A DNA stretch of 64,000 bases from Paludisphaera borealis (GTDB lineage: Bacteria; Planctomycetota; Planctomycetia; Isosphaerales; Isosphaeraceae), in contig NZ_CP019082.1 in assembly GCF_001956985.1 (NCBI RefSeq), forward strand, positions 4,898,001-4,962,000. The letters are read 5' to 3'. Below are positions 1 through 64,000 of the stretch, in pieces. Positions within the stretch are counted from its first letter, which is position 1; each line of letters opens with the position of its first letter. Below the pieces are notes generated by a model. The model saw nothing but the letters and a program-made list of their open reading frames with translations. It was not told the DNA's origin and did not search any database. Position numbers and translations under genes: made by a program.

Positions 1-11
1 CAAAAAAGTAA

Positions 12-115
12 GTGCGATTGGGAGCTTGCTCCCGCATGGGCCGCATGCCACGCGCGGCGGCAAGCCGCCGCACTCCAGATCCGCTTGGAACCGGCCTCAT
101 AGAGGCCGGCTACAA
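12..115. repeat. Dispersed repeat A, copy 1
   Basis: Two perfect hairpins (20-33, with a GGGAGC arm; 54-71, with a GCGGCGG arm) are followed by a palindrome ending in AGAGGCCGGCTACAA at 101-115. The same building blocks, with the hairpin pair in inverted orientation, occur at 38691-38828. This looks like a short intergenic repeat family, not a gene. Confidence 0.6.
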
Positions 116-290
116 AATACGGATTCTTCCGCTTCTCACTTCAAATCTCGTGCCGAACACGATTGCCGTTCCGGCCACCTTTTTCCGCAATAAACGAAGC
201 CATGCATTAGAATGCATAGTTGGATTTATTTCCGCGATCCATGAGTAATTCGCGCTCGAGCGCCTTCGGCGTGAAGTAACCGCTCGAACC

Positions 291-316
291 ATGCACTCGC
301 TTGCGCTTCGGGCTTG
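291..316. repeat. Dispersed repeat B, single arm
   Basis: This 26-bp sequence is identical to the reverse complement of the left arm (43430-43455) of the inverted repeat between 43430 and 43517. Only one arm is present here. Confidence 0.6.
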
Positions 317-483
317 GATTCGGAGTCATGCACTGCGCGGCGGGGAGTTTTACGAATTCTTTATCCCCGAGGGGCTCGTCTTTACTGCGGCTTTAGGCGG
401 CTCAGGCTAATAATGGAGTTCGAGGGGCGAACGATCGGGTCGAGCCCCAGTCGAACGTTCTGGACGCGGGAGGGGGGGCTGGC

Positions 484-567
484 ATGGATTTTCTGGCGAT
501 CGGGGTCGCGGCGCTTTGCATCGGCGCGACTATGGCGTTCGTGGCGATGGTCGATCGGCTCCATTGA
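484..567 (+). CDS. Tiny predicted membrane protein upstream of kdpF
   Basis: A 27-residue ORF encodes one hydrophobic segment (AIGVAALCIGATMAFVAMV) ending in DRLH. A purine-rich GGGAGGGGGG stretch lies just before its ATG, and it stops 10 bases before kdpF. Small proteins of this shape are often seen in front of kdpF in other bacteria, but I cannot assign a family name. It may be an extra small Kdp subunit or a leader peptide. Function is inferred from position only. Confidence 0.5.
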   Translation: MDFLAIGVAALCIGATMAFVAMVDRLH

Positions 568-577
568 GGATGATCGC

Positions 578-670
578 ATGACGTTGATTTATGGAATTGG
601 AGGCGTGGTCGTCCTCCTGCTTCTCGGATACTTGACCGTTGCGCTGCTCAAGCCGGAATGGTTCTCATGA
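578..670 (+). CDS. kdpF: Kdp potassium ATPase small subunit KdpF
   Basis: This 30-residue peptide has a single membrane helix ([15 protein letters not shown]) and the KPEWF C-terminus typical of KdpF. KdpF stabilises the KdpABC high-affinity potassium pump in the inner membrane. Its TGA overlaps the ATG of kdpA (ATGA at 667-670), indicating translational coupling in the operon. Confidence 0.9.
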
Positions 671-2442
671 CACCCAATATGCTTTTGCAGATCGCCCTTT
701 ACCTCACGGTGCTGGTCGCGCTTGTCAAGCCGCTCGGCGGTTACATGGCGAGGGTCTACGAGGGGACGTCCAGCGGGGCCGATCGCGTTCTCGGATGGCT
801 CGAACGCCTGATCTACCGCGCCGGCGGCGTCGACCGCGATGCGGAGATGAACTGGAAACAGTATGCGTCGGCGGTGCTGGTTTTCAACTTCCTGGGGTTG
901 GGCTTCGTGTACCTGCTTCAGCGCGTTCAGCACCTTTTGCCGCTGAACCCCCAGGGAATGCCGGCCGTCGGGGCGGATTCGGCGATGAACACGGCGATCA
1001 GCTTCGCGACCAACACCAACTGGCAGGGCTATGCGGGCGAGGCGACGATGAGCTACCTCACCCAGATGCTCGGCCTCACCGTGCAGAACTTCGTCTCGGC
1101 GGCTTCGGGGATGGCCGTCCTGGTCGCGCTCGTTCGCGGGTTCGTCCGCCGCGAGGCGTCGACCATCGGCAACTTCTGGGTCGACCTGACGCGGTCGACG
1201 CTCTACATCCTGCTGCCGCTCTCGCTCGTCCTGGCGGTGCTCCTGGTCAGCCAGGGGGTGGTTCAGAACTTCCAGCCGTATCGGACCGTCGAACTGATCG
1301 ACCCCGCGATCGACGCCTCGGGAACCACCGTTTCACAACAGGTCGTGCCGATGGGGCCGGCGGCGTCGCAGGTCGCCATCAAGCAACTGGGGACGAACGG
1401 CGGCGGGTTCTTCAACGTGAACTCGGCGCACCCGCTGGAGAATCCGACGCCGCTGACCAACTTCCTGGAAGTGCTGGCGATCTTGCTGATCCCCGCCGCA
1501 CTCTGCTACACGTTCGGGCGGATGGTCGGCGACGTCCGCCAGGGTTGGGCGATTCTGGCGGCGATGCTGGTCATCTTCGTCCCGCTCTTGCTGATCTGCG
1601 CCGGGGCGGAGCAGGGGGGGAACCCCGCGCTCGACAAACTCGGCGTCGACCAGTCGGCCGGCGGGCTGCAAGCCGGCGGGAACATGGAGGGCAAGGAGGT
1701 TCGGTTCGGGATCGCCGGTTCGGCGATCTGGGCCGCGGCGACGACGGCGGCTTCGAACGGCAGCGTCAACGCGATGCACGACTCGTTCACGCCGCTGGGC
1801 GGCCTGGTCCCGATGTGGCTCATGCAGCTTGGCGAAGTGGTCTTCGGCGGAACCGGCAGCGGACTGTACGGGATGATCGTCTTCGCGGTGATCGCCGTGT
1901 TCATCGCCGGGCTGATGGTCGGCCGGACGCCCGAATACCTTGGCAAGAAGATCGAGGCGTACGAGATGAAGATGGCGGCCCTCGTCGTCTTGATTCCGCC
2001 CATGGTCGTGCTGGTCGGCACGGCGATCGCGGTGCTCGGGCCGGGCTTGAACACGGTCGGATCGGACGGCGCGTCGAAGAGCCTGCTCAACAACCCCGGC
2101 GCGCACGGGTTCTCGGAGGTCTTGTACGCGTTCTCGTCGTGCGGCAACAACAACGGCAGCGCGTTCGCCGGCCTGAGCGCCAACGGCGTCTTCTACAACA
2201 TGGCGCTGGGCGTGGCGATGTTCCTGGCCCGGTACTGGCTGATCGTGCCGACGCTGGCCCTGGCGGGTTCGCTGGCGAAGAAGCGATTGACGCCCACGAC
2301 GGCCGGCACGCTGCCGACCCACACGCCGCTGTTCGTCGTGCTGCTCGTCGGCGCCGTGGTGATCCTGGGCGCGTTGACGTTCATCCCGGCGATCGCACTG
2401 GGACCGGCGGTCGAGCACTTGCAGATGATCGGCGGACGTTGA
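667..2442 (+). CDS. kdpA: Potassium-transporting ATPase potassium-binding subunit KdpA
   Basis: This 591-residue membrane protein is the ion-selecting channel-like subunit of the KdpFABC pump. The four pore signatures of the family are visible: [47 protein letters not shown] and [13 protein letters not shown] (Cys at about residue 492). Length is normal for KdpA. The start at 667 is chosen because it forms an ATGA overlap with kdpF; an in-frame ATG at 658 is less likely. kdpB follows after 44 bases. Confidence 0.95.
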
Positions 2443-2486
2443 CGCATCGGTAGAGCGTTCGATTCACAAGAACTGGATATAAGGCG

Positions 2487-4559
<2,073 letters not shown>

Positions 4560-4576
4560 CCATAATGGAGATCGCC

Positions 4577-5170
4577 ATGAGAGCTCAACTAAGACCGGCG
4601 CTGACGACGTTCATCCTGCTCACGGTGGTCACCGGGGTCGCTTACCCGCTGATCGTGTCGGCGATTGCACAGACCCTGTTCGCATACCGGGCGAACGGCA
4701 GCCTCATCGTTCGGGACGGCGTCGTCGTCGGCTCGGAGTTCGTCGGCCAGCCGTTCGACGACCCGCGCTACTTCTGGTCGCGGCCCTCGGCGGCCGGGCC
4801 GAACGGTTACGACGGCGCCGCGTCGAGCGGTTCGAACCTAGGGCCGACCAACCCGGCCCTGGTCGAGGCCGTCAGCCAGCGGATCGCGACGTTGCGGAAG
4901 AGCGACCCGGAATCGAACCGACCGGTCCCGATCGATCTCGTCACCGCGTCCGCCAGCGGCCTTGACCCGGACCTCAGTCCGGCGGCGGCCGAGTTCCAGG
5001 TGGAGCGCGTGGCGCGTGAACGGCACCTGCCCGTCGAGCAGGTGCGCGGGCTCGTCGCCCAGCACGTCCTGGGCCGGAGTTCCGGCCTGATGGGAGAAGC
5101 GCGCGTGAACGTCCTCAAGCTCAACCTCGCGCTCGACGGACTCGGCCGCGGGAGCGATTCGGTTCGATGA
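4577..5170 (+). CDS. kdpC: Potassium-transporting ATPase subunit KdpC
   Basis: This 197-residue protein has one N-terminal membrane helix (about residues 8-30, LTTFILLTVVTGVAYPLIV) and the KdpC periplasmic domain with QPFDDPRYFWSRPSA and GSNLGPTNPAL. The start at 4577 is preferred because GGAG lies about seven bases upstream; an in-frame ATG at 4565 is the alternative. The stop overlaps the kdpD start (ATGA, 5167-5170). Confidence 0.94.
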   Translation: MRAQLRPALTTFILLTVVTGVAYPLIVSAIAQTLFAYRANGSLIVRDGVVVGSEFVGQPFDDPRYFWSRPSAAGPNGYDGAASSGSNLGPTNPALVEAVSQRIATLRKSDPESNRPVPIDLVTASASGLDPDLSPAAAEFQVERVARERHLPVEQVRGLVAQHVLGRSSGLMGEARVNVLKLNLALDGLGRGSDSVR

Positions 5171-7857
5171 GAGAAATCCGACCCGACCCCGACGCTCTGC
5201 TGGCCCAGGTGGAATCCGACGGCGAACACTCGACGCGCGGGCGGTTGAAAATCTTCTTCGGTGCGGCGCCGGGGGTTGGGAAAACGTACGCCATGCTCGG
5301 CGCGGCCCGCGAGGTCGCCGCCGAGGGCGAGGACGTCCTGATCGGCTACGTCGAGCCGCACGCGCGTCGCGAGACCCTGGCCTTGACCCTGGGCCTCGAC
5401 TTCCTGCCCCGGCGGAGCGTCGAGCACGGCGGGACGACGCTCGAAGAGTTCGACCTCGAAGGGGCGCTCAAGCGGAAGCCGAAGCTGATCCTGGTCGACG
5501 AGCTGGCGCACACGAACGCGCCGGGGTCGACGCACGCCAAGCGCTGGCAGGACGTCGACCAGCTGCTCGACGCGGGGATCAATGTCTATACAACGCTCAA
5601 CGTCCAGCACCTGGAAAGCCTGAACGACGTCATCGCGCGGATCACCGGCGTGGTGGTCCGCGAGACGGTGCCCGACGCCGTCTTCGACGCCGCGCACGAG
5701 GTCGAGCTGATCGACCTGCCCCCCGACGACCTGATCGAGCGGCTGCGGGAAGGGAAGGTTTACATCCCGGGCCAGGCGGCCAGGGCCATGGACAACTACT
5801 TCAAGAAGGGGAACCTGTTCGCCCTTCGCGAGCTGGCGCTGCGGCGGACGGCCGAGCGGGTCGGGGCCCAGGTTCAGGGCTATCGCCAGGCCCACGCGAT
5901 CTCCGGCACCTGGCAGAGCAGCGAGCGGCTGTTGGTGTGCGTGAGCCCCAGCCCGCTCTCGGGCCGGCTCGTCCGGGCCGGGCGGCGCATGGCGTCGAGC
6001 CTGAACGCCCCGTGGATCGCCGTGTACGTCGAGACCCCGGCGACGGTGGGCCTCGGGGGCGTCGACTGGGAACGGCTTCAGCGGCACCTCCAGCTTGCGG
6101 AACGCCTGGGCGCGCAGACGGCGACGCTCAGCGGGGTGAACGTCATTGATGAGCTGCTGCACTACGCGCGTCGGCAGAACGTCACCAAGATCCTCGTCGG
6201 CAAGCCCCAGGAGCCGCGCTGGAAGGAGCTGCTGCGGGGATCGTTCGTGTACGAGCTGACCCGCAAGTGCGGCGACATCGACGTCTACGTCATCAGCGGC
6301 GAGACCGACGGCGGATCGCCGCGCGGTCGACCAGCCGCCCAGAAAACTTCGAGCCGCCTCCCCTACCTCGGGTCGGCCCTCATCATCGCGGTCTGCACGG
6401 GGGTGGGCTGGCTGGTCTCGATGCGATCCGCATCCGTGAACGTGATCATGGTTTATCTGATCGGCGTCGTGCTGGCGTCGCTCCAGTTCGGCCAGGGGCC
6501 GTCGGTGCTGGCCTCGGTGCTGGCCGTGGCCGCGTTCGATTTTTTCTTCGTCGAACCGCAGATGAATTTCGCGGTGGGCGACACCGAATACCTGTTCACG
6601 TTCGCCGTCATGCTGGCGACCGGGCTGGTGATCAGCTCGCTGATGAGTCGCGTTCGGATGCAGGCCGACCTCGCGAGGCGTCGCGAGCAGCGGACCTCGG
6701 CGCTTTACTCGTTGACCAAGGCGCTGTCCGGCCTATTGACCTTGGACGACGTCGTCCGGGCGGTGGTGCGGGACGCCGGCGCGGCGTGCGACGCTCAGGT
6801 CGTCGTCTTGCTTCCCGACCCGTCGAAAGGGCTGGCGGCCCACCCGTCGCCGGGTGGATTCACGCTTTCCGAGCGCGACCTCGCCGTCGCCCGGTGGGTC
6901 CACGACAACCGGCGGACGGCCGGGCTTGGGACCGACACGTTGCCTTCGGCCGAGGCCCTGTTTCTCCCCCTGATCGACGCCGGGCAGGCCGTCGGCGTGC
7001 TGGGGGTGCGGCCGTCGAGCCCCGAGCTGCTGAACGAACCGGAACGGTTCCACCTCGTCGAGACCCTGGCGAGCCAGGCGGCCGTCGCTCTTGGGCGACT
7101 GCGGTACGCCGAGGACGCCGAGCGGATCAAGGTGGAAGTCGAGACCGAGCGGATGCGGAACACACTGTTGAGTTCGGTCTCCCACGACCTGCGCACTCCC
7201 TTGACGGCGATCGCCGGCGCGAGCAGCGCCCTGGTCGAGGCCGGCGACGCCATCCCCTCGAGCATGCGCCGCGAGCTGCTGGAGTCGATCCTCGAAGAAT
7301 CGGAGGCGCTCAACCGTCTCGTCGGCAATCTCCTCGACGCGACGCGGCTCGAAGGGGGCGCGCTCCTGCCGAACAAGGACTGGCAGTCGATGGAGGAACT
7401 GCTGGGCGTGGTTTACGGGCGGCTCGCGCGTCCGCTTCATGACCACCCGGTGCGGTCGGACGTGCCGCCGGACCTCCCGCTGTTCGCGGGCGACGGCACG
7501 CTCATTCAGCAGGTGCTCCAGAACCTCCTGGAGAACGCCGCGAAGTATTCGCCGAGCGGGTCGCCGATCGACGTGAAGGTGGAGGTGCGCGACGAAGCGA
7601 TCGTAGTAGAAGTCGCCGACCGCGGCCCCGGGTTGCCGGAAGGCGAGGGGGAGCGGATCTTCGAGAAGTTCCGCCGCGCGCCGCATTCCCTGAACCGCAC
7701 CGGCGCGGGGCTCGGCCTCGCCATATGCCGGGGGGTTGTCAACCTGCACGGCGGCAGGATCTGGGCGGAGAACCGTCCCGGGGGGGGCGCCGTCTTCCGG
7801 TTCAGCCTTCCGCTGGGCGACGCGGCCCCCATGGAACCGGAAGCGGAGGCCTCCTGA
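5167..7857 (+). CDS. kdpD: Osmosensitive potassium-channel sensor histidine kinase KdpD
   Basis: This is an 896-residue sensor kinase. Domain order is: N-terminal KdpD domain with Walker A GAAPGVGKT (residues 32-40) and LVDELAHTNAPGS; a universal-stress-protein-like domain; four closely spaced membrane helices (about 398-500, DUF4118); a GAF-like region; HisKA with SVSHDLRTPLTAI (His at about 673); and a C-terminal HATPase with NLLENAAKYSP and GLGLAICRG. It senses potassium or turgor status and phosphorylates KdpE. The kdpABCDE order suggests the operon controls its own pump. Confidence 0.95.
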   Translation: MREIRPDPDALLAQVESDGEHSTRGRLKIFFGAAPGVGKTYAMLGAAREVAAEGEDVLIGYVEPHARRETLALTLGLDFLPRRSVEHGGTTLEEFDLEGALKRKPKLILVDELAHTNAPGSTHAKRWQDVDQLLDAGINVYTTLNVQHLESLNDVIARITGVVVRETVPDAVFDAAHEVELIDLPPDDLIERLREGKVYIPGQAARAMDNYFKKGNLFALRELALRRTAERVGAQVQGYRQAHAISGTWQSSERLLVCVSPSPLSGRLVRAGRRMASSLNAPWIAVYVETPATVGLGGVDWERLQRHLQLAERLGAQTATLSGVNVIDELLHYARRQNVTKILVGKPQEPRWKELLRGSFVYELTRKCGDIDVYVISGETDGGSPRGRPAAQKTSSRLPYLGSALIIAVCTGVGWLVSMRSASVNVIMVYLIGVVLASLQFGQGPSVLASVLAVAAFDFFFVEPQMNFAVGDTEYLFTFAVMLATGLVISSLMSRVRMQADLARRREQRTSALYSLTKALSGLLTLDDVVRAVVRDAGAACDAQVVVLLPDPSKGLAAHPSPGGFTLSERDLAVARWVHDNRRTAGLGTDTLPSAEALFLPLIDAGQAVGVLGVRPSSPELLNEPERFHLVETLASQAAVALGRLRYAEDAERIKVEVETERMRNTLLSSVSHDLRTPLTAIAGASSALVEAGDAIPSSMRRELLESILEESEALNRLVGNLLDATRLEGGALLPNKDWQSMEELLGVVYGRLARPLHDHPVRSDVPPDLPLFAGDGTLIQQVLQNLLENAAKYSPSGSPIDVKVEVRDEAIVVEVADRGPGLPEGEGERIFEKFRRAPHSLNRTGAGLGLAICRGVVNLHGGRIWAENRPGGGAVFRFSLPLGDAAPMEPEAEAS

Positions 7858-7897
7858 TTTCGGGAGCGAAACGCATGAACAATTCAGGTGGAACATC

Positions 7898-8596
7898 ATG
7901 TCTGCAAACGATACTCGCGTCCTGGTGATCGAGGATGAGCCGCCGATCCGGCGCTTTCTCCGCGCGTCGCTCAACGCCAATGGGTATGACGTGATCGAGG
8001 CCGATACGGCCCAGGGGGGCATGCGCGAGGCCGCGACGCAGCAGCCGGACCTCGTCGTCCTGGATCTGGGCCTTCCCGACCACGACGGCCTGGAGGTCAT
8101 TCGCAGGGTGCGGGAGTGGTCGTCGGTGCCGATCATCGTGCTCTCGGCCCGTGGGCAGGAAGCCGACAAGGTGGCGGCGCTCGACGCCGGCGCCGACGAC
8201 TATTTGACCAAGCCGTTCGGCGTCGGCGAGCTGCTCGCGAGGCTTCGCGTCTCCCTGCGTCACGGGAATCGCCGCGGCGACGCGACTGAGAACCCCGAAT
8301 TCGTCGTCCGGAACCTTCGCGTCGATTTCGTGCGGCGATTGGTCTTCCTTGACGACCAGGAGCTTCGCCTCACGCCGATCGAGTACCGCCTGATTTCGAC
8401 GCTGATCAAGCATGCGGGGAAGGTCGTCTCCCACCAGCAGCTCTTGAAAGAAGTCTGGGGCCCGCACGCCACGAAGCAGACCCAGTACCTCCGCGTCTAC
8501 ATGGGCCACCTGCGCCACAAGATCGAGGCCGACCCCGCCCGCCCCCAGATCCTCCTTACCGAAGCCGGCGTCGGCTACCGCCTCGCCGCCGAGTGA
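7898..8596 (+). CDS. kdpE: KDP operon response regulator KdpE
   Basis: This 232-residue OmpR-type regulator has a receiver domain with VVLDLGLPDHDGL (phospho-Asp 56) and LTKPFGVGELLARL, followed by a winged-helix DNA-binding domain with LRLTPIEYRLISTLIKHAGK and YLRVYMGHLRHKIE. The ATG at 7898 lies 41 bases after the kdpD stop; an in-frame upstream extension overlapping kdpD is not conserved-looking. It probably activates kdpFABC at low potassium. Confidence 0.94.
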   Translation: MSANDTRVLVIEDEPPIRRFLRASLNANGYDVIEADTAQGGMREAATQQPDLVVLDLGLPDHDGLEVIRRVREWSSVPIIVLSARGQEADKVAALDAGADDYLTKPFGVGELLARLRVSLRHGNRRGDATENPEFVVRNLRVDFVRRLVFLDDQELRLTPIEYRLISTLIKHAGKVVSHQQLLKEVWGPHATKQTQYLRVYMGHLRHKIEADPARPQILLTEAGVGYRLAAE

Positions 8597-8635
8597 GCGA
8601 AGGCCCACGGCGGTCTTGACAGTGTCGGTTTAAGG

Positions 8636-9868
8636 TCAAGGCTGACGACGAGGGAGGACGAAGGCGAAGGTCGAGCCGCGTCCGGGGGCGGTGGCGACTT
8701 CGACCCGGCCGCCGTGGAGTTCGACGAACGTCTTGACGAGGCAGAGGCCCAGGCCGATCCCCCGCTTGTCGAACTGGTACTCGCCCGAGGAGTGGTGGAG
8801 GGTGTCGAACCCCGTGAAGAAGGGCTCGAACAGGTGGCGCTGTTCGGCGAGGGCGACGCCGGCGCCCTGGTCCTGAACCTCGACGCGGACCGAATCCGAC
8901 TCGTCGGGGTCGTCGCGGGCTTCGATCCGGATGGTCTTGCCGTCGGGCGTGAACTTGATCGCGTTGGCCACGAGGTTGATCAGCACGTCGTGGATCTTGG
9001 CGGGGTCGCAGGCGATGGGTTCGAGATCCGCCTGGACGTCGACCGCGACGTCTTGCCCGCGCGCTTCGAGATAAGGGGCCAACGCGGCGAGGGTGGACTG
9101 GATCAGGGTTTCGAGGTGGACGGTCTCGATGCTCAGGGTGTGCGTGAAGTCGTCGTTTTCGACGAGCTTGAACATCCGGCCGACGGTCCGGGCCAGGCGG
9201 CCGGCGGCGGCGTTGATCCGCTCGATCCAGGCGTGTTCCGCGGGCGAGGCCGTCGGCCCTTGCGACAGCTTCCAGAGGTCGGCCAGGCCGAGGATGACGG
9301 TCACCGGCGTGTTCAACTCGTGGCTGGCGACCTGGAGGAAGGCGGTTTTGAGGCGGTTGGCTTCGGTCAGCCGTGCGTTGGCGGCTTGAAGCTCGGCCAT
9401 GAGCCGGTTCTTCTCGACGATCAGGTCGCGGCGCTCGACGGCTTGGCGGATCGCCCGTTGCAGCTCGTCGGGGTCCCAGGGCTTGGCGAGGTACTGGAAC
9501 ACGTGCCCCAGGTTGACGGCGTCGATGACGGTGCGGAGGTCGGAGAAGGCCGTGAACAGGAGCCGGGTGGTCTCGGGACGGACGGCCGCCGCGCGGCGGA
9601 GGACTTCGACGCCGGTCATCCCCGGCATCCGCTGATCGGAGAGGATCGCCGCCACGTCGGGGGTCGCGGCCAGGAATGCGAGGGCCTCCTCGCCGTTGTC
9701 GCGGGTAACGATCTGGTAGTCGATGCGGAGCAGGTCGTGGAGCGATTGCAGGACCTCGACCTCGTCGTCGACGACGAGCACGATCGGCCGTCGCCGCGCG
9801 CGCGGTGGCTCGGCGGCCTCGCGGAGGGCCGTCGTCTGAAAGTCTTGACCTTCGATGATGGGCGGCAA
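8636..9868 (-). CDS. Receiver-histidine kinase (REC-HisKA-HATPase)
   Basis: This is a 410-residue soluble two-component protein. The receiver comes first (LVVDDEVEVL, phospho-Asp 78 in LSDQRMPGMTG, Lys in YLAKPWDPDEL), of the type often paired with c-di-GMP phosphodiesterases. A linker helix leads to HisKA with QVASHELNTPV (His 183), and then HATPase with NLVANAIKFTPDGK and GIGLGLCLVKTFVELHGG. No membrane segment is seen, so it is likely a mid-relay kinase whose activity is set by another phosphodonor. It converges on kdpE with a 39-base gap; its partner is unknown. Confidence 0.88.
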   Translation of the reverse strand: MPPIIEGQDFQTTALREAAEPPRARRRPIVLVVDDEVEVLQSLHDLLRIDYQIVTRDNGEEALAFLAATPDVAAILSDQRMPGMTGVEVLRRAAAVRPETTRLLFTAFSDLRTVIDAVNLGHVFQYLAKPWDPDELQRAIRQAVERRDLIVEKNRLMAELQAANARLTEANRLKTAFLQVASHELNTPVTVILGLADLWKLSQGPTASPAEHAWIERINAAAGRLARTVGRMFKLVENDDFTHTLSIETVHLETLIQSTLAALAPYLEARGQDVAVDVQADLEPIACDPAKIHDVLINLVANAIKFTPDGKTIRIEARDDPDESDSVRVEVQDQGAGVALAEQRHLFEPFFTGFDTLHHSSGEYQFDKRGIGLGLCLVKTFVELHGGRVEVATAPGRGSTFAFVLPRRQP

Positions 9869-9917
9869 CGCGGTACTCCAATCGGCCGTGCATCGACGGT
9901 GCGCGTCGGGGCCGATT

Positions 9918-10760
9918 TCAGGAGGTTTCCGACCTGGGAAAACGCTTCAGAAGGGTGACTTCGTTGCCCGATCGATTGTATTTCATCTCGTCCACCATCC
10001 CCTGGCAGATCAGCATACCGAACCCGCCGGCGCGGAGGCCGAGCTTATCGCGGACGTCGAGGTGCGAGAACGGGTCGTCGGGCGCCGCGGCGTGCGGCAG
10101 GTCGCCGCGGTCGAAGCCCGAGCCCTGGTCGCGGATCACGATTTCGAGCTGGTCCTCGTGGACCCGGTAGGTGATGCTCACCAGCCGGTCGGACTGGTGC
10201 TGGTTGCCCCACTCGATGGCGTTCTGGGCCATCTCCATGACGGCCTGGCGGATCTGCATGACCTGGTCGTTCGAGAGCGGCGTGGTTTGGCAGACGTTCA
10301 TCAGGAAGTCGTTGAGATCCTTGAGCAGGGTGATCTCGCTGTTGAGTTCGACGTGGACCTCGCCGTGGAGGCTGCGTAGGAGCATGCTTTCGCGCCAGGC
10401 GCGGGCGGTTTCGATCGCTTCGAAAAGCTGGTCGACGCCGTAGGGCTTGGTGACGTAGGCGTTGGCGCCGACGCGGAAGCCGTGGACGCGGTGCTGGCGG
10501 TCGTCGAGCGCGGTGAGCATGACGACGGGGACGAGCATCGTCGCCCGATCGGTCCGCAGGCGTCGGCAGACGTCGAAGCCGTTGATGTCGGGGAGCATCA
10601 GGTCGAGCAGCACGACGTCGGGCATGTGCTTCTGGGCCAGCACGAGCGCCGTCTCGCCGTCGGCGGCGATCATCGACGAGAAGTCGCGTAGGCGGAGTAT
10701 CCGGGAGACGAGCCCCGCCTGCTCCGGATGGTCCTCCACGATCAGAGCTGTTGCCTTCAT
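9918..10760 (-). CDS. Response regulator fused to an RsbW-like HATPase
   Basis: This 280-residue protein has an N-terminal receiver (LIVEDH, phospho-Asp 53 in LLDLMLPDINGFD, YVTKPYGVDQLFEA) and a C-terminal HATPase_c_2 domain (MEMAQNAIEWGNQHQ, IVIRDQGSGFD, GGFGMLICQGMVDE) like anti-sigma Ser kinases. There is no HisKA domain. The Met at 10760 is chosen because the receiver starts there; an upstream in-frame extension is low-complexity. It may be phosphorylated by the neighbouring REC-kinase at 8636-9868, 49 bases downstream. That pairing is inference. Confidence 0.85.
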   Translation of the reverse strand: MKATALIVEDHPEQAGLVSRILRLRDFSSMIAADGETALVLAQKHMPDVVLLDLMLPDINGFDVCRRLRTDRATMLVPVVMLTALDDRQHRVHGFRVGANAYVTKPYGVDQLFEAIETARAWRESMLLRSLHGEVHVELNSEITLLKDLNDFLMNVCQTTPLSNDQVMQIRQAVMEMAQNAIEWGNQHQSDRLVSITYRVHEDQLEIVIRDQGSGFDRGDLPHAAAPDDPFSHLDVRDKLGLRAGGFGMLICQGMVDEMKYNRSGNEVTLLKRFPRSETS

Positions 10761-10867
10761 CGTGTTTCCCGCTGGGCCAGTCGCAGCCCAAGTTTCAGTA
10801 CGACCGTCGTCCCGACCTGGACGGGCCTGAGAGCACTGCGAGGAAGCCGTAGGATTGCATTTCGTCG

Positions 10868-11863
10868 TCATGTCGCGTGCAGCTCCACGATATCGCCGTC
10901 GTGCAGCTCATGATCCCGTTTCACGCTCTGACCGTCGAAGACGCCGCTCCCCCAGATCTTGGCGAACTTGAGCGAAGACTCGAAATCCCGATGAACCTCG
11001 CGAGCCAGATCGAGCACGGTGCTGCCGATGGGAACCGTGAACGGCTTCGTCCGATCCGCCGGTCTTCCTGGGATCTTCGTATAGATGCGAAGAAGCCCTA
11101 ATGAATGGTATGCCGCCTCGCGGAGCGTTTCCAGTCCTTCGCCCGACTCCGCCGAGACCGGCAGCATCGGAAACCGCGTCCCGAACCACTCGCGGACGAT
11201 TTCGAGCCGGTCGCCCGCCCCGGGCGCGTCGAGCTTGGTCGCGGCCATCACCGTCTTGACGTGCCGGGTCGATTCGTCGTCGTCGTCGAACGGCAGCTCG
11301 CCCACAAGCTGCACTCGCTCGGCGGCCAGGCGATCGAGGGCGGCGTCCAGCCCTTCGGCCACGTCGTCGCTGGCCAGGTCGGCGGCGAGGATCGCGGCGT
11401 CGGCTGACCGGATCATTCCGGGGACCCAGGGTTCGAGGAAGTCGGGCGAGATCGCCGGCAGGTCGATGAGCTGCACCGCGACTCCATGATAGTCAAGGAT
11501 TCCCGGCTGCGGCGCCCGGGTGGTGAACGGATACGCGGCGATCTCCGGCTTGGCGTTGGTGAGCGCCGCCAGGATCGCGCTCTTGCCCGCGTTGGGAGGC
11601 CCGACGAGCACGATCCGGCCCGCGCCCTCATGAGGCAGGCGATGGCTCGGCCCTTGCTTCTTGGCCCCCGGCCCGGCCCCCTCGATCTCGTCTTTCAGCC
11701 GGCTCATCTTCTGCTTCAGGTCCGACTGAAGCTTCTCCGTCCCCTTATGCTTCGGCAGCATCCGGTACAGCTCGCGAAGCTTTTCCAGGCGGTCGCCGGG
11801 ATTGGCGAGGGCCCGGTACTCGAGCTCGGCTTTCAGGTACTGGGGGGGAAGATTGGCCGGCAT
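10868..11863 (-). CDS. DRG/Obg-type GTPase with TGS domain
   Basis: This 331-residue protein has an N-terminal helical region (1-75), a G domain with P-loop GPPNAGKS (88-95), a switch-I-like YPFTTRAPQPG, a G3 motif DLPA (134-137, where DxPG is usual) and TKLD as G4. The C-terminal TGS domain (about 260-331) ends in HDGDIVELHAT. DRG-type GTPases act on translation in archaea and eukaryotes; bacterial members are poorly known. The start at 11863 is chosen over an Arg-rich upstream extension. Confidence 0.85.
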   Translation of the reverse strand: MPANLPPQYLKAELEYRALANPGDRLEKLRELYRMLPKHKGTEKLQSDLKQKMSRLKDEIEGAGPGAKKQGPSHRLPHEGAGRIVLVGPPNAGKSAILAALTNAKPEIAAYPFTTRAPQPGILDYHGVAVQLIDLPAISPDFLEPWVPGMIRSADAAILAADLASDDVAEGLDAALDRLAAERVQLVGELPFDDDDESTRHVKTVMAATKLDAPGAGDRLEIVREWFGTRFPMLPVSAESGEGLETLREAAYHSLGLLRIYTKIPGRPADRTKPFTVPIGSTVLDLAREVHRDFESSLKFAKIWGSGVFDGQSVKRDHELHDGDIVELHAT

Positions 11864-11982
11864 TGCGAGAACTCTCCCCGGCGCGACGTGACACTGCAAG
11901 AAACCGTAGCGAGCCCCGCCGTCCGAAGCAAGGCGCCGCCGCCGGCGTCTTCGCGAGCCGGCGGCGGGAAGCGGACGGGTCG

Positions 11983-12348
11983 TCACTGGGCTGGAGCTTC
12001 GGCCTTCTTCTTCGCGACCGCCTCAATCTTCGAGGCGACGTTCTTCTCGTGGGTGATCTTGACCCGGACGCCCTTGGCACCCTTCTCCTTGGCCTTCGTG
12101 ATGCGGGTCTCGAGCTTCTCGAGATCCACCTTCGAGGTGCCCTTCGGGGTCACGTATTCGGTGTCGTCGTTGATCTCGACGACCACTTCCTTGTCGGTCC
12201 CCTTCTCGATCACCGTGAGCTTTTTCGTGTCGCGGTCGACCTTCGAGATCACGCCGAGCAATTCGTCGGCGAAGACCGAGCCCATCACGACCACCATGGC
12301 CACACCCAGGGTGGCGAGCGTCCGCAGCAACCCACGTCGATTCAGCAT
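11983..12348 (-). CDS. Small secreted protein of unknown function
   Basis: This 121-residue protein has a signal peptide (NRRGLLRTLATLGVAMVVVM, probable cleavage after SVFA) and a Lys/Glu-rich body with an OB-fold-like beta pattern (LLGVISKVDRDTKKLTVIEK). The start at 12348 has GAGGTT just upstream. No family is recognised with certainty. It is likely a periplasmic or surface small protein. Confidence 0.7.
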   Translation of the reverse strand: MLNRRGLLRTLATLGVAMVVVMGSVFADELLGVISKVDRDTKKLTVIEKGTDKEVVVEINDDTEYVTPKGTSKVDLEKLETRITKAKEKGAKGVRVKITHEKNVASKIEAVAKKKAEAPAQ

Positions 12349-12574
12349 CCGCGCAACCTCCTCGAAAGAAATCGACGCCCGAACGGCCCGGCCTTCCCGC
12401 TTCTCGACCGAGGAGCGATCCGGAAAGCCGCGTCGTACCAAGGCGATCCCTTATGGTAAGGAGTCTGAAGCGCCGAGCAAAAGAAAATCGATCGTCTTAC
12501 CGGAGAATGAGAAAGCACGGCCTTCGCCGCTCCTGCTTTCTCCGTCGCCGCCGCCGGCTCGAACCGTCGATCGA

Positions 12575-12871
12575 TCACGCGGTGATGGGCGTCTCGCCCT
12601 TCGAGTGATGCCGATGCGTGTCCAGGCCGAGCGCGTGATACGCCTCGCAATGCCCGGTGATCCCGCGATACACCAGCGCGCCGCCGCCGAGGGCTATCGC
12701 CGAGCCCGTCAATCCGCCTCGCGCCAGGCCCAGCAGGGCGAGCACGCCGCCCCCCATCACCGACGCCAGACGCTCCGCCTCGCCCACGTTCACCCGGTTG
12801 CACTGCCTCATGTCGGCCGGCCAGATCTTCCGGCTGGTCGAACTGGTTGTGGACATCGTGTCATGGCTCAT
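12575..12871 (-). CDS. DUF2892 (YgaP-like) inner-membrane protein
   Basis: This 98-residue protein matches the DUF2892 pattern: NVGEAERLASVMGGGVLALLGL, then a glycine-rich second helix (GSAIALGGGALVYRGITGHC). Two short membrane helices are predicted at about 42-58 and 64-80. The start at 12871 is preceded by GAGGAGTGACGACC, a strong ribosome site. The His-rich tail (DTHRHHSKGE) is unusual. Function is unknown. Confidence 0.8.
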   Translation of the reverse strand: MSHDTMSTTSSTSRKIWPADMRQCNRVNVGEAERLASVMGGGVLALLGLARGGLTGSAIALGGGALVYRGITGHCEAYHALGLDTHRHHSKGETPITA

Positions 12872-13100
12872 GGTCGTCACTCCTCGTCTCAGTCTCAAGG
12901 AAAGATCGTGGTACGCGATCGTTCGATGTCATACCCCAGGTTTTTGATATGCAAACCGCTTGCCGATCCGGCTGAAGCTGTCGGCGGTACGGGAATTGCA
13001 TTGCACTCGAGACGAGAGACGCGGACGGTCCGGCCCCTGGACGTGGGACGCCGCGCCCGACGCATCCACCACAACGAGCGAGACGGAAAGAGGCGACGTC

Positions 13101-13556
13101 ATGGACACTCAAACTGCTGCCGCCGCGGGAGTGCGCAAAGTCGCGCTCATGATCCGGGGGGTGAAGGTCGCGATGCTGACGACCACGGCTCCCGACGGAA
13201 CCTTGCACAGCCGGCCGATGGCGACCCAGGAGGCCGAGTTCGACGGCGCGCTCTGGTTCTTCACGAAGTCCGGTTCCGGCAAGGTCGACGAGATTCTCCA
13301 CGATTCGGAGGTCAACGTCAGCTACGCCGCGCCGGAGGACCACCGCTACGTCTCGGTTTCCGGAAAGGCCGCCCTGGTCCGCGACCGCGACAAGATCGAG
13401 GAGCTGTGGAGCCCCGTCTACCGCCCCTGGTTCGCCCAGGGCCTCGACGACCCCGACGTCGCCCTCCTCCGCGTCGACGTCCGCAAGGTCGCGTACTGGG
13501 ACATGCTCGCCGGCGGCATGGTCACGATGCCGACCGAGGAAGAGGCGGACCGCTGA
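13101..13556 (+). CDS. Pyridoxamine 5'-phosphate oxidase family (general stress) protein
   Basis: This 151-residue flavin-type split-barrel protein resembles general stress protein 26: VAMLTTTAPDGTLHSRPMA, LWFFTKSGSGKVDEI, VNVSYAAPEDHRYVSVSGKA and the C-terminal RVDVRKVAYWDM. It probably binds FMN or FAD; the substrate is unknown. A purine-rich AAAGAGGCG lies before the ATG. It is transcribed alone, divergent from the DUF2892 gene. Confidence 0.85.
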   Translation: MDTQTAAAAGVRKVALMIRGVKVAMLTTTAPDGTLHSRPMATQEAEFDGALWFFTKSGSGKVDEILHDSEVNVSYAAPEDHRYVSVSGKAALVRDRDKIEELWSPVYRPWFAQGLDDPDVALLRVDVRKVAYWDMLAGGMVTMPTEEEADR

Positions 13557-13567
13557 AAACGCGGCGA

Positions 13568-13589
13568 GCCGGGCCATCGCCGGCCCGGC
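13568..13589. terminator. GC-rich hairpin between convergent genes
   Basis: A perfect 8-bp stem (GCCGGGCC / GGCCCGGC) with a 6-base loop lies between the convergent oxidase gene and the M56 gene. There is no T-run, so it is only a possible bidirectional terminator. Confidence 0.35.
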
Positions 13590-13613
13590 CCGTCGAGAGG
13601 AGGCTGGCGAGGA

Positions 13614-15479
13614 TCAACGAGGGCTGGGAAGATCGGCCGGGCTGCGAAACACTTTGGCGGGCTTGATCGGCGCAGTTTCGTCCTCGATCTCGATGCGGCG
13701 CGGCGTGACGACGATCAATTGCTCGCGGGTCACCGACTCGCCGCCGACCCGGCTCTCGTGGCGCCCCATGCTGACCAGCAGGCTGGAGCCCGTTGGGACC
13801 TCGGCTGAGCCTTCATAGTGGAACGCGTCGACGTCTAGCTGGCTGGGCGTCGTTTCGGCCTTTGGGCTCTCTGTCCGACTACGTCGCTTGATGCCGCGAG
13901 ATGGGCCGTCGAGGTCGACCGAAATGCGCGTCCCACGTGGTGAGAAAGTACCCGTGACGTCGACTTTGGAATTCTCGAAGTCGATGAGACCGAGTTGGAA
14001 TTTCTTGAGTTCCTCGTCGTTCACCCGTTTCACTTCGACGGGGCCGCGATCACGAGAACCATCGGAACCGACGAAGATCCGGGCTCTGGCACCTGAGAAC
14101 GACGTTACCTTCGGAGCCTGGAGGATGTTCAACGTGGCGTCGCTCAAGAGTCGCTTTGTCAAGAGCTTCATCCCCTCTTCGTCGACAACCCACCCGTGGT
14201 CGTCGGACTCGGGCCCGAAGTGCGTGATCCGACCCTTAAGGCCGTCGCGCCAGGGCCGCGCCGCCAAGTTGATGAAGCGGACCTCATATGAGATTTGCCG
14301 GTCGTCCTCGACCGGGGCCGGCGGCGTGGCGGGAGCCCGAACGGCGGGCGTCGGGCTGGCGGCTTGCGCGGCCTTGGGTGAGGCCGCCGCCGGTTGATCG
14401 TCGGCGAATCCAATCGAGGCCGCCACGAGGGCGACGGCGGCGGCCGAAGGGAGGGCGGCGAAGGGCCAGACTTGAGAGCGGGGACGAATGGGCGTCATGC
14501 CGATCAGCTCCTGAATACGAGGAAGAAGGGACGTGCTTTCGCCACCGAACGACGCGCCGAGCGGACGCTGGGTCGAGGGGCCGGCGCGGAACCTCGCCAT
14601 GGATTCCAGGGCCCGGGCCAGGGCCAAGGGGTCGCCGGTCAGGCGGACGGCCAGAGCGTCGGCGCAGTGCTCGGACTGGCGGCGCAGCGAGCGCGACAGC
14701 CAGTGGACGCCCGGGTGGAAGAACAGCAAGACTTCGAGAATCCGCTGCGCCAGGTTTACGAGGTGGTCGAACCGCCTCGCGTGGGCCAGCTCGTGGGCGA
14801 GGACCGCGTCGAGCGCTTCGGGGCGGGCCATAGCCAGCCATCGCGCCGGCAGCAAGACGACGGGCCGGAAGACGCCGCAGAGGCAGGGCTCGGCGAGCGT
14901 CGCGTGGACCCGGATCGCCGGGATGTTCCCGAGCCGCAACAGCCGGCCCAGCCTTCGGGCGCGCTTCCGCACGGCCATCGGCGCTGGGGACGCCTCACGG
15001 CGGAGTCGACTCAACCCCCTCACGCCAAGGGCCAGCACCGCCGTCAGGCCCAACACGGCCAGCGACCAGACGGCCAGCGCCGCCGGTCGGGCCGCCTGCG
15101 CGAACGCGCTGATGCGATCGAGCGCGGCGCTCAGGGAACGACGGAGCTTCGCCACGGGAGAGACCTCTCCAGGATGAAGCGTCGCGGGGGCCGAAGTCGC
15201 GGCCGGCGCGTAAATCGCGGAAGGGTCGGACGACATGGCGACCAAGGTCTCCATGCCCATCGGGTCGACTCCGGGGTCGCGCCAGTCGGCGAGACGCTGG
15301 AACGCCGACAGCACCGGCGGGCCGATCGCGACCAGCCCGAGCGCGCCGAGCAGGATCGCGTGCCGAGCCCGGTGCGAGAGCGTCCAGCGGGCCTGGAAGA
15401 CCAGCGCGACGACGCCGGCCGCGGCGAGGCCGAGCCAGAGGCCGTGCAGCAGGGCGAGCCAGAGCAAGCCCCCGCTCAT
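13614..15479 (-). CDS. BlaR1-like M56 sensor metallopeptidase with C-terminal extension
   Basis: This 621-residue protein has N-terminal membrane helices, an M56 peptidase domain with zinc motif HELAH (229-233) and RRQSEHCADALAV, and a further helix near PFAALPSAAAVALVAASIGF. It then carries about 230 residues with VTSFSGARARIFVGSD and REQLIVVTPRRI, resembling the end of secretin-type domains rather than a beta-lactam sensor. The start at 15479 forms an ATGA overlap with the upstream blaI-like gene; an earlier ATG at 15512 would overlap it by 37 bases. The pair is probably a proteolytic signalling switch. The signal is unknown. Confidence 0.85.
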   Translation of the reverse strand: MSGGLLWLALLHGLWLGLAAAGVVALVFQARWTLSHRARHAILLGALGLVAIGPPVLSAFQRLADWRDPGVDPMGMETLVAMSSDPSAIYAPAATSAPATLHPGEVSPVAKLRRSLSAALDRISAFAQAARPAALAVWSLAVLGLTAVLALGVRGLSRLRREASPAPMAVRKRARRLGRLLRLGNIPAIRVHATLAEPCLCGVFRPVVLLPARWLAMARPEALDAVLAHELAHARRFDHLVNLAQRILEVLLFFHPGVHWLSRSLRRQSEHCADALAVRLTGDPLALARALESMARFRAGPSTQRPLGASFGGESTSLLPRIQELIGMTPIRPRSQVWPFAALPSAAAVALVAASIGFADDQPAAASPKAAQAASPTPAVRAPATPPAPVEDDRQISYEVRFINLAARPWRDGLKGRITHFGPESDDHGWVVDEEGMKLLTKRLLSDATLNILQAPKVTSFSGARARIFVGSDGSRDRGPVEVKRVNDEELKKFQLGLIDFENSKVDVTGTFSPRGTRISVDLDGPSRGIKRRSRTESPKAETTPSQLDVDAFHYEGSAEVPTGSSLLVSMGRHESRVGGESVTREQLIVVTPRRIEIEDETAPIKPAKVFRSPADLPSPR

Positions 15480-15934
15480 CCCTGGGGCCGCTTCGATCGC
15501 GAGGGCTTGCATCGATCGCCTCCTTCCGTGGTTTCGCTCGAGCTGCGGTCCTGATAGTCGTCGAGGAGCGATCGGATCAGGTCGAGTTCCTCAGGCGAAG
15601 GCGCGGACTGGTCGAGCAAGTGCGCGACGAGCAGGCTGGCCGAACCGCTGTAGGCCCGTTCGAGCGTCTCGCCCAGCAAAGAACGGAGCGTCTGATCGCG
15701 CGGCTCCGCCGGCACGTAAACGAAGGCGCGTCCCTTGGGGAAGCGGCCCAGCAAGCCCTTCTCGACCATGACGTTCAACAGGCTCATGACCGATGTGTAA
15801 GCCCGAGGCGGATCGTGCCGCCGGTTCACCACCTCCAGCACGTCGCGCACCGTCGCCGGCCCGTCGCGCTCCCAGAGGACCTTGAGGATCTCCAGCTCAG
15901 CCGGCGTCGGCTGTTCGGCTCGCGGACGTACCAT
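15476..15934 (-). CDS. BlaI/MecI-family transcriptional repressor
   Basis: This 152-residue protein has a winged-helix N-terminus (TPAELEILKVLWERDGPATV, RAYTSVMSLLNVMVEKGLL) and a C-terminal dimerisation part (HLLDQSAPSPEELDLIRSLL). BlaI-type repressors bind a dyad near their own promoter and are cleaved when the M56 partner is activated; the partner is encoded immediately downstream with overlapping stop/start. Confidence 0.92.
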   Translation of the reverse strand: MVRPRAEQPTPAELEILKVLWERDGPATVRDVLEVVNRRHDPPRAYTSVMSLLNVMVEKGLLGRFPKGRAFVYVPAEPRDQTLRSLLGETLERAYSGSASLLVAHLLDQSAPSPEELDLIRSLLDDYQDRSSSETTEGGDRCKPSRSKRPQG

Positions 15935-15983
15935 GACGGCAAGAACTCCCAGCTTCAGGACGCGGTTCCAGGCGACAGTCGGG

Positions 15984-16024
15984 AGTTTACGGGTTTCGCC
16001 GTAGTTGTCAACGGCAGAACCCGT
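15984..16024 (-). promoter_or_regulatory. Promoter and candidate BlaI operator
   Basis: On the minus strand TTGACA (16011-16006) and TAAACT (15989-15984) are separated by 16 bases, a near-consensus promoter for the repressor gene. A perfect 7-bp inverted repeat ACGGGTT / AACCCGT (16024-16018 and 15995-15989) encloses the -35 element and touches the -10, as expected of an autorepressor site. Binding is inference. Confidence 0.6.
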
Positions 16025-16069
16025 AGTAAGTGCCTGGGCTCGGCGGCGAAGCTGAGAATCATGGTCCGG

Positions 16070-16753
16070 TCAGTCGATCTTTCGTGGAATCGCCTCGGGC
16101 TTCGGCGCGTCGGCCGGCTCGATCCAGACCAGGAGGCCGTTGCTCGGTTCGGCGGGCGCTGAGGTCCGGCCTCCGGTCGTCGAGAGGTGGAAGCGGCGGC
16201 GGAACAGGACGGCCGGCTGGTCGGCCGGGGATTGCGCGCTGATCGAGTACTGGCTGCCGCCCGTCGACCCCACCCCGGCGTCCCATTCCTTCGGCTCGGT
16301 CGTCTCCAGCAGCTTGGCGCCGTCGCAGGCGACGCTGATCCGCCGGACGTCGCCTTCTTGCGTCTGGTCGAGGGCGAGGCGATGCCGGCCCGCCGCGATC
16401 GGCGCGCTCTTCGTCGCGGCCGCGACTCCTTCCTGGCCGACCCCGCGCGTGACCATGCACAACCGATAGCGGCCGGTGGGCAGGTGGACGTCCCAGACGT
16501 TCTCGTCGTACCACAACTCGTCGAGCTTCACGACGGCGATCCGATTCGGGTCGTCGATCACCAGCTCTCTCGCCAGCGGACGCATAGCCGCGATGCGCGA
16601 CTGGAGCATCTCGCTCTCGCGTCGGTTGGCGAAGACGGCGGTCCAGACGGCGATCGCCGCCGTGATCAGGAACACCGTCCGCAGCCCGAACTGCCAGGGC
16701 TTCCGACCGGGCCGGTGGCCGGCCGGGGCCGCCGCTTCCGAGGATTCCGACAC
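16070..16753 (-). CDS. Membrane-anchored protein of unknown function
   Basis: This 227-residue protein starts with a GTG preceded by AAGGAGA. A short Pro/Arg-rich cytoplasmic stretch leads into KPWQFGLRTVFLITAAIAVW, a single N-terminal helix of a type very common in planctomycete small proteins. The rest is beta-rich and probably outside the cell. It lies 31 bases after the unknown gene 16785-17414 and probably shares its transcript. No enzyme motif is seen. Confidence 0.65.
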   Translation of the reverse strand: MSESSEAAAPAGHRPGRKPWQFGLRTVFLITAAIAVWTAVFANRRESEMLQSRIAAMRPLARELVIDDPNRIAVVKLDELWYDENVWDVHLPTGRYRLCMVTRGVGQEGVAAATKSAPIAAGRHRLALDQTQEGDVRRISVACDGAKLLETTEPKEWDAGVGSTGGSQYSISAQSPADQPAVLFRRRFHLSTTGGRTSAPAEPSNGLLVWIEPADAPKPEAIPRKID

Positions 16754-16784
16754 GGGCGTCTCCTTCCAATGCCGAGCGGGTCGA

Positions 16785-17414
16785 TCAGGGCCTTGGCGCG
16801 TTGGGGTCGAGTTGCATGTTGATCAGAACGGGGACGTGTCGTTCCACGATGAACGGTTCGAGCTTCTTCCGGGCCTCGTCCGCCATCGAATCGGGAAGCG
16901 TCATCCGGAGCACCACCGCCGGCTTGTCGGGAGCGATCGTCGCGACGCCGTCCGTCCCCAGTTGCTCGACGCGGACCTCGTTCCAGCGGTCTCGCAGGAA
17001 ACCGGCGAGCGCCGGGTCGCCGAGGCTCATCAGGCTGCTGCCGCCGGGCATCTGCGTGTAGATCATGAGCTGGCCCTGGTTGTTCTCGCGAATCCGCACC
17101 CGTGCGATCGCCTGAACCGCGCCGCTCGACCAGGAACTCGACCACGAGGTGTTCTGATTCCCCTGGAGTAGCTTGACGACCTGCGTGTAGTTCGGCGGTA
17201 TGTAGACCCGCCAGGCGAAATTCAGCTTCTCCCCCGTATCCAGGGCCAGGAAATGCACGTTCGACGGGTCTTCGATCGGGAAGTCGCCGGTGATCTGCTT
17301 CAGCCGCAGGTAGGTCGACGTCAGCCTGCCGCGCTCGTCGCCGCTCCGCCAGGCCAGGAAGCCGCCGGAGGCGATCGCGACGAGCAACAGGATGTTCAGG
17401 GGCTTGTGGATCAC
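16785..17414 (-). CDS. Membrane-anchored protein of unknown function
   Basis: This 209-residue protein starts at a GTG with GGGAGAAA upstream. The N-terminal anchor is PLNILLLVAIASGGFLAW, followed by a mixed region (LKQITGDFPIEDPSNVHF, RVYIPPNYTQVVKL). It looks related in plan, though not evidently in sequence, to the gene that follows. The longer open frame upstream (to 17990) has no such start signal. No family is recognised. Confidence 0.6.
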   Translation of the reverse strand: MIHKPLNILLLVAIASGGFLAWRSGDERGRLTSTYLRLKQITGDFPIEDPSNVHFLALDTGEKLNFAWRVYIPPNYTQVVKLLQGNQNTSWSSSWSSGAVQAIARVRIRENNQGQLMIYTQMPGGSSLMSLGDPALAGFLRDRWNEVRVEQLGTDGVATIAPDKPAVVLRMTLPDSMADEARKKLEPFIVERHVPVLINMQLDPNAPRP

Positions 17415-17637
17415 GTTGCGTTTCTCCCGCCTGGAACCGGCCCGAGTCCGATCGCCTACACATATCCAGGCGGAGGCAGTTCGTCGAGATCGTCGCAAGA
17501 TTGGATCGAAGCGGGCGATCGCGCGGAACCCGCCGGCCTCTCGTGACCGTCCTGCGTTCCGGGTATAACCGGATCGCGACGCGACGGCGCGGAGCGCGCC
17601 GAACATCAAGAAACTAGCCTGCAAGGAGCCTGGTAAG

Positions 17638-18375
17638 ATGAAACGCCCATGGTCGATCTGGAGCTGGGCCGCGACGGTCGCGATGATGATGACGCTTGCG
17701 ACGGCGGCGACGGCCGACGAGCCGGCCCGCGCGCCGGGGTACGTCTTGCACGGGACGGGCCCGGGCTGGCGCGAGCTGAAGGAAGCCGACTTCGCGCCGG
17801 TCAACGGCGACCCGGACACCTGGACCTGGAAGGACGGGGTCTTCCACTGCAAGGGGACGCCGGTGGGCGTGATCCGGATCAAGAAGCCGGTCACCAACTT
17901 CGAGCTGGTCCTCCGGTGGCGGCACCTGAAATCGGGCGGCAACTCGGGGGTCTTCGTCTGGGCGCCCGAGAAGGCGCTTGAGGGCCTCAAGCCGAATCAC
18001 CTGCCGCCGGGGGGGATCGAGGTCCAGATCCTCGACCACGGCTACGCCGAGCAGTACGAGAAGCAGACCGGCAAGAAGCCCGACTGGTTCACGACCCACG
18101 GCGACGTCTTCCCGGTGGGCACGTCGAAGATGAAGCCGTTCCCGCCGCTCTCGCCCGACGGCTCGCGGAGCTTCCCGACCAAGCAACTGTCGCTCGGCCT
18201 GAACCAGTGGAACCACTACTACGTCCGGGGCGTCAACGGCGAGATCCGGCTCTGGGTCAACGGCGAGGAGGTCTCGGGAGGGTCCGAATGCAAGCCGGCG
18301 TCGGGCTTCCTCTGCCTGGAATCCGAGGGCTCGCCGGTCGAATTCAAGGAGATCCGGCTTCGCGAGCTGCCCTGA
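17638..18375 (+). CDS. DUF1080 (3-keto-disaccharide hydrolase type) secreted protein
   Basis: This 245-residue protein has a signal peptide (cleavage near ATAADEP) and a concanavalin-like domain: DTWTWKDGVFHCKGTPVG, VLRWRHLKSGGNSGVFVWAP, GGIEVQILDHGYAEQYEK and the ending CLESEGSPVEFKEIRLREL. This is the DUF1080 family, greatly expanded in planctomycetes and thought to act on glycans. The specific substrate is not known. Confidence 0.88.
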   Translation: MKRPWSIWSWAATVAMMMTLATAATADEPARAPGYVLHGTGPGWRELKEADFAPVNGDPDTWTWKDGVFHCKGTPVGVIRIKKPVTNFELVLRWRHLKSGGNSGVFVWAPEKALEGLKPNHLPPGGIEVQILDHGYAEQYEKQTGKKPDWFTTHGDVFPVGTSKMKPFPPLSPDGSRSFPTKQLSLGLNQWNHYYVRGVNGEIRLWVNGEEVSGGSECKPASGFLCLESEGSPVEFKEIRLRELP

Positions 18376-18502
18376 TCCACGACCCGGCCGTGATTTCGAA
18401 GCGGTCCCGCGCGTACAATAGAATGATCAAGCAAGGGCCGATCCCGCGACCGGCCCGAGGCGGGACCGCTTCGCGAGACGACTTCCGGAGGTTGCACGGC
18501 CG

Positions 18503-19741
18503 ATGGCTGACGAATATTCGACGATCGACGACGCCCTCCAGGCCCTCAAGGAAGGTCGCGTCATCATCGTCGTCGACGACGAAGACCGCGAAAACGAGGG
18601 TGATTTCGTGGTCGCCGCCGAAAAGGCGACCCCCGAGATCATCGAATTCATGATCACGCACGGGCGCGGGCAGGTGTGCATGCCGATCTTGCCCGAAGTC
18701 GCCGCGCGGCTGCATCTGGGGGCGATGGTTGATCACAACACGGCGCCCTACGAGACGCCGTTCACGGTCCCCATCGACCACGTTTCGTGCCGGACGGGCA
18801 TCAGCGCCACGGAGCGCGCCCGGACGATCGCCGCGGTGGTCGATCCGGCCACGCGGCCGAGCGAGCTGTTACGGCCCGGGCATTTGTTTCCGCTGGTCGC
18901 CAAGGAAGGGGGCGTGCTCCGCCGCGCGGGGCACACCGAGGCGACCGTCGACCTGGCGAGGCTCGCCGGGCTGTCGCCGGCCGGCGTGCTCTGCGAGATC
19001 ACCGACGGCGTGAACATGGCCCGCGCCGAGAAGCTGCACGCGATCGCCCGCGAGCACAACCTGCCGATCGTCTCGATCGAGGCCCTGATCAAGTACCGCA
19101 GGATTCGCGAGAAGCTGGTCGACCGCGTCGCCGAATCGGCGTTGCCGTCTCGGTACGGCCAGGGTCGGATTCTCGGCTACCGGGTCCAGCACGAGCCCGG
19201 CAACGAGCCGGTGGCCTTCGTGATGGGCGACCTCCAGTCGGTCGAGGCCCCGCTGGTCCGCCTCCACTCCTCGTGCTTCACCGGCGACCTGCTCGACTCG
19301 CTCCGCTGCGATTGCGGCGACCAGCTCCACATGGCCCTGGAGATGATCGGGAACGAAGGGGTCGGCGCGCTCATCTACCTGCCGCAGGAAGGCCGGGGGA
19401 TCGGTCTGATCGAGAAGATCCGCGCCTACAGCCTGCAAGACGAGGGGCTCGACACCGTTCAGGCCAACAACGCCCTGGGCCACCGGGCCGACATGCGCGA
19501 CTATGGCATCGGTCTCCAGATCCTCAAGGACCTGGGGCTCACCAAGGTCCGGCTCCTGACCAACAACCCCAAGAAGACCAGCGCGTTCGTCTATTACGGC
19601 TACGACCTGAAGGTCGTCGACCAGGTGCCGATCATCGCCCCCCACGAGGTCCAGCGCGAGCGCTACCTCGACGCCAAGCGCGACAAGCTCGGCCACAAGC
19701 TCCCCTCCCGCCCCTGCTGCGCGGCCGACGACGCCGAATAA
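18503..19741 (+). CDS. ribBA: Bifunctional 3,4-DHBP synthase / GTP cyclohydrolase II
   Basis: This 412-residue enzyme catalyses the two entry steps of riboflavin synthesis. The N-terminal DHBP synthase half (1-203) has VDDEDRENEGDFVVAAE and THGRGQVCMPI. The C-terminal GTP cyclohydrolase II half has the zinc cysteines in SSCFTGDLLDSLRCDCGDQL and PQEGRGIGLIEKIRAY. No FMN riboswitch is recognised in the 127 bases upstream. Confidence 0.96.
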   Translation: MADEYSTIDDALQALKEGRVIIVVDDEDRENEGDFVVAAEKATPEIIEFMITHGRGQVCMPILPEVAARLHLGAMVDHNTAPYETPFTVPIDHVSCRTGISATERARTIAAVVDPATRPSELLRPGHLFPLVAKEGGVLRRAGHTEATVDLARLAGLSPAGVLCEITDGVNMARAEKLHAIAREHNLPIVSIEALIKYRRIREKLVDRVAESALPSRYGQGRILGYRVQHEPGNEPVAFVMGDLQSVEAPLVRLHSSCFTGDLLDSLRCDCGDQLHMALEMIGNEGVGALIYLPQEGRGIGLIEKIRAYSLQDEGLDTVQANNALGHRADMRDYGIGLQILKDLGLTKVRLLTNNPKKTSAFVYYGYDLKVVDQVPIIAPHEVQRERYLDAKRDKLGHKLPSRPCCAADDAE

Positions 19742-20122
19742 ACCGCGGCAAGCAAGTCGCGGCCGGCCGAGGCGAATTCAGGACGCGTCGGCCGGCGGCG
19801 TTCAGGCGACCGTGGCGGTCCACGGCTCGTATTCCGTATTGCGGCTCCATGCGATCGATGCTTCAAGCCATCCTCGTCGGCGCGCCGTGTTGGATATTCG
19901 AGACGTTAAGGCGCTGTGATGCCGCCTGGGCGACGATAATATGCATCACTCGACATGTTAATTAGGTTTCGCCCGTACCTCGCACTATCCTCCTCTGGTG
20001 CTTGGCCCCCCTGATTCTCGGCGTCGTCGCCGGGGTGAAATCCCAAGGTCGTTTCGGGGCGCTGAACTACTTAATATATGGCGCGAAGCGTCACGGGCTC
20101 TCTGCCCGAGAGGAGATGGTCG
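19742..20122. other. Intergenic region
   Basis: No credible gene is visible. The downstream part is AT-richer (TTAATTAGG near 19960, TTAATATATGG near 20070) and may hold the promoter of the following PEP-CTERM gene. No terminator is obvious after ribBA. Confidence 0.4.
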
Positions 20123-20815
20123 ATGGTTGGTTCTTCGGTGCGAAGATTGATGGCGACTGCGGCGTTGATCGGGTTGGGGATCGTCTCGGCCGGGAGAGCC
20201 GACGCGGCTGTAACAACCTATACAAGCTCGGCCGCGTTCACGGCGGGCCTCGGCGGGTTCGCCGTCGCGACCGAAAACTACGCGGGGTTCACGGCGGGGA
20301 ACTTGATCAACGCCGGCGATTCCTTTAATGGGCTGACTTACAGCGCCTTCACAGCGGGGCCGTCCGGCACCCTGCTCGGCGGGGACATTACCAGTCTGTA
20401 CAACAGCTTTTCGGGGCTGAGCCTCGGGGGGAGACAGAGCGGCGGCGCTCAGTTTTTCTTCGGTGGCGACTCGTTCACCGTGACCTTCGCGACCCCGGTC
20501 AACGCTTTCGGAATCTTCTTCAACGTCAATCCGAATTCAGGGAACTACGGGATTTCGACGTCCGTCGGAAATGCGGTCACGGGCAGCGCGAGTTACGACA
20601 CCTCGACCTTCGTCTTCGCCGGCTTGATCTCGACCACCTCCTTCTCCTCGGCGACGATCTACTCGACGGATGCGCGGCTCGGCTCCTATAACATCCCAGA
20701 GATCGTCACCGCGAGCGCGCCGGCCGTGCCGGAACCCTCGGCTCTGGTGATGGGCCTGCTGGGCATGGTCTCCATGGGCGGGGCGGTTCTTCGATCCCGC
20801 CGGGTCGTTCGCTGA
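20123..20815 (+). CDS. PEP-CTERM sorting-domain protein
   Basis: This 230-residue protein has a signal peptide (MATAALIGLGIVSAGRADA) and a Ser/Gly/Phe-rich beta body with a motif (VTFATPVNAFGIFFNVNP) seen in secreted planctomycete proteins. The C-terminus is the PEP-CTERM type: VPEPSALVMGLLGMVSMGG then RSRR. Such proteins are processed by an exosortase and exported to the envelope or matrix. AGAGGAGAT precedes the ATG. Confidence 0.88.
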   Translation: MVGSSVRRLMATAALIGLGIVSAGRADAAVTTYTSSAAFTAGLGGFAVATENYAGFTAGNLINAGDSFNGLTYSAFTAGPSGTLLGGDITSLYNSFSGLSLGGRQSGGAQFFFGGDSFTVTFATPVNAFGIFFNVNPNSGNYGISTSVGNAVTGSASYDTSTFVFAGLISTTSFSSATIYSTDARLGSYNIPEIVTASAPAVPEPSALVMGLLGMVSMGGAVLRSRRVVR

Positions 20816-21075
20816 TCGTTGCGAGCCTCCCAGCGGATGGCCGGGGCCAAGCCTTCGGGCCGGGCCCCGAGCCGCGGAAGATCGATTCGAAGGTCAATGC
20901 CGGGACGTCGCCGTCCGGCGCGCCGAGGAATTCACGAGCCCAGGTTCGTACCTCGACGGAACGCGCGCCGGCCGGCTACGATGAAGGCTCTTATTGACTG
21001 GACCGGAATTGCGGGCGGGCTCCAGAGCGCGGTCGCCGATCCGTCCTCTCGAACGATCAAGGTGAAGGACGATTC

Positions 21076-22488
21076 ATGGCTTCGACTTTCCGCACGCACG
21101 CCCGGTTCACGCGACTGGCGACGGCGATCTGCCTGACGCTGGTCTCGGGCGCGGTCCTGGCGCAAGACCCCAAGCCGCCGACGATCAAAGCCCCGGCCAA
21201 ACCGGCCGATCCCAAGGCCCGGGCGTTGCTTGAAGAGGTCGTCAAGGCGTACCAGGCGCTCGGCAGCTACTCCGACCAGGGCGAGTTCATCGTGTCGATG
21301 ACCGTCGCGGACAAGGCCGAGAAGCAGACCGTTCCGTTGAAGCTGACCTTCGTCCGGCCCAACAAGCTGGATCTCGACGCCGGCCCGGTGCGGATGATCA
21401 GCGACGGTAAGACGCTCACGACTGCCGTGATCCCGCAGAAGAAGTTTATCTCCGCCGACGCCCCCGAGAAGCTGAGCGTCGAGACCTTCCGCGAAGGCCC
21501 GATCGGCGCGGCGCTGTTCGGCGGACCGTCGGGCGTGCCGATGTACATCCTCGTCAACCTGCTGACGTCTCCCGAGCCATTGAAGGTCGTCGAACAACTC
21601 GGCGGGTCGCTACAACTGGACCCCGCCGACCCGAAGGGGCAGACCCTGCTCATCGACCAGACCGAAGGCCCCGACCTTCGGCTCGTCGTCGACGGCGGCG
21701 CCAAGCTGCTGAAGGCCATCGATCTCGTGATCGATCCCAAGCAGCTCGAACAGAGCGCCCAGGCCGGTCGGCCGATCAAGGTCGAGCGGCTGGGATGGAG
21801 TTCGGGGGTCGTCTCGACCGCGGTTGCCAAGGACCGGTCGTTCGCCTACCAGCCCCCCGCGGGCTTCGCCAAGGTCGAGTCGTTCCAGCAGCCCGGCGGC
21901 GAAGACGGCGAAGAACAGAAGTTCGCGGTCAACGACGCCGTCGGCAAGCCCGCCCCCGACTTCACGCTCACCGTCCTTGACGGCCCCGGCAAGACCCGGA
22001 CCCTCAAGAAGGCCGAGCTGGCCGGCAAGGTCGTGGTCATCGACTTCTGGGCGACCTGGTGCGGCCCCTGCCTGATCGAGCTTCCCGAGATCCAGAAGCT
22101 CGTCGACGAACTTGCCAAGGACAAGAAGAACGTCCTGGTCGTCGCCCTCAGCCAGGACCGCGACCCGAAAGAGCTGGCCGAGGTCCGCAAGCTCGTCGAA
22201 GAGACGCTCAAGGAGAAGAAGGTCGACTTCGGCGCCGGCTCGGTCGGCCTCGTCGCCCTCGATCCCAGCAACTCGGTCGGCGAGGCGTTCCAGGTCGAAG
22301 GCCTGCCGACGCTCGTCGTGCTCGACGGCAAGGGCGTCGTCCAGTCGGCCCACGTCGGCTACAGCCCGGACATCCGCAAGAAGCTGACCGACGAGATCGA
22401 CACCCTCCTCGCCGGCAAGCCTCTGGCCCAGCCGAAGAAGGCGACGGAAGCCGCCAAGAAGCCCGAAGCCCCGGCCGAGAAGAAGTAA
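21076..22488 (+). CDS. DUF2092-type domain fused to TlpA-like thioredoxin
   Basis: This 470-residue exported protein has a signal peptide ending near LAQD. The N-terminal part (about 45-280) resembles the lipoprotein-carrier-like DUF2092 fold (ALGSYSDQGEF, DLRLVVDGG). The C-terminal part is a thioredoxin-like domain with the redox motif FWATWCGPCLIELPEIQKL and VEGLPTLVVLD. The fusion is common in planctomycetes and may be a periplasmic disulphide reductase. The Lys/Ala-rich tail is low-complexity. Confidence 0.82.
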   Translation: MASTFRTHARFTRLATAICLTLVSGAVLAQDPKPPTIKAPAKPADPKARALLEEVVKAYQALGSYSDQGEFIVSMTVADKAEKQTVPLKLTFVRPNKLDLDAGPVRMISDGKTLTTAVIPQKKFISADAPEKLSVETFREGPIGAALFGGPSGVPMYILVNLLTSPEPLKVVEQLGGSLQLDPADPKGQTLLIDQTEGPDLRLVVDGGAKLLKAIDLVIDPKQLEQSAQAGRPIKVERLGWSSGVVSTAVAKDRSFAYQPPAGFAKVESFQQPGGEDGEEQKFAVNDAVGKPAPDFTLTVLDGPGKTRTLKKAELAGKVVVIDFWATWCGPCLIELPEIQKLVDELAKDKKNVLVVALSQDRDPKELAEVRKLVEETLKEKKVDFGAGSVGLVALDPSNSVGEAFQVEGLPTLVVLDGKGVVQSAHVGYSPDIRKKLTDEIDTLLAGKPLAQPKKATEAAKKPEAPAEKK

Positions 22489-22527
22489 TCCAGCCCGATC
22501 GCAACGACGCCTCGGGCCAAGCGGTTT

Positions 22528-23694
22528 CTATCGCTTCGGCTCGAGGTTCTCAAGGTCGCTGACCGCGATCACGCGGGTTCCCAGCTCGCCGTTGAAACGG
22601 GAGTGGCCGCGCACGCCGACCCGGTGGGCCAGCAGTGGCTCGGGGTCGAGGCCGGGGGGGATGTCCAGGTAGGCCACGGCCGTCCCCTCGCGGCCGATCA
22701 GAGCGTAAACCTTGTGGCCGTTCACCATCCGCGACGACGGCTGCACGAACCCGACGGCGTCGAAAAGCCGCCGACTCTCCTGCGCGGAAGTCGCCATCTT
22801 CCGCTCGACCTTCGCCACTTCCTCGTCGCGCCGTCGGCTTTTGGAAACGATCGCGATGATCCGCTGCGCGGATTTCGCCGCCTGCTCGTACCGTGTGACC
22901 TGCGCCAGCCGGCTCCGCAGGGACTCTTCCAGCGCGGGGCGGGACTTCAAGAGCGTCTGGTACTCGGCGCGGACGTCCGCGAGCTTCCAGTTCTCGACCG
23001 GCTGGCCCGTGACGATCGCCTGGAGCATGCCGTCGATCCGCCTCAGTTCGGGGTCGACCGCCGACTCCGAATCGGCCGCCGGCTGATACCCGGCGCGGAC
23101 CGCGTCAACCGGCGGGGGAGCAGCGGGCGAAGTCGGTCGATCCCAGCCGATCCCGTCCGCCGCCGCGAAGAAACTCTGATTCGACGACGGCGCGATCGCC
23201 AGCCATCGCCGCCCGCGACCGCCGCCGAACGTCAGCGCGGGGCGATCGACCAGCAGCACCGGCTCGCCGCGCTCCAGGGTCTGGCAAGGCGGACCGGGGA
23301 GCCGGGCCTCGGGATTCCCCGACCGCACCACCGCGTGGGCCGTTCGCACCCGGGTCCGCGTCGAAACCCCCACGTGATCGGCCGGGCCGGCGTCCTCGGG
23401 ACGCTCGACGGCCGCTTCCTCGATCCAGCAGACGACCGTCGGCGGCGGTTCGATCGCCAGCCAGCCCGCCGGCGCGGGCTCTTTCCAGCGAATCCGCACC
23501 CGGTCCCCCCGCTTCAACCCGGCGACGACGTATCCGGCGTCCTTCGGCTGGTCGAAGACCTCCAGGTTCTCGGCCACGACCCGGGCTTCGACGACCTCGG
23601 CCGCCGTCACGCTCGCGTTCCCCTCCGCCCTCCCATCCACCGGGAAGGCCAGTGTCAAACTGGCGAACGCGGTCAGGAGAGCCGGGATTGCCAC
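22528..23694 (-). CDS. Secreted SH3-like protein of unknown function
   Basis: This 388-residue protein starts at a GTG with a short signal peptide (PALLTAFASLTLAFPVDG). Two bacterial-SH3-like stretches (VVAENLEVFDQPKDAGYVV, RGEPVLLVDRPALTF) precede a coiled-coil-like middle (YEQAAKSAQRIIAIVSKSRR) and a beta-rich C-terminus. It is probably a periplasmic envelope protein; the role is unknown. Confidence 0.65.
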   Translation of the reverse strand: MAIPALLTAFASLTLAFPVDGRAEGNASVTAAEVVEARVVAENLEVFDQPKDAGYVVAGLKRGDRVRIRWKEPAPAGWLAIEPPPTVVCWIEEAAVERPEDAGPADHVGVSTRTRVRTAHAVVRSGNPEARLPGPPCQTLERGEPVLLVDRPALTFGGGRGRRWLAIAPSSNQSFFAAADGIGWDRPTSPAAPPPVDAVRAGYQPAADSESAVDPELRRIDGMLQAIVTGQPVENWKLADVRAEYQTLLKSRPALEESLRSRLAQVTRYEQAAKSAQRIIAIVSKSRRRDEEVAKVERKMATSAQESRRLFDAVGFVQPSSRMVNGHKVYALIGREGTAVAYLDIPPGLDPEPLLAHRVGVRGHSRFNGELGTRVIAVSDLENLEPKR

Positions 23695-23917
23695 GAGGTC
23701 ACCCTTGAATGGGTTGGTAGGGTGGAGCAGATGAGTAAGAAAGACGCGTCCGCGCGTGCGTGAACTCTCGACCGTTCGACAGGCGATGGCTTGTTACCCG
23801 TTCGGCCGATTCCCGTCAACGGCACTCCGACACGAGACCGGCCCACCATCAATTCATCGGATGGTAAGCTCGGCCGGCTGGACGGCTTTCGAGCGAGATC
23901 CGTAAGCTGGACCGATC

Positions 23918-24388
23918 ATGGCGATTTCGAATCGAGCCCCTGATCCCCCACCTGTCCTTGCGTCGTTCCGGGGGTTGAAGTTCAGCTTGCGCTCGCTGAT
24001 GACGTTCGTAGCCTGCGTCGCCCTGTTCTTGGGCCTGTTCAGGTTGTCCTGGCCGATCGCCCTCCTCCTCATCGGTCCTGTGGTGGGCGGTGCGATTCAG
24101 ATTGCGCGCGACGGGGAGGTCATCCCGGGGAGCATCACGGGCGCGGTGGCGACTAACGTCGGATTCGCCGTTGTGTGCTTTGTGGGCGAATCCTTTTCCG
24201 CTCATCCCGTCAAACCGAGAGCGTGGCGGCTCTTCGAGATGGTTGCCTCCATGATCGGGCTGGGCGTACTCTTCGGATTCCTCGTGGGCGCGACGTTCTG
24301 GATCGGGGCGGCTCAAATCAAAACGTGGAGAACTCGAGCGCCGCGAGACCCGCCGAAGCCTGGAACGTCTCTTGATTCGGACTCTTAG
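23918..24388 (+). CDS. Small integral membrane protein of unknown function
   Basis: This 156-residue protein has KFSLRSLMTFVACVALFLGL, the short-Arg 'FSLRSL' helix frequent in planctomycetes, then two or three further helices (LLIGPVVGGAIQIA, MIGLGVLFGFLVGATFW). No conserved catalytic residue is seen. It is transcribed divergently from the SH3-like gene. Confidence 0.6.
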   Translation: MAISNRAPDPPPVLASFRGLKFSLRSLMTFVACVALFLGLFRLSWPIALLLIGPVVGGAIQIARDGEVIPGSITGAVATNVGFAVVCFVGESFSAHPVKPRAWRLFEMVASMIGLGVLFGFLVGATFWIGAAQIKTWRTRAPRDPPKPGTSLDSDS

Positions 24389-24540
24389 GATATTGTATGC
24401 TTGCGGTTTCTTCGCCGACGGAGCGGAATGGCAGCCGGCAGGCGAGATCTCGAAATAAGAAGACGTCGCGGGGCAGGCTCTCCGGAGTTTCCCGTTCATC
24501 CCGTCGTGCGGCCTGCTGTGTCCGCCAGGAGTTTCTCGGA

Positions 24541-24858
24541 ATGTACGCTGTTTTTGAAGACGGAAGCCACCAGTACCGGGTTCAGGAAGGTGACTTCGTC
24601 CAGGTCGACCACCGCCAAGGCGTGGCCGGCGACGAGCTGATCTTCGGCAAGGTCCTGCTGATCGTCGGTGAGGGCGAGCCCACCCTGGGCGCTCCCGAGA
24701 TCGCCGGCGCTCGCGTGGTCGCCAAGATCGTCAACCAGTTCCGCGCCAAGAAGATCATCATCCAGAAGTTCCGCCGTCGCAAGAACATGCGCCGTCGCCG
24801 TGGTCACCGTCAGCCGTACACGACGGTCCAGATAATGAGCCTGGCCGCCGCCTCCTGA
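24541..24858 (+). CDS. rplU: 50S ribosomal protein L21
   Basis: This 105-residue protein is a typical L21: MYAVFEDGSHQYRVQEGDFV, GAPEIAGARVVAKIVNQFR, KIIIQKFRRRKNMRRRRGHR and QPYTTVQI. GGAG lies nine bases before the ATG. Unlike most bacteria, no rpmA (L27) or obg follows; a strong terminator does. Confidence 0.96.
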   Translation: MYAVFEDGSHQYRVQEGDFVQVDHRQGVAGDELIFGKVLLIVGEGEPTLGAPEIAGARVVAKIVNQFRAKKIIIQKFRRRKNMRRRRGHRQPYTTVQIMSLAAAS

Positions 24859-24899
24859 TTGCGGCCTCGCACGCCTGATTCGTCGGCTTTGCAGAATTT

Positions 24900-24944
24900 A
24901 CCGCTCGCCCGGCAAGACTTCTTGCCGCGAGCGGTTTTTTTTTT
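24900..24944 (+). terminator. Rho-independent terminator after rplU
   Basis: The stem ACCGCTCG / CGAGCGGT encloses a second stem CGGCAAG / CTTGCCG and is followed by ten T residues (24935-24944). This ends the rplU transcript. Confidence 0.9.
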
Positions 24945-25339
24945 GCTCCTCCGAATCTGAGAGCAAGAGTTGAGGGTTCGAAACCACCAAGATGGGAGTC
25001 GCCATCGTCGGCCGTCGGATGACGCCCTCGAATTCGTAGGGTGGGCACCGCCCACCGGGTTTTATAAGCCGCGAACGCGAGGGAGGTGGGCGGTGCCCAC
25101 CCTACGAATTCCGATCGGACCGAGTTTCGGTTGTAGCGACCGACGCGGCCCCATCATCGAAGCCGGACAGGATCAACAAGACCAGCGGCATTCGGCTTGC
25201 TGGTTATGACTCATGTTCGTCCGTCCAGACGCCGATTTTACCTCGACAGACGAACACCTGGACTGCCGGACACGCCACCTGGTTAAATGGGTAAGGGTCC
25301 ATCTGACTCGCAACCCGAGCGTCCCATAGGAGTGCGTCA
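24945..25339. other. Intergenic region with repeat
   Basis: No gene is visible. It contains the perfect inverted repeat at 25030-25111 and, further on, the promoter region of nrdJ. No cobalamin riboswitch could be recognised with confidence, although its presence would make sense before a B12-dependent enzyme. Confidence 0.45.
25030..25111. repeat. Dispersed repeat C, perfect 27-bp inverted repeat
   Basis: The arms 25030-25056 and 25085-25111 are exact reverse complements and are separated by 28 bases. The core reads GTAGGGTGGGCACCGCCCACC in one arm orientation. It lies between two genes in the same direction. Confidence 0.75.
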
Positions 25340-28300
25340 ATGTCGAGAGCAGGCGAGCGGACAGGAACATCCTCTACGGAGCAGGCCGAAGGACATGCGG
25401 CCAAAACGAAGGACCAGGCCAAGAAGCGGTCTGGCATGCAGGTTCCTCGCGTCTTCAGCGCCGAGGGCGTGAATCCGTTCGACCAGGTGGAGTGGGATTT
25501 CCGGGCGGCGGAGATCAAGGACGAGCGCGGTCGGGCGATCTTCCAGCAGCTTGACTGCGAGATCCCCAAGGCCTGGAGCCAGCTCGCGACCAACGTCGTG
25601 GCGAGCAAGTACTTTTACGGCGACGTGTCCGCCGGCAACGGCTCGCCCCGCGACGGCAAGCGCGAGTTCTCGGTGCGGCAGCTCGTCGGCCGGGTGACGC
25701 GGACGATCGCCGACTGGGGCCGTGAGGACGGCTACTTCGCGACGGTCGAGGATTCGGAGCGGTTCCACGACGAACTGTCGTCGCTCTGCCTCAACCAGTA
25801 CGGGGCGTTCAACTCGCCGGTCTGGTTCAACGTCGGGCTGTATCACAGCTACGGGATCAACGGCCCGGCCAACAACTGGCGGTGGGACGAAGACGCCCGC
25901 GCCATCGTCGCGGCGACGGGCGCCTACCAGACGCCTCAGGCTTCCGCCTGCTTCATCCAGAGCGTCTCCGACGACATGGAAGGGATCATGAAGCTGGCCC
26001 ATAGCGAGGCCATGCTGTTCAAGTTCGGCTCGGGGACGGGGACCGACCTGTCGACGCTCCGCTCCAGCCGCGAGAAACTCGCCGGCGGCGGCAAGCCGTC
26101 GGGCCCGGTGAGCTTCATGAAGGTTTTCGACGCCGTCGCCAGCGTCGTGAAGTCGGGGGGCAAGACCCGCCGCGCCGCCAAGATGCAGACCCTCAAGGTC
26201 TGGCATCCCGACATCCTTGAGTTCATCGAGTGCAAGATCAAGGAAGAAGGCAAGGCTCAGGCGCTGATCCGCGAGGGCTACGAGGCCAACTTCAACGGCG
26301 AGGCGTACAGCACGGTGCTGTTCCAGAACGCCAACCTGTCCGTCCGCTGCACCGACGACTTCCTGGAAGCCGCCGAGAAAGGCGGCGACTGGACCACCAG
26401 GGCCGTCCTGACCGGCCGGCCGATGGAGACGTACAAGGCCGGGATGTTGCTCGACCGGATCGCCGAGGGGACCTGGTTGTGCGGCGACCCCGGCGTCCAG
26501 TACGAGGACACCATCCAGCACTGGCACACCTGCCCCAACACCGCGCCGATCAACTCGTCGAACCCGTGCAGCGAGTACATGTTCGTCGACGACTCGGCCT
26601 GTAACCTGGCGTCGCTGAACCTGGCGAAGTTCGTCGCCGAGGACGGCTCGTTCGACATCGAGAAGTTCCGCGCGGCGGTCCGGATCTTCATCACGGCGCA
26701 GGAAATTCTGGTCGACCACGCGAGCTACCCGACCGAGAAGATCGCGCTGAACAGCCACCGGTTCCGCCCGCTCGGCCTGGGCTACGCCAACCTCGGCAGC
26801 CTGCTGATGTCGATGGGCCTGGCGTACGACTCCGACGCCGGCCGGGCGCTGGCCGCGTCGATCACGGCCGTGATGCACGGCCAGTCGTACCTGAGCAGCG
26901 CCGAGCACGCCGGCCAGGTCGGCGCGTTCGACGGTTTCGCGCTCAACCGCGAGCCGATGCTCCGGGTCATGGAGATGCATCGCGACGCCGCCCGGGCGAT
27001 CGATAAGGACGCCCCGGCCAACATCCTGGCCGCGGCCCACGCGGTCTGGGACGAGTGCCTGGAAATCGGCCGCAAGAACGGCTATCGCAACAGCCAGGTG
27101 ACGGTCCTCGCGCCGACGGGCACCATCGCCTTCATGATGGACTGCGACACCACCGGCATCGAGCCCGACATCGCGCTGGTGAAGTACAAGCTGCTGGCCG
27201 GCGGCGGCATGCTCAAGATCGTCAACCGCACCGTCCCGGCCGCGCTGGCCAAGCTCGGCTACGACGAGCCGGAGATCCGCGGCGTCCTCGACTTCGTCGA
27301 CAAGCACGACACGATCGAGGGAGCGCCCGGCCTCAAGGACGAGCACCTTTCGGTCTTCGACTGCGCCTTCGCCCCGCCGCAGGGGGGCCGGAGCATTCAC
27401 TATCGCGGCCACCTCAAGATGATGGCCGCCGTTCAGCCGTTCCTCTCGGGGGCGATCTCCAAGACCTGCAACCTGCCCTCCGAGGCGACGGTCGCGGACG
27501 TTCGCAACACCTACCTGGAAGGCTGGAAGCTCGGCCTCAAGGCGCTGGCCATCTACCGCGACGGCTCGAAGGGGAGCCAGCCGGTCTCGACGTCGAGCGA
27601 ATCGTCCGGCGACAAGTCGAAGGCCGCCGCTGACGCCGCAGCCGCGGCTGCCGCCCCGGCGCCCGAGCCGGTCGCTGTGGTTCCGGTCGTTGAAGACGTC
27701 CGACCGACCGCCCCTTCGACGGCCTCGGCTTCCTCGGTGGTCCGGCCTCATCGCGAGCGGCTGCCGCACACCCGGAGGAGCATGACCCACAAGTTCGACA
27801 TCCAGGGGCATGAGGGGTACATCAACGTCGGCTTCTACCCTGACGGTCGGCCCGGCGAGCTGTTCATCACGATGGCGAAGGAAGGCTCGACGATCGGCGG
27901 CCTGATGGACGTGCTGGGGACGTCGATCTCGATTGGCCTGCAATACGGCGTGCCGCTCGAAGTGTTCGTCAACAAGTTCGCTCACAGCCGGTTCGAGCCG
28001 GCCGGATTCACCAAGAACCCGGACATCCCGATCGCCAAGAGCATCGCCGACTACATCTTCCGATGGCTCGGCATGGAGTTCATCGAGGGCTACCGCGAGG
28101 CCAACGCCCCCAACCGGGGCGTTCCCGACGAGCCCCCGGCGTCCGCCCCGGTCCTGAAGGTCAACGGCCAGCGCACGGCCACTATCGCCGACCTCGAACA
28201 CGCCGAGGCCGTCATGGGGACCGCGCCTTCCGCCAAGATCCAGCCCGTCGCCCCGGTGGCCGCCGAAACGTCGGTCAGCGTCCAGGACCGCCAGTTCGCT

Positions 28301-28408
28301 CACTTCCAGAGCGACGCCCCGGCCTGCGACAACTGCGGCGCCCTGACCGTCCGCTGCGGCACCTGCTACCGCTGCTTCAACTGCGGCAACAGCATGGGCT
28401 GCTCCTGA
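25340..28408 (+). CDS. nrdJ: Adenosylcobalamin-dependent (class II) ribonucleotide reductase
   Basis: This 1022-residue enzyme makes deoxyribonucleotides with a B12 radical and needs no oxygen. Visible motifs are TPQASACFIQSVSDDMEG, the GSGTGTDLS loop, SSNPCSEYMFVDDSACNLAS and the phosphate-binding LAPTGTIAFMMDCDTTGIEP. A low-complexity Ala/Pro linker (about 755-800) leads to a C-terminal Cys-rich tail (CDNCGALTVRCGTCYRCFNC) that may bind zinc. AGGAG lies just before the ATG. Confidence 0.95.
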   Translation: MSRAGERTGTSSTEQAEGHAAKTKDQAKKRSGMQVPRVFSAEGVNPFDQVEWDFRAAEIKDERGRAIFQQLDCEIPKAWSQLATNVVASKYFYGDVSAGNGSPRDGKREFSVRQLVGRVTRTIADWGREDGYFATVEDSERFHDELSSLCLNQYGAFNSPVWFNVGLYHSYGINGPANNWRWDEDARAIVAATGAYQTPQASACFIQSVSDDMEGIMKLAHSEAMLFKFGSGTGTDLSTLRSSREKLAGGGKPSGPVSFMKVFDAVASVVKSGGKTRRAAKMQTLKVWHPDILEFIECKIKEEGKAQALIREGYEANFNGEAYSTVLFQNANLSVRCTDDFLEAAEKGGDWTTRAVLTGRPMETYKAGMLLDRIAEGTWLCGDPGVQYEDTIQHWHTCPNTAPINSSNPCSEYMFVDDSACNLASLNLAKFVAEDGSFDIEKFRAAVRIFITAQEILVDHASYPTEKIALNSHRFRPLGLGYANLGSLLMSMGLAYDSDAGRALAASITAVMHGQSYLSSAEHAGQVGAFDGFALNREPMLRVMEMHRDAARAIDKDAPANILAAAHAVWDECLEIGRKNGYRNSQVTVLAPTGTIAFMMDCDTTGIEPDIALVKYKLLAGGGMLKIVNRTVPAALAKLGYDEPEIRGVLDFVDKHDTIEGAPGLKDEHLSVFDCAFAPPQGGRSIHYRGHLKMMAAVQPFLSGAISKTCNLPSEATVADVRNTYLEGWKLGLKALAIYRDGSKGSQPVSTSSESSGDKSKAAADAAAAAAAPAPEPVAVVPVVEDVRPTAPSTASASSVVRPHRERLPHTRRSMTHKFDIQGHEGYINVGFYPDGRPGELFITMAKEGSTIGGLMDVLGTSISIGLQYGVPLEVFVNKFAHSRFEPAGFTKNPDIPIAKSIADYIFRWLGMEFIEGYREANAPNRGVPDEPPASAPVLKVNGQRTATIADLEHAEAVMGTAPSAKIQPVAPVAAETSVSVQDRQFAHFQSDAPACDNCGALTVRCGTCYRCFNCGNSMGCS

Positions 28409-28440
28409 TCCGACTCATTGAAAATCGCGAAAACCATCCG

Positions 28441-28472
28441 AAGGTGCCGATCCGCAAGGGTCGGCGCCTTTT
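28441..28472 (+). terminator. Terminator after nrdJ
   Basis: A hairpin with arms AAGGTGCCGA and TCGGCGCCTT is followed by TTTT-containing sequence just after the nrdJ stop. The T-run is short. Confidence 0.6.
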
Positions 28473-28602
28473 CGCGTTTCCGGGCGCGGACCGAGGCTTT
28501 CGGCGCACGGGGCGAGTACGACCCGTGGCACCCTCGACCCATCGAGAAAGTTGCTCTTTCCTATCCGTTCCTGCTCGATTTATTGCTTCGTCGAGTCTCA
28601 GC

Positions 28603-28842
28603 TCAACGGGTCTCAACGGCTTCCCGCTTCGCCGACCGGGCCGAGATCGCGTGCGGAGCCGGCGACGACGACGAACCGCGCCGGAAGCAGAACCGCACCG
28701 CTCCCTTCACGCCGGCGAACATCCAGTGCAGCGAGCTCCGTCCCATCATCATGACGACGCCGATCACCGTGGCGACGATCGACGTCACCGGCAAGACCGT
28801 CTCGGGGCCGAAATACGCAAGAACCATGAATGATGTGAACAT
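28603..28842 (-). CDS. Small membrane protein of unknown function
   Basis: This 79-residue protein begins MFTSFMVLAYFGPETVLPVT, with AAGGATT upstream of the ATG. The YFGPET(V/M)LP pattern with one helix (SIVATVIGVVMMM) resembles other short planctomycete membrane proteins. The C-terminus is Ser/Pro/Arg-rich. The longer open frame (to 28863) has a weaker start. Confidence 0.6.
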   Translation of the reverse strand: MFTSFMVLAYFGPETVLPVTSIVATVIGVVMMMGRSSLHWMFAGVKGAVRFCFRRGSSSSPAPHAISARSAKREAVETR

Positions 28843-28981
28843 TTTGCATAATCCTTCAGGCAAGGGATTTGGAAGGGATCGACCGGGCGCGGACCGGCGC
28901 GGTGATCGCGAGCCGGCGGAGGTGGTTTCATCGTCGCTGGCGGACGTTGGCGAGGGCGGAGACGCCTGTCGGGCCAGACGC

Positions 28982-29434
28982 TCAGCAGACGAGTCGGCAC
29001 AGCACGGAATAGAGGCCGGGTGATCGGGCGAGGTTGGGCGCTGGATCGAGGGAAGGGCGGCCGTCGCGGCGGCCGATCCAAATGAGGTGGGAGGCGGGAT
29101 TCATCGCGCCGTCCCATGACTTGGGCGGCTTGGAGACCTGGTACGCCAAACCAAGTTCGGGCCATACGAGCGGGCAGACGTCGCTTGATTCGTGTTCGAA
29201 ACCCCGCGGCGCGAACCCGTCGTTCCAGGCGTCGTCGAGGGGCGTCGTCGTGTCCGCGCTCCATCGGAGATCGCGGGGGATCGTTGGCGACTCCACGGCC
29301 GGCGCGGCCCGTCCGGTCGATTCCGCGCGGAGGGCGAGCGTCAGGTCGAGTGTGTCGGGCGTCAACGCCGAGAGGGCGAACGCGACGACTACGGCTCGAC
29401 GGAGGAACGCGCGGATCTTTGGGGTCTCATCCAT
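28982..29434 (-). CDS. Short secreted protein, unknown
   Basis: This 150-residue protein has an N-terminal hydrophobic stretch (AFLRRAVVVAFALSALTP) that could be a signal anchor and an ending containing HLIWIGRRDG and SVLCRLVC. AGGTGTGG precedes the ATG. There is no recognisable domain, and the sequence may be a lineage-specific gene. Confidence 0.45.
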   Translation of the reverse strand: MDETPKIRAFLRRAVVVAFALSALTPDTLDLTLALRAESTGRAAPAVESPTIPRDLRWSADTTTPLDDAWNDGFAPRGFEHESSDVCPLVWPELGLAYQVSKPPKSWDGAMNPASHLIWIGRRDGRPSLDPAPNLARSPGLYSVLCRLVC

Positions 29435-29802
29435 GACCACACCTATCGATCCCTGATCGTTCCGCGGTTGGCGGAAAGAAGAATTCCGTACGTCTGAGGG
29501 GCTTGGGGAGTCAGCCCATGCTTGAATCGAGGTGATTGGGGTGATTAGATACCAAACTGAAAGTCGCCTCAAGGCGAATTCGCATGAAACTTGCTTAATC
29601 GAATTCTCCGTCGAGGTCCCGACACGAATCCGGATGAGGGGCGTTTTGAGCCCTACACAACGCCTAAAGCGTCGAAACGCTCCGACAGGGCGCGCTAAGC
29701 CCGAGAAAACGATGAAATTCTTCGTTGTTGCTGCGCCGTGATGGCTGCATGCTGTTGGTGCCCGTGCTCTCCTCGGCTCGACCTTTCTTCCAAGGACTCT
29801 TG
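29435..29802. other. Intergenic region
   Basis: AT-richer than its surroundings (29520-29620), this probably holds divergent promoters for the flanking genes. No specific motif is secure. Confidence 0.4.
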
Positions 29803-30726
29803 ATGATGCGCCGATTTACGATCTGCATTTGCCTGTCGTTTCTGTTCTGCCTCTCCGCCGTCGCGACCGCCGCCGATCGTAAGCCGACGACGACCCTGGA
29901 CGTCTGGCCTGGCGCTGCGCCCGGCGAGGTCGGCGCGGTCGGTCCGGAGCATTTCGTCGATGCCAAGCCCGGCGAGCGCGAGGTCAAGCGGCTCACGAAC
30001 GTCTCGCATCCGACGCTGACCGTCTTCCGCCCCGATCCCGCCAAGGACACCGGCGCGGCGGTCGTGATCTGCCCCGGCGGCGGATACCACATCCTGGCGT
30101 GGGACCTGGAGGGCGAGGAGGTCGCCGCCTGGCTGAACTCGATCGGCGTGACCGGGATCGTGCTCAAGTATCGCGTCCCCCGCCGCGAGGGGACGCCCGA
30201 CAACCAGTCGCCGGCCCAGCCCTTGATGGACGCACAGCGCGCGCTGAAGGTGGTTCGTAGCAAGGCCTCCGAATGGGGGATCGACCCGCACCGGATCGGC
30301 ATGCTCGGCTTTTCGGCCGGCGGCCACCTGACGGCCGCCGCCGCCACCCGCTCCGACGAGTCCACCTACCCGCAGACCGACGGGATCGACAAGCAGAGCG
30401 CGCGGCCGGATTTCGCCGTGCTCGTTTACCCGGGCGGCATGGACAAGAAAGACGACCCCGCTAACCCCATCGCCCACGTCACATCGCAGGCCCCGCCGAT
30501 GTTCCTGGCCCACGCCGGCGACGACAAGGTCAGCCCGCTTAACAGTGTGGATATGTACGCCGCCTTGAAGAAAGCCGGTGTGCCGGCCGAGCTGCACGTG
30601 TTCGCGACCGGCGGCCACGGCTTCGGCCTGAGGCCGAGCGCCGACCCGTGCTCGACCTGGCCGAAGCGGTGCGAGGAATGGCTCCGCGTGATGAAGTTCA
30701 TCCCCAAGGCCGACGCCGCCAAGTAA
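29803..30726 (+). CDS. Secreted alpha/beta hydrolase (esterase-like)
   Basis: This 307-residue protein has a signal peptide (TICICLSFLFCLSAVATAA), an oxyanion-type CPGGGYHILAWDLEG, the nucleophile elbow GFSAGGH, and DDKVSP and GGHGFG carrying the likely acid and His of the triad. The class is the dienelactone-hydrolase/xylan-esterase type used on polysaccharides. AAGGAC lies before the ATG. Confidence 0.86.
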   Translation: MMRRFTICICLSFLFCLSAVATAADRKPTTTLDVWPGAAPGEVGAVGPEHFVDAKPGEREVKRLTNVSHPTLTVFRPDPAKDTGAAVVICPGGGYHILAWDLEGEEVAAWLNSIGVTGIVLKYRVPRREGTPDNQSPAQPLMDAQRALKVVRSKASEWGIDPHRIGMLGFSAGGHLTAAAATRSDESTYPQTDGIDKQSARPDFAVLVYPGGMDKKDDPANPIAHVTSQAPPMFLAHAGDDKVSPLNSVDMYAALKKAGVPAELHVFATGGHGFGLRPSADPCSTWPKRCEEWLRVMKFIPKADAAK

Positions 30727-30741
30727 CTTGATTCCCCGCCG

Positions 30742-30778
30742 CGCCCGGCCTGTCAGCGAGTGAACGTCAGGCCGGGCG
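30742..30778. terminator. Hairpin shared by two convergent genes
   Basis: A perfect 11-bp stem (CGCCCGGCCTG / CAGGCCGGGCG) with a 15-base loop lies between the hydrolase stop and the end of the next gene. Its right arm is in the coding sequence of that gene. No T-run, so terminator activity is inferred. Confidence 0.45.
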
Positions 30779-33044
30779 ACTTGTCGCCGGTGCCGGAGGG
30801 GTTGAAGACGAACTTGTTGGGCTCGTTCTGGGTCACCTTGCCGGCCAGGGGGGGCCCCTCGACCTGGAACAGGGCAAGGGTCTCGTCCTTGAATCCCGCC
30901 TGGCCGGTGAGAGTCTCCTTATGGCCCTTGCTGTCGACCTCCCACGAGAACTTGCCGTCCTGTTCGAGCGTCAGCGCGATCGCCACGTCCGCCGCGGGCT
31001 GGGCCTTCCACGTACCGACGAGATTCGCCGGCGGCGGCGGAGGAGGCTCGGCCGGCTTGGCGTTCTCATCCTTGCTCTCCGTCGCCACGGCGTCGGCAGG
31101 CGCCTGAGCTGGCGCGGCTGCTGCGGCGGCAGGTTGTCCCGGCGTCGCAGCGGGCTGCGCGGGCGCCGCCTGGGCCAAGGCCGGCGCCGCGGCCGGCTGC
31201 CCGGCGACCTTCTTGAGCGCCTTGACGAACGAGGCGGCGAGCTTGTCGTCGGGCGCGAGCTGGGAGACCTTCTCGAACTGGGCCGCGGCGGCCTCCTTGT
31301 GTCCTTGCACCAGATAATGATAGGCGAGCAGGAACTGGGGCGACGGCGAGGTGGGCGCGTTGCGGACCACGGCTTCGAGGTCGCGGACCTGGCTCGTGTA
31401 GGTCTCGACGCTGGGATACAGGCCGACCAGCGTGGCCCAGTTCCAGCCCGGTCCGGCCGAGAGGACCGCGTAATCGACGGCCGACGCCTCGTCGTACCGC
31501 TTGAGGGCGAAGAGCGCCAGCGCCCGGAACTCGTGGACGACCGGAACGTCGGGGGTCTTCTTCAAGACCTGATCGGTCAGGTCGAGCGCGTGCTGGTAGT
31601 CGCCGGCCTTGAAGGCGTCGCGAGCCGCCGAGAAGACTTGCTCGGTGCTCTCCGCGACATCCTCGGCGGGGGCCGGGGCGGCCACGTTGATCGGCTGCGA
31701 ATAATCGTAGACGACGGCCGTCTGCGCCGGCTGCGCCGCGACCACGGTGGCGTAATACGGGTTTGTGTAGTTGCTGTAGACGAGGCTGTTCGCGACCCCG
31801 CCGAGACCCCAGCTATTGAAGTTGGAAACGCTCCAGGTCGGGAAGTAGTCGTACACTCCCATGGTGGAGTAGCCGTACGCGGGATATCCCATGACGCCGT
31901 AATTGACGGAGCCGAAGCTGGAGCCCAGCGCGCTCAGGCCGAACGAGGTCAACGCCCCCGCGCCGAAGCCGCTCCAGAAGCCGTTTCCGCCCCAGCCGCC
32001 CTGATACCAGTTGCCGTAGTACGGCGAGGCCCAGCCTCCGCCTCCTCTCCAGCCGTTGTTCCAGTTCCCGCCGCCGCCCCAGCCGTTGTTCCAGTTCCCG
32101 CCGCCTCCCCAGCCGCCTCCTCCCCATCCTCCGCCTCCCCATCCTCCGCGGTTGAAGTTGTAGTTGTTGCCGCCGCGAAAGACGTTGTTGTTGATATTAT
32201 TGACGTTCGTGACGTTGTTGATATTGGTGTTGATGTTATTGATGTTGTTGTTGAAGCTGGGACGGTTGACGACCCCGAGGTTGTCGCCGATCTGGCCGAC
32301 CCCCGGCCGGTTGTTCCATCCGGGTCGGACGTTCCCGTTCCAGCCCGGTCGGTTGCCGCCGCCGGTCCACTGCTGGCCGCCGCCGTTCCAGCCCGGTCGA
32401 ACCCCGCTGCCGTTCCATCCCGGTCGATTGCCGCCGCCGGCCCACTGCTGGCCGCCGCCGTTCCAGCCTGGCCGAACCCCGCCGCCGGGACCAAAGCCGG
32501 GACGGTTGCCACCGCCGCCGATCGGGCCGGGGCGGTTTCCACCCGCGATGGGGCCGGGTCGGGTTCCCGCCCCCGGGTTGAACCCTCCGCCGGGTCCGGG
32601 ACGGTTTCCACCTGGTCCAGGACGCAGGCCGGCTCCAGGCGCCGGGCGGGTCGAGGCGCCCGGAAGTCCTCCAGGGCCGGGTCGCATGGCGCCGCCGGGG
32701 AAGCCGCCCCCCGGGTTCGGCCTGTTGACGCCGGGCCCCGGCCGGTTCATCCCGACCTGACCGGGTTGGCCGGCTGGCCGATTCATGTTGCCCTGGAAAT
32801 TCGGCCGCGCCATGTTGCCCGGCGCGGGGCGATTCATGTTGCCCATGGGGCGGGACATGTTCGCGGGCCGGTTCATGGGCATCGCCGGCCGGGCCATTCC
32901 CCCGGGCCGTGCCTGGGCGCCGCCCGGCCGTGCTCCTCCACCTCTCATGCCTCCGGCCCCGGGCCGTTGGGCGAAGGCTGGACTGGCGGCGACGAGCCAC
33001 GCGCCGAGCGCCGCGACGGGAAGGAGACGTCGATGCCTGAACAT
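30753..33044 (-). CDS. Pro/Gly/Asn-rich exported protein with TPR region
   Basis: This 763-residue protein has a signal peptide ending AFAQ. A Pro/Arg/Gly/Met-rich region with tandem GGGNRPGWNG-type units is followed by an Asn/Ile tract, a Gly/Trp-rich part (GGWGGGGW) and a TPR-containing region (DAFKAGDYQHALDLTDQVL, LAYHYLVQGHKEAAAAQFEK). An Ala/Gln/Pro linker and a compact C-terminus (GTWKAQPAADVAIALTLEQD) end it. It may be an envelope or matrix scaffold; the function is unknown. GAGGACA precedes the ATG. Confidence 0.7.
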   Translation of the reverse strand: MFRHRRLLPVAALGAWLVAASPAFAQRPGAGGMRGGGARPGGAQARPGGMARPAMPMNRPANMSRPMGNMNRPAPGNMARPNFQGNMNRPAGQPGQVGMNRPGPGVNRPNPGGGFPGGAMRPGPGGLPGASTRPAPGAGLRPGPGGNRPGPGGGFNPGAGTRPGPIAGGNRPGPIGGGGNRPGFGPGGGVRPGWNGGGQQWAGGGNRPGWNGSGVRPGWNGGGQQWTGGGNRPGWNGNVRPGWNNRPGVGQIGDNLGVVNRPSFNNNINNINTNINNVTNVNNINNNVFRGGNNYNFNRGGWGGGGWGGGGWGGGGNWNNGWGGGGNWNNGWRGGGGWASPYYGNWYQGGWGGNGFWSGFGAGALTSFGLSALGSSFGSVNYGVMGYPAYGYSTMGVYDYFPTWSVSNFNSWGLGGVANSLVYSNYTNPYYATVVAAQPAQTAVVYDYSQPINVAAPAPAEDVAESTEQVFSAARDAFKAGDYQHALDLTDQVLKKTPDVPVVHEFRALALFALKRYDEASAVDYAVLSAGPGWNWATLVGLYPSVETYTSQVRDLEAVVRNAPTSPSPQFLLAYHYLVQGHKEAAAAQFEKVSQLAPDDKLAASFVKALKKVAGQPAAAPALAQAAPAQPAATPGQPAAAAAAPAQAPADAVATESKDENAKPAEPPPPPPANLVGTWKAQPAADVAIALTLEQDGKFSWEVDSKGHKETLTGQAGFKDETLALFQVEGPPLAGKVTQNEPNKFVFNPSGTGDKSPGLTFTR
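32051..32110. repeat. 30-bp coding tandem repeat
   Basis: Two near-identical 30-bp units (32051 and 32081) encode GGGGNWNNGW. They lie inside the Pro/Gly-rich protein and could vary in number between strains. Confidence 0.6.
32355..32490. repeat. 75-bp coding tandem repeat
   Basis: Units starting at 32355 and 32430 (period 75 bp, 25 residues) encode GGQQWxGGGNRPGWNG repeats of the same protein. Some bases differ, so the copies are not recent. Confidence 0.6.
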
Positions 33045-33160
33045 GGGTGTCCTCACACGATGAAGTAAAGCCGATGGTCGGATCGATCGCGGTTGGTTCT
33101 TGTAGATCAACGCGCTTCGCTCGGAACGGAACGGGGCGGTTCAGGACGGGCCGAGGGTCG

Positions 33161-34186
33161 TCACTTCGTCGCCGCGGGCTGGGAGGCGGCGGGCGCGGGC
33201 GCCTTGCGGACCATCACCACGTCGTTGATGTCGGGGGCGACCTGGCCGCCGATGATGCGGTCGATCGAGCTGGTCTTGGCCGAGTCCTTGTTGAGGATGG
33301 TGTGGACCTGCGTGGCCGAGGTCGGCAGGCCGTCGCGGAGCACGCCCTGGGCCTTGACGACCCACTGGTCCTCGCCCGTGCGGGTCCAGAAGCCTTCGCC
33401 GTGGCCCCCCTGGGAGTCGAACAGCCACGACTTGATCTGGCCGGACTGCGGGTCCCAGCCGATGAACATGGTCCCCGACGACCGCTTCTCGCCTCGAAGC
33501 TCGACGGTGTAGGTTCGGATCAAATAACTCTGGCCGTCGGCCCATCGGACGCTGGCGGTGACCTTGTCGTCGGCTCCCTCGTTGATCCAGTCGCCGACCA
33601 TCCATTCGAGTTCCTTGAGCCTTTCGTACGGCGCGACGTCCTCGGCCGGGGCCGCGTGCTCGCGGATCTCGGCGATCTTCCACTTGCCGTCCTTCAGGAC
33701 GACCAGGGTGCTGAACCGGGTGAACTCGGAGGCGTCGCCGTTGGGCGTCGACAGCCGCGACTGGCCCTCGACGCGCGCCACGTCGTTGGTGAGGAACGAG
33801 ACGGCCTGGATGTGCGACTCCAGCTTCAGGCCCTTGAGCTCCTGGAACGAATCGGCGTACATCTGGGCGATGGCCGGCTTGCCCCGGGTTTCGCCGCCGT
33901 CGGCGTCGACGATGATCGCCGCGTCGGCGTAAAGGTCGGCCAGGGCCTGCGCGTTGGCCTCGGCGTAGGCCTTCGTGAAGGCGCCGATCTGGTCGACGAT
34001 CGCCTTCTCGGCGGCGTTGGCGGGGCGGAACGGCTTCACCGGCGGCGTTTCCGCGACGGCCGGCTTCGTCGCGGCGGGCGCCTGCGCGGGCGCTGCGCCC
34101 GTGGGCTCCTGGGAATGCGCGGCGGCCGTCATGAAGCCGACGGCCGCGAACGTCATGGCGAGCATTTTGAATACATAGGTTCGCAT
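33161..34186 (-). CDS. Secreted SgcJ/EcaC-family (SnoaL-like) protein
   Basis: This 341-residue protein has a signal peptide (cleavage near AHSQE), a SnoaL-like cone fold in the first half (FTKAYAEANAQALADLYADD-like pattern with FSTLVVLKDGKWKIAEIRE) and a second beta-rich half (LEWMVGDWINEG, YTVELRGEKRSSGTMFIGWD). Domains of this type act as ketosteroid-isomerase-like enzymes or binders; the catalytic role here is not clear. Confidence 0.75.
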   Translation of the reverse strand: MRTYVFKMLAMTFAAVGFMTAAAHSQEPTGAAPAQAPAATKPAVAETPPVKPFRPANAAEKAIVDQIGAFTKAYAEANAQALADLYADAAIIVDADGGETRGKPAIAQMYADSFQELKGLKLESHIQAVSFLTNDVARVEGQSRLSTPNGDASEFTRFSTLVVLKDGKWKIAEIREHAAPAEDVAPYERLKELEWMVGDWINEGADDKVTASVRWADGQSYLIRTYTVELRGEKRSSGTMFIGWDPQSGQIKSWLFDSQGGHGEGFWTRTGEDQWVVKAQGVLRDGLPTSATQVHTILNKDSAKTSSIDRIIGGQVAPDINDVVMVRKAPAPAASQPAATK

Positions 34187-34438
34187 GTGTGTGTCTCACG
34201 GACTGGATTGGCCGGGCCCGGCCTGGATGGGATTCACCGCCGCTTCCGACGTCGTCCGCGCGACGTCCACCAGATAGCATAGTACGCTAGGGGCGATGCC
34301 AGGGAGTGCGCACCCGCTTCGGGTCGGAATTCCTATTCATCCGCGATCGAGTGGATACAATAGCTTCTCGATCAGGCTGGGCTGGTCGGCCTTGGCCGCG
34401 CGTGGCCATGACGTCGTACTTTTAGCAGGAATCCGATC

Positions 34439-35956
34439 ATGAGCGTGGAGCAGGCGGCCCCTGAGAACGGGCGACTCGTCGCCACGGGCGTCGAAGGGCT
34501 CGACGAGATCTTGGGCGGCGGGTTGACTCCAAACCGCGTCTACCTCCTCGAAGGGAACCCCGGCTCGGGGAAAACGACTCTCGCGATACAATGTCTGCTC
34601 GACGGCGTCAGGCGCGGCGAGTCGGTCCTTTACGTCACTCTGTCCGAGACCAAGGCCGAACTCACCGCCGTCGCCAGGTCGCACGGGTGGTCATTGGACG
34701 GCGTCCACATCGTCGAGTTGATCGCTGAAGAAGCGGACCTTGAGCCGGACAACCAGTACGCTATGTTCGAGCCCTCCGAAATCGAGCAAGGCGCCATGGC
34801 GAGGGCCATCCTCTCCGAGGTCGAGAATCGTAAGCCCAGCCGGGTCGTGATCGATTCACTCTCGGAGATTCGGCTGCTCGCGCAGAGCTCGTTGCGGTAT
34901 CGGCGCCAGGTTCTCGCCTTGAAGCAATTTTTCATCGGCCGACGCTGCACCGTCCTTCTCCTCGACGACAAGACGTCCGAGGTACAAGATTTGCAGCTTC
35001 AGAGCATCGCCCACGGCGTCGTCTCCTTGGAGCAGCTTTCGCCAGAATACGGTGCCGAGCGACGACGCCTCCGGATCGCCAAGCTCCGTGGCCAGTTGTA
35101 CCAGGGAGGATATCATGACTTCACCATCCGTCCCGGCGGGCTTGCCGTCTATCCTCGGCTCATCGCCGCCAATCACGGTGCGGAGGACAGCGTGGAACCG
35201 CTCAAGAGCGGTATCGACGAGGTCGACGCCCTGCTGGGCGGCGGCATCGAGTTCGGGACGAGCGTGCTTCTCGTCGGCCCGGCGGGGAGCGGTAAATCGA
35301 CGCTCTCCACCCAGTTTGCAAAATCCGCGGCCGAGGCGGGGATGAGGGCCGCCGTGTTCGCGTTCGACGAGCGGCGTCAGACGCTTCTCAAAAGGTCCAG
35401 GGCGCTTGGCATGGACCTGTCGGGCGTCATCGAGGAGGGGACCTTGACCGTGACCCAGGTCGACCCGGCGGAACTCTCGCCCGGAGAATTCGCCCACCAG
35501 GTGCGCAAAGCCGTGGAAGGCGAAGCCGGCGAGCCCGGAGCGAAGGTCGTCGTCATCGACAGCCTGAACGGCTACATGAACGCGATGCCCGAGGAGCAGT
35601 TCCTCACGGCGCAGCTCCACGAACTTCTCACGTATCTCGGAAACAAGGGGGTCGTGACCTTCCTCGTCGTCGCCCAGTATGGTCTCGTCGGAGACATGCA
35701 GACCCCGGTCGACACGAGCTATGTCGCCGACGCGGTCATCCTCTTTCGATTCTTCGAGGCGAAGGGACATGTCCGGCAGGCGATCTCCGTCATCAAGAAG
35801 CGGATCGGCGAGCACGAGCGGACGATCCGCGAACTCCGGCTGAGCCACCGAGGCATCGAGGTCGGCGGGCCGCTCGAGCAGTTCCAGGGCATTTTGACCG
35901 GGACGCCCCAATTCAGCGGTCCAAACGATTCGCTGATGAGGCGCGGCGATGACTGA
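34439..35956 (+). CDS. KaiC-family double ATPase
   Basis: This 505-residue protein has two RecA/KaiC domains. The first has Walker A GNPGSGKTT (39-47); the second has GPAGSGKST (280-288), an acidic FDER patch (309-312) and a DTSYVAD segment (425-431) where the circadian KaiC phosphosites lie. Here Ser 427 is followed by Tyr 428 in place of Ser-Thr. The KKRIGEHERTIREL ending is typical of non-circadian KaiC relatives. No kaiA or kaiB is visible. Its stop overlaps the next gene's start by 8 bases, so it works with that kinase. Confidence 0.9.
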   Translation: MSVEQAAPENGRLVATGVEGLDEILGGGLTPNRVYLLEGNPGSGKTTLAIQCLLDGVRRGESVLYVTLSETKAELTAVARSHGWSLDGVHIVELIAEEADLEPDNQYAMFEPSEIEQGAMARAILSEVENRKPSRVVIDSLSEIRLLAQSSLRYRRQVLALKQFFIGRRCTVLLLDDKTSEVQDLQLQSIAHGVVSLEQLSPEYGAERRRLRIAKLRGQLYQGGYHDFTIRPGGLAVYPRLIAANHGAEDSVEPLKSGIDEVDALLGGGIEFGTSVLLVGPAGSGKSTLSTQFAKSAAEAGMRAAVFAFDERRQTLLKRSRALGMDLSGVIEEGTLTVTQVDPAELSPGEFAHQVRKAVEGEAGEPGAKVVVIDSLNGYMNAMPEEQFLTAQLHELLTYLGNKGVVTFLVVAQYGLVGDMQTPVDTSYVADAVILFRFFEAKGHVRQAISVIKKRIGEHERTIRELRLSHRGIEVGGPLEQFQGILTGTPQFSGPNDSLMRRGDD

Positions 35957-37922
35957 GTCCGGCGGCGTCGATGACGATCTTGCCGAGCGAGTACTCGTCC
36001 TCGCCCCGACGACGCGGGACGCGGTTGCGACCGAGGCCGTCCTCCGCGGCGTGGACGTCGCCTGCCGCGCGTGCCGGAGCGTCGATCAGCTCTGCGAGGA
36101 AGCGAGGCGCGGCGCGGGGACCGTGATCCTCACCGAGGAAGCGGCCTTGTCGGACCAATCGGGCGGCGTCGCGGCGCTCTTGCGGGATCAGCCTCCGTGG
36201 TCCGACCTCCCGCTGATCGTCCTCACCGCGTCCGGCGCCGACTCGCCGACCAAGCTCGCCGCACTGCGGGCCATCGGCCACACGACGTTCGTCAAACGCC
36301 CCGTGCAACGTTCGACGCTGGTGAGCACGGTCCTGTCGGCCTTGCGAGACCGTCGCCGACAGTATCAGGCGAGGGACTATCTCCGCGAACGCGAACTCCA
36401 GGCCGAGATGCTCCGCGAGGCGAAAGACTCGCTGGCCTTCGCCCTCGAAGCCGGGAGACTGGGCTCGTGGCAGCTCGATCTCGAGACGGGCGACATTTCC
36501 TGCTCGAGCCTCGGTAAGCGGAATTTCGGCCTGCCGGCCGACGCCGAGCTCACGCACGCGACGCTCCTTAAACTCATCCATCCCGATGACAGGGCCTGCG
36601 TCGAGGGTGAGATTCGAGCGTCGCTTGAGCGGGGCGCGGAATACAATGTCGAATATCGCATCGTCTGGCCCGACGGCTCGGAACACTGGGTTCACATCCG
36701 CGGCCGGGCGGCGTTCGACGAGCGGGGGAGGCCGGTCCGCATGGCGGGCGTGAGCCTGGACGTCACCGAGCGAAAGCAGGCGGAGCAGGCCCTCCGCACG
36801 AACGTCGAACGGCTCAAGACGGAGGACAAACGTAAGAACGAGTTCCTGGCCATGCTCGCCCACGAGCTTCGGAACCCGCTCTCCGCCATCTCCAACTCCA
36901 CGGAGGTCGCCAAGCGAAGCCAGTCCAAGCAGCACGTCGAATGGAGCCTGAAGGTCATCGAGAAGCAGGTCAGGCATCTCTCGCGGATGATCGACGACTT
37001 ACTCGACGTGTCGCGGATCACGCGCGGCGCGATCGACCTTCGCGCGGAGTCGCTCCAACTCTCGTCCATCCTCTACTCGGCGGTTGAAACCGCGCGGCCG
37101 TTCATCGAGGAAAAGAAACAGACCCTTTCGGTTGATATCGACCTCGACCTCGAAGGGATGAAAATCCAGGGCGATGCGACGAGGCTCGAACAGACCTTCG
37201 TCAACTTGCTCAACAACGCCGCGAAATACACGAATCCCGGCGGACGCATCGGGTTGTCGGCGCGCCGCGACGACGGTTTCGTCGTCGTCCGCGTGAGCGA
37301 CACGGGCGTGGGAATGACGCCCGAGCTGCTCGCCCGGGCGTTCGACCTGTTCGCGCAGGGAGACCGCGCGGCGGCCCGCGCCGAGGGGGGACTCGGCATC
37401 GGCCTCACCCTGGTCAAGAGCCTCGTCGAGTTGCATGGCGGCACGGTTGCGGCGTCGAGCGCCGGCCCGGGCGAAGGCAGCGAGTTCACCGTCCGCCTGC
37501 CCCTCGCCGAAGTCGCGGTCGCGGAGGGAACGCGCTGGAAAGAGGCCGATCTCGACGCGGAAAAGCGCGGCGTGCGCATCCTGGTCGTCGATGACAACGC
37601 CGACACGGCCGCTGGCATGGCGCGCCTGCTCAAGCTCCTCGGTCACGACGTCGCCGTCGCTCAGGACGGCCCGACCGCCGTTGAGGCGGCGCGATCGCAC
37701 CGTCCCGACGTCGTCCTGCTCGACATCGGACTCCCGGGGATGGACGGCTACCAGGTTGCGAGGGCTCTGCGAAATGAGGGTTTCGCGACCGCGGTCATCG
37801 TCGCCGTGTCCGGCTATGGTCAGGAGGACGACGTCAGGCGGTCGCAAGCCGCCGGCTTCAACCATCACCTCGTCAAGCCGGTCGACTTCGACTCGCTCAT
37901 CTCGCTCCTCGGCGGCCTCTAA
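35949..37922 (+). CDS. Hybrid sensor kinase (pseudo-receiver, PAS, HisKA, HATPase, receiver)
   Basis: This 657-residue protein has a degenerate receiver-like N-terminus (1-135; LTEEA where phospho-Asp would be), a coiled stretch, a PAS domain (165-275), HisKA with MLAHELRNPLSAI (His 305), HATPase (NLLNNAAKYTNPGG, GLGIGLTLVKSLVELHGG) and a C-terminal receiver (543-657, phospho-Asp 592 in LLDIGLPGMDGY). No membrane segment is seen. It is co-translated with the KaiC-like gene, so KaiC may modulate its activity. Confidence 0.9.
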   Translation: MTESGGVDDDLAERVLVLAPTTRDAVATEAVLRGVDVACRACRSVDQLCEEARRGAGTVILTEEAALSDQSGGVAALLRDQPPWSDLPLIVLTASGADSPTKLAALRAIGHTTFVKRPVQRSTLVSTVLSALRDRRRQYQARDYLRERELQAEMLREAKDSLAFALEAGRLGSWQLDLETGDISCSSLGKRNFGLPADAELTHATLLKLIHPDDRACVEGEIRASLERGAEYNVEYRIVWPDGSEHWVHIRGRAAFDERGRPVRMAGVSLDVTERKQAEQALRTNVERLKTEDKRKNEFLAMLAHELRNPLSAISNSTEVAKRSQSKQHVEWSLKVIEKQVRHLSRMIDDLLDVSRITRGAIDLRAESLQLSSILYSAVETARPFIEEKKQTLSVDIDLDLEGMKIQGDATRLEQTFVNLLNNAAKYTNPGGRIGLSARRDDGFVVVRVSDTGVGMTPELLARAFDLFAQGDRAAARAEGGLGIGLTLVKSLVELHGGTVAASSAGPGEGSEFTVRLPLAEVAVAEGTRWKEADLDAEKRGVRILVVDDNADTAAGMARLLKLLGHDVAVAQDGPTAVEAARSHRPDVVLLDIGLPGMDGYQVARALRNEGFATAVIVAVSGYGQEDDVRRSQAAGFNHHLVKPVDFDSLISLLGGL

Positions 37923-38046
37923 CAACGCGAGGAACTTGTACAACCCGCGACCCTCGACCGCACCTCCGACGTACCAAGATTGTGCGAGGGCGACCTGGCC
38001 CAACTCCGGAGCCCTTCACGCGTCCTCGATACGTGGGAGAGTACCG

Positions 38047-38532
38047 ATGAAACTCATGAGTGGATTCACCCGAAAAGTGGCGGCGGCGACTGTGGTGTTG
38101 GCCTGCGCGATCTCGCCGGCTTTCGGACGTGGCGGTGGCGGCGGCGGACACGGCGGTGGTGGTGGGCACGGCGGCGGGGGGCATATGGGCGGTGGTGGCT
38201 ACCACGGTGGCGGAGGCTACCACGGTGGCGGCGGTTACGTCCATCGCGGAGGTTACGGCGGACTGGGCTACGGCGGTTTCGGCTTCGGCGGGTTCGGCTA
38301 CGGCCTTGGCTATCCCGGCTATGGCTACGGCGGGTATGGAGGGTACGGGAATTACGGCTACGGGGCGGCGTATCCAGACTACTACTACTCCAGCGGTTAC
38401 TCGTCGGCCCCGACGACCGCCGCGGCCCCGTACCTCACCGACCAGACCTACGAGCCGGGCGACGGCTACCGCTATCCGCTGTACTACAATCCGGCCACGG
38501 CGAGCTACTTCTACTACCCGGTGGTTCACTAG
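38047..38532 (+). CDS. Gly/Tyr-rich secreted protein
   Basis: This 161-residue protein has a signal peptide (AAATVVLACAISPAFG), then Gly/His repeats (GGGGYHGGGG) and Gly/Tyr repeats (YGGYGGYGNYGYG), ending in YRYPLYYNPATASYFYYP. Such low-complexity secreted proteins may form extracellular fibres or matrix. GGGAGA precedes the ATG. Confidence 0.7.
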   Translation: MKLMSGFTRKVAAATVVLACAISPAFGRGGGGGGHGGGGGHGGGGHMGGGGYHGGGGYHGGGGYVHRGGYGGLGYGGFGFGGFGYGLGYPGYGYGGYGGYGNYGYGAAYPDYYYSSGYSSAPTTAAAPYLTDQTYEPGDGYRYPLYYNPATASYFYYPVVH

Positions 38533-38539
38533 CCTTGAC

Positions 38540-38577
38540 CTGGCGAGGGGAGCGAACCTTCACTCTCTCCTCGCCAG
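38540..38577 (+). terminator. Hairpin after the Gly/Tyr-rich gene
   Basis: A stem of 13 pairs with one G-T wobble (CTGGCGAGG / CCTCGCCAG core) lies just after the stop. There is no clear T-run. Confidence 0.45.
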
Positions 38578-38977
38578 CCCGCAAAACCTGATCGGGATTT
38601 GAGATCGTCGCTTCGGCGGCTTCGTGGTCGGCTCAAGATGGGTTTCGGGGTGATGGGCGGAATCGTTCGCCGGCCGTGGGACCGACTCACAGAGGCCGGC
38701 TACAAGATCTCTTGGGGATTCGCAAGAAGAAAAGTCGCCCGAGCGTTCGAGTCGGATTCGGATGTGGAGTGCGGCGGCTTGCCGCCGCATGAAGGTGTTA
38801 GGCGCGGGAGCAAGCTCCCGCACTCCAGAGGGAGAGACGGTTCGGTCGGACGCCACGCGTCCCTGGTGGTTCAGACGAGCCTTCTGTTCACCCCATAACC
38901 CCGAGCGGTTTGCTGCTCGACGATGGTTAGAGCCTCGTGGGGCGAGACGCGCCCGCCCGCACGAGGCTTTCTCGAAA
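38578..38977. other. Intergenic region with repeats
   Basis: No credible gene is visible. It separates the Gly/Tyr-rich gene from the oppositely directed DUF3500 gene and contains repeat A copy 2. Confidence 0.5.
38691..38828. repeat. Dispersed repeat A, copy 2
   Basis: It opens with the same 15-base AGAGGCCGGCTACAA as copy 1, then has hairpins at 38771-38788 (GCGGCGG arm) and 38805-38820 (CGGGAGC arm). The hairpin pair is bounded by GAGTGCGG and CCGCACTC. It is a rearranged copy of the element at 12-115. Confidence 0.65.
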
Positions 38978-40012
38978 TCAGGCGGGACGCGCGACGTTGA
39001 GCCAGGCGTGGACGTGGGGGGAGCCGCGGAAGTACCAGGAGAAGGCGGGGCCTTCGAGCTTCCAGATGTCCCAGACGCCGTCGTCGTCGATGTCGCCTTC
39101 CTTGAAGAAGGTGATCCGCAGTTTGTCGACGCCGCCGGCGGCTTCGAGGCAGTGGCGGACTTCCGCCGCGTCGACCTCGCGGAACATGCGGAGCATGGCG
39201 TCGACGAGCTTGGTCGTCATGGCCTTCTGCTGGCCGTCGAGGTCGGCGATCGCCAGGCCGGTGGGGGGGAGTTTCGCGCCCTTCAGGCTGATCGTCTTCT
39301 GGTCGTCATCCTCGGCGTCGTCGACCAGCGCCCGCGCCTTCTGCTTGTCGTCGAGCGTCTTGAAGATGTCGTTGGCTAGCTCGCCCTGGTGCCACCAGAC
39401 GTTCGCCGTGTGCTTGGCGTCTTCTTCGTCGCGACCGCCGGCGGCGTGGCCGTAGAAGATCGGCCCGCCGAACGCCGAGCCCGCCACGCTGTCGCCGTCG
39501 ACGCGCAAGGTGTCGTGCCGGCCGGTCAACACCCACTCGAACGGCTTGTCGGTCTCGGGCTCGCCGAAGACCGCGACGTGGTAAGCGTTGAAGCCGCCCG
39601 AGTCGTCCTTCATCTGCTTCATGAACCGTTCGTAGCCTTCTTCGCTGCAAAGGTTCTTCATGATCTCACGACAGAGCGCTTGCTGCTCCTTGTCGAGATC
39701 TTTGATCGTCGGCTTGACGATGCTCCAGTTGTTTTTGACCACGGTGCGGAGGTTGTGGTCGAACGGGAAGCAGATCGTCTCCCGCTGGGTCTTGTTGAGG
39801 GTCTTGTAGAACCGCGCGACGGCCGTCTCGGAGAGGTCCGAGGGGCTGGGCCGGTCCTTCGACGGCTTGGCGTCGGCCGCCCAGGCGGGCAGTCCGATCC
39901 AGGGGACCGACGCGCCCAGAACCCCGGCACCCAGGGTCCTCACGAAATCACGACGCGAGAAACCCTCGCAATCCGCCGGTGTTTCCGATTTGCGATCGTC
40001 GAACCGCGCCAT
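38978..40012 (-). CDS. Tat-exported DUF3500 protein
   Basis: This 344-residue protein has a twin-arginine signal (SRRDFVRTLGAGVLG). The body matches the DUF3500 family: KTLNKTQRETICFPFDH, FNAYHVAVFGEPETDKPFEW, TGRHDTLRVDGDSVAG and FYGHAAGG. It ends with SWYFRGSPHVHAWLNV. Function is unknown; export through Tat suggests a folded, possibly cofactor-containing protein. Confidence 0.85.
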   Translation of the reverse strand: MARFDDRKSETPADCEGFSRRDFVRTLGAGVLGASVPWIGLPAWAADAKPSKDRPSPSDLSETAVARFYKTLNKTQRETICFPFDHNLRTVVKNNWSIVKPTIKDLDKEQQALCREIMKNLCSEEGYERFMKQMKDDSGGFNAYHVAVFGEPETDKPFEWVLTGRHDTLRVDGDSVAGSAFGGPIFYGHAAGGRDEEDAKHTANVWWHQGELANDIFKTLDDKQKARALVDDAEDDDQKTISLKGAKLPPTGLAIADLDGQQKAMTTKLVDAMLRMFREVDAAEVRHCLEAAGGVDKLRITFFKEGDIDDDGVWDIWKLEGPAFSWYFRGSPHVHAWLNVARPA

Positions 40013-40165
40013 GATCTGGGCTCCTTTGGGAGAGAAGGGGACCGCCGCGCCACCGAAGCGGGCGACGACCAGGCACCGTCGGAGTGTTTCAACATCGGTT
40101 CAACCTAATCCCGCCGCTTCCCTCCGTCAACCACGTCACGAGCGGAATACCGCGCGTCGTCCCAC

Positions 40166-40210
40166 AAAAAAAGCCCGGCGCGATCTCGGGTCGGTCGAGA
40201 GCGCGTCGGG
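40166..40210 (-). terminator. Terminator after the surface-protein gene
   Basis: On the minus strand an imperfect long stem (CCCGACGCGCTCTCG against CGAGATCGCGCCGGG) is followed by seven T residues (40172-40166). It ends the gene at 40261-41064. Confidence 0.75.
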
Positions 40211-40260
40211 TTCAGGTAGGCGAAACGTTCGAGAGCGGAGGGCCGGGCGATCGTTGAATC

Positions 40261-41064
40261 TCAGTTCGTCTTGGGGCTGTACTGCGGCGTGATGCTCAAG
40301 GTCTGGGGCGTCTGCGCGGCGGTGGGCAGTTGGCTGATCGGCAGCATGCCCACGACGGTCCAGGTGACGTCGCTCGTGGCGGTGATCTCCATGCCGAGGT
40401 TCCGGAGCGTGCTGAGGAAGTCCGAGAAGTCGCCTTGCCCGTTGCCATGGATGTTCACGCCGACGTTCGATCCGTCGATCGGGATCGAGCCCGGGCCGGT
40501 CTCGATGGGTTGGTTGCTGTTCGTCAGGAAGTTCTGGTAGATGACGTTGAGCTCGCCACTGACGTTAGGCGGCAGGTTTTGCGCGGCGGTCCCGGCATTG
40601 TTCGTCTGGTTAGGTGGCGTCATGGGTGTAGTCGGCACGGGGGTTGGGGTTGGGGTTACGACGGGTATTGCCGGCGCACTGGTCGGAAAGCGAAGGGACG
40701 AGGCGGTCATCCAGGCGTGGTTCGGCGTCGCGGCACCCACGGACGAAGAATGAGCCTGCGCGGCGCGGCGGGCCTGCGCCTGGGCGAGCAGCGCGGCTCG
40801 CCCGGTCGGGAGACTGGCGGCCGAGTTGACGTTCGATGTTTCGCCGAGAGAGACGGCGGTGGGGCCTTGAAACGTCGTACCGGACCGGGCGATGCGGAGC
40901 GTCTGTTGCATTCCCTGAAAGTGAAACGCCCGGGCCCCCGGATTTTGAGCTTGGGCGAGCGCCGCTTGCCAGGCGCTTGAGATTCCCACGGCCGGAGCCT
41001 CGCGGGATTCGAGACTCTCCAGCTGAAAGTTCGGCTTTCGGTTTGTGCGGGTTCGAGTCGTCAT
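40261..41064 (-). CDS. Probable surface protein with planctomycete N-terminal motif
   Basis: This 267-residue protein starts with an Arg-rich stretch and FQLESLESREAPAV, the 'LESRE' motif found at the start of many planctomycete exported proteins. The rest is Ala/Gln/Thr/Pro-rich with NVSGELNVIYQNFLTNSNQP. GGGAGG lies nine bases before the chosen ATG; the upstream ATG at 41073 leaves no room for it. The role is unknown. Confidence 0.65.
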   Translation of the reverse strand: MTTRTRTNRKPNFQLESLESREAPAVGISSAWQAALAQAQNPGARAFHFQGMQQTLRIARSGTTFQGPTAVSLGETSNVNSAASLPTGRAALLAQAQARRAAQAHSSSVGAATPNHAWMTASSLRFPTSAPAIPVVTPTPTPVPTTPMTPPNQTNNAGTAAQNLPPNVSGELNVIYQNFLTNSNQPIETGPGSIPIDGSNVGVNIHGNGQGDFSDFLSTLRNLGMEITATSDVTWTVVGMLPISQLPTAAQTPQTLSITPQYSPKTN

Positions 41065-41305
41065 CGGAGTCATCCTCCCTGTTTTCAAGCGACAGGGCAA
41101 AGGAGTAGGCGCGAAGTCGTTACTCGATGCTGGCTTCGCGTGGATTTCCTGATATCGTGTCCTGACTCGGAAAGCAAGACTGCGAAAAACATGCCGAAAC
41201 GTCAGTTGTTGATGCGACTGCCGGCCGTTTCGACTGCCGGAAGCCGCGAGACGACCTCTCCCGCCGCCCGACGGGCCGCGAATTCAATATGCGAGGATCT
41301 GCGAG

Positions 41306-42475
41306 ATGAGAACATTTGTGCTGACGGATGTGTCTCACGATGCCTGGGTCGAGTCGTTCGCGATCGAAGGCGAGGCGCTCGGGTCGCCGGCGTTTCGGGG
41401 CTGCTCGGTCGCCAAGCGGAGGCTCCACGGCGGCCGGCGCGAGGGCGTCGACTTGATCGAGATCGACAACGGCGCGCTTGCGTTCTCGATCATCCCGACC
41501 CGCGGGATGAACATCTGGAAGGCGTCGTGCGGCGGCGACCGGATCGGCTGGGATTCTCCCACCGCCGACGGTCCCGTCAATCCGGCTTATGTGAACCTGT
41601 TGGATCTGGGCGGAATCGGCTGGCTGGCGGGTTTCGACGAGCTGCTGGCGCGTTGCGGTCTGATGAGCAACGGCGCGCCGCACCGCGACGGCGATACGAT
41701 CGTTCCCTTGCACGGCCGGATCGCCAACATCCCGGCGTCGTACGTCGCGATCCACATCGACGACAAGCCGCCGCACGAGATTGTGGTCGAGGGCCGCGTC
41801 GACGAGTCGTTCCTGTTCGGGGCGGGGGTGCGGATGACGACCCGGATCTCGACGGTGCCGGGCTCGAAGCGGCTGACGGTCCGCGACGAATTCGAGAACC
41901 TGAAGGATCAGCCGGTGGAGATGCAGATCCTTTACCACTGGAACTTCGGCCCGCCGTACCTGGAAGAAGGCTCGCGGTTCGTCGCCCCGGTCAAGACGCT
42001 GATCCCGCGCGATCCGCGCGCCGTCGAGGGGCTGGCCGCGTACGACGTCTACGGGCCGCCCGAGCCGGGCTTCGCCGAGCAGGCGTATTTCTTCGAACTG
42101 CTCGCTGACGGCGACGCCGGCAAGACGGTGGCGATGCTCCGCAACCAGGGCGGCGACAAGGGGGTGGCGCTTCGCTATCCGCTCGCCCAGCTCCCGTGCT
42201 TCACGCTCTGGAAGAACACGGCGGGCGCTCGCGACGGCTACGTCACCGGCCTGGAGCCGGCCGCCAACTACCCCAATCCGCGACCGTTCGAGAAGGCCAG
42301 GGGGCGCGTCTTGACCCTGCCGGTCAACGGTCGCCACGTCGCCGAGACGGTCCTCGAAGCCCTTGACGACCGCAGCGCCGTGGCCAAGGTCGAGGCCGAG
42401 ATCGGTCGGCTGCAAGCGCACGCCGCGCCTGTCGTCCACTTATCGCCCAGAGAGCCGTTCGCGGCCGAGGGCTGA
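41306..42475 (+). CDS. DUF4432 (aldose-1-epimerase-like) protein
   Basis: This 389-residue protein has the galactose-mutarotase-like fold of DUF4432: FSIIPTRGMNIWKASCGGD, VNLLDLGGIGWLAGFDEL, HGRIANIPASYV, FHWNFGPPYLEEGS-type pattern and LEPAANYPNPRPFEKARGR. It probably acts on sugars. A hydrolase follows 32 bases later in the same direction. Confidence 0.86.
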   Translation: MRTFVLTDVSHDAWVESFAIEGEALGSPAFRGCSVAKRRLHGGRREGVDLIEIDNGALAFSIIPTRGMNIWKASCGGDRIGWDSPTADGPVNPAYVNLLDLGGIGWLAGFDELLARCGLMSNGAPHRDGDTIVPLHGRIANIPASYVAIHIDDKPPHEIVVEGRVDESFLFGAGVRMTTRISTVPGSKRLTVRDEFENLKDQPVEMQILYHWNFGPPYLEEGSRFVAPVKTLIPRDPRAVEGLAAYDVYGPPEPGFAEQAYFFELLADGDAGKTVAMLRNQGGDKGVALRYPLAQLPCFTLWKNTAGARDGYVTGLEPAANYPNPRPFEKARGRVLTLPVNGRHVAETVLEALDDRSAVAKVEAEIGRLQAHAAPVVHLSPREPFAAEG

Positions 42476-42507
42476 GGCCGAAGTCGGATTTTATGGGGAT
42501 CGCCGCC

Positions 42508-43389
42508 ATGTCCACGATGTTCACGATGCGGACCGGCCGGCTTCTGGAGGTTTGCGAGTACGGCGATCCGGGGGGGCGGCCGATCTTCTTCTTTCACGGG
42601 CTGATCGGATCACATTATCAGGCGTCGTACGTGGCCGATCAGGCCAAGGCGCGGGGGCTGCGGATCATCGCGCCCAATCGGCCGGGGGTCGGCGAGTCGG
42701 AGTTCGTCGAGCGCGCGAGCGTTCTGGACGCCGTCGACGACGTGGAGGACGTGGCCGAGGCCCTGCGGATCGACGATTTCAGCGTGATCGGGATCTCGGG
42801 AGGCGCGCCGTACGCCCTGGCGGTCTTGCATCGGCTCGCCGGACGAATCCGCACGATCACGGTGCTCAGCGGAATGGGGCCGGCGCGGCTGCGCGGGGCG
42901 TTACAAGGGATGGAACGTCGCCGTCGGCTGTTTTTCGAGCTGGGTTCGCGGTCGCCGAAGCTCGCGCGCCAGGCGTTCGAGCAGGCTGGCGTGCGCTACC
43001 GGGCCGATCCGCCGCGATTCCTCAAGTCGCTCGTCCGCACGTGGTCGGCCGCCGATCGCCGGCTGTTCGAGCGTGAAGACGTGTTCAATCTGTTTCTTAA
43101 AGACCTGGACCAAGTCTTCGACTCGTCCGCCGCCGCGGCGGGTCTGGCGCAAGAGTTGAAGTTCTATCGCAAGTACGGCTTCGCGATCGAGAACCTGCCG
43201 GCCGACAAGCGGGTGACGCTCTGGCAGGGGCTCGACGACAACATCACGCCCCCCACCATGGCCTGGCGGCTGGCCCAGGTCCTGCCGAACCGTGAGGCCC
43301 ACCTGGTCCCTGGCGGCCACTTCGTGGCGATCGAGATCGCCGATCAGGTGATCGACCGGCTTGTTCGGCAACTCGACGGGCATGATTGA
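42508..43389 (+). CDS. Alpha/beta hydrolase
   Basis: This 293-residue protein has the fold signatures FFFHGLIGSHYQ (oxyanion region), IAPNRPGVGESEF, IGISGGAPYALAVLHRL (nucleophile Ser), and GLDDNITPP and GGHFVAIE for the remaining triad residues. The start is either 42508 or the in-frame 42493. It probably shares a transcript with the DUF4432 gene. The substrate is unknown. Confidence 0.82.
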   Translation: MSTMFTMRTGRLLEVCEYGDPGGRPIFFFHGLIGSHYQASYVADQAKARGLRIIAPNRPGVGESEFVERASVLDAVDDVEDVAEALRIDDFSVIGISGGAPYALAVLHRLAGRIRTITVLSGMGPARLRGALQGMERRRRLFFELGSRSPKLARQAFEQAGVRYRADPPRFLKSLVRTWSAADRRLFEREDVFNLFLKDLDQVFDSSAAAAGLAQELKFYRKYGFAIENLPADKRVTLWQGLDDNITPPTMAWRLAQVLPNREAHLVPGGHFVAIEIADQVIDRLVRQLDGHD

Positions 43390-43429
43390 CGATGAAACAT
43401 TGAGGGGTCACGCGGGCGACCACCGAATA

Positions 43430-43517
43430 CAAGCCCGAAGCGCAAGCGAGTGCATGGTTTTGCGTTTGTTCATTCGGCAACCCTACCGGGAATGCACTCG
43501 CTGGCGCTTCGGGCTTG
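43430..43517. repeat. Dispersed repeat B, inverted repeat
   Basis: Arms at 43430-43455 and 43492-43517 are 26 bp each with one mismatch and a 36-base spacer. One arm also matches 291-316 exactly. It lies between convergent genes and could serve as a terminator. Confidence 0.7.
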
Positions 43518-43539
43518 TGTTTCGCTCGCTGAGCGGCTT

Positions 43540-45708
43540 TCAATCCTCGGCCGGCCGCAACAGGCGCAGGGCGTTGGCAACGACGACCAAGGTGGCGCCG
43601 ACGTCGGCGGCGACGGCCATCCAGAGGTTGGCGAGACCGAACAGGGCGAGGATCAAGACGGCGAGCTTCGAGCCGACGGCCAGCGCGATGTTCTGGTGGA
43701 TCATCCGGAGCGTGGCGCGGCTGTGGCGGATCAGCCAGGGGAGCCGGCGGAGGTCGTCGGCCATGAGGACGACGTCGGCCGTCTCGAGCGCCGCGCCGCT
43801 GGAGACGCCCCCCAGGGCGATGCTCACGCGGGCGGCGGCCAGGGCGGGGGCGTCGTTGACGCCGTCGCCGACCATGCCGGTCGGCCCGTGCAGCGATGAA
43901 TACTCGTCGATGGCGCTCACCTTGTCGGCGGGCAGCAGCTCGGAACGCTGTTCGCCGACCCCCAACTCGCTGGCGACGGCCGCCGCCGTGCGCCGGTTGT
44001 CGCCGGTCAGCATGATCGTCCGCAGGCCCAGCTTGTGCAGCTCGGCGAGCACGGCCGCCGCCTCGGGGCGCGGCTGGTCGGCGAGTCGAATCCAGCCGAG
44101 CGGACCGCTCGTCGCCGTGAGCGCGACCGATGTGCCGACGGCGGTTTCGGCCTTGTCCAACTCGTCGTGGAACTCGGGACGGCAGAGGCCGGCCTCGTCG
44201 ATGTAGCGGTGGCTCCCCAGGTGGTACTCGATCGTGTCGACCCGGCCGAGCGCTCCCTTGCCGGGGATCGCCGTGTAGTCGTCGGCGGCGGGGACGTCGA
44301 TCCGCAGCTCGCGCGCGTGCCGGGCGATCGCCTTGCCGAGCACGTGGCCGCCTCGATCGCCGAGCGCCGCGGCGATCCGCAGGACCTTCGCTTGATCGTC
44401 GTGGCCCGGCGCGCAGACCACCTCGACGACGTCGGGCTGGCCGAGCGTCAGCGTTCCGGTCTTGTCGAAGGCGATCGCCCGCAGCCGGCCGACTTCTTCG
44501 AGGAATTCGCCCCCCTTGATCAGGACTCCGCGACGGGCGGCCGAGGCCAGGCCGCTGACCACGGCGACCGGCGTGGCGATCACCAGGGCGCACGGGCAGG
44601 CGATCACCAGCATCACGAGCCCGCGACCGAACCATTCGCGGCCCAGCTCCCAGGTCACGGCCGAGCCGCCGACCGTCGCCCAGGCGTAAAGCAGGGGGAC
44701 GACCATCACCAGCAAGGCGACGGCCACGACGATCGGCGTGTAGACGAGCGCGAATTGCGAGATCCGCCGCTCGACGGGCGCGCGGCCGGCCTGCGCGGCG
44801 CGGACTTGCTCGACGATCCGCGAGATCAGGGCGTCGCCGACCGGGCCCGAGGCTTCGACTTCGAGCGTGCCGTCGCCGTTGACGGTCCCCGCGAAGACCG
44901 TATCGCCGGGACCTCGGTCGACGGGGACCGACTCGCCGGTGATCGCCTTCTGATCGACGCTCGACCGCCCCTTGAGCACCGAGCCGTCGATGGGCACCTT
45001 GTCGCCGGACCGGATCAAGATGCGGTCGCCGGCGACCACCTGATCGGCCGGGATCGTCGCGACCTGGCCGTCGAGGCCGATCCGCTCGGCGGTGTCAGGG
45101 GCGACTTCCAGCAGCTTGCGGATCGCGCGGCGGGCGCGGGCCACGCTGAGAGCTTCGAGTGATTCGGAGACGCCGTAAAGGAACGCGACGGTCGCCGCCT
45201 CGTCCCACTCGCCGAGGGCCATGGCGCCGAGGATCGCCAGGCCCATCAGGACGTCGACGTCGAGCCGCAGCCGCCGCAGGCTGCGCGCGGCCCGGGGGAA
45301 CAACCAGACGCCCCCCGCGACCACCGCCAGGGCCATGCAAGTCATCGCGGCTCGATGAGAGCCGAGCCAGCCGAGGAGAATCCCGGCCGCGAGCGCGACT
45401 CCCGAGACGACGGTCGTGAACGTCCGGCCGTGATGCGACCACCACGAGGCGGCGGTTTCCGCACCGGGCTCGACGTCGCCGACGAGGGTCGTCTCCAGGC
45501 CGCTGTTCTTCGTGATCCGCTCGGCGAGGCGGCGGGGATCGACCTGGCCGTCCTGGTAATCGACGGTCATCATGCCGTTGATCAGGTCGAACCCCAGGTT
45601 TTCGACGCCCGGCGCATCCTTCACCGCGGCGCGGAGCAACTCGACTTCATGGGCGCAATCGAGGCCGCGGACGTGGAACGTACAACGAGAACCGCTTGCC
45701 ATTTCCAC
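43540..45708 (-). CDS. Heavy-metal P1B-type ATPase (Zn/Cd/Pb type)
   Basis: This 722-residue transporter has an N-terminal metal-binding-like domain (GLDCAHEVELL, Cys 18; the second Cys of the usual CxxC is absent), ITGES, CPC at 371-373, DKTGTLTLG with Asp 415, GDGVNDAPALAAA, and a C-terminal ADVGATLVVVANALRLLR like the ZntA/CadA group. It would export zinc or cadmium. The degenerate first domain is odd. Confidence 0.9.
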   Translation of the reverse strand: MEMASGSRCTFHVRGLDCAHEVELLRAAVKDAPGVENLGFDLINGMMTVDYQDGQVDPRRLAERITKNSGLETTLVGDVEPGAETAASWWSHHGRTFTTVVSGVALAAGILLGWLGSHRAAMTCMALAVVAGGVWLFPRAARSLRRLRLDVDVLMGLAILGAMALGEWDEAATVAFLYGVSESLEALSVARARRAIRKLLEVAPDTAERIGLDGQVATIPADQVVAGDRILIRSGDKVPIDGSVLKGRSSVDQKAITGESVPVDRGPGDTVFAGTVNGDGTLEVEASGPVGDALISRIVEQVRAAQAGRAPVERRISQFALVYTPIVVAVALLVMVVPLLYAWATVGGSAVTWELGREWFGRGLVMLVIACPCALVIATPVAVVSGLASAARRGVLIKGGEFLEEVGRLRAIAFDKTGTLTLGQPDVVEVVCAPGHDDQAKVLRIAAALGDRGGHVLGKAIARHARELRIDVPAADDYTAIPGKGALGRVDTIEYHLGSHRYIDEAGLCRPEFHDELDKAETAVGTSVALTATSGPLGWIRLADQPRPEAAAVLAELHKLGLRTIMLTGDNRRTAAAVASELGVGEQRSELLPADKVSAIDEYSSLHGPTGMVGDGVNDAPALAAARVSIALGGVSSGAALETADVVLMADDLRRLPWLIRHSRATLRMIHQNIALAVGSKLAVLILALFGLANLWMAVAADVGATLVVVANALRLLRPAED

Positions 45709-45938
45709 CTCGTCCGACAGTGCGAAGGTTACGACCTCTCGACGTTGCGAGGTCCGTTGCCGTCGTAAACGCCTTGACGCCCCCGATCCGGTCGGGCACA
45801 GTTTTCTTACTTGAGTGGGTATAGTCGATTATAGGTTCAGCGGGCGTCGTCGGGAACGGCGGCGGACCGATTCCCATCCCATCATGTCGACGGGCGTTCG
45901 AGCGTGGCTCGACATTTCTGACGAGGGAAGGTTCGAGC

Positions 45939-46649
45939 ATGGATCCGGAATCGGATTGTCTGGTCCGGTACGGACTGATGGGGCACGTGGGCTGGTTCGC
46001 CCTCGACGCCGGCCTCGGGTCGCGGTTCGAGCGCGGGCAGGCCGTCGTGATCCGCACCAGCCGGGGGATGGAGCTGGGCGAAGTCCTGGTCGTGCCGGGA
46101 GCGTCGGCAGACCCGACCCGTCGTCGCGCCGCCGAGGATTCGATCGGGACGTTTCGGGTGCTTCGCTCCGCCGACGCCGACGATCTCGCGCTCGGCCGCG
46201 AGGTCGAGCGGCTTCGCGAAGCGCGGTTCGACGCCTGTCGACGGATCGTGTCGGATGCCGGCTGGCCTCTGGAGCTGATCGACGTCGAGCCGTTGCTCGA
46301 CTTGACGACGGTTCTCCACTACTTCTATTTCGGCGGCGACGAGCTTGACCTGGGTCCGGTGCGCGCGCGGTTTCGCGCCTCGTGCGACTTCGACGTGAAC
46401 TTTGAAGATCTGCGAGCCGAACCGGCGAAGGCGGACGAACCGCCCCCCGTCGCGGCAGCCGCGGCTCGCAAAGGGGGCTGCGGCGATTGCGACTGCGGGG
46501 CCGGCGGCTGTTCCACCGCCTCGAAGCCGCCGCGCGAGGCCGTCGCCGCCGCGACCGATTGCGCCGAGACCCCGCATTCGGGCTGTTCCAGTTGCGGCGT
46601 GGCCGCGCTCTTGAAAGACCGTCGCCGCGCGCCGACCGCGGCGTCGTAG
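45939..46649 (+). CDS. PSP1-domain protein with Cys-rich tail
   Basis: This 236-residue protein resembles the PSP1/RicT (YaaT) family: RTSRGMELGEVLVVPGA, the central helix with ARFDACRRIVSDAGW, and LTTVLHYFYFGGDELDLGPV. The C-terminus (181-219) holds CGDCDCGAGGC and CSSC, i.e. seven Cys that could bind a metal or iron-sulphur cluster. In Bacillus, RicT works in an iron-sulphur complex controlling RNA processing; here the partners are unknown. Confidence 0.75.
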   Translation: MDPESDCLVRYGLMGHVGWFALDAGLGSRFERGQAVVIRTSRGMELGEVLVVPGASADPTRRRAAEDSIGTFRVLRSADADDLALGREVERLREARFDACRRIVSDAGWPLELIDVEPLLDLTTVLHYFYFGGDELDLGPVRARFRASCDFDVNFEDLRAEPAKADEPPPVAAAAARKGGCGDCDCGAGGCSTASKPPREAVAAATDCAETPHSGCSSCGVAALLKDRRRAPTAAS

Positions 46650-46670
46650 CCGGGAGCCGTTCGGCCTTTT

Positions 46671-49600
46671 TTAACGGCCTTTTTTGGAATTGAGGATCGC
46701 GCGGATCGGGATGCGGACCGGCGTGAACGCTTCGTCTTGAAGGAACCACTGCTCGTAGTCGCGGTTGGCCGCGATGGCCAGTCGCAAGTGGTCTGCGGCG
46801 CTTGGAATCCAGTTCGGTTCGGTGCGGGCCGCCAGGCTCTCGACCGCGGCGACTGTATAGTAGGCGCGGCCCGACGACTTGCCCGCCGCCAGGATCAGCT
46901 TCAGGGTTTTCTTGGCGAGCCTCAGGGCGTCGCCGACCTCACCTTCGACGGCGAGGCAGCGGCTCGCGTCGAACAGCGCCTCGGCGCGGTGGACGCTCGA
47001 AACGACGTACTCGATCAGCCTGGGGTCGTCGAGGATGAGATCCAGGTCGTCGCGGGCGTCGTTGAACCGGCGCGTCTCGATCGCCAGGCACATGTGATCG
47101 ATGCGCGCGACGATGTAGAGGGGGTCGATGGCGAGGATCTTGTCGATCTCGCCCGCCGCGATCGCGATCTTGCCCCCCTGGCGGATTTTGGCGGCGAGGA
47201 CGGCCCGAGCGGTCAGCTCGCCGGGATCGATTTCCTCCGAATCCTGGGACGACTCGCCGGCCGCCGGCCGCGATTTCCGTGGCCTCGCCAGCGGCATCCC
47301 GCGCCGGGACGCGGGGACGGACGCGGCGATCGGGTTCGCCAGATCCATGATCGGCGGGCTGCGGAAGAAGGATTCGGGGATCAGGCTCTTGAGCATTTCA
47401 TAGCGGCGGATGTCCGCTTCCAGACCGCCGGACTCGGGCAGTCCGGCCCGGATGAAGGCCCGGGTCTGCACGAACTCGGCGTGGTCGGGGGCCGCGTCGA
47501 GCGCCCGGTTGCTCGCGGCGAGGGCGGCGTGCGAGCGATCAAGGTTGAACAGACAGGTCGCGAGGAAGCCGTGGAGGATCGGATTGTTGGGGCGGCCGCG
47601 GAGGCAGGTCTCGATGCCGGCCGCCGCCTCGGCCCAGCGTCTCAGGCGGAAGGCGATCGTCGCCGATCGGTAGTGCCCCCAGAACGAGTCGGGACGCATG
47701 CTCAGCAGCCGGCGGTAATGCTCCAGGGCCGTGGTCAGGCCGGCGTCGGGATTCTCCACCTGGCGGACGTCGGCCCAAGGGTCGGCCTTGGGGTCCAGGA
47801 GCTTCATCCCCGGTTTGCCGTCGCCGCGTCCGGCCGCCGCGCCGTCGTCCAGCTCGGCGGCGACCCCCTGAAGGTATTCCTCGACGCAAGGGGAGGCCGG
47901 GACCGAGTCCGGCCTCGTCGCGGTCGCGACGCCCACCGTCGCGAGCTGGCCGTCGAGCCGGTTCCGAAGGGCGGCCAGAACGCGCGGCGCGGCGGCGCCG
48001 CAAACGCGGTCGATCAGCGTTCGGGCGCGGAGCCAGTCGTCGGGCGAGTCCGGACGATTCGCCAAGGCGCGGCAGGCTCGGAAGGTCTGCTCGACCAGCC
48101 ACAGCTCCAGATCGTCGCGGTCGGCCGCCGGCAGGAATCGGTAATTGTCTTGCTCGCGCCAGTCGCCCGACTCGAGGATCTTGTAGTCCTTCAACGCCCG
48201 CAGGGCCGACCCGGTCTCCTCGACCGAGTCGCGCCCCCGCGGCGAGGGAAACCCCGGACGCTGGTAGTGGAAGGCCGGCGACGCGACGTCGTCCCAGGAC
48301 AGGGCCAGGTGGTCGACGGCGTGGTGTTCGAGGGCGACGGCCATCGCCCGGCTTCCCTGGACGATGAAGACCGCGGCGGTGAGCGTCGACAGCGTGACCG
48401 CGAAGGCCGCGATGGCGACCCCTCGGCGGTTGCGCCGCGTCCAGCGGCCGATCGCGCGCCGTCGCGAGGGTTCGGGGGCGAAGGCGAGCGGCCGATCGGC
48501 GCGCCAGCGGTCGAGGTCCTCGGCCAGCTCCAGAGCGCGGCCGTAACGGGCCGACGGGTCGGCTTCGAGGCAATGCGTCAGGATCGATCGCAGGGCTGGG
48601 GGGACGGTCGCGCCTCCCGATTGCTCGGCGCGGCGGACGACCTCGGCGGCGCCGCGTTCGCGAATCGCGGCGTAGCGTTCGGCCGCCTCGCCGAACGCCC
48701 AACGGCCGGCCGGCCCGGGTTCTCGACCGTCGGCGTCGTCGTCGGTCGGCGACCATCCGGCGACCGCTTCCAGGAGCACCATCCCCAGCGAGTACACGTC
48801 GGCGCGGTGGGGACCGGCGGCCGTCGCGTCCGGGGGCGTGGGCCCTTGCGAATCGATCGGTTCTCTTCGTCGACGCTTCAGCGACGTCGCGGCGAGCGCT
48901 CGAAGCCGCTCGGGGGCCATGTAGGCGAGCGTGCCGCCGGGATCTTCAACGGGCGATTCCGGGTCGTGGAACGACCAGTCCTGGGCCAGGTTGAAGTCGA
49001 GCAGCATCGGGACGCCGTCGGCCGTCAGCAGGATGTTCGAGGGCTTGACGTCGCCGTGGGCCACGCCCTGGCTGTACGCGTGGTCGAGCGCCTCGGCGAG
49101 CCTCGCGACGATCGAGGCGAACGCCCGGACGTCGGTCATCGTGCGGAGCAGCTCGCGGGCGGGCCGGGCGGGCTGCGTCGCGGGATACTCGGGCGCGGCG
49201 ACGGCGTCGAGGTCGTCGAGCAGCCGTCGGTCCGAATTCTTGAGCGTCGGCCGCTCGCGGCGCCGGCCGAGGATCGCCGACAGCGTGGCGCCGCCACGGA
49301 ACGGCATGCAGATCATCTGCAAGGCGCCGTCGTCGACCTCGGCGTGCGAGACGATCTCGACGATGTTGGCGTGCCGCGCCCGGGCGAGCAGCCAGGGCTC
49401 GCGCGTGGGACGCGTTGAGATCTTCACCACCACGAGCCGGTATTCGAGGTCGGCCTGCTCCGCGAGGAAGACCCGGGCGAACCCGCCCCGACCCAGCTCG
49501 CGCTTGAGGATGTAAGGGCCGATCTCGTCGCCCACCCGGGGCAGAAGCGCGTCGTCGTCGCGCGGCTTGGAGAGCCGCCGGAGCAGCGAATCCGAGCACG

Positions 49601-49994
49601 CCCCGTCGAGCCGGAGCAGCGTTTCGAGGGCCTCGCGATGCTCGGGGAACCGGGCGAGGAAGGCGTCGGGCGAGGGTCGGCGGCCGGCGACCTCGGCCAG
49701 CCGGAATTCGCGGTAGATCAGCTCGACGGCCTGGCTGGCCGTCCAGTCCGACAGACCGTCGAGGTAGAGTTCCGCCCCGGGCGTCTCGCCTCGCTCCCAG
49801 CGCTCGGTCAGATCGGCCAGCGCTTCCAGGTAGGCTCGCGACGTCGGCCCGATCGTCAGCGTCGACGAACCGTTGGTCTGGAACGCCGCCGCGCCGAAGC
49901 GGCCGTCGCGCGGTTCCAGCAGCAGACCGCTTGATCGCGACCGTGACGCGGGGGTGGAATCCAACGGCGACGCGCGGTCCGACGTCATTGCCAT
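46671..49994 (-). CDS. Ser/Thr protein kinase with membrane helix and TPR-like C-terminus
   Basis: This 1107-residue protein has an N-terminal helical part, a kinase domain with Gly loop LGRGGFARV (167-175), Lys 191 in VVVKIS, catalytic HGDVKPSN (Asp 315), DFN in place of DFG (333-335) and GTLAYMAPE, then one membrane helix (about 525-545). The long outside part has TPR-like units (LFNLDRSHAALAASNRALDA). GGAGG lies seven bases before the ATG at 49994; a second ATG at 49988 overlaps the upstream sigma stop. It is probably a surface-signal kinase co-transcribed with the sigma factor. Confidence 0.88.
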   Translation of the reverse strand: MAMTSDRASPLDSTPASRSRSSGLLLEPRDGRFGAAAFQTNGSSTLTIGPTSRAYLEALADLTERWERGETPGAELYLDGLSDWTASQAVELIYREFRLAEVAGRRPSPDAFLARFPEHREALETLLRLDGACSDSLLRRLSKPRDDDALLPRVGDEIGPYILKRELGRGGFARVFLAEQADLEYRLVVVKISTRPTREPWLLARARHANIVEIVSHAEVDDGALQMICMPFRGGATLSAILGRRRERPTLKNSDRRLLDDLDAVAAPEYPATQPARPARELLRTMTDVRAFASIVARLAEALDHAYSQGVAHGDVKPSNILLTADGVPMLLDFNLAQDWSFHDPESPVEDPGGTLAYMAPERLRALAATSLKRRRREPIDSQGPTPPDATAAGPHRADVYSLGMVLLEAVAGWSPTDDDADGREPGPAGRWAFGEAAERYAAIRERGAAEVVRRAEQSGGATVPPALRSILTHCLEADPSARYGRALELAEDLDRWRADRPLAFAPEPSRRRAIGRWTRRNRRGVAIAAFAVTLSTLTAAVFIVQGSRAMAVALEHHAVDHLALSWDDVASPAFHYQRPGFPSPRGRDSVEETGSALRALKDYKILESGDWREQDNYRFLPAADRDDLELWLVEQTFRACRALANRPDSPDDWLRARTLIDRVCGAAAPRVLAALRNRLDGQLATVGVATATRPDSVPASPCVEEYLQGVAAELDDGAAAGRGDGKPGMKLLDPKADPWADVRQVENPDAGLTTALEHYRRLLSMRPDSFWGHYRSATIAFRLRRWAEAAAGIETCLRGRPNNPILHGFLATCLFNLDRSHAALAASNRALDAAPDHAEFVQTRAFIRAGLPESGGLEADIRRYEMLKSLIPESFFRSPPIMDLANPIAASVPASRRGMPLARPRKSRPAAGESSQDSEEIDPGELTARAVLAAKIRQGGKIAIAAGEIDKILAIDPLYIVARIDHMCLAIETRRFNDARDDLDLILDDPRLIEYVVSSVHRAEALFDASRCLAVEGEVGDALRLAKKTLKLILAAGKSSGRAYYTVAAVESLAARTEPNWIPSAADHLRLAIAANRDYEQWFLQDEAFTPVRIPIRAILNSKKGR

Positions 49995-50611
49995 CCCCGG
50001 GCCTCCATCCGCGCCCGGGCCGAATCGATGATCCGCCGCGCCGACCGCTCGCACATCCCGGTGCGCGCCGCGATCTCGTCCAGGGTGAGACCCTGGTAAC
50101 GGAGTGTGATGACCTCGATTTCGCGGGCGTTGCAGCCCGAGGTCAGCTGGGCGAGGCGTTCGCCGGCCTGCACGGTTTCGCTCGGCGACGGCCCGCGCGC
50201 GATCAGCTCGCGCTCGACCTCGCGGTCGCCGCGGCGGACGTACAGCCGCTCTTCCCGCTTCACCGCGTATTTCTCGGTCTTCGTGAGCCGCCTGTGCTGC
50301 TCGAACACCTTGTTGCGGGCCATGCCGTCGAGAAACTTGCGGAGATGACGGGCGTTCTCGAACTCCTGCGGCCTGTCCTTCAAATCCGCGAAAAAGCTCT
50401 GCCACACGGCCTGGACGAAATCCATCGAGTCGTACTGGCCGCGCATCGTCTTCGGCAGCCGACCGCGCACCATCATCCGCACCTCGCCCTCGAACCGGTG
50501 CAGCAACTGATTGAACGCGGCCTCGTCACCGAGCTTGGCGCGCGCGATCAGGTCGGGGACGTCCAGCTCGTCTCGCGAGACCAAGCCCTCTTCTTCCGCC
50601 GGCTTTCTCAC
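49985..50611 (-). CDS. ECF-type sigma factor paired with a Ser/Thr kinase
   Basis: This 208-residue protein has region 2 (FNQLLHRFEGEVRMMVRGRL, DSMDFVQAVWQSFFADL) and region 4 (REIEVITLRYQGLTLDEIAA, SARRIIDSARARM). The planctomycete ECF-kinase arrangement fits, with its stop touching the kinase start. The kinase may set its activity. Target promoters are unknown. Confidence 0.88.
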   Translation of the reverse strand: MRKPAEEEGLVSRDELDVPDLIARAKLGDEAAFNQLLHRFEGEVRMMVRGRLPKTMRGQYDSMDFVQAVWQSFFADLKDRPQEFENARHLRKFLDGMARNKVFEQHRRLTKTEKYAVKREERLYVRRGDREVERELIARGPSPSETVQAGERLAQLTSGCNAREIEVITLRYQGLTLDEIAARTGMCERSARRIIDSARARMEARGWQ

Positions 50612-51211
50612 TGGGTCGTCCCCCTGATATCGGAACGTGCCAGCTCGTCCCGCGTCATGGCGGGCCGATCAAGATTCAAGCGACCGTGAAACCCACAACG
50701 CTCTCCGCCCCTGACTCCTCGGTGGAGTCCACTGGCGCGAGCGCATGCGAGCAATGGCGGCCCTGGTAGCTAATTAAACATCCTCGGCCATGTGATTTCC
50801 AGACAATTACCAAAAATTCGGAGTCGATCGGTCGCGGACGCGGTTTTCCCGGATTGTGCGAAGAGTTCACCACTCTCCTTCGCGTTTCACGTAGATTGGG
50901 TAATTTAGAGTTTGTCGTAATTGCGTGGTTGCGATCGTCACGACTCGCCGAATCGGACGTTATGGGAATGTTCTCGGAATCTTGTCCGGTTATGAAAAGC
51001 GATTGCAACTGAGTGATGTGATGCTCCTTTCCAAGGTTGGACGACTTGAGACGTGGACGGTTCGCAAGGTTGCTTAGGGGCGCCCGGTGATGATCCGGGG
51101 TGCGATCAGCGAGCCTGCTCAACCTCAAATCCTGCAAGGAGCGGTCGACTGCCGAGCGGAATCTCTTCCTGATACACCCATTGATGGCGATCGCGAGCCG
51201 GGAGTTCTTCC
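50612..51211. other. Large intergenic region between divergent sigma genes
   Basis: About 600 bases without a credible gene. The AT-rich middle (50770-51010, for example TTAATTAGC-type and TTTAGAGTTTGTC sequences) is likely to hold promoters for both sigma genes. A Pro/Arg-rich open frame on the minus strand is not convincing. No tRNA or riboswitch is recognised. Confidence 0.45.
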
Positions 51212-52195
51212 ATGTACCGCACCGAGGCGAGGGAATGCGTGGTCTCGCATGATCTTCAGACCTACTTCCGCGACATCAACGAGGTTTCTCTGCTCTCCGC
51301 CGAAGAAGAGCGCGAGCTGTCCGAGGCGATCTCCCGGGGTGACGAGGACGCCCGGACCCGCATGATCGGCGCGAACCTCCGGCTGGTCGTGCGGATCGCC
51401 CGCGACTACCTGGGGCGAGGTCTGGTGCTGGACGATCTGATCGGTGAAGGCAACATCGGGCTGATCCGGGCCGTCTCGGAATTCGACCCTCGCTTCGGCA
51501 CCCGATTCAGCACCTACGCCAGTTACTGGATCAAGCAGGCGATCCGCCACGCCTTGATCAACACGACGGCGACGATCCGGCTCCCCGCCCACATGGTCGG
51601 CCTCTTGACCCGGTGGCGACGCGCCGAGCGGCTGCTCACCCGCGAACGCGGCCAGGCCCCGACCTTCGACGAGATCGCCGAACACCTGGAGCTGACCGAG
51701 ACCCAGAAGGGGCTCGTGGCCAAGGCCCGGAGGGCCAACCAGCTCAAGCTCGAAAGCGGCGTCGGCGACGACGAGGAATACTGGTCGCCCGACGACTCGA
51801 TCGACCCCGCCGTCGGCCCGACCACGGCCCTTGAATCGTCCGACGAACGCTCCGACGTGCTCCGCCGCCTCGACTGCCTCGACGACCGCGAGCGGCTTGT
51901 GGTGCGGCTCCGCTACGGGCTCGAAGGTGCCACGCCCTTGACCCTCAAGGAAATCGGCTCGCGGCTCGGCATCACTCGCGAGTGGGTCCGGAAGATCGAG
52001 CTTCGCGCCGTGAACAAGCTCGAAACCGCGGCCTACGCCACCGCCGCCGCCCCCGCGACCACGAAGCCGGCCGCCCCCCGAGGCCTCGCTCACCGCAGGT
52101 CGCGCCAGTCCGCATCGAACTCGGTCCGAACGGCCCCGAAGTCGCGGCCCATGTCGTACTCGGCCCGCCCGGCGCAGGTCGCCGCCGCGTGCTGA
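51212..52195 (+). CDS. Sigma-70 family (primary-like) sigma factor
   Basis: This 327-residue protein has region 1.2 (TYFRDINEVSLLSAEEEREL), region 2 (NLRLVVRIARDYLGRGLVLD, FSTYASYWIKQAIRHALI), region 3 and region 4 (RLRYGLEGATPLTLKEIGSR, ITREWVRKIELRAVNKLE). It lacks the long N-terminal region of RpoD, so it is a group 2 or 3 alternative factor. The Ala/Pro/Ser tail is low-complexity. Confidence 0.9.
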   Translation: MYRTEARECVVSHDLQTYFRDINEVSLLSAEEERELSEAISRGDEDARTRMIGANLRLVVRIARDYLGRGLVLDDLIGEGNIGLIRAVSEFDPRFGTRFSTYASYWIKQAIRHALINTTATIRLPAHMVGLLTRWRRAERLLTRERGQAPTFDEIAEHLELTETQKGLVAKARRANQLKLESGVGDDEEYWSPDDSIDPAVGPTTALESSDERSDVLRRLDCLDDRERLVVRLRYGLEGATPLTLKEIGSRLGITREWVRKIELRAVNKLETAAYATAAAPATTKPAAPRGLAHRRSRQSASNSVRTAPKSRPMSYSARPAQVAAAC

Positions 52196-52325
52196 GCTTC
52201 GATCCCTCGCTCATCGTCCTCTCCGGACTCCTCTTGCTTTGGCCGTTCCCTGGGTGCTCCAATCGGGAACGGGTTCAAGGGACGAAGGTTGTCAGGGTCT
52301 CCCATCACGGGGAGCCGGAGCGGCG

Positions 52326-53891
52326 GTGATCGTGCAAATCCCGAGGCGAGCTTCCCCCGGCGCGCGAACGTGGCTCGCCGGCCTCTTGATCGCGGCGGCC
52401 GCGACCCTTTGCGTCGCCGTTCAGACCAACCCGGCGGCCCCTCCTCGGTACGACGGCGCGGGGTACGCCGTGCTGGCGACCGCCCTCCTCGACGGCCAGG
52501 GCTACCGCGCGATCGATCACCCCGACAAACCCCGGCACGCTCATTTCCCCCCTGGATACCCGGCGTTCCTCGCCCTCGTCTGGTCAGCGACGGGGCGATC
52601 CGACTTTGCGGCGCACGTCGCCTCCGGACTTTGCACAGTCGCCGCGACGCTCGCCGCCTGGCTCTGGTTCCGGACGATGTACGCGCGGCCCGTCGCCCTG
52701 GCGATGGCGACGGCCCTCGCCTGCAACTGGGTCTGGAGTCGTTCCGGCGCGGGCGTGCAGTCGGAGCCGCTGTTCGAGCTGCTCGGCCAGATCGCGATCC
52801 TGGGCGCGGTCGCGCCGTTTCCTCGCGGTGAAACCCGTCGCGGCCTCGTGGTCGGCGCGCTCCTCGGCGCGGCCGTTCTGACCCGGCATGTCGGCCTGGC
52901 CCTGGCCGCGGCGGTCTTCGTCGACATGGCCGTTCGCCGGCAGTGGCGAACCCTTGCCGCGTCGGCCGTCGTGCTGGTCGCGTTTGCGACCCCCTGGGTC
53001 GTCTGGCAGCTCGGGCTCACGGGAACCGGCGGCAGCCAACTCGGCCTGCTGGTACAAGGCGGCCGAAGCGTGTTCGGCGGGCTCGTCGACCAGGCGGTAT
53101 TCTACGCCGACCGGATTCCCGATCAGTTGACCGGTCCGTTCGTGGAAGTCGCCACGACGCCTGGCCGTCCGCCGGCCCTCAGGGTCGTCGCGCGGTGCTT
53201 GGCGTGGCCGGCGACGACCCTCGTTGTGGCGGGCTGGATCGCCGTGCTGGCCGTTCCGCGACGACGGCTCGCGGGCCTGGTTCCGCTGGCGACACTCGCG
53301 CTGCTGCTGATCTGGCCGTACACCGAGGCCGGTCGGTTCTTGATCCCGCTGGTCCCGTGCCTGATCGTCGGGGCCGTCGAGGGGCTGTCGCTGGTCGCGA
53401 AGTCGGCGCGGCGAGTGGTCGGCCGGGCGTCGGACTGGTCGAACCGGCGGACACGCGTCGTCTCGGCCTGCCTGATACTGGGCGGTTCGCTGCCGTTCAC
53501 GGCTTATGCGATGGCGACGGCCGATCGTCGGATTCGAGGTGAGGCCGACCGTGGATTCGACGCGGCCTGCGGTTGGATTCAGAGCCAGGCCGGCCGCCCC
53601 GGCCCGGTCCTGACCCGGCACCCCGGCGAGGTCTTCCTGCGGACGGGCCGCCAGGCGCTCGAAGCGACGACGTCGGAGCGCCCCGGGGCTGTCGACGCCG
53701 ACCCCCAGGCGATCGCCGAGACGATCGCCCGGTACGGCGTCGCTTACTTGCTAGTCGACGACCTGCGCTATGCGGCGGCCGTCGCATCGCCGCTCGATCG
53801 GTTCGTGAAGGAGCGGCCGGAGGCCGTCCGACAGGTCATGTCGGCCCGCGATCGGAACGGCTCGGTCCGCGTGTTCGAGGTCGTGCGGTGA
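52326..53891 (+). CDS. GT-C type membrane glycosyltransferase
   Basis: This 521-residue membrane protein has about ten helices. The first periplasmic loop holds PPRYDGAGYAVLATALLDGQ and HAHFPPGYPAFLAL, typical of the ArnT/PMT-like superfamily that uses polyprenyl-phosphate sugars. The start is uncertain: GTG at 52326 follows GGAG, while an in-frame ATG lies at 52239. The acceptor is unknown; it may modify surface glycans. Confidence 0.75.
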   Translation: MIVQIPRRASPGARTWLAGLLIAAAATLCVAVQTNPAAPPRYDGAGYAVLATALLDGQGYRAIDHPDKPRHAHFPPGYPAFLALVWSATGRSDFAAHVASGLCTVAATLAAWLWFRTMYARPVALAMATALACNWVWSRSGAGVQSEPLFELLGQIAILGAVAPFPRGETRRGLVVGALLGAAVLTRHVGLALAAAVFVDMAVRRQWRTLAASAVVLVAFATPWVVWQLGLTGTGGSQLGLLVQGGRSVFGGLVDQAVFYADRIPDQLTGPFVEVATTPGRPPALRVVARCLAWPATTLVVAGWIAVLAVPRRRLAGLVPLATLALLLIWPYTEAGRFLIPLVPCLIVGAVEGLSLVAKSARRVVGRASDWSNRRTRVVSACLILGGSLPFTAYAMATADRRIRGEADRGFDAACGWIQSQAGRPGPVLTRHPGEVFLRTGRQALEATTSERPGAVDADPQAIAETIARYGVAYLLVDDLRYAAAVASPLDRFVKERPEAVRQVMSARDRNGSVRVFEVVR

Positions 53892-53905
53892 AGCTCGGTT
53901 GAAGG

Positions 53906-55237
<1,332 letters not shown>

Positions 55238-55244
55238 GGGAGTG

Positions 55245-56249
55245 TCAGCCTTCCTTGAGCCAGCGGGCGACGTCGAGGGCGTGGTACGTCATGATGATAT
55301 CAATACCCGCGCGTTTGAATCCGGTCAGGGTTTCGAGGACGATCCGCCGTTCGTCGATCCAGCCGCGTTCGGCGGCGGCCTTGACCATGGCGTATTCGCC
55401 CGAGACGTTGTAAGCGGCGAGCGGCACGCGGAAGGCGTCCTTGAGGCGGCGGGCGACGTCGAGGTAGGCCAGGGCCGGCTTGACCATGATGATATCCGCT
55501 CCCTCGGCGAGGTCGATCGCCGCTTCGCGAATCGCCTCGTCGCCGTTGGCCGGGTCCATCTGGTAGCCGCGGCGGTCGCCCATCCCCGGCGCGCTCTCGG
55601 CGGCCTCGCGGAACGGACCGTAGTAGCCGCTGGCGAACTTCGACGAGTACGACATGATCGGCGTCTGGGTGAAGCCCGACGCGTCGAGCCCCTGGCGGAT
55701 CGCCTTGACCATGCCGTCCATCATGCCCGACGGGGCGATCAGATCGGCCCCGGCGCGGGCGTGGCTGACGGCCTGCTCGGCCAGCATCGGCAGGGTCGCG
55801 TCGTTGTCGACGTCGTACCGGCCGGCGACCTCGACGAGCGGTCCGCAGTGACCGTGGTCGGTGTATTCGCAGAAGCATAGGTCGGTGACGACCAGCAGCT
55901 CGGGCGCGCGCTTCTTGATGAGTCGGACGGCCTGTTGAACGACGCCGTCGTCGCGCGACGCGGCCGATCCGAGCGCGTCTTTATGCTCGGGGATTCCGAA
56001 GAGGAGGACGCCGGGGATCTTCAGATCGGCGACCTCGTCGATGATCTCGCCGAGCCGATCGAGCGAGAGCTGGTACTGCCCCGGCATCGACCCGATCTCG
56101 CGGCGCAGGTTCGTTCCGTGGTAGATGAACAGCGGGTAGATCAGGTCGTCGACGGTCAGCCGGTTCTCGCGGACGAGGTCGCGAATCCGGGGGTGGGCGC
56201 GAAGGCGGCGGGGGCGTTGCACCGGAAAGCCGGCGGCGGGATCGAACAT
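55245..56249 (-). CDS. hemB: Delta-aminolevulinic acid dehydratase (porphobilinogen synthase)
   Basis: This 334-residue enzyme joins two aminolevulinates. The zinc-binding DLCFCEYTDHGHCG (three Cys, zinc type) and the Schiff-base lysines in PIMSYSSKFASGYYGPF and ADIIMVKPALAYLDV are present. The start at 56249 (MFDPAAGFP) is chosen; an upstream extension is Pro/Arg-rich noise. It forms an operon with hemL. Confidence 0.96.
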   Translation of the reverse strand: MFDPAAGFPVQRPRRLRAHPRIRDLVRENRLTVDDLIYPLFIYHGTNLRREIGSMPGQYQLSLDRLGEIIDEVADLKIPGVLLFGIPEHKDALGSAASRDDGVVQQAVRLIKKRAPELLVVTDLCFCEYTDHGHCGPLVEVAGRYDVDNDATLPMLAEQAVSHARAGADLIAPSGMMDGMVKAIRQGLDASGFTQTPIMSYSSKFASGYYGPFREAAESAPGMGDRRGYQMDPANGDEAIREAAIDLAEGADIIMVKPALAYLDVARRLKDAFRVPLAAYNVSGEYAMVKAAAERGWIDERRIVLETLTGFKRAGIDIIMTYHALDVARWLKEG

Positions 56250-56292
56250 GGGGCGATCCTTGATCGGTGGGGTGGGACGAAGCGGGCGGGGC

Positions 56293-56320
56293 GGGCGAGG
56301 GGCGTTTAGACCCCTCGCCC
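56293..56320 (-). terminator. Perfect hairpin between rng and hemB
   Basis: GGGCGAGGGG pairs exactly with CCCCTCGCCC around an 8-base loop. There is no T-run on either strand, so it may be an RNA-stability element or weak terminator. Confidence 0.5.
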
Positions 56321-56332
56321 GACCGGTTTGCC

Positions 56333-59300
56333 TTAGTGGCCGCGACGGTGGCCGGGGGCGGGGGCCGGGATCAGCCGGACCTCGCCGCCGTTGGCGTCGA
56401 AGCACTCGATCTGGAGATGCTCGGCGGCGACGTGGTCCTTGAACTGGACCTGCACGCTCATGCCGCTCTCGTTCTCGATCCGGGCGATCTCCTTGCGCTT
56501 GCGGTTGTTGAGATACATCGCCACGTTGGGACCGACGGTGACGTTGATGCGGCGGATGTCCTCGCGGTGCGAGGCCAACGCCAGGAGCCGCATGACGTCG
56601 ATCGCCATGCTCTCGGCGGTCTTCAGGACGCCGGCCCCGGTGCAGTGCGAGCAGTCTTCGTAGACCGACCGCTTGAGGCTCGGCCGAATCCGCTGGCGGG
56701 TCATCTCGATCAGGCCGAACGCGCTCATGCGGAGGATCTTGGTCCGCGCCCGGTCGCGCTTGATCGCCTCGCGGAGGGCCCGCTCGACGCCTCGACGGTG
56801 GCGTTCTTCACGCATGTCGATGAAGTCGTTGACGATCACGCCGCCGAGGTCGCGGAGCCGAAGCTGTCGCGCGATCTCCTTGGCCGCCCGCAGGTTCATC
56901 TCGTAGGCGGTCCGCTCGGCGTCGTCCTCGACCCGGAAGTTGCCCGAGTTAACGTCGATGGCGACGAGCGCCTCGGTCTGGTCGATGACGATCGAGCCGC
57001 CTTCCGGCAGCGGCACGTGCCGGCGCTGGATCTTGGCGATCTCGTCTTCGATCCCGTACTTGTGGAACAACGGAACCTTCTCGTCGTAGAGCTTGACCCG
57101 GTTGACGAACCGAGGCATGACGACGCGGAGGAACTCCTGGGCGCGCTCGAAGGCGGCGGGCTCGTCGATCCAGATCGTGTCGATCTCGGACGTGAAGATG
57201 TCCCGGATGGTCCGGGTGATCATGTCCGATTCCTGGTAGATCGGCGCGGGGGACTTGGCCTTCTTGATCCGCCGGAGGATCACCTTCCAGAGTCGCAGCA
57301 GGTAGGCCAGGTCGCGGGCCAGCTCGCGCTTGGTCCGTTCGAGGCCGGCGGTGCGGACGATGAAGCCGAGCCCCTTGGGCGGGTTCAGCTCGTGCATGAT
57401 CTCGCGGAGCTTACGGCGCTGGCCTTCATCGACGATCTTGCGCGAAACGCCGACGCGGTTCAGGCCCGGCATCAGGACCAGGTAGCGACCGGGGATGCTG
57501 ATGTAGGTCGAGAGGGTCGGCCCCTTGGTGCCGATGCTTTCCTTGATGACCTGGACGAGCACCTCGTCGCCGCGCCGGAAGATCTCCTGGAGCGGCGGCT
57601 TGACCAGCCCCCGACCACGGCCGAACTTGCCGGCGCCCGCGGCGTCGCCGCGCCGAGGACGGGCTTCGACCGGGCCGCGCAGGCCCATCTCGCGCTCCAG
57701 TTCCTCGATCTCCTCGATCTCCCTGCGGATCTCCTGTTCGAGTTCGGGGTCGATCTCTTCCTCGACCGCCGGACGCGGGGCCTCGGCGTGGAGGTCGTCG
57801 TCGAGGTCGTCGACTTCTTCCAGTTCGTCAAGTTCGAGGTCGAGGTCGTCGTGCAGATCGTCGTGGAGGTCGTCGCCCCGCGCGAACGCCGGAGCGGGCT
57901 CACGGAAGCCGGTCGGCTCGTCGAATTCGGCGTCGAACACCTCGGGCTCGCGGCCGGTCGTCGGCTCGCCCTCGGGGCGGTCCCGCTTGCGACCGCGACG
58001 GCGACGGCGACGGCGGCCTTCGGTCTTGGCCTGGGCCGAGCCGGCTTCCGATTCGCCCTCGTCGTCGGCCCCCGCGAGGTCGCGCTGGTCGAGTTCGGCG
58101 AGCGGGTCGAAGCGGCGGTCGTCGGGTTCCGGCGCGCGCGGGCCGGGCCTGGCTCCGAACTCCGGCTCGACGCCCTTCTGCCGCTCGCGGCGCGGGACGT
58201 AGCCCGGCTCGCCGGCCCGGTTGTGAGGACGCGGCCGATCGCGCTCGGGCTCGGTCGGACGGTCAAGGCTCTCGGGGCGGAAGGGCGCGGCCTCGGGCTC
58301 GATCGGAGCGGGGGCCGGCCGGGACGGACGTTCGGGGGGCTGATGCTCGCGCGGGCGTTCCGGCTCGGGACGATCGCCCCCTCGCGAACGGATCGCGGCG
58401 CGGCCGCCGCGACGGCGCGGGAACTCGTCCGGCTCCGGCGCGGAGAATTCCTCGGCCGCTTCCAGACCCAGCTCGATCTCGTCGGGCTCGACGTCCTGGT
58501 TGGCCGGGGGGGCCGGTCGCTGGGCCGCCGGCTGCGACGGCGAACGGCCTCGACCTCGGCCGCGACGCGGCTCGCGGCGGCCGGAAGCGGGCGATTCGGG
58601 GTCGACGTCCTGGGGCTCGGCGCGTTCGGCCCGTTCCACGGTCGGTTCCGGGGCGCCGAACAACGACCGGGGGCGGCCCCGATCGTCAAACTCGAAGTCC
58701 GGGTCGGACGAGGTCGGGGGCCGCTTCCTGCCCTGCGTGCGACTGGGGGGAAGGTCGGGGTCGACCGGCTCGGCTCCGGTGCGCGACCTGCCCCAGAGGG
58801 GGTCGACCGGCTCGGCCGGGCCGAAGTCGCGTTCCCGCTCGCGCGGCCGGTCGCGGTCTCGTTCCCGCTCGACGCCCCAGTCGAAGCCGACCGGCTGCGA
58901 CCAGGAGGTCGGGCCTTCGTCGCGGCCGGCGGCCGCGCGCTGCTCGGGTTCGCGGACGTCCGCCGCGCGGGGAGGCGGCTCGGGGAGGCTCGGCGGCGCG
59001 GCCGGCTGATCGCGGTCGTCGACGAGTCCCTCGCCGAACCGTCGGGGCGACTCCGAACGGTCGCGTTGGCCCTTGACCGAACGATCCGGCCGCTCGCGTT
59101 CGGGCCGGTCGCGGAGCCGGTCTTCGGCGCGCGGGGGGAACGAGGTCGGGCCCAGGTCGGGGTCGGCCTTGGGGCGACGGCGGTCGTCGCGGTCGCGGCG
59201 CGGCTCGCGGGGCCTGGGGCCGGCGCCGGGCTCGGCGCCGAGGTCGGCCTCGTCGCCGCCCTCCTGGTGGCGGTCGTAGTACTGGGGCTCGACGTCGGAG

Positions 59301-59512
59301 ACGTGGAGGAACCCGTTGCGGCCTACCGAGAAGTCGACGAACGCCGCCTGGATGGCGGGCTCCAGGTTGACGACTTTACCCTTATAGATGTTCCCGGTGT
59401 AGCTCTCGTGGCTGGTGCGCTCGACGTAGAGTTCTTCGAGAACGCCGTTCTCAATGATGGCGATCCGGCACTCCTCGGGTTGGAGCACATTGATCAGCAT
59501 TTCTTTCTTCAT
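56333..59512 (-). CDS. Ribonuclease E/G with a giant insertion in the S1 domain
   Basis: This 1059-residue protein begins with the S1 half NIYKGKVVNLEPAIQAAFVD and GFLHVSDVE (to about 83). Some 550 residues of Arg/Glu/Pro/Asp-rich, probably disordered sequence follow, with an acidic run near the end (DDLHDDLHDDLDLELDELEE). The S1 half then resumes at about 646 with RRGDEVLVQVIKE. The catalytic part is complete: VAIDVNSG, VNDFIDM, and the zinc-link CSHCTGAG. RNase E normally carries its disordered scaffold at the C-terminus, so this layout is unusual. The protein follows the DUF2344 gene. Confidence 0.92.
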   Translation of the reverse strand: MKKEMLINVLQPEECRIAIIENGVLEELYVERTSHESYTGNIYKGKVVNLEPAIQAAFVDFSVGRNGFLHVSDVEPQYYDRHQEGGDEADLGAEPGAGPRPREPRRDRDDRRRPKADPDLGPTSFPPRAEDRLRDRPERERPDRSVKGQRDRSESPRRFGEGLVDDRDQPAAPPSLPEPPPRAADVREPEQRAAAGRDEGPTSWSQPVGFDWGVERERDRDRPRERERDFGPAEPVDPLWGRSRTGAEPVDPDLPPSRTQGRKRPPTSSDPDFEFDDRGRPRSLFGAPEPTVERAERAEPQDVDPESPASGRREPRRGRGRGRSPSQPAAQRPAPPANQDVEPDEIELGLEAAEEFSAPEPDEFPRRRGGRAAIRSRGGDRPEPERPREHQPPERPSRPAPAPIEPEAAPFRPESLDRPTEPERDRPRPHNRAGEPGYVPRRERQKGVEPEFGARPGPRAPEPDDRRFDPLAELDQRDLAGADDEGESEAGSAQAKTEGRRRRRRRGRKRDRPEGEPTTGREPEVFDAEFDEPTGFREPAPAFARGDDLHDDLHDDLDLELDELEEVDDLDDDLHAEAPRPAVEEEIDPELEQEIRREIEEIEELEREMGLRGPVEARPRRGDAAGAGKFGRGRGLVKPPLQEIFRRGDEVLVQVIKESIGTKGPTLSTYISIPGRYLVLMPGLNRVGVSRKIVDEGQRRKLREIMHELNPPKGLGFIVRTAGLERTKRELARDLAYLLRLWKVILRRIKKAKSPAPIYQESDMITRTIRDIFTSEIDTIWIDEPAAFERAQEFLRVVMPRFVNRVKLYDEKVPLFHKYGIEDEIAKIQRRHVPLPEGGSIVIDQTEALVAIDVNSGNFRVEDDAERTAYEMNLRAAKEIARQLRLRDLGGVIVNDFIDMREERHRRGVERALREAIKRDRARTKILRMSAFGLIEMTRQRIRPSLKRSVYEDCSHCTGAGVLKTAESMAIDVMRLLALASHREDIRRINVTVGPNVAMYLNNRKRKEIARIENESGMSVQVQFKDHVAAEHLQIECFDANGGEVRLIPAPAPGHRRGH

Positions 59513-59603
59513 GCGGTTGTTTCCGGAATTTATCGCGGTTGCGGTTGGTTGTTTCGTCAGGCGCCGGCGGGCCGCATGGCGGCGTTCGCGCGGCGGAATT
59601 CGG

Positions 59604-60251
59604 TCACGGGGCCAGCTCCACGTGGGTTCGCACGAGCACGGCGCCGTCGTCGAGCAGGTCGCGAATCCCGAGGCTGGCGAGCAGCTCTTCGGGTCGGACC
59701 GAGCCTTCGGGGGTCACCTTCAGGCGGGCGCGGAATAATCCCTCGTTGGTCAGTTGGGCGTCGATCAGGAACGGTCGCATGTCGAAGACGACGTCGCGGT
59801 CTCGGTCCGGCCGCCGCCGCGTCACGTCGCAGGACGGGCTGGCGAGCAGCGCTTCCACGGCGGCCGCCGCGTTCTGGCGGCGACCCTCCGGGATCGGCAG
59901 GTCGTACTCGACCCACAGGGGACGGGGAGGGGGGGCCGAAGGCTCCAGCGCCTCGGCGTCAAGCCACTCGAAGCCGGCGGGCGAGACGGCCGACAGCCGC
60001 TGGAGCAGCTCGGCGGGGTCCGTCGGCTCCGTCAGCTCGAAATCGACGATCTCGCGACGGCCTTCGATCCCCAGACCCATCGCCAGGGCGAAGACGATCT
60101 TGGGACGGGGCGAGAAGCCCTGGCTGGCGGCGACGGGGATCGCGGCGCGACGGACCATCCGCTCAAGACAGCGCATGACGTCGTGGTGGCTGGTCAGGCG
60201 GAGATCGCCGCGCTTGGCGAATCGGAGACGGACCTTGGTGGCTTTGGTCAT
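59604..60251 (-). CDS. DUF2344 (TIGR03936) radical-SAM-associated protein
   Basis: This 215-residue protein matches the family that usually sits with or is fused to a radical-SAM protein: KVRLRFAKRGDLRLTSHHDV, AIPVAASQGFSPRPKI, ALAMGLGIEGRREIVDFEL. The radical-SAM half is not visible within 340 bases upstream. It precedes RNase E/G, a common neighbour. The exact role is unknown. The start could also be a GTG at 60269. Confidence 0.82.
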   Translation of the reverse strand: MTKATKVRLRFAKRGDLRLTSHHDVMRCLERMVRRAAIPVAASQGFSPRPKIVFALAMGLGIEGRREIVDFELTEPTDPAELLQRLSAVSPAGFEWLDAEALEPSAPPPRPLWVEYDLPIPEGRRQNAAAAVEALLASPSCDVTRRRPDRDRDVVFDMRPFLIDAQLTNEGLFRARLKVTPEGSVRPEELLASLGIRDLLDDGAVLVRTHVELAP

Positions 60252-60588
60252 AACAATGCGGTGGATCACTCCACGAGGGCCGGCGGACGAGCGGCTGGGG
60301 TCGCCGTTGGCGGGCGAGGCCCGGTCGGCGCGGCGGTTCTCAACGGTCGTCGATCGGGGCCGGGCGGGGGCCCGGTGCTTCGGCGATCGTCCGGGAACCG
60401 ACCAGGGCGTTGCCGTCTGGTCGCAAAGGGCGTCGTGGGTGGAATCGGCTCGGGTTGTTTCGGGTTGCTCGTGTGTGTTCGGCGCGGTCGCCTCGAAGGG
60501 CGCCCGGGGCGAACCCTGGGGACGTCAGTGTACGGTCGACCGGTCGGACGGCGTCGGCGCGGCGGGCGTTCGCCCGGTTCGCGACGCT
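60252..60588. other. Intergenic region
   Basis: About 340 GC-rich bases with no convincing gene. A Pro/Arg-rich frame on the minus strand has no domain and is rejected. The promoter of the DUF2344-rng-hem group may lie here. Confidence 0.4.
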
Positions 60589-62559
60589 TCAACGAGAGGT
60601 CGTGGGAGTCTCCATCGCCTTGGCGTTCGTCAGGATCGGCCGCAGCGCGGCTTCGAGCAGCGCGACGACCTCCCGCGCGGTGTCGAGCCGGAGCGCCTCG
60701 GCGGCCAGCACCCGCGCGGCGTCGAGCCGCGCGCCGCGGATCACGCGGCGGACTTCGGGAAGTTGGTGCGGAGGCATGCTCAAGGATCGAAGGCCAAGGC
60801 CCAGGAGGAACAAGGCGTAAAGCGGTTCACCCCCCATCGATCCACAGACGCTGACTTCGATCCCTCGTTTCTCGGCGGCCTCGACCACCATGGCGATCAG
60901 GCGGAGGACCGAGGGGTCGGCGGCGCTGTAGAGGTCGGCGACGGTTTCGTTGGTCCGATCGACGGCCAGCGTGTATTGGATCAGATCGTTGGTTCCGATG
61001 GAGAAGAAATCCACCTCCTTTGCGAATTGGTCGGCCATGAGGGCGGCCGCCGGCACCTCGACCATCACGCCCAGCGGCACCGCGTCGCGGAGCGAGTGGC
61101 CCTCGGCCCGAAGCTCGGCGGCGACTTCGCCCACGACGGCGCGGGCGCGGCGCAGCTCGTCGAGCGTGGACACCAGCGGGAACAGGATGCGGACGTCCCC
61201 CTGGACCGCCGCGCGGAGCAACGCGCGCAACTGGGTGCGGAACAGTTCGGGGTGGCGGAGCGAGAACCGGAGGCTGCGAAGCCCCAGCACCGGGTTCGCC
61301 TCAAGCGAGCCCGCGCCGCGGTACGACGTCAACTTGTCGGCCCCCAGATCGAGGGTCCGGATGATGATCGGCTTGCCCTGGAGCGAGCGGATCACGGCCG
61401 AATAGGCCTGGTACTGCTCTTCCTCGGTGGGGGGCGTCGGGGCGCGGAGGTAGAGGAACTCGGTCCGGTACAGGCCGACCCCCGCGGCGCCCCACTTCAG
61501 GCAGGCGGCGACCTCGTCGACGAACTCGATGTTGCCGAACAGCTCCACCCGGACGCCGTCGAGCGTCTCGGCCGGCAGGCCGGCCTGCTCGGAGAGCACC
61601 CGGTACCGCGCCGAGCGGTCGACGGCCGCCGCCCGGTAACGCTCCAGCGTCGGCGCGTCGGGGTTGAGGACGACCAGGCCCTCGTCGCCGTCGATGACGA
61701 TCAGCCGGGCCGACCGCGCCCGGTCGACGATCGACCCCAGGCCGACGACCGCCGGGATCTCCAGGGCGGCCGCCACGATGGCCGTGTGGCTGGCCTGGCC
61801 TCCCGCCTCGGTCGCGAAGCCGAGGACCCGGTCGGGGTCGAGCTGCGCGGCCTCGCTGGGCGTCAGGTCGTGGGCGACCGCCACCGACGGCGCCGCCAAC
61901 CCCTCCTGGAACGACTTGGGACGCTGACCGATCAACTGGCCGACGATCCGCCCCTGGATGTCGCGGACGTCGGCGGCCCGGGCCGACAGGTGCGGGTCGC
62001 TGAGCTGGTCGAGTCGGCTGGCGAGCGTTTCGAGGACCTCGATCACGGCGTGCTCGGCCGAGATCCCGTAGCGCTCGATCCGCGCCCGAGCGTCGACCCG
62101 GAGCGTTTCGTCGGTGATCATCCGGGCGTGGGCGGCGAGGATGTCGGCGTATTGCGGGCCGAGCCGATGGCGGGCGTCGGCCTCGGCCTGCGCGGCCTCA
62201 AGGCCGGCGGCTGCAAGCCCTTCTTCGAGCCGGACGAGTTCGGCGGCGAGGGCTTCGGGGGCGACCTTGCGGGGGGGCAGGCGCATCCCCAGGGGGTCGA
62301 GCACCACCACCGGGCCGATCGCGATGCCGGGGCTCACGGCGATCCCCTTGACGACCTGCATGGCCGAGGCGTCGAGGTCCGGGTCGCACGGGCTGGTCGA
62401 GGAAGCCTTCGGCTGCATCCCTGGGTTCCCGTCGCGTTGGTCGAGTCCGCCGCCGGCTTCGGCGTCGGCGTCGAGAACCAAAACCTCGCCCGCGTCGAGC
62501 GTCGGCCGTCTCGGCGAGGCGTTCCCGTTCCAGGACGTGCCCTCATTCCCGACTGTCAT
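60589..62559 (-). CDS. ptsI: PTS enzyme I (phosphoenolpyruvate-protein phosphotransferase)
   Basis: This 656-residue enzyme transfers phosphate from PEP to HPr. It has the active His in TEAGGQASHTAIVA (His 258), NIEFVDEVAACLKWGAAGVG, GTNDLIQYTLAVDRTNE and the Cys region VSVCGSMGGEPLY. The first 66 residues are an Asp/Gly/Pro-rich extension not found in typical EI; the usual start would be Met 67 (MQVVKGIAVSPGIA, at 62361). The ATGA overlap with ptsH supports 62559. Confidence 0.93.
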   Translation of the reverse strand: MTVGNEGTSWNGNASPRRPTLDAGEVLVLDADAEAGGGLDQRDGNPGMQPKASSTSPCDPDLDASAMQVVKGIAVSPGIAIGPVVVLDPLGMRLPPRKVAPEALAAELVRLEEGLAAAGLEAAQAEADARHRLGPQYADILAAHARMITDETLRVDARARIERYGISAEHAVIEVLETLASRLDQLSDPHLSARAADVRDIQGRIVGQLIGQRPKSFQEGLAAPSVAVAHDLTPSEAAQLDPDRVLGFATEAGGQASHTAIVAAALEIPAVVGLGSIVDRARSARLIVIDGDEGLVVLNPDAPTLERYRAAAVDRSARYRVLSEQAGLPAETLDGVRVELFGNIEFVDEVAACLKWGAAGVGLYRTEFLYLRAPTPPTEEEQYQAYSAVIRSLQGKPIIIRTLDLGADKLTSYRGAGSLEANPVLGLRSLRFSLRHPELFRTQLRALLRAAVQGDVRILFPLVSTLDELRRARAVVGEVAAELRAEGHSLRDAVPLGVMVEVPAAALMADQFAKEVDFFSIGTNDLIQYTLAVDRTNETVADLYSAADPSVLRLIAMVVEAAEKRGIEVSVCGSMGGEPLYALFLLGLGLRSLSMPPHQLPEVRRVIRGARLDAARVLAAEALRLDTAREVVALLEAALRPILTNAKAMETPTTSR

Positions 62560-62888
62560 CGGGGCGGCTCCGCAACGGTCGGCTGTTGGATCGCTTCGCC
62601 GTTTTCGTCCTCGTAGAACCCGGCGGAGACCAGTTTCGCGAGCGCTTCGACGGCCTCCTCGGCGTCGTTCCCTCGGGCTTCGAGTTCCAGCAGAGTGCCG
62701 CGCTCGGCGGCCAGCGAGGTCAGGTCGAGGATGCTCTTGCCGTTGAAGTGACTACCATTATACAGAACCCGGACGTCGGACTGAAACTGGATCGCCAGCT
62801 TGACGAACTTGTCGGCGGGCCGCAGGTGAAGCCCCAGGCTGTTGGTGATCTCGATCTGGCGGCGGGCGACAGTCGTTTCGTGGGTCAT
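62556..62888 (-). CDS. ptsH: PTS phosphocarrier protein HPr
   Basis: This 110-residue protein has the active His 21 in GLHLRPADKFVKLA and the regulatory-serine region NGKSILDLTSLA (Ser 52). It is longer than the usual 85-90 residues because of an N-terminal and a C-terminal tail. It lies between EIIA and EI; no membrane EIIBC is seen in the window. Confidence 0.94.
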   Translation of the reverse strand: MTHETTVARRQIEITNSLGLHLRPADKFVKLAIQFQSDVRVLYNGSHFNGKSILDLTSLAAERGTLLELEARGNDAEEAVEALAKLVSAGFYEDENGEAIQQPTVAEPPR

Positions 62889-63089
62889 CAGCGGCTCGAT
62901 CGGCGTGCGTTGGCCTTGGACGATCGACCCTCGGATCGGCCGGCGGTTCGCAGCGCCGGCCCGGGGTCGTCGATCTTGGCGATGGTGTGGTTCGTGAACC
63001 CTCTGCGCGAGGTCGCCGCCCCTGCCGGGTCGGAACGGCGATTCCGGTACGTGTTCCGTCGACTCCAGCGAGCGCCGACCCGGCGGCTC

Positions 63090-63560
63090 TCAGTGCGCGT
63101 TCGCGTCGGCTTCCTCCAGCACCTCGACCACGGTTTCCCGGGTCTTCGCCTGCCGCAGGAACCTCACGAACCGTTCGTCCTTCAAATGCCTGGAAATATT
63201 CTCGAGCGCCCGCAGGTGGTCGCCGGGCTGGTTCTGGGGGGAGACCAGCAGGAAAAAGATGTTGACGGGATCGCCGTCGAGGGCCGCGAAGTCGACGCCG
63301 GTCTGCGACAGCGCCACGGCGCCGACCAGGCGTTGGAGCGTCGGGTGCCGGGTGTGGGGCACCGCAACCCCCATGCCGATCCCCGTCGAGCCCAGCTCTT
63401 CACGGTTCAGGATCGCGCGAATCACGCTCTCCACCTCGCCGTCGGCGAGCTGGCCGGCCTTGTTCAGGCCGCCGACCATCTCGCGGATCGCGGCTTCCTT
63501 GGTGGTCGCCTGCAAATCCACGATGATGCTGTCTCGGACCACGAAATCCAAAAGCTTCAT
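63090..63560 (-). CDS. PTS EIIA protein (fructose/nitrogen type)
   Basis: This 156-residue protein has the EIIA signature GSTGIGMGVAVPHTRHPTL (His 69) and FFLLVSPQNQPGDHLRAL. The start at 63560 follows GGAGGGG. Its place after an hpf-like gene recalls the ptsN arrangement, suggesting a regulatory PTS rather than sugar uptake. Confidence 0.9.
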   Translation of the reverse strand: MKLLDFVVRDSIIVDLQATTKEAAIREMVGGLNKAGQLADGEVESVIRAILNREELGSTGIGMGVAVPHTRHPTLQRLVGAVALSQTGVDFAALDGDPVNIFFLLVSPQNQPGDHLRALENISRHLKDERFVRFLRQAKTRETVVEVLEEADANAH

Positions 63561-63750
63561 CCGCCCCTCCATCGACGGGCCGCCAGGCTGGCTGATCGCG
63601 TCCTTCCGGCGTCGTCACGGTGACGCGTCAGGCGCTCAACCGCCGTCGGGGGATGGCGAGAGGCCAGCCCGCGAGGCTTCGCACTAGGCGGCGATGCCGA
63701 GAAATGCTCGCGTCAGAACGCGCGCCGGTTTCCACTTCGTCGAACACCCG

Positions 63751-64000
63751 TCAGGACGGTTCGCCAGGCTGCGCCTGGTCTCCCGATCGCGAGGGGTATC
63801 CGCCTTGAGGGACGTCGCCTTTGTGGTTCTGCGATTTCTCTTTATACCGTCGAAGCTGATTCTCGATCTTGTGTAGACACTGGTCCGTCGCCGCCTCGGG
63901 CGTGGGCCCCACCTCGCGAGCCACGAAGTCGTGCTTGTGCTCGGCGGAAACCAGGATCTCCACGTCCCAGGCGTTCTTCTCGTGAGCGACGGCGATTTCG
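63751..64000 (-). CDS. Ribosome hibernation factor (HPF/RaiA), 5' part missing
   Basis: Only the C-terminal 82 or so residues are in the window; the start lies beyond base 64000. It shows VEILVSAEHKHDFVAREVG and EAATDQCLHKIENQLRRYKE, which fit the HPF/RaiA family that dimerises or silences ribosomes. It ends in a Gly/Ser/Gln-rich tail. Its position before the EIIA gene is the classic hpf-ptsN order. Confidence 0.8.
   Translation of the reverse strand, partial: EIAVAHEKNAWDVEILVSAEHKHDFVAREVGPTPEAATDQCLHKIENQLRRYKEKSQNHKGDVPQGGYPSRSGDQAQPGEPS

Follow-up and report, generated by a model that had tools for sequence, protein, structure and literature searches.

The window (the whole 64 000-nt stretch of the Paludisphaera borealis contig NZ_CP019082.1 analysed here) carries a gene for an Rne/Rng family ribonuclease at 56333..59512, on the reverse strand, as are all features described below. 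The gene starts with ATG and encodes a protein of 1059 a.a. in one uninterrupted frame (59512 to 56333); its neighbor at 59604..60269 encodes a TIGR03936/DUF2344 radical-SAM-associated protein according to profile matches. A profile search of the 7.65-Mb genome found a single RNase E/G match, which is the window gene. The protein scores above the curated thresholds of the Rne/Rng family (TIGR00757, 476.7 bits against a cut-off of 325.95) and of PF10150 (341.4 bits against 25.5), and below those of the equivalog models for E. coli RNase E (NF008074, 417.4 bits against the 908 needed; this model has 1068 positions and includes the E. coli tail) and for RNase G (NF008689, 407.6 bits against 594). 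Pfam recognizes only the first half of the S1 domain (residues 39–77), the RNase_E_G domain (PF10150; residues 672–941, 56690..57499) and a C-terminal domain (PF20833; residues 954–1036, 56405..56653), in which Cys954 and Cys957 are invariant among 94 aligned sequences. Since just 19 residues follow position 1040, the window enzyme has no C-terminal scaffold.

The initial annotation, made from the sequence alone, had the S1 domain split between residue 83 and about residue 646. Comparison with E. coli RNase E (2vrt and 2vmk) by phmmer bears this out with slightly shifted borders: query residues 3–81 align with chain residues 2–80 and query residues 638–1032 with chain residues 87–483, which leaves 556 residues (82–637; 57602..59269) where the E. 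coli S1 domain has about six. On one side of this insert are the N-terminal strands and the first half of S1 (residues 1–81, 59270..59512; Pfam, phmmer and AlphaFold2), and on the other is the second half of S1 (residues 638–685, 57458..57601; phmmer, AlphaFold2 and alignment with 1smx). No known domain is found within the insert in Pfam or NCBIfam at an E-value of 0.001. Its composition (R 17.4%, P 15.1%, E 14.2%, D 10.8%, A 9.2%, G 9.0%; D and E together 25%; no Cys) agrees with the earlier description of an Arg/Glu/Pro/Asp-rich region with an acidic block. An oligo-Arg block that is conserved in relatives, RRRRRRRGRK (residues 500–509, 57986..58015), contains a run of seven Arg that arises by chance in 12 out of 5000 shuffles of the insert. 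Between this run and a helix near the end of the insert, charge and repeat analysis places an acidic block of imperfect repeats (residues 547–575, 57788..57874), and the net charge over residues 532–581 is −17. Short imperfect repeats are also seen at the DNA level, in the acidic block and elsewhere.

Structure was predicted with AlphaFold2 as a single chain. We use the second model, built from 94 natural sequences; a first run, with 28 sequences, gave a poor model with a mean pLDDT of 48.7, and the core fold was not taken from it. Ten-residue pLDDT means are 77–97 over residues 1–80 and 76–97 over residues 641–1050 (within S1, residues 31–80 and 641–680, they are 88–97 with one at 77), and pLDDT is below 50 for nearly all of residues 93–562, consistent with the disorder proposed earlier. 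Within the insert, only an acidic helix adjoining S1 is predicted with confidence (residues 589–609, 57686..57748; ten-residue means 84, 95 and 92); a weaker helix is predicted at residues 83–92. In the model the S1 barrel is rebuilt from both halves (residues 40..676 align with the E. coli S1 domain 1smx over 81 out of 81 residues, Z 12.8, rmsd 2.1), which makes the insert a loop within a whole S1 domain and not the mark of a broken one. The model also matches 2vmk (Z 27.5, 460 residues aligned, rmsd 15.6, with the domains placed differently), 8b0j (Z 25.2, 390 aligned, rmsd 4.6) and, over residues 36..767, the Caulobacter S1/5′-sensor structure 4oxp (Z 18.7, 188 aligned, rmsd 4.2). As modelled, the catalytic fold is intact and resembles solved RNase E catalytic domains.

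An assembly error or frameshift, or the absence of the insert from related genomes, had been named at the outset as grounds for discarding the observation, and neither was found. The frame is open in the window, and the insert is present in all 30 distinct unbroken genes of the same family (531–937 a.a.; the window gene and 29 others, all in frame). Of the 45 same-family genomes given by the class search, four lack an RNase E/G match (all four are less than 90% complete); among the 41 that have one, 30 were counted, three are frame-broken, two are cut by contig ends and six were not fetched. A first same-family set of 23 fetched stretches (20 + 3) had yielded 18 whole one-frame genes including the window gene (523–929 a.a. 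between fixed flanks, the edges being set slightly differently), two genes cut by contig ends and three with broken frames. One of these three has a single break within the insert, another has two within the insert, and the third has one past the insert, in the conserved core; such differing places point to sequencing or assembly faults. A programmed frameshift, which the breaks in these three relatives might suggest, is unlikely on the same grounds. That the insert is coding is indicated by the in-frame motifs conserved in relatives and by the pattern of substitutions: across five pairs of genes from the family, third codon positions change ∼1.7 to 2.3 times as frequently as first and second ones. 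An assembly error, frameshift or wrong gene model in the window is thus exceedingly improbable, the broken frames of the three relatives notwithstanding.

The initial annotation suggested a look for conserved short linear motifs in the insert, and these are present. Among the 18 same-family proteins, mean identity is 83% for the core and 26% for the insert (mean pairwise identity is 91% for residues 1–80), but eight blocks within the insert are 64–92% identical, against 15–21% between the blocks: DRSVKGQRDRS, RFGEGLV, PDLPPSRT, PRRGRGRGR, RRGGRAAIRSRG, RAGEPGYVPRRER, the Arg run and EEIDPELEQEIRREIEEIEELEREMGLR, the last of which contains the predicted acidic helix. Outside the blocks, rapid drift and length changes are observed. 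Conserved stretches in the window protein include RRFGEGL (residues 157–163, 59024..59044; this one holds the motif F-[GAS]-x-G-[LIV]), LPPSRT (residues 254–259, 58736..58753), GRAAIRSR (residues 370–377, 58382..58405) and RAGEPGYVPRRER (residues 432–444, 58181..58219), which is the best conserved block (identity 0.92); the block around the acidic helix (residues 585–612) has an identity of 0.80. Out of the 30 unbroken same-family inserts, all have Y[VI]PR, 29 have IR[SAG]R and 28 have at least six consecutive K/R. A second genomic copy of GEPGYVPRR was looked for and excluded: the pattern is found once, in the RNase E/G gene. The helix pattern [DE]PELxxEI is found in none of 20 inserts of another family (f3).

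The motif F-[GAS]-x-G-[LIV] was spotted by eye in the window's own family (f1) and in families f3 and f4, where a slightly wider pattern is found in 24 out of 24 long inserts; the narrow pattern was fixed before the later sets were scored. All 30 unbroken same-family inserts carry it. In 30 new inserts longer than 200 a.a. (from 40 further loci, five of them already seen), the fixed motif occurs 39 times against 0.7 expected, and 21 of these inserts are positive: 11 out of 11 in f1 (19 occurrences against 0.28 expected from shuffles), 10 out of 17 in f3 (20 occurrences against 0.40, most with acidic flanks) and none of two in family f97. The 80 public loci provided 13 inserts longer than 200 a.a., three of them from genomes already seen, and three of the other 10 have the motif; it is found in none of nine such inserts from other classes (among 20 phylum loci chosen for long frames). 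Altogether, 24 of the 49 inserts scored after the pattern was fixed contain it. The excess is large in f1 and f3, yet the motif is not universal, and occurrences within the same family are not independent events, as the genomes are related. To our knowledge, no RNase E docking motif that resembles F-x-x-G-[LI] has been named. Three look-alikes (F-[NT]-[SA]-G-L) are seen in locus L110. The motif itself is also present in two N-terminal extensions, as FGFGL in L182 (a gene that is also listed as L128; its S1 insert is 20 a.a.) and as FGSGV in L175 (S1 insert of 102 a.a.).

S1 inserts longer than 200 a.a. are found in 73 out of 159 distinct proteins, which come almost entirely from Planctomycetota; as part of the sample was selected for long frames, this share is not a population frequency. 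Each set of rows with identical cores entered the count once, and rows without a usable same-frame N-terminal match (e.g. L070, L092 and L170) were dropped before counting. On a FastTree tree of the 159 core sequences, which has several long branches that meet, the long-insert state requires six changes, at least five of them forced by starred branches, against an average of 52.7 for shuffled labels. The class-level group (106 rows; 62 long, two middling and 42 short inserts) is sharply divided: inserts are long in all 30 rows of the window's family, in all three f4 rows and in 29 out of 31 rows of the group with Gemmatales records (the other two being middling), and short throughout the group that includes the Pirellulales and Planctomycetales records (41 out of 41 rows), and also in L055. 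One early gain plus a loss, or separate gains, both fit the tree. Disordered regions are found elsewhere in other groups: C-terminal in Phycisphaerae (tails of up to 546 a.a.), and N-terminal or in two places in others (the lengths of N-terminal extensions are counted from the first Met of the open frame, and the true starts are unsure). Runs of at least six K/R are found in 21 out of 28 C-terminal tails longer than 100 a.a. and in 37 of the 73 long S1 inserts (such six-residue runs are missing from the other 36), which suggests that a similar module lies at other places in relatives.

Actinobacteria are among the bacteria whose RNase E homologs have large N- and/or C-terminal regions. Such homologs, known from many bacteria, are like the window enzyme in having a noncatalytic region placed differently from that of E. 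coli (PMC4435900), but their regions lie at the protein ends and not within S1. The E. coli degradosome scaffold (AR1, AR2, HBS and other microdomains) shares with the insert its long disorder, short conserved motifs and Arg-rich stretches, which are described as RNA-binding in E. coli (PMC4435900); it is, however, C-terminal there and internal here. By eye, none of the E. coli RNase E microdomains was recognized in the insert, whose one (confidently) predicted helix is acidic. The cyanobacterial nonapeptide RRRRRRSSA, which is described as binding PNPase (PMC12489471), also has a run of at least six Arg, but it sits at the very C-terminus of the protein (PMC10989914), whereas the run is inside S1 here and is followed by GRK or GRR, not SSA; the likeness is no more than a sequence resemblance.

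Closer counterparts are the S1 inserts of 50–150 a.a. described for alphaproteobacterial and plant RNases E (PMC4245959), including one of ∼50 a.a. in Wolbachia that is called typical of alphaproteobacteria (PMC5436854). These share the position between the S1 halves, but not the length (531–937 a.a. in the 30 family genes). The Caulobacter crescentus insert (4OXP) is in the same stretch of S1 and is likewise charged and predicted disordered, with a helix near S1; its helices are described as reaching into the RNA site, and a fragment with S1 and the 5′ sensor binds RhlB (PMC4245959). It differs in its size class (50–150 a.a., against 556 in the window enzyme), and the Caulobacter enzyme also has a C-terminal scaffold, in contrast to the 19 residues past position 1040 here. 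The plant chloroplast enzyme, which we compare by description and not by sequence, has an S1 insert too, within the 50–150 a.a. range, and the enzyme is reported to be less active when this insert is deleted (PMC4245959). For Planctomycetes, a table in a 2011 review gives RNase E/G lengths of 509–588 a.a. and predicts no degradosome from protein size (PMC3071783), and a proteome study of Gemmataceae refers to the degradosome once in the text available (PMC8567305). In the literature searched, as far as its texts were available, we recognized no description of an insert of such size and content; the 2015 RNase E-type classification, which may list such inserts, lies outside that search. The earlier suggestion that an internal scaffold would be a different architecture therefore holds in part: the conserved short motifs, the Arg run and the lack of a C-terminal scaffold fit it, but a disordered S1 insert as such is already known from alphaproteobacteria and plants (PMC4245959), so it is the size and content that are new, and the insert is best seen as an enlarged, motif-bearing version of these known inserts.

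What the window enzyme has is a disordered noncatalytic region with conserved short motifs, located inside S1 and not at an end, and the F-[GAS]-x-G-[LIV] motif is absent from many other long inserts. We consider it fairly likely that the protein is an RNase E/G with a degradosome-type scaffold inside its S1 domain. The Arg blocks would then hold RNA, by analogy with AR1 and AR2 of E. coli, or perhaps PNPase, by analogy with the cyanobacterial oligo-Arg nonapeptide, and the F-x-x-G-[LI] and GEPGYVPRRER motifs would dock protein partners. Candidate partners exist, as the genome contains a PNPase gene and 17 DEAD-family matches (two of them far stronger than the others). With its two ends anchored in S1, the loop would keep docked partners near the RNA entrance. 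The acidic helix adjoining S1 may act as a gate for RNA or as a holding site for a helicase (compare the Caulobacter S1 region), and the charge blocks could also drive condensates. The scaffold, gate and condensate roles need not exclude each other.

Alternatively, the insert might regulate RNA entry, with chiefly the acidic helix (residues 589–609) folding over the S1/5′-sensor cleft as an RNA mimic and the long loop serving mainly as a spacer. We regard this as possible though unlikely. In its favor, the helix is the one part of the insert that is predicted with confidence and lies in a block conserved at 0.80, and the model aligns with 4OXP, where an insert helix reaches into the RNA site and its acidic residues have been suggested to act as an RNA mimic (PMC4245959); however, it leaves unexplained the conserved blocks that stand apart from the helix, 80 to 430 residues ahead of it, and the helix pattern is missing from all 20 f3 inserts. 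The case for the Arg-rich and acidic blocks making RNase E bodies without specific docking is weaker in our view, and we think it doubtful: the composition (17% R, 25% D+E) and the oligo-Arg run followed by the −17 block are suited to it, and charge blocks are held to drive the Caulobacter BR-bodies (PMC10412687 and PMC12510024), but near-invariant words such as RAGEPGYVPRRER exceed what composition alone needs. Neutral expansion of low-complexity sequence in a GC-rich genome, at a surface loop that tolerates it, would account for the drift and length changes outside the blocks and for the short DNA repeats; it is very improbable given that blocks are kept in 28 to 30 of the 30 family genes, that the motif is in excess in the new data and that the insert persists in all unbroken family genes examined.

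The insert is thus probably a rearranged RNA-decay scaffold. A tentative extension, which may well prove wrong, is that Planctomycetia have their own degradosome type, in which the entire scaffold forms a loop anchored at both ends in S1 and lineage-specific motifs (F-[GAS]-x-G-[LI] and GEPGYVPRRER) dock partners over the RNA entrance, coupling partner binding and RNA access mechanically, while scaffolds across Planctomycetota would be N-terminal, within S1 or C-terminal. Should the insert prove to be a scaffold, a complex still to be sought would underlie RNA decay in these bacteria. A single protein family would then have disordered regions in three kinds of place (N-terminal, within a folded domain or C-terminal), and one could ask directly whether the position of the scaffold matters.

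The RNase E gene of the window (59512–56333, minus strand) is flanked by genes on its own strand: upstream are those for a TIGR03936 protein, PTS enzyme I and HPr (59604–62888), and downstream, within 53906–56405, are a delta-aminolevulinate dehydratase gene and an apparent glutamate-1-semialdehyde aminomutase gene, the latter identified by eye. On the plus strand, an open frame of 1303 a.a. (56267–60178) spans the whole RNase E gene; it is likely to be an incidental consequence of GC-rich codon usage.

In three relatives, frame shifts interrupt the RNase E gene (L032, L033 and L064, in genomes G001, G002 and G009, respectively). The positions of the breaks differ, those of two of the three genes being inside the GC-rich insert, and the shifts probably reflect faulty sequencing or assembly of low-complexity DNA. 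In four other relatives (L038, L041, L050 and L057) AAA or AAG aligns with the start codon of the window's gene, so their RNase E must start elsewhere. In the tree, the metagenome records L108 and L137, which both bear the title Singulisphaera sp. GP187, are placed outside the Isosphaeraceae, and their titles are therefore probably wrong.

Additional regions are also found elsewhere in the RNase E of relatives. In a distant planctomycete group (L172, L177, L178, L180, L181, L187 and L189), the proteins carry a C-terminal tail of 239–372 a.a. in addition to an S1 insert of 233–290 a.a. The RNase E at L182 (the same gene as L128) has an N-terminal extension of ∼490 residues (counted from the first Met), alongside just 20 a.a. 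at the S1 insert site; the extension contains FGFGLFEE, which resembles the S1-insert motif of other families (F-[GAS]-x-G-[LIV]). In the window's own genome, PNPase (L148) ends in a Gly/Pro/Arg-rich C-terminal tail, which is probably disordered.
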